This document shows positions 1 through 23,365 of a stretch of 23,365 bases of DNA, in pieces; the first letter of the stretch is position 1, and each line of letters opens with the position of its first letter. The translations under genes were made by a program, and so were the position numbers. The DNA comes from a virus. Location: positions 1 through 23,365 of the IMG/VR virus record IMGVR_UViG_3300021960_000535; one strand, written 5' to 3'. The notes under the pieces were generated by a model that saw only the letters and a program-made list of their open reading frames with translations, had not been told where the DNA came from and ran no database searches.

Positions 1-1362
1 TGCCTCACCACCTTTTGATCCGTGTATCGTGGACAGTTTGATCCGTGGTGCGCGTCTAATGTTTTCTTGACGACGTAAACACATCCGTACATACGTCTTC
101 TTGGTAGGTTCAATATTTTCTAATGCTTCAAACCAAGGTAAGTCTTTATCTAATTTTAATCCGTAGCTTTCTTTCAGCATATCAAAGGTAAACATTTTAT
201 CTTTATCTACATTCTTCATTCCTTTAAATTTTTTATCAACACCTGTATTTATTTTTACGTAACTATAAAATGATTTAACTCTTTTAAGATCTAATTCTTT
301 TCCTCTGCGAATATCTTCCCATGCCAATATAGCTTGATGTACAAGTTTACTGATAGATGTCTTATCTCCTCGTTCATAAAAATAACCATATGTTTTTAAT
401 TGATCTTCTAGTTTATCTAATCGGTATCCATCTCTTGCTAATACTAACCACTCTCCCTCTTTCATTTTTTGTAACTGCTCAACCGGATGTATATTTACTT
501 GACCTTTTTCATCACGCGCTGTCCATTCTTTATCCACTCTATCTTTCACACGCTTAATTAACTTATTTGCTTTTGCATGAATAGACTCTGCTAATCTATA
601 TGACTTGTTTAGTATGGTCCGTGTTCCGTCCATATTCATCAAAAACTCTGGTCTTGCACCCGCCCAACGATAGATTGCTTGATCATCATCCCCGGCTATG
701 TACACACGCTTTGCTTTTGTAAGGACACGCTCTACCATTTTCCATTGTAACCAACTAAGGTCTTGTGCTTCATCTACAATCACCACATCAAAGTTTGGCA
801 TAAGGTCATAATGTTTTTTATTGAAGTCTACAATCATGTCAGTCATGTCGTATTTGTTTCTTTCTATTTTGTAATCATGCAAGGACTTATCAATATATTT
901 TAGCTTGCGTAAACCACCCTCAACGTTTCCAACTTCGGGATAATTAAAATAAGCTTCAGATGTTAGTCCTCGTATCTTTGCACCGTCAATGATTTGCATG
1001 AACACATCATCGGGAAAACCGGCACCATATTTTTTTATGTTGTTATTTGGATTACTTAATTTTATCTGTGTTTTATTAGATACTCTTTTGTAATCTTCAT
1101 CACTCATGATGTTTTCTTCTTTTAAATGTAACTCTCTGTACGCTAAACTGTGTAGTGTGCGGAAGTTTGAGAAATCTTTTGAGTCATAACTTAATTGTGC
1201 AATAGCACGAGACAATGCTTCATCTGCCGCTTGATTGGTAAATGCAAGATAGGCGATCCTGTGTGGGGGTACATTGTTTTCACGCAACTCTTTTTCTACA
1301 ATGCGTAGTAAGTGTGTTGTCTTACCTGTTCCCGGCGGTCCAAATATTATATTTCTATCCAT
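1..1362 (-). CDS. UvrD/Rep-like SF1 DNA helicase, 3'-truncated by window edge
   Basis: ATP-dependent DNA-unwinding enzyme, probably for phage replication or repair. Reading the minus strand from the ATG at 1362 gives 454 codons without a stop up to base 1, so the C-terminus lies outside the window. Visible superfamily 1 motifs, in order: Walker A GPPGTGKTT (residues 8-16), motif Ia AFTNQAADE (about 40-48), Walker B VVIVDEAQD (193-201), motif III GDDDQAIYRW (224-233), and near the edge the motif V-like STIHGSKGGEA. These are classic UvrD/PcrA/Rep signatures. The ATG lies inside the end of the nuclease gene (16-nt overlap), so it is the distal gene of the leftward replication operon and probably translationally coupled. 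The family assignment is firm; the exact role in the phage is inferred. Confidence 0.9.
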   Translation of the reverse strand, partial: MDRNIIFGPPGTGKTTHLLRIVEKELRENNVPPHRIAYLAFTNQAADEALSRAIAQLSYDSKDFSNFRTLHSLAYRELHLKEENIMSDEDYKRVSNKTQIKLSNPNNNIKKYGAGFPDDVFMQIIDGAKIRGLTSEAYFNYPEVGNVEGGLRKLKYIDKSLHDYKIERNKYDMTDMIVDFNKKHYDLMPNFDVVIVDEAQDLSWLQWKMVERVLTKAKRVYIAGDDDQAIYRWAGARPEFLMNMDGTRTILNKSYRLAESIHAKANKLIKRVKDRVDKEWTARDEKGQVNIHPVEQLQKMKEGEWLVLARDGYRLDKLEDQLKTYGYFYERGDKTSISKLVHQAILAWEDIRRGKELDLKRVKSFYSYVKINTGVDKKFKGMKNVDKDKMFTFDMLKESYGLKLDKDLPWFEALENIEPTKKTYVRMCLRRQENIRRAPRIKLSTIHGSKGGEA

Positions 1363-2006
1363 TTTAAATCTTTCCCATCATAATTAGTATACATGATAAA
1401 TTTATTTTTATCTCTGTTGAACCAACCAATTTTAACATTATTTTTTTTAGCTTTTTGTAATACAGTAAAAGAACTTGCACTTGCTTCGCTACTTTTAACA
1501 TCAACTAAATACACTTCTTCAGAAAATTTATTCCATATAACCATATCTGCTGGCCCTACCGCCGACGCGTTGTTAAACACTTCCCAATGGTTTTGTAAAA
1601 AATATGAAGTTACAAAAATTTCTTCAATGTCCCCTATTCTTGAAGATGGTATTTTTCTTTGATATTCCTCTACTCTTATTTTCTTTTGTTCCTTTCTTTT
1701 TTTTAATTCTTTTGCTTTTTCATAAAATTTTTTTTGCCAATCTTGATCTACCGTAGGTTGAATTGTAACTAATTTTAAATCTGCACGAGATGTAGAAAAA
1801 TAAGTGTTAGAATTACAAGATGGTGTACAGTATTTATGATTATCATTTATTTTTTGAAAAGGTTCACCACAAGTTAAACAATTTACAATTCTAGGTCCCG
1901 GATAAACATATCCGGCACTTCTACATTTTGATCCACAAAATTTTTGTGTTTTTTGAACAGGCATATATTCTTTACCACAATGTTGACATTTTCTATTTCT
2001 ATTCAT
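1347..2006 (-). CDS. Zinc-ribbon PD-(D/E)XK endonuclease
   Basis: A 219-aa protein with two N-terminal zinc-ribbon-like units (C7-C10...C24-C28 and C43-C46...C60-C64), a lysine-rich helical linker (about 90-115), and a C-terminal domain with the layout of a PD-(D/E)XK nuclease. That domain has an acidic helix around E128/E129, GPADMVIW with D154, then LVDVKS giving D169-x-K171. The domain resembles the restriction-like endonuclease family that includes some intron-associated enzymes. It probably cuts DNA; the target is unknown. Its start overlaps the upstream gene by 4 nt (ATGA), and its end overlaps the SF1 helicase start by 16 nt. It could act in recombination or replication processing, in host DNA breakdown, or as a free-standing homing-type nuclease. 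Fold call moderately firm, role open. Confidence 0.7.
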   Translation of the reverse strand: MNRNRKCQHCGKEYMPVQKTQKFCGSKCRSAGYVYPGPRIVNCLTCGEPFQKINDNHKYCTPSCNSNTYFSTSRADLKLVTIQPTVDQDWQKKFYEKAKELKKRKEQKKIRVEEYQRKIPSSRIGDIEEIFVTSYFLQNHWEVFNNASAVGPADMVIWNKFSEEVYLVDVKSSEASASSFTVLQKAKKNNVKIGWFNRDKNKFIMYTNYDGKDLKWIEI

Positions 2007-2218
2007 TTTATATTTAGCTCAGCTTCTGTTTCAATCCATACTTTAGCACCACAGCTCAATGGTTTTTCTGGCCTATAAACAACTTTTGATTCACCTAAAA
2101 TAGAAACCTCGTGACAATAGGTATTTTTCTTACCTTCTTTAATCGTTATCACAGGTTCATTTGTTCCATGTTTTTTATTTGCTCTTACCTTATGCATATT
2201 AACATGTATTCTTTTCAT
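2003..2218 (-). CDS. Conserved small phage protein, unknown function
   Basis: A 71-aa protein with no recognised domain. It is basic at the N-terminus (MKRIHVNMHKVRANKK) and looks like a compact beta-rich fold with HEVSILGESKVVYRP and a closing CGAKVWIET. Similar short proteins occur near replication genes in marine phages, as far as I recall, but I know no function. The start is set by the TAATG junction with the primase stop at 2218; a second in-frame Met is residue 8. The stop overlaps the nuclease start by 4 nt. Only two cysteines are present, so a zinc site within one chain is unlikely. Confidence 0.75.
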   Translation of the reverse strand: MKRIHVNMHKVRANKKHGTNEPVITIKEGKKNTYCHEVSILGESKVVYRPEKPLSCGAKVWIETEAELNIK

Positions 2219-3771
2219 TAAAAAGGTGTCTCCTCACTCATGTCTGGAGTATCAAACTCATCAGTGCTTTTTCTAATCCAAGGTACATACCAAAGATAAG
2301 CTGTCTTACCTTTTATTTTTCTTCTTACATCTCCGCCGTTCAATTTACTTCTAATATGTGCCAACATCTCTGTAGCAGTAAAATCTTTAAAATCATTTCT
2401 TTTCAAGAACTTATGTAACCATTCTGATTTAAAATATGCAGTGTCCCTATTTACTTTACCTTCTTTTTCTTCGTATTCTCTTTCTTGAAACAATGCTTTA
2501 CCCATATCTACTTCATCTATGTGTTCTGCTGAACCTTGATCTTCTAAGAAACGTTCAAGTAAAGTTTCAAATCTACCTGTCTTTGTAATCTCATGCGGCA
2601 TCTGTATAACAACAACAGTTTCCATTAACATTTGCATTCTACTGTCCCAATCAGCCGGTCTCATCATGTTAGGGTAGAAATTTATTGCATTCATACACGC
2701 TTGTCTAAATTTGTGTTGATTATACAATTGATCGGTCGATAATTTTAATCTTCTACCATCTATATTTAAAAACCAAGTTGACTCATCACTTTCATATTTT
2801 GTTAAATCACTAATATCATGTTGTATTTCTGTAGCACCAACTCCATACTGTTTACCTTTACATTCTGTTTTTTGACAAACTGCACACATAGGTTGATCTT
2901 TACATTTGTATTGATAATCTTTTTTTTCATGCTGTCTTATTGTTTTAACAACTTGCTGTGCCGGTAATGGTGTTTCCATATACTTATGATTAAACTCTTC
3001 TATTTTTGCTTGCCATTCCTCCGGCCATTTTCTTTTTGCATATACTGCGTATTGGTACAATGTGTTATCTCTTCCACCCGGTGGTATGCCTTGCGACATT
3101 AATATAGATAGACAAGGTGGTCCATCTTTTAATTCAAGATCATTCTTTCTTTTTACTTTAAATTCTTTTAAACTTTTTTCGGTCGTACAATAACGATCAT
3201 ATAAAGCGAAGAAATCATCAAGGCTACTAGCATTACCATCGTCGCTATAGCCATGACGCATAGAATCATCACCACCGTGATAGGGAAGATTAAGAAAGTT
3301 TCCAGTGTCTCCACGATCTGCTTGTATCTCAATTTGTTTTGGAAATATTTCACAATTTGCATAACCTAATTCTCCTGCCCACTCCTGTAATTTATCACGC
3401 ATAAGTTTAGCTTGTACAGGTTCTTTTGTAAATAAAAATACATGTGCACCACCACTCTTTGATCTACACATAACAACTGGTAATTCTAATTCTCTTATCT
3501 TTCTTACAATTTTTTTATGATCTAATGGATATGTATCTATATCTATACAACCCCATATGCATTTTGAATCATCACGTATTGGTATGATACCAAGACTAGG
3601 ATCTTTACCCTCTATGTGGTCTATCCATAATTGATCTGTAACAGGTGCTTTTTTTATGAAAGCTTGTCCGCCTGCTTTACCATTTACTAGTTGCCCATCA
3701 CTTTTATATTGACCATAGGCACGGTCCAATCCATAGAATATAGTTTTAAATTTCTTTATTCTTTCTTCCAT
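2218..3771 (-). CDS. Archaeo-eukaryotic primase (TOTE-type AEP), phage replication primase
   Basis: A 517-aa protein that likely makes primers, and perhaps extends them, at the phage fork. The N-terminal AEP core shows the metal-binding CIDIDT (D77, D79), the SKSGGAH block with H110, EIFPKQ (141-146) and the GNFLNLPYHGG segment (157-167). This pattern matches AEP primases of the TOTE group. Residues about 215-285 look like a helical primase C-terminal region (IPPGGRDNTLYQYAVYAK). C290, C296, C299 and C304 form a zinc-binding cluster, and residues about 440-497 resemble a winged helix. The last residues, MSEETPF, form an acidic tail ending in Pro-Phe like the SSB tip. The ATG has AAGGA 7 nt upstream and follows a GC hairpin. 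No helicase domain is fused; separate SF1 and SF2 helicases are nearby. Confidence 0.8.
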   Translation of the reverse strand: MEERIKKFKTIFYGLDRAYGQYKSDGQLVNGKAGGQAFIKKAPVTDQLWIDHIEGKDPSLGIIPIRDDSKCIWGCIDIDTYPLDHKKIVRKIRELELPVVMCRSKSGGAHVFLFTKEPVQAKLMRDKLQEWAGELGYANCEIFPKQIEIQADRGDTGNFLNLPYHGGDDSMRHGYSDDGNASSLDDFFALYDRYCTTEKSLKEFKVKRKNDLELKDGPPCLSILMSQGIPPGGRDNTLYQYAVYAKRKWPEEWQAKIEEFNHKYMETPLPAQQVVKTIRQHEKKDYQYKCKDQPMCAVCQKTECKGKQYGVGATEIQHDISDLTKYESDESTWFLNIDGRRLKLSTDQLYNQHKFRQACMNAINFYPNMMRPADWDSRMQMLMETVVVIQMPHEITKTGRFETLLERFLEDQGSAEHIDEVDMGKALFQEREYEEKEGKVNRDTAYFKSEWLHKFLKRNDFKDFTATEMLAHIRSKLNGGDVRRKIKGKTAYLWYVPWIRKSTDEFDTPDMSEETPF

Positions 3772-3791
3772 AATGTATTCCTTTCAATTAA

Positions 3792-3809
3792 GGGGCGGTT
3801 GCCCGCCCC
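3792..3809 (-). terminator. GC-rich hairpin between ssDNA-binding candidate and primase
   Basis: A 7-bp perfect GC stem, GGGGCGG (3792-3798) pairing with CCGCCCC (3803-3809), around a 4-nt loop TTGC. It stands out in AT-rich surroundings, 8 bases after the stop codon of the upstream gene. On the leftward transcript no clean U-run follows (TTAATTGAAAGG), so it may be a partial terminator or attenuator, or an mRNA-stabilising hairpin, rather than a full stop. It would set different expression levels for the upstream genes and the primase. Confidence 0.55.
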
Positions 3810-3816
3810 ATGTTAT

Positions 3817-4584
3817 TTAAAATGGCGTCTTCTCCTCAGTAGAAGATTCTTCTTCATACTTGACTTTTACTTCACCTTTGTTCACGCTTTCAGCAAATGC
3901 TTTAGCGATACTGTAAAGGTTAGCATCTTCAAGTTGAGACTCCCTACTAATCTCCCAACCATACCAGTTACCCTTATCATTACCTTCTTTGGTAGTTTTA
4001 AGGCGGTAGTAATGGCTATAAGATGGTGGAGTAAACAATCCGTTCTTACCATTTAGTTTTAAGTTTAGTAACATAGAGTTCCACTTTCTACTCTTTTTAA
4101 GCTGTGTAGCTTTCATTGTAATCAAAGCCGGAGTAGAATCCCCGTCCTCAGTTACAAGTAGTACATAGTGGTTGCCACACGTCTCAACATAGTTTCCGTT
4201 TTCTAAACGATCTTTGTTGTTATCATCTCGTGTAGTTTTTGTAAGTATGTCACTTGAAGCATCGTAGACATTTATCGGAGCACCCGATCCCTGTCCTCTG
4301 TCAGCCCACTCAACGTATTGACGTTGATACGCACAAGGTAGAACACGAATACCATTTGATCCATCATACAGATCATTAGTCACTGTATTAAAAATCATTC
4401 CGGCTTTTGCACCTTCTAGTTCTTCGAGTTCTGGTGATAACTGCATCAAGACTTTTAATCTTGGTGTCGCTAAGTCATCTTGCGATATGTTTTCAAGGCC
4501 GCTATGTGCGTCCCCTTCCATCAAATCCAGACTTAGTGCAGGTAGTTGACTTTCTTCTTTTTTTACAACATTAGCTTTTGCCAT
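3817..4584 (-). CDS. Putative phage ssDNA-binding protein
   Basis: A 255-aa protein that I do not match firmly to a named family, though similar proteins recur in marine phage replication regions. The central part (about 60-215) alternates short hydrophobic strands with aromatic and charged residues (VLPCAYQRQYVEWADRG, MKATQLKKSRKWNSMLL, HYYRLKTT, NWYGWEI), as expected for an OB-like nucleic-acid binding fold. The C-terminus is acidic and ends EEESSTEEKTPF. An acidic tail with terminal Pro-Phe is the hallmark of bacterial SSB and resembles the acidic, Phe-ending tail of T7 gp2.5. The position just before the primase fits. The ATG has AAGGAG 6 nt upstream. The function is inferred from the tail and context rather than from a recognised domain. 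Confidence 0.6.
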   Translation of the reverse strand: MAKANVVKKEESQLPALSLDLMEGDAHSGLENISQDDLATPRLKVLMQLSPELEELEGAKAGMIFNTVTNDLYDGSNGIRVLPCAYQRQYVEWADRGQGSGAPINVYDASSDILTKTTRDDNNKDRLENGNYVETCGNHYVLLVTEDGDSTPALITMKATQLKKSRKWNSMLLNLKLNGKNGLFTPPSYSHYYRLKTTKEGNDKGNWYGWEISRESQLEDANLYSIAKAFAESVNKGEVKVKYEEESSTEEKTPF

Positions 4585-4597
4585 ATGTTTCTCCTTT

Positions 4598-5155
4598 TTA
4601 CTTTTTACTTATTTTAGTTTCGGCGCCAACAAAGACTCCGAAAGTGTCCATCGGCAACTCAGTACCCTCAATGATTTGTTCTCTAACAAACGCTTTGAGA
4701 GTCATGGGTTCCACCCAGACCTTCTGTGTGTGCTCATATCCTAGTGAATTTATGTTGTCAATAAATTCATTTGCAGATTGATCCTCACCTTTACCGAACG
4801 TAGCAGATACTTGATTTTTTATCAAGTCGCCGTGTCCGTTATCACGAAGCCACTGAAACGCTTCTTCGCGATGTCTTACTGGAATAGAAGCCTGTACTAA
4901 TTGTTTCACCTTTACAGATGAACCATCTTTTAGTGTCAAACTTTCTAATCCTAATTCTGACATTTTTGCCGGAATTATTTCTTGTGACAATTTACGAGCC
5001 GCTTTTGCTTTTGCTTTTAACTGCTCTTCTAATTGTTTCATTTCTTCTTCTAGTGACGCTTGTTCCGCGCACAAATCAGCCATTTCTTTTAAAGAATTAT
5101 CGCCGATCGTTGGCATGGTTACATCACTTTCCATTTCGTCTAATAAGTTACTCAT
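4598..5155 (-). CDS. Conserved coiled-coil phage protein of the replication region
   Basis: 185 aa from the ATG at 5155. I chose this start over the in-frame ATG at 5188 because AGGAG lies 9 nt upstream and the ATG overlaps the end of the preceding gene (8-nt overlap), as is usual here. Residues about 20-60 form a charged coiled coil (SLEEEMKQLEEQLKAKAKA). A mixed domain follows, with MSELGLESLTLKDGS, then WLRDNGHGDLIK and FGKGED. The end, LKAFVREQIIEGTELPMDTFGVFVG, looks conserved in phage homologues I recall. It may be an accessory replication or recombination protein, but nothing catalytic is visible. Thirteen bases separate it from the ssDNA-binding candidate. Confidence 0.75.
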   Translation of the reverse strand: MSNLLDEMESDVTMPTIGDNSLKEMADLCAEQASLEEEMKQLEEQLKAKAKAARKLSQEIIPAKMSELGLESLTLKDGSSVKVKQLVQASIPVRHREEAFQWLRDNGHGDLIKNQVSATFGKGEDQSANEFIDNINSLGYEHTQKVWVEPMTLKAFVREQIIEGTELPMDTFGVFVGAETKISKK

Positions 5156-5534
5156 CAATTTCTCCTCTCTCATATAAGTTAACTTCAATCGGATAGTATT
5201 TATATTCTCTCCTATCCCACTTCAAGCATTTAAATTTACCACGATTTTGTGTGGCGGCTATAGCACATGCAATACCAATAGCAGACGGATCACCCATTAA
5301 TAAAAGATAGTCATCATCACTAAAATTTCTTAGCTTATAATTTAATCTTTTCACAGTAGGACCCGTACTCAAAACCAACTGAGAACCTTCTGGTAATAGT
5401 AATTCTAATTTACCAAACTTTTCTGCACTAAGTATATTTCTACCCGGTACCTCTTGAACTACAAAAACTGTACCTTCACCAAGAGGTTGAGTTAAGTGAT
5501 TGATACCAACCATACCACCAAATTTATCTACCAT
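5148..5534 (-). CDS. Conserved phage protein, unknown function (first gene of leftward early operon)
   Basis: A 128-aa protein without a recognised domain. Its middle segment, LVLSTGPTVKRLNYKLRNF followed by DDDYLLLMGDPSAIGIA, reads as a compact alpha/beta fold. A later CLKWDRREYKYYPIEVNLY looks like paired strands. The N-terminus carries GGMVGINHLTQPL, resembling the C-terminus of the late protein ending at 7166. The ATG at 5534 has AGGAG 4 nt upstream and sits directly downstream of a predicted leftward promoter, so it is probably the promoter-proximal early gene. It overlaps the next gene by 8 nt. The function may be regulatory or replicative, but that is only a guess from position. Confidence 0.75.
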   Translation of the reverse strand: MVDKFGGMVGINHLTQPLGEGTVFVVQEVPGRNILSAEKFGKLELLLPEGSQLVLSTGPTVKRLNYKLRNFSDDDYLLLMGDPSAIGIACAIAATQNRGKFKCLKWDRREYKYYPIEVNLYERGEIDE

Positions 5535-5553
5535 TCTTTCTCCTTCTGTTTTC

Positions 5554-5581
5554 CATATATCATTGACAAAACATTTTGCAA
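5554..5581 (-). promoter_or_regulatory. Predicted sigma70-like leftward promoter of the replication operon
   Basis: On the minus strand, TTGCAA (5581-5576) serves as a -35 box matching consensus at 4 of 6 positions. After a 16-nt spacer comes TATATG (5559-5554), a -10 box also matching at 4 of 6. It lies 20-47 bp upstream of the ATG at 5534. It interleaves with the rightward promoter, whose -35 sits inside this spacer. Predicted by eye. Confidence 0.45.
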
Positions 5582-5591
5582 GTGTTATTTA
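5563..5591 (+). promoter_or_regulatory. Predicted sigma70-like rightward promoter of the SF2 helicase
   Basis: A perfect -35 TTGACA (5563-5568) is followed by a 17-nt spacer and a weak -10 TATTTA (5586-5591) preceded by an extended -10 TG at 5583-5584. It lies 29 bp before the ATG at 5621. The perfect -35 at canonical spacing in a divergent gap is good support; the -10 is poor by itself. Confidence 0.5.
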
Positions 5592-5620
5592 CAAAATAAG
5601 AATTAAAGAAGGACGACATT

Positions 5621-7057
5621 ATGGATTATAAGTTTAAGACAGAGCCATACGCTCATCAATTACACGCGTTAGGTGCAAGTTATAACAAACAAAACTTTGC
5701 TTTGTTCATGGAGATGGGCACAGGTAAATCTAAAGTATTGGTTGATAATATTGCTATGCTTTATGATAAAGGTAAAATAAATGCGGCGCTAATCATTGCA
5801 CCAAAAGGTGTGTATAGAAACTGGGAGCGTCAAGAAATACCTACGCATATGCCAGAGCATGTGTTGTACAATGTGGTGACATGGTCGCCTGCTACAACAA
5901 AGAAACAAGATAAAGAAAACAGGAAACTATTTCGACACGGTGAAGAACTCACTATATTCTTGATGAATATAGAAGCGTTCAGTACAAAAAAAGGTTTAGA
6001 TATAGCTCAACGATTTTTATTAGCACATCAAACACTGATGGCAATTGATGAATCAACGACGATAAAATCTCCCACAGCATCACGAACCAAAAATGTATTG
6101 AAATTACGCGATCACGCAAAGTATAGGCGGATATTGACAGGGTCGCCAGTAACGAAAAGTCCATTAGATTTGTATACACAGTGCTATTTCCTCGATCCAT
6201 TATATTTAGATTTCTCGTCTTATTATACTTTTAAGAACCGTTACGCAATGATGGTGGACCGCAACGTCGGTAGTCATAGCTTTAAATTAGTGACAGGATA
6301 TATACGACTAGATGAGTTGAATTCTAAGCTAGATAGCTTCTCATACCGGGTACTCAAAGAAGATTGTTTGGATTTACCAGATAAGGTGTACATGAAAAGA
6401 AGTGTTCCGTTGTCCCCGGAGCAAGTAAAAGCATACACGGAAATGAAAAAGCATGCGTTGACAGAGCTAGAAGGCTCACAAACTACAGCGGCTAGTGCCT
6501 TGGCACAGATGATTAGACTACATCAAATTACATGTGGACATTTAGCTACCGATGATGGTGAGGTCAGAACATTAAAGAATAATAGAATAAGCGAACTACT
6601 CAACATATTGGAGGAAGTAGATGGAAAGGTTATTATTTGGGCGGTATACCGTCATGATATTAAAGAAATTACAAACATACTTTCAGAGAAATATGGAAAG
6701 GACAGTGTGGCGGCTTTTTTTGGTGATACTGCTGATAGCGATCGTCAAGATATTGTTACTCGCTTCCAAGACAGAGAAAGCCCTTTACGATTTTTTGTGG
6801 GTAATCCAAGAACCGGAGGGTATGGTCTCACTCTTACTGCTAGTAACACTGTTGTGTATTACAGTAACAGCTACGATTTAGAAATTAGATTGCAGTCAGA
6901 GGACAGAGCACACCGTATTAGTCAAACAAAAAAGGTAACGTATATTGATTTGATATCGGATGGCACCATAGATGAGTTCATTGTGAAGAATTTGCGTGGT
7001 AAAATCAACTTAGCAACAAAAGTACTAGGTGAAGAACTCAAAAAATGGCTAATTTAA
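5621..7057 (+). CDS. SNF2-like SF2 DNA helicase/translocase
   Basis: A 478-aa ATP-dependent DNA translocase or helicase, probably used in phage replication or recombination. Visible SF2 motifs: Q-like AHQLHAL near residue 11, Walker A MEMGTGKS (30-37), motif Ia IIAPKGVYRNW (58-68), motif II DEST (143-146), motif III LTGSP (172-176), motif V TGGYGLTLTASNTV (398-411), and motif VI QSEDRAHRISQTKKV (425-439). The arrangement is that of a minimal SNF2 core with no extra domains, about the length of phage SNF2-like helicases. The ATG has AGAAGG 9 nt upstream. It is the only plus-strand gene in the window, divergent from the replication operon and convergent with the late operon, so it has its own control. 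Family assignment firm. Confidence 0.92.
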   Translation: MDYKFKTEPYAHQLHALGASYNKQNFALFMEMGTGKSKVLVDNIAMLYDKGKINAALIIAPKGVYRNWERQEIPTHMPEHVLYNVVTWSPATTKKQDKENRKLFRHGEELTIFLMNIEAFSTKKGLDIAQRFLLAHQTLMAIDESTTIKSPTASRTKNVLKLRDHAKYRRILTGSPVTKSPLDLYTQCYFLDPLYLDFSSYYTFKNRYAMMVDRNVGSHSFKLVTGYIRLDELNSKLDSFSYRVLKEDCLDLPDKVYMKRSVPLSPEQVKAYTEMKKHALTELEGSQTTAASALAQMIRLHQITCGHLATDDGEVRTLKNNRISELLNILEEVDGKVIIWAVYRHDIKEITNILSEKYGKDSVAAFFGDTADSDRQDIVTRFQDRESPLRFFVGNPRTGGYGLTLTASNTVVYYSNSYDLEIRLQSEDRAHRISQTKKVTYIDLISDGTIDEFIVKNLRGKINLATKVLGEELKKWLI

Positions 7058-7165
7058 TATAAACCCTGTTTTTTTACACGTTGGTAAAGAAAAGTAATTC
7101 TTAGGTACTATCACCCTAGGAGGTGCTAATTCGTGCAGTGTCGCTTAAATTTGAGATGAAAATTT
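7058..7165. other. Convergent intergenic gap
   Basis: 108 bp between the ends of the SF2 helicase and the late operon. It has a T7 run soon after the helicase stop with no convincing stem before it. It also has an imperfect hairpin at 7109-7128 (TAtCACC / GGTGcTA, loop CTAGGA) and a perfect Shine-Dalgarno-like AGGAGGTG at 7118-7125 on the plus strand, which leads only into very short reading frames. No tRNA or clear bidirectional terminator is visible. Confidence 0.4.
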
Positions 7166-8035
7166 TTATAGAGGTCGTATTAAATGGCTGATTCCTACGA
7201 TTCCTCCATCTTTTTTACCCATGGGTTTAGTTATAGCGTCTAGTGTTCTTTTATTTTGTTTTGATACAGGAATTACATTTAATTTATATGATTTAGGTAT
7301 ATCATTAATTAATTGAACTAAATTTTTTTCTTTACCAAAACTTTCTATTTTTCCTTTTGGGCTAACTGACACAACCACTAAACCTAGTTTTCTTAAATCT
7401 CTTGAAACTAAATTTATTTGATTATCAATTGCATTTTTTTGTTCTAAAAATTTACCTTTAGACATTTCTTTATTTTTAAATTTAGCAACTAAAGAATTTT
7501 TTGATGCTATGGCATTATCTATAATAGTTTGATAATTTCTTTTCATAGCGTTTCTACCACCTGTGGTAATGTATTGAGCATCTTTATAATAACTTGGAAT
7601 AGGAAGTTTAGCATCCATAGATACTTTACTCAAACCATGTTCTCTTTCTAAACTTGTTGAATATCTATCTTTTCCTGTTACATCTTTTTTAGTGGTTGTT
7701 GGTTTTCCTAAAGCTGCAAGAAATTTTGTTCTAATTGTAGATCCTGCTTGTCCTATTGGAGTATCTAAAAATCTACTAAATAAAGTAGGCGTATTATAAA
7801 TTGTTTGAACTTTACCTTCTTTAGTCTGACCTTTATATTCTCTTTCTTTTGGTTTATTTACTTTCGTCTTTCCTCCACCCGGCAGGTTTATTTCTATAGG
7901 TAGTTTTTCTGCTAATCTTTCATTAGGGTCTAAAGTTAATCCCATATTAAATATGCTTTCTCTATCGGCAGGAGAAAGTTTTAATAAAAAAGAACCGGGA
8001 TCGGTAGCTAGTATTCCTCTAACTTCTTTTGACAT
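7166..8035 (-). CDS. Late-operon terminal gene, unknown lysine-rich protein
   Basis: A 289-aa protein without a recognised domain and the last gene of the leftward late operon. It is rich in Lys (for example KTKVNKPKEREYKG), with short predicted helices around 155-215 and a beta/alpha stretch near 215-260 (LGLVVVSVSPKGKIESF). No signal peptide or membrane segment is seen. The C-terminus ends DGGIVGISHLIRPL, a signature I associate with marine-phage late proteins and similar to the N-terminus of the gene at 5148-5534. The ATG at 8035 lacks a good ribosome site and lies 3 nt after the stop of the 23-aa membrane ORF, so its translation may be coupled to that peptide. It could be a minor virion or accessory protein; this is uncertain. 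Confidence 0.7.
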   Translation of the reverse strand: MSKEVRGILATDPGSFLLKLSPADRESIFNMGLTLDPNERLAEKLPIEINLPGGGKTKVNKPKEREYKGQTKEGKVQTIYNTPTLFSRFLDTPIGQAGSTIRTKFLAALGKPTTTKKDVTGKDRYSTSLEREHGLSKVSMDAKLPIPSYYKDAQYITTGGRNAMKRNYQTIIDNAIASKNSLVAKFKNKEMSKGKFLEQKNAIDNQINLVSRDLRKLGLVVVSVSPKGKIESFGKEKNLVQLINDIPKSYKLNVIPVSKQNKRTLDAITKPMGKKDGGIVGISHLIRPL

Positions 8036-8038
8036 AAT

Positions 8039-8110
8039 CTATAAATACGTTATCGCGCCTGCTACCCAAAGGGCACCAAATATCATGTACGCTATTGTTA
8101 CTGGTTCCAC
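8039..8110 (-). CDS. 23-aa single-span membrane peptide
   Basis: A 24-codon frame (including the TAG stop) from GTG at 8110, running exactly between the neighbouring genes. The start shares one base with the stop of the upstream gene (TAGTG), the same junction type seen across this operon. A strong AGGAG lies 7 nt before the GTG. The product begins MEPVTIAYMIFG and is hydrophobic to its end (ALWVAGAITYL), so nearly the whole peptide is one transmembrane helix. It follows the membrane-anchored coiled-coil gene. It might be a small holin- or antiholin-like peptide or a partner of that protein. Expression is not proven; the ribosome site, the junction and the filled gap are the support. Confidence 0.6.
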   Translation of the reverse strand: MEPVTIAYMIFGALWVAGAITYL

Positions 8111-8655
8111 TACATCGCTCCTAAAGGATTTTCTAATGCTAGTTTAATTCTTTTATCCATCTTTTCTTCTAGTTCTTTTTGTGCTTGCTTGAGTCTATCT
8201 TCTAATTTTTTCATGTCATCTTCTAAAGAATTAATTGTTTCTTTTAGATCTCTTGCATTATCTCTAGAGTCTTCTTTTGTTTGTTGTTCTACATCATTGA
8301 CAATTGTTTCTATACGTCTTACGTCTTGACGAAGATCATTCTTCAACTCGTTTGCCACATCAGACACCAAAGAAATTTCCTGTAACATCATGGTCATTTC
8401 TTGTGTAATCATCTCAACTTCATTTTGAATTAACTCTGTTTTACTTGTTAGCTCTTCTTTAGTAAGATCTAATCTCTTATCAAATCCAGATAAGTCCGGC
8501 GCGACGTATTCCTGTATTTGATCTTTCATGTTGAGATAGTCTTTGTAAAATTCAAAGCCACCCCATAAAGCACCACCTGCTGTAGTTAGCGCTGTTAAAA
8601 TTACAAATATTTTACCACCGCGAAATTTTATTCCGCCTACTTCTACTTCTGCCAT
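8110..8655 (-). CDS. Membrane-anchored coiled-coil protein (i-spanin-like topology)
   Basis: A 181-aa protein with a short basic N-terminus (K10, R12, K15), one transmembrane helix at about 16-37 (FVILTALTTAGGALWGGFEF), then a long charged coiled coil to the end with heptad-like stretches such as NDLRQDVRRIETIVNDVEQQ and LEDRLKQAQKELEEKM. The positive-inside rule predicts N-in with the coiled coil outside the cytoplasm. This is the topology and size of an inner-membrane spanin, but no lipoprotein partner is seen, so the role is inferred. Similar N-termini occur in other marine phages, from memory. It overlaps the upstream gene by 13 nt and ends at a TAGTG junction with the 23-aa ORF. Confidence 0.75.
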   Translation of the reverse strand: MAEVEVGGIKFRGGKIFVILTALTTAGGALWGGFEFYKDYLNMKDQIQEYVAPDLSGFDKRLDLTKEELTSKTELIQNEVEMITQEMTMMLQEISLVSDVANELKNDLRQDVRRIETIVNDVEQQTKEDSRDNARDLKETINSLEDDMKKLEDRLKQAQKELEEKMDKRIKLALENPLGAM

Positions 8656-10376
8656 TGTTGCATCACCATTTCGTTCATTAGCCCGTCACTTCCTGCGAAC
8701 AAGAAATATCCAGCTATATTGTTATCAGATATAACTGTGTCTGGCAAACTCTCATCTGTAAAGAAGCCCGCCCTATCATTCAGTTGTTGTTGTGAGTCAA
8801 AAAAGGTCTTGGTATTACCCAACACTTGCATCACAATAAGTGTTTTTAATTGATTTTGAGAGTCATATCTACCTTTATCTCCCATCTTTTTCACTATTTT
8901 TTTAGCTGCTTTTTCTTTTTTAGACTCTGGTTTCTTTACAGGTTTCTCTTCGGCTTCACCCTTATCCTCTGTTTCTTCCATATCTTCTGGTTGATCCTCA
9001 TCTGCATCAGCCTCTGGTGAGCCTTTCTCCGGTTCTGGCTCTTTGTCCATATCTTCTTTAGGTTCGTCAGCAGGCTCATCAGCAGGTTCTGGCTCAGCTT
9101 CGGTTTCTGTTTCATTTACTGGTTCCTCCATTTCTGGTTCGGGTTCCGTGGTTGATTCTGGTTCTACCTCTATCTCTGGTTCCATTTCTGGTTCAGACAT
9201 GTCCATTTCTGGTTCTGGCATCTCTGTATCCATATCCATTTCTATCTCTGGCATTTCCATATCGGGTTCTGGTAACTCCATATCGAAGTCCATTTCCATC
9301 TCCATCTCCATTTCAACACTTGCCATCTCCATTTCTGGCATATCAATCTCCATTTCTGGCATATCCATTTCAAAGTCCATCTCGAAGTCCATTTCAAAAT
9401 CCATCTCTATCTCAACAGTTTCGTATGATACATCCATATCTGATTCTTCAAACTCTGGTTCAAAATACATATCACCGTCTGGTGCTTCTATAATATCATT
9501 GTGTTCAAATATATTCTCAACAATATCTATAACCTCTGTCTCCGTACTACCACCGTAGGCTACCCACATCTCTACACTGGTGATAGATTGCTGTACGATT
9601 GTATTGATTGTGTTGTATAATACGTTTACCGTCACATCATCAAAGAGTGGTCCGATAGCCAAGTTTATATCACGGCCACCAATTTCAATAATAAGTGTTG
9701 TAATTTTACCACTAAAATCAAAACCACCAGCATACTCTTGAAAACCACTAGCTACACCAGATTCTGATAGTATGTCTGTACCGCTAAAGACAGATGTATT
9801 ACCATTCTTACCGGTAATGTGCATGTAGATACGATCCTCCGCATCTTGTTTGTCTACCTTAATTGTATAGTTAGTTTTACCGCCGTACTCTATATCAAGA
9901 TCCGATATGTCCACGGTGTTAATAAAGGTTGTACCCATACCGTCAACACCCATGGTGGAGGTAATACTACCACTACCTGTTATAGAAGCACATTTGTCCG
10001 TGCCTAACTGTCCACATCCTGTGCCAGATGGCATACTAGCAGGGCCTTGACCGCCCCAATCCGAATCCATGTCACCTTCTTGACTTGAGCCAACATAGCC
10101 ATTGTCGCCGTCAAGAATATCACCACTGTCTTCATTAGTGACAGTCGTTGTCGTTGTTGTCGTTTCAGTCGTTGTTATTACCGTATAGCCATCAGCTTCA
10201 TACTCAATGGTTTCTGTAATGGTTTCGTCTATGATATCTTCAATAGTAGGAGTACATAGTCCAACTGTATCTGTAGAACAGTCTACCGCTTGACTAGAAA
10301 ATGAAAGGAATACCGAGAACAGTAACGCCGGTATACATAGCCATAGCCGCAATAACAAACTTTGTAAATTGATCAT
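8643..10376 (-). CDS. Exported acidic protein with Met/Glu/Asp repeat domain
   Basis: A 577-aa protein with a clear Sec signal peptide (residues 1-30, cleavage likely after SSQA). A Thr-rich tract at about 67-80 follows, then a beta-rich domain (about 130-275) containing TIKVDKQDAEDRIYMHITG. Next is an extremely acidic region from about 300 to 475. Its first part (325-398) has 22 Met alternating with Glu/Asp, as in EMDFEMDFEMDFEMDMPEM. Its second part is Glu-Pro rich. A short Lys-rich block (478-500) precedes a globular C-terminal domain (505-577). Cys pairs C33/C41 and C121/C129 could form disulfides outside the cytoplasm. The first 83 nt overlap the upstream gene, and AAGGA sits 8 nt before the ATG. 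I do not recognise a named family; it may act in the periplasm or on the virion. Confidence 0.75.
   Translation of the reverse strand: MINLQSLLLRLWLCIPALLFSVFLSFSSQAVDCSTDTVGLCTPTIEDIIDETITETIEYEADGYTVITTTETTTTTTTVTNEDSGDILDGDNGYVGSSQEGDMDSDWGGQGPASMPSGTGCGQLGTDKCASITGSGSITSTMGVDGMGTTFINTVDISDLDIEYGGKTNYTIKVDKQDAEDRIYMHITGKNGNTSVFSGTDILSESGVASGFQEYAGGFDFSGKITTLIIEIGGRDINLAIGPLFDDVTVNVLYNTINTIVQQSITSVEMWVAYGGSTETEVIDIVENIFEHNDIIEAPDGDMYFEPEFEESDMDVSYETVEIEMDFEMDFEMDFEMDMPEMEIDMPEMEMASVEMEMEMEMDFDMELPEPDMEMPEIEMDMDTEMPEPEMDMSEPEMEPEIEVEPESTTEPEPEMEEPVNETETEAEPEPADEPADEPKEDMDKEPEPEKGSPEADADEDQPEDMEETEDKGEAEEKPVKKPESKKEKAAKKIVKKMGDKGRYDSQNQLKTLIVMQVLGNTKTFFDSQQQLNDRAGFFTDESLPDTVISDNNIAGYFLFAGSDGLMNEMVMQQWQK
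9132..9413 (-). repeat. In-frame low-complexity Met/acidic coding repeat
   Basis: This stretch encodes residues 322-415 of the exported acidic protein. The strongest part is tandem copies of a 12-base unit encoding E-M-D-F, followed by degenerate units encoding E-M-E, D-M-P and P-E-M. The unit varies at third positions (GAC/GAT, TTC/TTT), so the array is old or under protein-level selection rather than freshly expanded. Open frames on the opposite strand here are by-products of the repeat. Confidence 0.8.
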
Positions 10377-10848
10377 TATTTATTTCCTTTACATCTTCTT
10401 GTGTTAACTCTATCTTACCAAATACTCTGCTTCCTTTTGGCACGAGGTCCGGGTTTTGTTCCCAACCTTCCCTTGCTTCTTCACCGATAGCTCCCATATA
10501 TGGACAGTACGTCCCTGCCATCCACATACTATCAAAAATACGGTAATCAGCACATAATGTTGATACCGCGGCAACTTTCATGCCCATCGAATATAATGAC
10601 CGTGACAATTTTATCCTTTCACAGTTTTCATCCGTGATGGTTACACCGGTCGCCAAACCTAATATTTGTGTCTGCACGGCAGTTGACGCCGCTGTTTTAC
10701 AGATGTCTGAATTGTTGACCACGACACTTGGTGCATTGGCTGTAGGTGGTGTATTATTGGTCACTACCGTACTAGATACCGTGTTAGTATCTGCGCCGTA
10801 AGCCGCTGTAGTAACAAACAGTAAACATATTATTAATAATATTCGCAC
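10294..10848 (-). CDS. Exported phage protein with four cysteines and C-terminal membrane helix
   Basis: A 184-aa protein starting with GTG at 10848, which shares one base with the TAG stop of the holin-like gene (TAGTG). Residues 1-18 are a signal peptide (MRILLIICLLFVTTAAYG). The mature part starts Thr/Asn-rich, then has C50, C76, C99 and C115, enough for two disulfides, within a conserved-looking block (SVVVNNSDICKTAAS, ITDENCERIKLSRSLYSMGM). Residues 163-184 are hydrophobic and may anchor the C-terminus. I recall very similar proteins in uncultured marine phages, always without a known function. The last 83 nt also encode the signal peptide of the next gene in another frame. Likely acts in the host envelope; a virion role cannot be excluded. 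Confidence 0.78.
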   Translation of the reverse strand: MRILLIICLLFVTTAAYGADTNTVSSTVVTNNTPPTANAPSVVVNNSDICKTAASTAVQTQILGLATGVTITDENCERIKLSRSLYSMGMKVAAVSTLCADYRIFDSMWMAGTYCPYMGAIGEEAREGWEQNPDLVPKGSRVFGKIELTQEDVKEINNDQFTKFVIAAMAMYTGVTVLGIPFIF

Positions 10849-11051
10849 TATTTAAGACCACTCATAATCTTCATAATTGTCCATATAGAGCCAATAACGG
10901 CGCCTACCAATAATAAAACTTTTATTCCTCCAAGTCCCATGTTCGTGTGTTTGTTTAAATCGCGCACTTGCTTTTGCATAATACCTATATCTTCACGAAT
11001 GTATTTTATATCCGTCTTTAATTCAGCTATTTCTTTTTCCCACTCAGCCAT
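10848..11051 (-). CDS. Holin-like small tail-anchored protein (XhlA-like)
   Basis: A 67-aa protein. Residues 1-36 are a charged amphipathic helix or coiled coil (EKEIAELKTDIKYIREDIG), followed by one transmembrane helix at about 43-62 (IKVLLLVGAVIGSIWTIMKI) and a short basic end. This size and layout match the XhlA/hemolysin-like holin-associated family. Its place at the head of an envelope-targeted gene group supports a role in lysis, although no endolysin is recognised in the window. It starts at a TAATG junction with the upstream gene. It could instead be a small virion membrane-contact protein. Confidence 0.6.
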   Translation of the reverse strand: MAEWEKEIAELKTDIKYIREDIGIMQKQVRDLNKHTNMGLGGIKVLLLVGAVIGSIWTIMKIMSGLK

Positions 11052-12334
11052 TATGCTCTCGGAAACAATCCTAAGTTTCTGTAATACTGCATAAGACTAG
11101 GACTCATAACACCTTGTTGTGTATATTGAGGTAAACTTGCATAGAATTGTGCAAGATTAAAAGGATCTCTTTGTGACATAACTGGATTTAAAATAGGGTT
11201 TTCTGGTGGTATTGGTCCGGGTCTAGGAGTAACGACACCTCCAGAATCTGGTATACCAGCAACAGGTGGAGCTGATGATGCTGTCATGATACCCGATGCA
11301 CGGTCCTGTGATTCTTTGCTTCTAGCCGCCAATTCTCTAGCTTCCATTATTTGTGCCGCAAAACGTCTATCCTCTGGTGAATTTCCTGTTGGCATAGCAA
11401 CGTTAGCAAGGTCTCTCATTTGTTCACTTGTTTGTGCTGGTCTAAGTTTGTAAAAAGTTTTTGGATCTGTAAGTTTTAAATAAGCTAATCCCTCTGATCC
11501 TAAATTATCGGTTATGTTTTCTAGTGTAGTTATACCCTCTGGTATATCTCTTTGCCCTGTTAAATCACCATACATCGTTCCTACAGTTTCACCGAAACTC
11601 ATATTGTTCATTCTGTCAATGTAATCACTAATATTATCCTCTTCGTCGTCTACTCTTTCATCTATTTTTCCATACTCTTCATTATAGTTCTTAAATATGT
11701 TAGATAATTCATCATTTGATAGTTCGTTCTTTTTTGCATATTCAATAATTACATCAGCCGGATAAGTATTCTTTGTTAACGTAACAAGTGCAACTTTGTC
11801 GCTAGAATCTAATTCTGAACCTTCCAGTAATTTTTTAAATAAAACGCTGTTTGCATTCATTCCTTCCAACGCTGATGCTCCAAAAGTAGCAATTCCGGGT
11901 AAAGAAGGAAATTGTAAATTATTAAAATCAATACCAAATATTCCTGTTTTTTTAGATGGTTTACCTTTTAATATATTTGAAACAATTTTTTGTCTTATTG
12001 GATCTCCTGCTGTTTCCTTGACTACCCCCGAGAGGTTGTCTAGGTCCAAACCAAAATCAAATAAAGTATCTTCATAAGGAGTACGAACAACCGGATCTCT
12101 TTCTTCTAAATAATTTTTTTGAATTTCTCTAGCTTTCTCCCCTACATTAAATCCACGTTCATCATCATCTGTAACTAATGTTCTTCCGCTTACACCTCTA
12201 ATACCAGCTTTCTTCATACTGTCAGCCATTTCTTTGTATTGATTTTGTTGACTTGGTGAAGGTCTAGACGTATCACTAGGATTACTAGGATTATATGTGT
12301 ATGCGTTACTTCCGCTTCCAATTACAACAACCAT
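11051..12334 (-). CDS. Unknown late protein, virion-associated candidate
   Basis: A 427-aa protein without a recognised domain. It has a Ser/Pro/Asn-rich N-terminus (YNPSNPSDTSRPSPSQQNQY), a largely helical acidic middle (about 165-250), a proline-rich linker near 365-385 (TPRPGPIPPENPILNP), and a C-terminal tail with FNLAQFYASLPQYTQQG and YYRNLGLFPRA. No signal peptide or membrane helix is seen. It starts and ends at TAATG junctions. It follows the run of large virion candidates, so a minor structural or internal role is plausible. The compact aromatic tail after a proline linker looks like a docking segment. Confidence 0.7.
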   Translation of the reverse strand: MVVVIGSGSNAYTYNPSNPSDTSRPSPSQQNQYKEMADSMKKAGIRGVSGRTLVTDDDERGFNVGEKAREIQKNYLEERDPVVRTPYEDTLFDFGLDLDNLSGVVKETAGDPIRQKIVSNILKGKPSKKTGIFGIDFNNLQFPSLPGIATFGASALEGMNANSVLFKKLLEGSELDSSDKVALVTLTKNTYPADVIIEYAKKNELSNDELSNIFKNYNEEYGKIDERVDDEEDNISDYIDRMNNMSFGETVGTMYGDLTGQRDIPEGITTLENITDNLGSEGLAYLKLTDPKTFYKLRPAQTSEQMRDLANVAMPTGNSPEDRRFAAQIMEARELAARSKESQDRASGIMTASSAPPVAGIPDSGGVVTPRPGPIPPENPILNPVMSQRDPFNLAQFYASLPQYTQQGVMSPSLMQYYRNLGLFPRA

Positions 12335-15333
12335 TATGCTACCCTCTGTATTGGTTTACGTGCGTTCATGATACCACCCTCTGCGGCAAATGTTATTTCA
12401 CCCGGTCCACCAAATAGTTGTTGGCCTCTTGCCATGGTGTTCGGGTTCATTGGTCCGGGGTCCGTGATCGGTGTTGCTATATTAGCCGCTGATAAACGTG
12501 AAGCAGAGTTAACCGGAGACGGATTAAAATTAGCCATTGGTATTTCTTTCACTGCATCATCAACATTTGTTATTGGTGCTCTTGTAACACTAGTTCCTCC
12601 TGTCACTGGTCCTGCTAAATCATCTGCATTTAATTCAAATAATATACCTTGATCATTAACAGCATTACCATCTGTTACTTGACCTAATACATCTTTTTCT
12701 AATTCAGCAAGTGCTCCGTTTATAATTCTTAAATTGTTTGGACTAACAACATTGTTAGCATCTAAGTCAGATAGTAAAGAGCTTGTTGCTTTTTTCGATA
12801 ATAATCTTGATACGAGATCATATTTTAATAAGCTAAATGCTAATTTTGTTACATTAAATTTATCAACAAACTCAGCAACTTCAGCTCCTGCCGCTATCAT
12901 ACCACCAACATCGTTACCACCTGCTACAGCCGTAGTATACAAATTAAAGTTTTGTAAATCTTCTATTTGTTTTTCATCAAAAAACTTCATCAAGTATGGG
13001 TTTTGTTGTAGCTGTCTAATTTCGTTTCGTAAAATTTTAGGGTCAATTGTATCACTAAAAGCATTCTTACCGGCTTTATCAACAATTGTTTGCGCTTTTT
13101 GCAACATGCCATTTATAACATGATAACGAACAACATCCGCACCGTTTGAATCAACACCACCTAAATCAGATATGATTTCATCAAACTCTTTTTCTAATCC
13201 TATTTTACCTTTACCTTGTGATTTATTAATTAGGTTATCAGCAAATTCTTTTGAGTTACCTCTTTGTGCTTGTGTAACAATACCATCGGCTAATTTGTTT
13301 TGTTTGTAAATAATTTCTCTCATCTGTTTAGTAACAGCTTCAAAGTTATCACCTAATAATACTTTTAGTGATTCTTTATCATTAACTAAAAAGTCATCTA
13401 ATATTTCTACACCATTTTTATTTTTTAATGTGTTGGTAATCCATGCATTTTTAAATACATTAAATGCTTGCTCTGCACCTTCTTTTTGTGCACCCTCTGT
13501 TCCTTCTGTTAACATATTTTTAAGAGCAGATACTTTTATTGTATTACCTGCTTTCATAAATTGAGAAACAAACTTATCTGGATCTCCGCCCTTTGTAAGA
13601 GCATCTTTAATAAAAGCAAGAGATCTAACAGACTCTTCGCCTGCTGAATGATTATCTAATATATTTAACCAATGTCTAAATTCATTTGGTCCAGATACTA
13701 AAGAATTACTATCACCTTTTAATATTTTAACTAGCTGCTCATGTAAATCTGTTGCAACAGCATTAACTCCTTCATCTGGATGCATAGTTAATTTATGCAA
13801 ATCAGCTCTCATCTTAATTAAAGTTTTTAAACTATCTAAATTACCATCTTTAATACTTGATATGGTATTATCTAAATCTTTTATCGTATTAAATATACCG
13901 TTTAGTTCTTCTGGAACTTCTCCATATGTTTTTTTTGGAACTTTAAGAGGCATAGCATCACCATACTCTCCACCAATCATCTTGTCTTTGGGCTGGTATT
14001 TTTCAGTAAAATCTTGCATCTTACTAGAAAAATTATTTTTAAATCCAGTTAAATTTATACTAACATCTTCTCCACTATCTTTAAATGCTTGCACAGCTTT
14101 ATTAGTGTATGTTTTAGTAGTATCTAAGGTTACTTTATTCCAATTTTTAATGGCTGTTTGAAGAGATGTGTTGGCTTCATCTAAACTAGAAAATACACCG
14201 CCGCTTACTAATTTACTATCATTAGCTATATTTAAAGCTAACTGATCATTTAATAATTTAAGCTTACCAAGATCTAATTGATTATCTCCTTTACCTATAC
14301 CAAACTTTTGTAAAGCGTCTTGCAAAGATTTTACTTGAGCTTCTTGTATTAAATCTGGTCTTTGTACAAATAATCCTGCTTGAAAATATATTCTTCTTAC
14401 AATTGGATTGGCCGCAAGTTGAGCAAATACCAAAGGTTCTAAATCAAGAGATTCCGCCGCTCTAATAATATCTTCTCCCATATCGGCCATACCGGGACGT
14501 TTGCCTTTTAATAAAAAGTTTGCAAATTCTGAGGTGCCTTTATATATACCACCGGCCAATAATGCATTAGCATAATCATCTAAACTTGTAAAAGTTTTAA
14601 ATAAATCAACTTCTGCAAAATTATTAACATCATATTCATCTTCTCCGTATCCTAATAAAAACTCGTTAAGTTCTTTGCCTTTTAATCCAAGAAAGTTTGC
14701 AATAGCCACTCTTGCGGTAGGTGGTATGTAATCTAAAGCATATCCAGTTCCTTTTATTATAGGATGCTTTGATCGTTTTAATGCATTAGGAATATTTAAA
14801 GCTGCTATGTCTGTTGCAAAAGCTTCATCTAAAATAGTTCCTGCAACTCTACCTATTTCACCAAAATCACGTCCATAGGGATTAGCTACTCTCCAACCTT
14901 CATCATCTTTATCATATTTAAATAACTCTAATTTATCTGTAGATCCTTGACCATAGTCCACATTTATTCTTTGATACTCACCTTTTGGATAATAATTTAA
15001 AAACTTTTTTTGTCTGTTTTTAAAATAATTAGAACGCGATAATTGAAAAGTTAATGCGACGTCTTTGTAATTATTAAATCCAACGTTTTCAACTGGCTCT
15101 CCTATCATATCAGAAACAAAATCCATTTTGTTTGAAACAACTTCTTTTTTTGCTTTTTCTAATTTTTCACCATACACAGAAGGTCCAAAAGGATTAAAAG
15201 CAGGTAGTTTACTTTCTTTGTCTTCTTTTAAAGATTCTTCTAATACTTCACTTGTGTCAACATTAAATTTTTTTTCAGATACTTTTGGAAAAATTCCTAC
15301 AATATCTTCTTGACCTAAATCTAATTCTGCCAT
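12334..15333 (-). CDS. Large internal virion protein candidate
   Basis: A 999-aa protein, the longest in the window. The N-terminal part has SRSNYFKNRQKKFLNYYPKG, RINVDYGQGSTDKLELFKYD and NPYGRDFGEIGRVAGTILDE, which resemble the start of large internal proteins of marine podovirus-like phages I recall. The rest is mainly alpha-helical (about 290-900) with no catalytic motif I can identify and no lysozyme signature. The C-terminus ends AAEGGIMNARKPIQRVA, one of several late proteins here carrying a Gly-Gly signature. It lies between other large virion candidates with TAATG junctions on both sides. Probably part of the DNA-ejection apparatus, by analogy of size, helicity and position with T7-type internal core proteins. 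Confidence 0.68.
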   Translation of the reverse strand: MAELDLGQEDIVGIFPKVSEKKFNVDTSEVLEESLKEDKESKLPAFNPFGPSVYGEKLEKAKKEVVSNKMDFVSDMIGEPVENVGFNNYKDVALTFQLSRSNYFKNRQKKFLNYYPKGEYQRINVDYGQGSTDKLELFKYDKDDEGWRVANPYGRDFGEIGRVAGTILDEAFATDIAALNIPNALKRSKHPIIKGTGYALDYIPPTARVAIANFLGLKGKELNEFLLGYGEDEYDVNNFAEVDLFKTFTSLDDYANALLAGGIYKGTSEFANFLLKGKRPGMADMGEDIIRAAESLDLEPLVFAQLAANPIVRRIYFQAGLFVQRPDLIQEAQVKSLQDALQKFGIGKGDNQLDLGKLKLLNDQLALNIANDSKLVSGGVFSSLDEANTSLQTAIKNWNKVTLDTTKTYTNKAVQAFKDSGEDVSINLTGFKNNFSSKMQDFTEKYQPKDKMIGGEYGDAMPLKVPKKTYGEVPEELNGIFNTIKDLDNTISSIKDGNLDSLKTLIKMRADLHKLTMHPDEGVNAVATDLHEQLVKILKGDSNSLVSGPNEFRHWLNILDNHSAGEESVRSLAFIKDALTKGGDPDKFVSQFMKAGNTIKVSALKNMLTEGTEGAQKEGAEQAFNVFKNAWITNTLKNKNGVEILDDFLVNDKESLKVLLGDNFEAVTKQMREIIYKQNKLADGIVTQAQRGNSKEFADNLINKSQGKGKIGLEKEFDEIISDLGGVDSNGADVVRYHVINGMLQKAQTIVDKAGKNAFSDTIDPKILRNEIRQLQQNPYLMKFFDEKQIEDLQNFNLYTTAVAGGNDVGGMIAAGAEVAEFVDKFNVTKLAFSLLKYDLVSRLLSKKATSSLLSDLDANNVVSPNNLRIINGALAELEKDVLGQVTDGNAVNDQGILFELNADDLAGPVTGGTSVTRAPITNVDDAVKEIPMANFNPSPVNSASRLSAANIATPITDPGPMNPNTMARGQQLFGGPGEITFAAEGGIMNARKPIQRVA

Positions 15334-17348
15334 TATTGTTGTCCTGCTTTATTTACTCCACCTTCTAGAGCATGAATAGTACCATCAGTATGATAGTAAA
15401 AATATACGGGTAAATCTTTTCTTAAAATTCTTTGCTCTATGACTTCACCATTTTTCTTTGTTACTCTAAAGATGCCATCTGAATCTGCATAACCAGCAAA
15501 AACTAATTTTCCTTCATCATAAGCTTTAGATAAATCAACACCTTCTCCTTTAACTACTATATCTTTTTGTTGTTCAAAAAAACTTATATCACGAACACTT
15601 TTGTAATTTAAAACTTCTTGTATTCTATCACTTGTTTGTTCTTCATATTCTCGGTATTTTTGATTTTTAAAATCATTAACTTCTTTAACTGCTTGTACTT
15701 GTGTTTTCTTTTGATTTAATATTAAATCATTATACAAATTTAACGCATCCCTATTAACCTCTGCATTAAATAAATTTGTTTCAAATAGTAATCGTTGACC
15801 TTCTTTTGTTAAACTTACTTGTGGACCAGAATCAATTAACAAACCAACCTCTGTGTTATTTAATTGTTGATCCCATTCTAATGCTCGACCAATCGTTGCT
15901 TGTTTTGCTAGTGCAATAGAAACTTGTGTAGCAGGTAAATTACCACCTTGTAAAACAAAATCTTCCATTGTTTTAAATTCTTCTGGAAAAGATTTATCAA
16001 CATTAAATAATTTTAATAACGATACAAAACTAGCACGCCCTTCTATTAAACTTCCAGAACCAGATTTGTCTAATAAGGCTAATGAATTTTGTGTAGATTG
16101 AATAACACTATTAGCTTTGTTCCCAGAAGTTGTTATTTGATCTGCTATGTTTTTTGCAACATCACTTTGTGCTTGAATATTTTTTTCACCTGCCATTAAC
16201 TCTAATTGTTCATCAACAGATAATATTTCTTTTCTAGGCGTTATATTAAATCCAGTAAGACCTTCAATTTTATTAATATTAATAGGTTGACCAAAAGTAG
16301 GACTATCTGGTCTAAAGTCTATAATTTTTATACCAGCTTCAGTTTCTTGAAAATCAGCTTTTTGTTCCTTACCCTTATATGTAATCGTTCCATCAAGTGT
16401 GTCTTTTATTTTTGTTTCTGTTAAATCATCTTTTAAAATATCAAAATTTTTCATATCATAAGCTGTATTGGTAGCAGGATTAATAAATTTAAATCCATCA
16501 CCATCTAAAACACGAACAGCATCAACAGTTGCACCCGACTCATCACCTTTTTTAATTAACTCAACGTTTGTCGCTCCAGTCCATTTACTATCCTCAGACC
16601 CATCATCTACTTGTTTAAAATTACCCGGTGTTAATTTTATTTTACTGCCCGGTATAGTCCATGAAAAAACATTGTCCTCTGGATTAAATGTTCTAATAGC
16701 ATTAGTTTCAACACCATTATTTAATAATACTTTTACATCTGTAGGATTATTCCAATTTGTTTTTTCTGTATCCCTAATAACTTTAAAAGGTGTTTGTTCT
16801 TGATCTATAGGATCTCCTGTTGCTGTTTGATAAACAAACGCATTATTACTTTTATCAAATGTGCGAAGAGCAGGAATATTTTCTTCTGTACCATCATATC
16901 TTATTGTTACTTCCGTTGGATCAGAAAATTCTGTTTTATCATCTTGTTTTAAAGCAAGTGACAACGCTGTTTCTCTCAACGCTGCATTTGGATCTTTTGC
17001 TTTATCTTCTATTATTGTTTGTGTAGCTTGTTGTATTTCCGGAGCAGCACCTTCTACTGATTGACCAAGAATGTCCAAACCACCACCAGAACCACCTTGA
17101 AAAGATCTACCCGACATAAGACCTGCGCCTAATTTAATTAAAGCAGGACTAAAAGCTTGTAACTTGCTTACTGGTTTTGTTTCTGGAAAAATATTTAATT
17201 CTTTTAACATTTGTAAATTTTCTTTATATTTTTCTGCAAGTCCACCATTTTCAAATTTTTGTACAGGAACTAAACCAGATGTAATACCTACACCTCGTGA
17301 TGAGACTTGTCCGCCTCTGTTAAATAATTTTCTACCTAGTACTGACAT
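15333..17348 (-). CDS. Repeat-containing virion protein candidate
   Basis: A 671-aa protein. The N-terminus has VPVQKFENGGLAEKYKENL, a signature frequent in marine-phage late proteins. Residues about 142-305 hold three degenerate repeats of 57-60 aa, each starting with a T-x-V strand and continuing to an A-(L/I/V)-R-x-(F/L) strand then an aromatic strand (ALRTFDKSNNAFVYQ, AIRTFNPEDNVFSW, AVRVLDGDGFKFIN). A weaker fourth lies at about 316-345. The C-terminal half (about 370-600) is helical and Gln/Asn-rich. The small beta modules may be binding domains on a helical internal or tail protein. It starts and ends at TAATG junctions. Structural role inferred from context. Confidence 0.7.
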   Translation of the reverse strand: MSVLGRKLFNRGGQVSSRGVGITSGLVPVQKFENGGLAEKYKENLQMLKELNIFPETKPVSKLQAFSPALIKLGAGLMSGRSFQGGSGGGLDILGQSVEGAAPEIQQATQTIIEDKAKDPNAALRETALSLALKQDDKTEFSDPTEVTIRYDGTEENIPALRTFDKSNNAFVYQTATGDPIDQEQTPFKVIRDTEKTNWNNPTDVKVLLNNGVETNAIRTFNPEDNVFSWTIPGSKIKLTPGNFKQVDDGSEDSKWTGATNVELIKKGDESGATVDAVRVLDGDGFKFINPATNTAYDMKNFDILKDDLTETKIKDTLDGTITYKGKEQKADFQETEAGIKIIDFRPDSPTFGQPININKIEGLTGFNITPRKEILSVDEQLELMAGEKNIQAQSDVAKNIADQITTSGNKANSVIQSTQNSLALLDKSGSGSLIEGRASFVSLLKLFNVDKSFPEEFKTMEDFVLQGGNLPATQVSIALAKQATIGRALEWDQQLNNTEVGLLIDSGPQVSLTKEGQRLLFETNLFNAEVNRDALNLYNDLILNQKKTQVQAVKEVNDFKNQKYREYEEQTSDRIQEVLNYKSVRDISFFEQQKDIVVKGEGVDLSKAYDEGKLVFAGYADSDGIFRVTKKNGEVIEQRILRKDLPVYFYYHTDGTIHALEGGVNKAGQQ
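16434..16925 (-). repeat. Three degenerate 57-60-aa coding repeats
   Basis: Encodes residues 142-305 of the 671-aa protein. Matching anchor positions are V147, V205 and V262 (spacing 58 and 57), and R162, R219 and R279 (spacing 57 and 60). The DNA copies have diverged well beyond the protein anchors, so this is an old intragenic duplication. Confidence 0.6.
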
Positions 17349-18262
17349 TAACCTATCAATGCTCCAAGACCACCGGCACCCGTAGCAAGAAGTCCTGCCG
17401 CTTGTGCATATGGATTAGTTTGTGCAAATGGTGCTACTACTTGTGTGCCTGCTCCACCCGGTAGTAGTTGTCCTAAGATGCCTGCACCTGCTGATAGTCT
17501 TTGGAACGGTGCATTTTCCATTGCCGCTACATTTGCAGTGTCTACATCAAACATTCTTTGTGCAAGTTGTTGTTGCATGCCACCAATACCCATCAGTTGA
17601 TTAATATCTGATTGACCAAGTTGTTGTGTCTGTGCACCAAGTCCAGCCATCATGCCACCAATACCACTTGTTTGTTTACCTAAATTACCAAACTGCTGTG
17701 CTTGTTGCATACGTTGTGTGTTTGCTGCTTGCGCCGCTGCTTGTGCTTGTTGATAGTTACGAGACAAGTCCTCAAAGATACGTCTTGATTTTAAGTCTTG
17801 TGCATTACGTGCTGTTTCTGATTGTTGTAAACCAAATCTACTACCACCAAAAGCACCCGCTTGTACAGCCTTACCAGCTAACTGGTTTTGTGCCATTGCT
17901 GCTTGTCTATCAATTTCTTTTAATGCTTCATTTGTAACTGATTGTTGATACGGATCCATAAAAGCTTGCGCTCTACTTGGATCAAAATTCATTTGTCCTA
18001 GTGCTTGTACACCAGCACCTGTTGTTCCAAGAGCCGCGGCTTGTGAAGCTTGCGCTGCATCTAAGAAAGGTTGATACGCGCCAATACCTTGCATAGCCAT
18101 ATTCATCGCACCTAATTGCGTAGGGGAGAATCCTGCTACTTGTTGTTCTGGAACGTTTACTTGTTTTTTTAATAATTCTTGTAGTGTTGCCGCCATGTCA
18201 GCAGTTGGCTGCTTCGCATAGTCTGGCAATACTGGGTATGTAGTCGTTGTTGATGTAGCCAT
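17348..18262 (-). CDS. Ala/Gln-rich internal virion (DNA ejection) protein candidate
   Basis: A 304-aa protein very rich in Ala, Gln and Gly. The central block (about 101-155) reads FMDPYQQSVTNEALKEIDRQ, then AGAFGGSR (135-142) and SETARN, a pattern I recall as conserved in marine phage late proteins. Around it are amphipathic Gln/Ala helices (YQQAQAAAQAANTQRMQQAQ). The C-terminus (about 255-304) is a glycine-rich hydrophobic tail (LLATGAGGLGALIG). Long amphipathic helices with a hydrophobic end suit a protein that is packed in the particle and inserts into the envelope during DNA entry. TAATG junctions flank it. No enzyme motif is seen. Confidence 0.7.
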   Translation of the reverse strand: MATSTTTTYPVLPDYAKQPTADMAATLQELLKKQVNVPEQQVAGFSPTQLGAMNMAMQGIGAYQPFLDAAQASQAAALGTTGAGVQALGQMNFDPSRAQAFMDPYQQSVTNEALKEIDRQAAMAQNQLAGKAVQAGAFGGSRFGLQQSETARNAQDLKSRRIFEDLSRNYQQAQAAAQAANTQRMQQAQQFGNLGKQTSGIGGMMAGLGAQTQQLGQSDINQLMGIGGMQQQLAQRMFDVDTANVAAMENAPFQRLSAGAGILGQLLPGGAGTQVVAPFAQTNPYAQAAGLLATGAGGLGALIG

Positions 18263-19401
18263 TATGCCTGTGCCTCCAATTTATCCATTGCTTCGTACAT
18301 TTTTCTTGCGCCCTCGCGACGGTCGCCTCCGCCCGCACCTCTGACTGCTTTAGCCGTCATGACAAATTCTCCGTCGCTTAGCATTGCAGGAATTGAGTCA
18401 CTGGTCCCTGTTCCGGGTCCCACGGACTCTCCTCCGTCTTGTAAATCCATCACGCCACCTTCGGCTTTTTTAAACACTGGATTTACTATTCCTTCTAACA
18501 CATTACCTTCTGGCATTGTGTCTGCCGGTAATCCTACGTCTTGATCATCTGATGTTAATTGTATCAATAATCCCAAACCTGCTGTTCCTAATCCATATAA
18601 TTTAGCAGCGTCCATAATACTCATACCACCAAGAACACTATTTTTTGCTTTAGCAGCTTTTTCAAGTTGATCTTCTAATAAAATATTTATTGTAGAAGTA
18701 TCTGCATTTGGATTATTTTTTACTATTTCTTCTAATATTTGACTGCTGGATTTTTGAACATCATCAGTTTTATTAAAAAAAGTTTTTGCTGGTCCATCTT
18801 TAAAAAAATCTAAACCCTTTGAATCTCCCTCTAAACCTTGTCCTAACATTCTTTTACCAATTTTTATTGGATCAAAAGTATCCATACCATAAGCACCTCT
18901 AGCACCTTTTCCTAAAAAAGCACCTTGACCACTAAGTAAGTTCGATGCAACACCAGAACCACCGCCTAGTAGTGCCATGTTTAGACCTTGTCTTGGATCA
19001 CCGGGATTTTCTCTTTTAAAAGAACCAAGTATACCCCCTGTTAAAGCACCGGCCGCTGGACCATACATCGCACCAATAATAGGTGCCGCATAGCCAGATA
19101 CATCTGCTGCTGCTTTTTTTACTCTATCTACAATTTTCTTGAGAAAGAACTCTGGTTGTCCTGTGACAGGATTCTTTGAGTTTAGTTCGTTACCTACAAT
19201 GTATCTGCCGGGTTCGATACCCATGTCTACCATTGTTTTGAATAACCGTTTTTTCAATAAAGGGTTTTTATCTAAAACCTCCATTGGAACAACGGTTTCG
19301 CCTTCAGCCGCATGCACAATATATGTATCTTCATAGCGGCCTAAACCACCAATAGATGATACAAAATCTTTAAATTGATCTAGTGACTGTAATCCCTGCA
19401 T
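18262..19401 (-). CDS. Glycine-rich virion protein with tape-measure-like C-terminal motif
   Basis: A 379-aa protein. An N-terminal motif, YIVHAAEGETVVPMEVL, is followed by a charged part and two hydrophobic Gly/Ala stretches (about 104-127, AAPIIGAMYGPAAGALTGG; and 262-281) that could insert in membrane. The C-terminal segment has KKAEGGVMDLQDGGES, then DSIPAMLSDGEFVMTAKAV (335-353) and a final helix, KMYEAMDKLEAQA. The D-S-(I/V)-P-A-x-L-x-x-G-E-F-V motif recurs in phage tail tape-measure and related virion proteins. The size is small for a tape measure, which fits a short-tailed phage internal protein. One base separates its ATG from the upstream stop; the end is a TAATG junction. Confidence 0.72.
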   Translation of the reverse strand: MQGLQSLDQFKDFVSSIGGLGRYEDTYIVHAAEGETVVPMEVLDKNPLLKKRLFKTMVDMGIEPGRYIVGNELNSKNPVTGQPEFFLKKIVDRVKKAAADVSGYAAPIIGAMYGPAAGALTGGILGSFKRENPGDPRQGLNMALLGGGSGVASNLLSGQGAFLGKGARGAYGMDTFDPIKIGKRMLGQGLEGDSKGLDFFKDGPAKTFFNKTDDVQKSSSQILEEIVKNNPNADTSTINILLEDQLEKAAKAKNSVLGGMSIMDAAKLYGLGTAGLGLLIQLTSDDQDVGLPADTMPEGNVLEGIVNPVFKKAEGGVMDLQDGGESVGPGTGTSDSIPAMLSDGEFVMTAKAVRGAGGGDRREGARKMYEAMDKLEAQA

Positions 19402-19402
19402 G

Positions 19403-19636
19403 TTACTTCATGACCTCTCCGAATATGTCTAGGCTATTCACCTTTATAGCGACATCGCGTTTGATATCTTTTTCTTCTGTTGAAGTTGCAGGATTTTTCA
19501 CGTCAGCTTGTGCTTCATCTTCACTAGCATATTCTATACCTGTTTGCGCATTAGTGACTGTAACTGCTGTTTCAATCGGTAAGACATTTGGAGCTATCTT
19601 ACTAGCTAATACGGTTTCGTCCTTTTTTATACTCAT
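19403..19636 (-). CDS. Small late protein, unknown function
   Basis: 77 aa from the ATG at 19636. I preferred this start over an in-frame TTG further up because AAGGA lies 7 nt before it. It begins MSIKKDETVLASKIAPNVL, continues through a Thr/Val-rich strand region (ETAVTVTNAQTGIEY), an acidic stretch (ASEDEAQADV), and ends KVNSLDIFGEVMK. It is acidic to neutral, unlike the four basic proteins just upstream. No domain, membrane segment or signal peptide is seen. One of the few late genes here with a real gap (25 nt) before it. Confidence 0.7.
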   Translation of the reverse strand: MSIKKDETVLASKIAPNVLPIETAVTVTNAQTGIEYASEDEAQADVKNPATSTEEKDIKRDVAIKVNSLDIFGEVMK

Positions 19637-19661
19637 TTTCCCATCCTTTTGCAATACTTAA

Positions 19662-19943
19662 TTAACAATTCCACTTTCTAAGAGACTTATTTATCCTAGA
19701 ATTCGGGTCTCTAGCTGTTTTTGCACTTGTTAAACGTTTTTTCATACCTGTCATTCGTGCACAAAATGACTTACGTCTTTTAGCAGCTTTTGAGCCTTTC
19801 TTCAACTTAGAAGGCTTTGTTGTAACAGCGGTCTTTAACTTTGATCCGGGGTTCGCGGCACGATAAGAAGCAACACCTTTTCGGTTTAATCCACCCGATT
19901 TGCTTTTACCTGCTTTACGTTGCCATGCTGGAGTCTTAGCCAT
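19662..19943 (-). CDS. Small basic phage protein (DUF6321-like)
   Basis: A 93-aa protein very rich in Lys, Arg, Ser and Gly. It shows AWQRKAGKSKSGGLNRKGVASYR, then GSKAAKRRKSFCARMTGM, and ends SLRKWNC. This order (AW.RK.GK...GGLN.KG, RRKSF.ARM.GM, LRKW) matches a family widespread in marine phages that I believe is listed as DUF6321; I could not confirm the name. The function is unknown. The charge suggests nucleic acid contact. TAATG start junction; followed by a 25-nt gap. Confidence 0.75.
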   Translation of the reverse strand: MAKTPAWQRKAGKSKSGGLNRKGVASYRAANPGSKLKTAVTTKPSKLKKGSKAAKRRKSFCARMTGMKKRLTSAKTARDPNSRINKSLRKWNC

Positions 19944-20209
19944 TATGCCCTCTTCTTCTTTTTCTTCGCAAAGGTTGCGACGTTCTTTGGTTTAGGTCCA
20001 GTGTTCCCTGCTGCACGCTTACGTGCTACAGCAGAACGTTTTTGGCCCTTGGACATGGATCTAGCTTTAGCTAACGGTACACATTTAGGATAGCCTTTAC
20101 GCTTTTCTCCTTTGCTTCGACCACAAGGTTTATAACCACCTTTGCCGTCGGGTGCACCAATGTCTACCCATTTTTCTTTGACCCAAGCTCTTAGACCTTT
20201 TTTAGCCAT
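19943..20209 (-). CDS. Small basic phage protein (DUF5872-like)
   Basis: An 88-aa protein. It begins MAKKGLRAWVKEKWVDIGAP, continues with YKPCGRSKGEKRKGYPKCVP (two cysteines about 14 apart) and SMSKGQKRSAVARKRAAGN, and ends in a poly-Lys tail (AKKKKKRA). The KEKWVDIG...CGRS.GE.R.GYPKC order matches a small phage family I believe is DUF5872; the name is from memory. Two Cys could take part in metal binding in a dimer. Function unknown. TAATG junctions on both sides tie it to its basic neighbours. Confidence 0.75.
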   Translation of the reverse strand: MAKKGLRAWVKEKWVDIGAPDGKGGYKPCGRSKGEKRKGYPKCVPLAKARSMSKGQKRSAVARKRAAGNTGPKPKNVATFAKKKKKRA

Positions 20210-20487
20210 TAGTATTTTTTTGTCTTCTTACGTTTCTTTTGCATAATAGCACCACAGCCTTTTGCAATGCCACCTTGAGCGTAACTAGAAATTCTTTTTC
20301 TGTCTTGTGATATTTTATTGAAGTCTAAAACTTCTCCACCACCAGCCATTTTCTTCTTTTTCTTTTTACCGCCCGGTGTTACCTTACCAGAACAAACAGC
20401 AGAAGCGTACATGTTTGCGTAAGCTGACGGATAAACATCAAACTTACGTTTTGCTGCTGCTTTCCCTCTTGCACAAAGCTTAGCCAC
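20209..20487 (-). CDS. Small basic phage protein with YPSAYANMYAS and GGIAKGCG motifs
   Basis: A 92-aa protein starting with GTG (TAGTG junction with the upstream gene). It shows MAKLCARGKAAAKRKFDVYP, then SAYANMYASAVCSGKV, a run of six lysines, GGGEVLDFNKIS, and a C-terminal YAQGGIAKGCGAIM followed by KKRKKTKKY. Three cysteines are present (C5, C32, C78). Homologues with the same N- and C-terminal motifs are, from memory, frequent in marine and freshwater phages. Function unknown; the charge points to DNA or RNA contact or packing within the virion. Confidence 0.75.
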   Translation of the reverse strand: MAKLCARGKAAAKRKFDVYPSAYANMYASAVCSGKVTPGGKKKKKKMAGGGEVLDFNKISQDRKRISSYAQGGIAKGCGAIMQKKRKKTKKY

Positions 20488-20705
20488 TACTTCTTACCTT
20501 TTTTCTTTTTCATTTTAGCAGCAGTAATAATATCGCCTCTAGTTATTTTTTTAGGATCGCCATACATAGCGGCTAGTTTTTTCTTTTTCATTTTCTTCTT
20601 TGGTGTTCCACCATCTTTGTACATCATGCCACCACCCATCATTTTTTTAACAGGTTTATCATCACCTCTTCTTACGAGTTTTTTTGATTTCTTTTTCATT
20701 TTCAT
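20487..20705 (-). CDS. Poly-lysine small protein
   Basis: A 72-aa protein with 26 Lys and 3 Arg (about 40%) and only five acidic residues. It contains KPVKKMMGGGMMYKDGG, two runs of consecutive lysines, and a short ordered-looking segment, MYGDPKKITRGDIITAAK. A strong AGGAG, overlapping the upstream stop codon, lies 6 nt before the ATG at 20705. It resembles a protamine-like or unstructured nucleic-acid binding tail. It is the first of four consecutive basic genes. No family recognised. Confidence 0.72.
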   Translation of the reverse strand: MKMKKKSKKLVRRGDDKPVKKMMGGGMMYKDGGTPKKKMKKKKLAAMYGDPKKITRGDIITAAKMKKKKGKK

Positions 20706-20714
20706 AGTTGTCTC

Positions 20715-21077
20715 CTACGTGTTTGTTATTTCTAGTACACTGACTAGTATTTCAATAGCGTCTGCGGTATCCGCTTGGACCTTTATTTGATCCGCTTCTT
20801 CTAACACAATAGGATGTGTTAAAACTTCTTTTACCTCTGGATGACTTAAATTATCATCATGTAATAAAATCTCTAAATTAGAATTACTAGAGTCTAGCAT
20901 TCTTACTTTTACATTAACAGTACCACCACTAATGTTTGAAATAACAATACTTTTAACAATTCCCACTGTCGGCAGAATAGGGGGGCTTGCTCCAACATTT
21001 GCTGTAGGCACTGTATATGCTGCCACATTACTAGTGCTGTCTGGTTGTAAAGAAAAACTTTTAAATGAATCAGCCAT
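20715..21077 (-). CDS. Beta-sandwich virion protein candidate
   Basis: 120 aa from the ATG at 21077. I chose this over the TTG one codon earlier; the ATG overlaps the end of the 56-aa gene by 8 nt. It reads as alternating strands: MADSFKSFSLQPD, SIVISNISGGTVNVKVRMLD, then LEEADQIKVQADTADAIEIL and a final SVLEITNT. The pattern (short N-terminal segment, then a jelly-roll-like array with a late 'Asp-x-Ile-x-Val' strand) is common among small phage virion proteins. It may be a tail or particle decoration protein. No catalytic residues recognised. Confidence 0.68.
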   Translation of the reverse strand: MADSFKSFSLQPDSTSNVAAYTVPTANVGASPPILPTVGIVKSIVISNISGGTVNVKVRMLDSSNSNLEILLHDDNLSHPEVKEVLTHPIVLEEADQIKVQADTADAIEILVSVLEITNT

Positions 21078-21240
21078 CAATAAACCACGCTCTTGCCATT
21101 GTTACATTCTTTAAATCGTTCTCATAACCAAAGTTCAACTGTTGTATAATTTGTTCTAGTATACGAATTAGTGTATCCATTTGCTCAGCAGAATATTCTG
21201 GTTTTGCATCTGGTAGTCGTGCTGTTGCTATTTTTGCCAT
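21070..21240 (-). CDS. 56-aa helical late protein
   Basis: A small gene that fills the gap between the 206-aa and 120-aa proteins. Its ATG at 21240 shares one base with the upstream stop (TAATG), and AAGGAG lies 6 nt before it. The product starts MAKIATARLPDAKPEYS, followed by a helix (EQMDTLIRILEQIIQQLN) and ends MARAWFIDG. The N-terminal 'LP...P.Y' plus one amphipathic helix recalls short proteins found next to tail genes in other marine phages. Function unknown. Overlap of 8 nt with the next gene supports it as a real coding region. Confidence 0.75.
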   Translation of the reverse strand: MAKIATARLPDAKPEYSAEQMDTLIRILEQIIQQLNFGYENDLKNVTMARAWFIDG

Positions 21241-21860
21241 TAGTATCTCCTTCCAAATAATGAGCCTAATCCACCAAAGCCACCAAAGCCAAAAGGACTA
21301 AACGCAGGTCTTTGTGGTTGCATAACTTCTTGTGGCTGTGCTTTTTGCATATTTTCAAAACTAGCAATTTGATTACCAAGGCTACCTAAACCTTTATCAA
21401 CACTGTCCAGTCTATTATTTATTGTTTCAAACTGTTTACCCATACCACCCATTTGCTCATTGAAACTTCCAAGTGCATCTTGGTACCCGGTCATTTGATC
21501 ACCAAAACCTGTTAACTGTTCTCCAAACTTTTCAAACTGACCAGAGTAGTCTGGCATAGCTGGTTGTGCTATACCTAGCACCGGTGGTTGTAAACCAATA
21601 TAATTTGGTGGGCTTATTGGAAAAGGTCCACGTCGCGGAGGGAAAGGTAATTGATCTATAATACCCGGTCTAATCCTATTATCATCAATTGGCACAGGTA
21701 ATTGTCCTTCATATCCCGGTCCACTAATAAGATCATGTAACCTATTTCTAAGACCTCCTAAACCACCAATATCTGTTCCCGGTCCCGGTTGAAACATACC
21801 ATTACCAAGAAACATAGGTCCATTTTGCGTGGTACTACCAACTAATTGATCTAGTGCCAT
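21240..21860 (-). CDS. Proline-rich, heptad-repeat late protein
   Basis: A 206-aa protein in three parts. The N-terminal half is Pro/Gly-rich (for example DQLPFPPRRGPFPISPPNY). Residues 105-173 form about ten heptads with a hydrophobic residue at positions 1 and 5 and often Gln at 4 (FGEQLTG, FGDQMTG, YQDALGS, FNEQMGG). The last 25 residues are Phe/Gly-rich (FSPFGFGGFGGLGSLFGRRY). The heptads predict an oligomeric coiled coil, as in phage fibres or neck/hub proteins. TAATG at both ends. It directly follows the nozzle-like gene, so a tail-associated role is likely but unproven. Confidence 0.72.
   Translation of the reverse strand: MALDQLVGSTTQNGPMFLGNGMFQPGPGTDIGGLGGLRNRLHDLISGPGYEGQLPVPIDDNRIRPGIIDQLPFPPRRGPFPISPPNYIGLQPPVLGIAQPAMPDYSGQFEKFGEQLTGFGDQMTGYQDALGSFNEQMGGMGKQFETINNRLDSVDKGLGSLGNQIASFENMQKAQPQEVMQPQRPAFSPFGFGGFGGLGSLFGRRY
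21342..21548 (-). repeat. Heptad coding repeats
   Basis: Encodes residues 105-173 of the 206-aa late protein: about ten consecutive 7-residue units with hydrophobic first and fifth positions. The early units (FGEQLTG, FGDQMTG, YQDALGS) are most alike, and the later ones (INNRLDS, VDKGLGS, LGNQIAS) drift while keeping the phase. Confidence 0.65.
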
Positions 21861-23365
21861 TACCCGCCTCTCATTCCGTCTGGTTTAATATCCAGTCTCA
21901 TTGTACCATATCGCCAGTTATCATCAACAGCGTCACTTGAAACACGTACAGCCACTTGTCTGCCTCGTATTCTTGTATCAACTTTTGTTGTAGAAGTGTC
22001 AACATCAAACGAACCATGACTTGTTTGTGTACCACTAGGATAAGGTCTTGTTTTTAAGGTAACGTCAACAGTGCCTGTTTGATTTTTAAAGTCTGGTATA
22101 AATCTAGATACGGACATAAAGTTATCACCATCAGCAATATCAATATCGCCCGATTCAATGTGATTTGCCATAGCGGCACCATCATCATTAACACCCGACT
22201 CGTGTATATATACAAAAGTACGACCTGCTTTAAGTCCAGTAATGGTAGAGATTGTTGCTGTTGTATCATCCGCATCAAATTCTGCTGCATATGGATTATC
22301 ATACACACCACTATCAGCCCATGAACTTCTTGCTAATGTGCCAACATACCATAAATTTTCTGCATAGTTATAGGCAACCATTTTATCAATTTGTGTTGAG
22401 TTAGCAGAAGGATAAAACCACATGACTTCATTAAAGTCAGAGTTTGCTGCACAGAATACATCTTGTTTTGCGTTTGGATTGATATTATCAAATACGTGAT
22501 CTTGCACAGAACACGGTATCTTTTTTACCGAACCATCAAACATAAAGAAAGAATCATCACTCATCCAGAACGATGTACCCGATACATCAACAGCCGCGTT
22601 AATACCTACTGCGCCACAATTTGAACCTATTTGTTTAAAACCAAAAGTAAGAGGAGCACCAATAAACTGCATTTGATATAGTGCTGTATCTGTCCAAACC
22701 ATCACCGCACCTCTTGATCTAACGGCTGTATTGATTTGGTTTCCATCTGTTAATCGAAAAGAACCCGCTGTATTTGTCGCTGTTGGTGCCCATGTATTTG
22801 TTGTCTCTTGAGAGGACCAACGAAGAAACATATTATCTTGTGTAGAAGATGTACCTATAGTGGTCTCTGTACCAAAACAAATAACGTGTCTATCATCACC
22901 CGATACCAACATAAATCTAGATTTAGTAGGAGCATTTGATACATTTGTTGTACTAGCTAAGTTACTAGACAGTCCTGCCGATGTGTCCCAATAAAATAAG
23001 CCTCCATCAAATTGTAGTGATAATACATCTTCACCCCAGTTATCAAGTGCCCATTTTGATGATTGTAGTAAAACGCCTTCCGCACCTGTTAGACCTTCTC
23101 TTGATGTGTCCCATGCTGATGTGCTCCATGTACCTGCACCCCAACCATAACCAAATAAGGAGACCGCCGCGCCCGTATTTACTTGATACGTTGCATTTGC
23201 TGTTGATCCATTTGCTGTTGATGTTGCTGCTGCTTTAGCTTCGATGGTGTATGTATCGGCATCCGGCACTGTAAGTATTTCAAACTCACCTTGTAAATCT
23301 GCTGCTGCAATTCCACCTACAGCGCCACTTACACTAGCAATTGTAACAAAGTCACCGATCAATGC
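21860..23365 (-). CDS. Tail nozzle/tubular-like virion protein, 5'-truncated by window edge
   Basis: The frame stays open to the window's right edge, so the true start lies outside; at least 501 codons are visible. The N-terminal visible part is a Ser/Thr/Ala-rich beta domain, followed by FGYGWGAGTWSTSAWDTS. The central region has MVWTDTALYQMQFIG, TFGFKQIGSNCGAVGINAAV, FWMSDDSFFMFDGSVKKIPC and MVAYNYAENLWYVGTLAR. These tryptophan- and Asp-rich strand repeats are typical of a phage beta-propeller virion protein found in many short-tailed marine phages and compared with the T7-type tail nozzle. It probably forms part of the tail tube end. It is the first visible gene of the late operon. Family recognition is good; the exact equivalence to T7 gp12 is an inference. 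Confidence 0.82.
   Translation of the reverse strand, partial: ALIGDFVTIASVSGAVGGIAAADLQGEFEILTVPDADTYTIEAKAAATSTANGSTANATYQVNTGAAVSLFGYGWGAGTWSTSAWDTSREGLTGAEGVLLQSSKWALDNWGEDVLSLQFDGGLFYWDTSAGLSSNLASTTNVSNAPTKSRFMLVSGDDRHVICFGTETTIGTSSTQDNMFLRWSSQETTNTWAPTATNTAGSFRLTDGNQINTAVRSRGAVMVWTDTALYQMQFIGAPLTFGFKQIGSNCGAVGINAAVDVSGTSFWMSDDSFFMFDGSVKKIPCSVQDHVFDNINPNAKQDVFCAANSDFNEVMWFYPSANSTQIDKMVAYNYAENLWYVGTLARSSWADSGVYDNPYAAEFDADDTTATISTITGLKAGRTFVYIHESGVNDDGAAMANHIESGDIDIADGDNFMSVSRFIPDFKNQTGTVDVTLKTRPYPSGTQTSHGSFDVDTSTTKVDTRIRGRQVAVRVSSDAVDDNWRYGTMRLDIKPDGMRGG

Follow-up and report, generated by a model that had tools for sequence, protein, structure and literature searches.

A C-terminal Pro-Phe tip of SSB type on a gp34-family protein and the adjacent AEP-type primase of a marine phage

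The window analysed here is a 23,365-base virus record from a marine phage, in which 31 open reading frames (ORFs) were called mechanically (greedy calls). A minus-strand cluster is transcribed in the order gp32-like gene, gp33-like gene, 255-aa protein (gp34), primase, 71-aa gene, nuclease-like gene and UvrD-like helicase. The relevant features are as follows:

1-1362, minus strand: 5' part of the UvrD-like helicase gene, cut by the window end (complete in L041, 10410-11936); candidate tail partner
2218-3771, minus strand: AEP/TOTE-type primase, 517 aa, assigned from PF22548, phrog_21866, a PDB profile match and invariant residues
2221-2271, minus strand: primase tail, residues 501-517, predicted to be disordered (TDEFDTPDMSEETPF region; pLDDT 64-65)
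2221-2226, minus strand: primase tip Pro-Phe (sequence, homologue ends and codons)
2230-2235, minus strand: GAGGAG, codons of the Glu-Glu in the primase tail, Shine-Dalgarno (SD)-like for the overlapping downstream gene with ATG at 2218 (sequence, GAG/SD enrichment)
3792-3809, strand given as ".": GC hairpin with a 7 bp stem between gp34 and primase (RNA fold z=-4.1; conservation)
3817-4584, minus strand: gp34-family protein, 255 aa, candidate phage ssDNA-binding protein (PF23977, phrog_2402, model pLDDT 90)
3820-3864, minus strand: gp34 tail, residues 241-255, predicted to be disordered (pLDDT 57-58), ending EEKTPF
3820-3825, minus strand: gp34 tip Pro-Phe (sequence, homologue ends and codons)
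4598-5155, minus strand: gp33-family gene (DUF7307), conserved neighbour (profile match, synteny)
5148-5534, minus strand: gp32-family gene, conserved neighbour (profile match, synteny)
5621-7057, plus strand: SNF2-type helicase, candidate tail partner (PF00176, E=4e-23; beside gp32-33-34 in most relatives seen)

The UvrD-like helicase gene directly follows the primase in 53 of 71 window-clade loci, and in the window the two are separated by the 71-aa gene (phrog_8676) plus a zinc-finger, NinG/HNH-like gene (1347-2218). The hairpin, found in 69 of 71 clade members with a GCAA loop on the coding strand, is terminator-like, yet the T tract on that strand is weak; it may possibly result in more gp34 than primase mRNA. 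Elsewhere, the window encodes a 577-aa protein (8643-10376) containing an extended, repetitive run of Glu, Met and Asp (MEMEMEMDFDMELPEPDMEMPEIEMD...), and four consecutive small Lys/Arg-rich proteins of 72-93 aa (19662-20705).

On the basis of profile matches, the primase is an AEP/TOTE-type PrimPol. It matched PF22548 (AEP-TOTE; E=1.5e-14, 54.6 bits vs. a curated cut-off of 27), phrog_21866 primase (E=3.7e-98), and PDB entries 7nqf and 7nqd (E=2e-13), which we take to be CRISPR-associated PrimPol. Residues D77, D79, S106, H110, C290, C299 and C304, corresponding to the catalytic DxD, an SxH-type motif and zinc-type cysteines, were invariant in 74 homologues. The catalytic core and the conserved acidic, His and Cys residues are thus common to the phage primase and its solved AEP relatives, whereas an extra C-terminal domain and an SSB-like tail are found in the phage proteins.

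The 255-aa protein encoded just upstream is a clear member of the uncharacterised Pam3 gp34-like family, as it matched PF23977 (Pam3_Gp34) over its full length (E=7e-65, 219.5 bits vs. a curated cut-off of 27) and phrog_2402 (E=9e-68). No match to the bacterial SSB profile PF00436 was obtained for this protein, no meaningful sequence relatives were found in the PDB, and no gp34 was found in the genome_contigs collection. Its predicted structure (pLDDT 90) displays five long strands, of which the third and fourth are separated by a helix, an OB-fold-like order (strand-strand-strand-helix-strand-strand), followed by the disordered tail. A fold search of this model against the PDB placed RPA and bacterial SSBs at the top, but weakly (E 0.02-0.3), and the viral library BFVD yielded one distant match named SSB (E 3.6e-4, TM-score 0.29). 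PF00436 SSB was also absent from six records of related phages, some of which may be incomplete, which makes gp34 the leading SSB candidate. Conversely, in Alteromonas phage ZP6 gp34 lies beside a separate protein that matches an SSB PHROG and ends in DDDIPF, and this counts against the assignment. From the predicted fold, with its low TM-scores, we consider gp34 a probable OB-type ssDNA-binding protein of the phage itself, and treat it as a candidate.

Both proteins end in the same tripeptide. The primase C-terminus (...STDEFDTPDMSEETPF) finishes in DMSEETPF and that of gp34 (...KVKYEEESSTEEKTPF) in STEEKTPF, so that the shared -TPF tip noted in a sequence-only reading of this DNA is exact, and no other ORF of the 31 ends in -PF. 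Outside both families, such an end occurs in 1 of approximately 380 ORFs from the window and four related phage genomes; at this frequency, two adjacent -PF ends by chance would be on the order of 1e-5. In the structure models both tails are disordered, the last two blocks of the primase having pLDDT 64-65 vs. >90 over most of the protein. In bacterial SSBs, the C-terminal tail (SSB-Ct, DDDIPF) combines a disordered, variable linker with a conserved terminal Pro-Phe tip, a design common to the window tails; a disordered tail with a conserved terminal hydrophobic residue was found for gp34 and primase alike. The phage version differs from SSB-Ct in that gp34 does not belong to PF00436, its acidic stretch is weaker, the tip is shared with a primase, and in other phages the tip becomes -IV, -PY, -EF or -EL. 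In the open-access literature searched, we found no paper on a phage primase that shares an SSB-like tip, nor one on an SSB-type tip in the gp34 family, where it is not known to have been reported.

A survey of 382 gp34/primase gene pairs from related phages showed that the last residue of gp34 stays aromatic or aliphatic while the preceding linker varies freely, and that the terminal hydrophobic residue of the primase is kept in most clades and absent in HTVC023P-like phages and Nanhaivirus. In the window clade (89 pairs), gp34 ends in -PF in all 89 and the primase in -PF (78), -EF (6) or -VF (5). The DSL-LC04 clade has mostly -PF on gp34 and -SPF on the primase (-IPF and -SPF in DSL-LC04); the 023Pt clade has -PY on gp34 (72/72) and a primase ending in Phe; the HTVC027P clade carries -IV on both proteins in 67 of 67 pairs, and in HTVC027P these are the only two such ends among 86 ORFs. 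In the HTVC023P clade gp34 ends in -PF in all 66 pairs (-VPF in HTVC023P), and the primase tip is absent in every one. Other gp34/primase ends include -SEF/-AEF in Kokobel2, -PEL/-PDL in L520, -GNY/-PNY in L499 and -PFA/-PFV in L128. The most diverse set, the MW202510-like clade, whose gp34 proteins are roughly 30-45% identical to that of the window, has the last residue as the sole conserved tail position, with an entropy of 1.6 bits in gp34 vs. 2.8-3.5 at positions -2 to -14, and of 1.3 bits in the primase vs. 2.5-3.2. The codons of the tip vary synonymously (CCG, CCT or CCA for Pro and TTT or TTC for Phe), which indicates selection on the protein.

The alignment of homologues therefore upheld the terminal residue as conserved; acidity did not prove general, and some lineages can do without the primase tail, given that the HTVC023P-type and Nanhaivirus primases have no tip. 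Averaged over the last 10 primase residues, net charge is -2.4 in the window clade (in the window itself, acidic residues directly precede -PF) vs. +1.0 in the DSL-LC04 clade, where the residues before -SPF are basic, so that the acidic -PF tail holds for the former and not as a trait of the primase family. Many members of the window, DSL-LC04 and MW202510-like clades also carry an F-x-[TVIS]-P element starting 11-15 residues from the primase end, and the primase tag may thus be bipartite (tip plus F-x-[TVIS]-P). The tip pair is real, selected and interpretable.

Some relatives display further arrangements. Small proteins encoded downstream of gp34 in L135 (5037-5429, Pam3 gp35) and L656 (3481-3768, ZP6) end in -DDIPF, hence neighbours other than the primase can bear the tip too. 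In phage 023Pt_psg01 (L131, 979-3346), gp34 ends in DSTPY and the primase in SKTPYQIENF, with TPY five residues in from the end, which would fit an extension of the tail. The gp34 relatives L469, L485 and L516 have Arg-Arg ends (AARRR, SFRR) in place of a hydrophobic residue, and their primases end in -HI, -PF and -QI.

The best reading of these tails, to which we give an even chance, is that both tips are short docking peptides that alternately occupy a single pocket on a replisome partner. gp34, as an OB-type ssDNA binder with a disordered tail ending in a hydrophobic, usually Phe, anchor, would gather this partner on ssDNA, and the AEP primase, having evolved a tail of the same design, would be passed to that site, or swapped in there, whenever priming is required. 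The sequence-only reading had already proposed that both proteins dock on one partner; the tips, their conservation, the selection on the protein, the tail disorder in the models and the order of the genes agree with it, while ssDNA binding by gp34, the pocket, the partner and the hand-off are the parts that we infer, with about even odds for a partner common to both tails. The partner would most likely be phage-encoded, namely the family A DNA polymerase, or the UvrD-like or SNF2 helicase.

The closest parallel is phage T7, in which the SSB gp2.5 (...DEDGDF) and the primase-helicase gp4 (...SNDTDF) each carry a flexible acidic tail that terminates in Phe, as in the window phage; the earlier suggestion that an SSB-type tip on a primase would be unusual was therefore overstated. 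The tail and terminal Phe of gp4 contact T7 DNA polymerase (PMC12230644, PMC12593628) and, according to Ghosh (2009), the terminal Phe of gp2.5 is needed for strand displacement by that polymerase. The two systems differ in that the window primase is a stand-alone AEP enzyme whereas gp4 is a TOPRIM primase-helicase, gp34 and gp2.5 belong to different families, and the window-type tip is usually -PF. Moreover, PolA of the window phage has 626 aa vs. 704 aa in T7, and a rough alignment showed no clear equivalent, in this shorter enzyme, of the T7 docking site, which is a polymerase insertion. By analogy, the gp34 and primase tails would represent a new form of the two-tail design of T7, assembled from unrelated proteins. 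As regards the helicases, the acidic tail of T4 gp32 is described by Perumal (2013) as contacting the UvsW helicase; gp34 is commonly near an SNF2/UvsW-like helicase, a candidate for such a contact. Human PrimPol, another AEP primase, is coupled to SSB through a C-terminal RPA-binding motif, as presented in PMC5457501, but its peptide binds SSB, whereas that of the phage primase resembles the tail of SSB itself.

A more specific version of the docking model, which we advance tentatively, is a private docking code, in which the SSB-like protein and the primase would present a common C-terminal key to a pocket encoded by the phage, and the two proteins would be re-keyed together in different lineages (from PF to IV, EL/DL, NY or PF+1). 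The pairs IV/IV, L/L, NY/NY, FA/FV and EF/EF suggest joint change across lineages, although this is not statistically established given the phylogeny: matching of the tips was not significant when the phylogeny was simulated (P 0.21-0.34, for identity of the last two and of the last residue), and a clustered permutation on the last two residues was borderline (P 0.008-0.08).

Another explanation is that the primase tail docks on gp34 itself. Autoregulation by the protein's own tail has been proposed for other SSBs; a core pocket or DNA groove of gp34 would likewise be covered by its own tail, and the copy on the primase would recruit this enzyme to gp34-coated DNA. Matched tips (PF/PF, IV/IV) would then arise without a third protein, and gp34 could keep its tip where the primase has lost its own; however, the gp34 model leaves the tail disordered and undocked, and we regard this explanation as unlikely.

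Equally doubtful is host mimicry, in which the two tails would imitate host SSB to capture its interaction partners (PriA, RecO, RecJ, chi, etc.) or to compete for them. The window tips do resemble host tips, since SAR11 SSBs end in DDEIPF, DDDIPF and DDPPF (SAR11 may not be the host of the window phage), as do the gp34 ends of Nanhaivirus (DDEVPF) and Pam3 (DDPPF). Nevertheless, the HTVC027P lineage infects SAR11 and carries -IV on both proteins although the sampled SAR11 SSBs end in -PF, which makes host SSB partners unlikely as the general target; furthermore, HTVC027P and HTVC023P share the same SAR11 host strain with -IV vs. -VPF on gp34. The -PY ends of the 023Pt-like gp34 and the basic residues before -SPF in the DSL-LC04 primase are also unlike SSB-Ct. 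Competition for host partners, raised in the sequence-only reading, is hence the less supported option; a host SSB partner is possible for the -PF phages, and the distribution of tips suggests a phage-encoded one.

Constraints at the DNA level act on the primase end as well. GAGGAG, which encodes the Glu-Glu, lies 11 bases before the ATG of the next gene, whose start codon shares its last base position with the primase stop codon; in window-clade primase tails 76% of Glu codons are GAG vs. 25% in the gene body, and an SD-like motif occurs in the last 24 nt of 36 of 54 primases vs. 8% of body windows. Part of the acidity is thus a ribosome-binding site read as protein. That the whole primase end is a by-product of this site and of the overlapping start (TTTTAATG), forcing both E-E and F, is very improbable, as it covers E-E only: the synonymous variation of the Pro and Phe codons, together with four Ser codons (AGC, AGT, TCG, TCA) in the DSL-clade tip, rules out such a cause for Pro-Phe, and gp34 has the same tip with an SD-like motif in 2 of 49 ends and no tight overlap with the next gene. 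Recent copying of 3' ends between the two genes was also rejected, given that their codons differ widely across relatives and that in Acinetobacter-type phages both ends are acidic-hydrophobic though the genes lie approximately 5-6 kb apart.

Taken together, our results offer a testable function for a gene family with matches in at least 504 phage records, and the partner could be found by peptide pull-down with the tails FDTPDMSEETPF (primase) and EESSTEEKTPF (gp34), the -IV phages of the HTVC027P type providing a natural tip swap. They suggest that the T7 logic, with two tails addressing a single replisome partner, evolved anew in unrelated proteins; if the docking code holds true, its re-keying would keep the replisome of the phage apart from the SSB network of its host.
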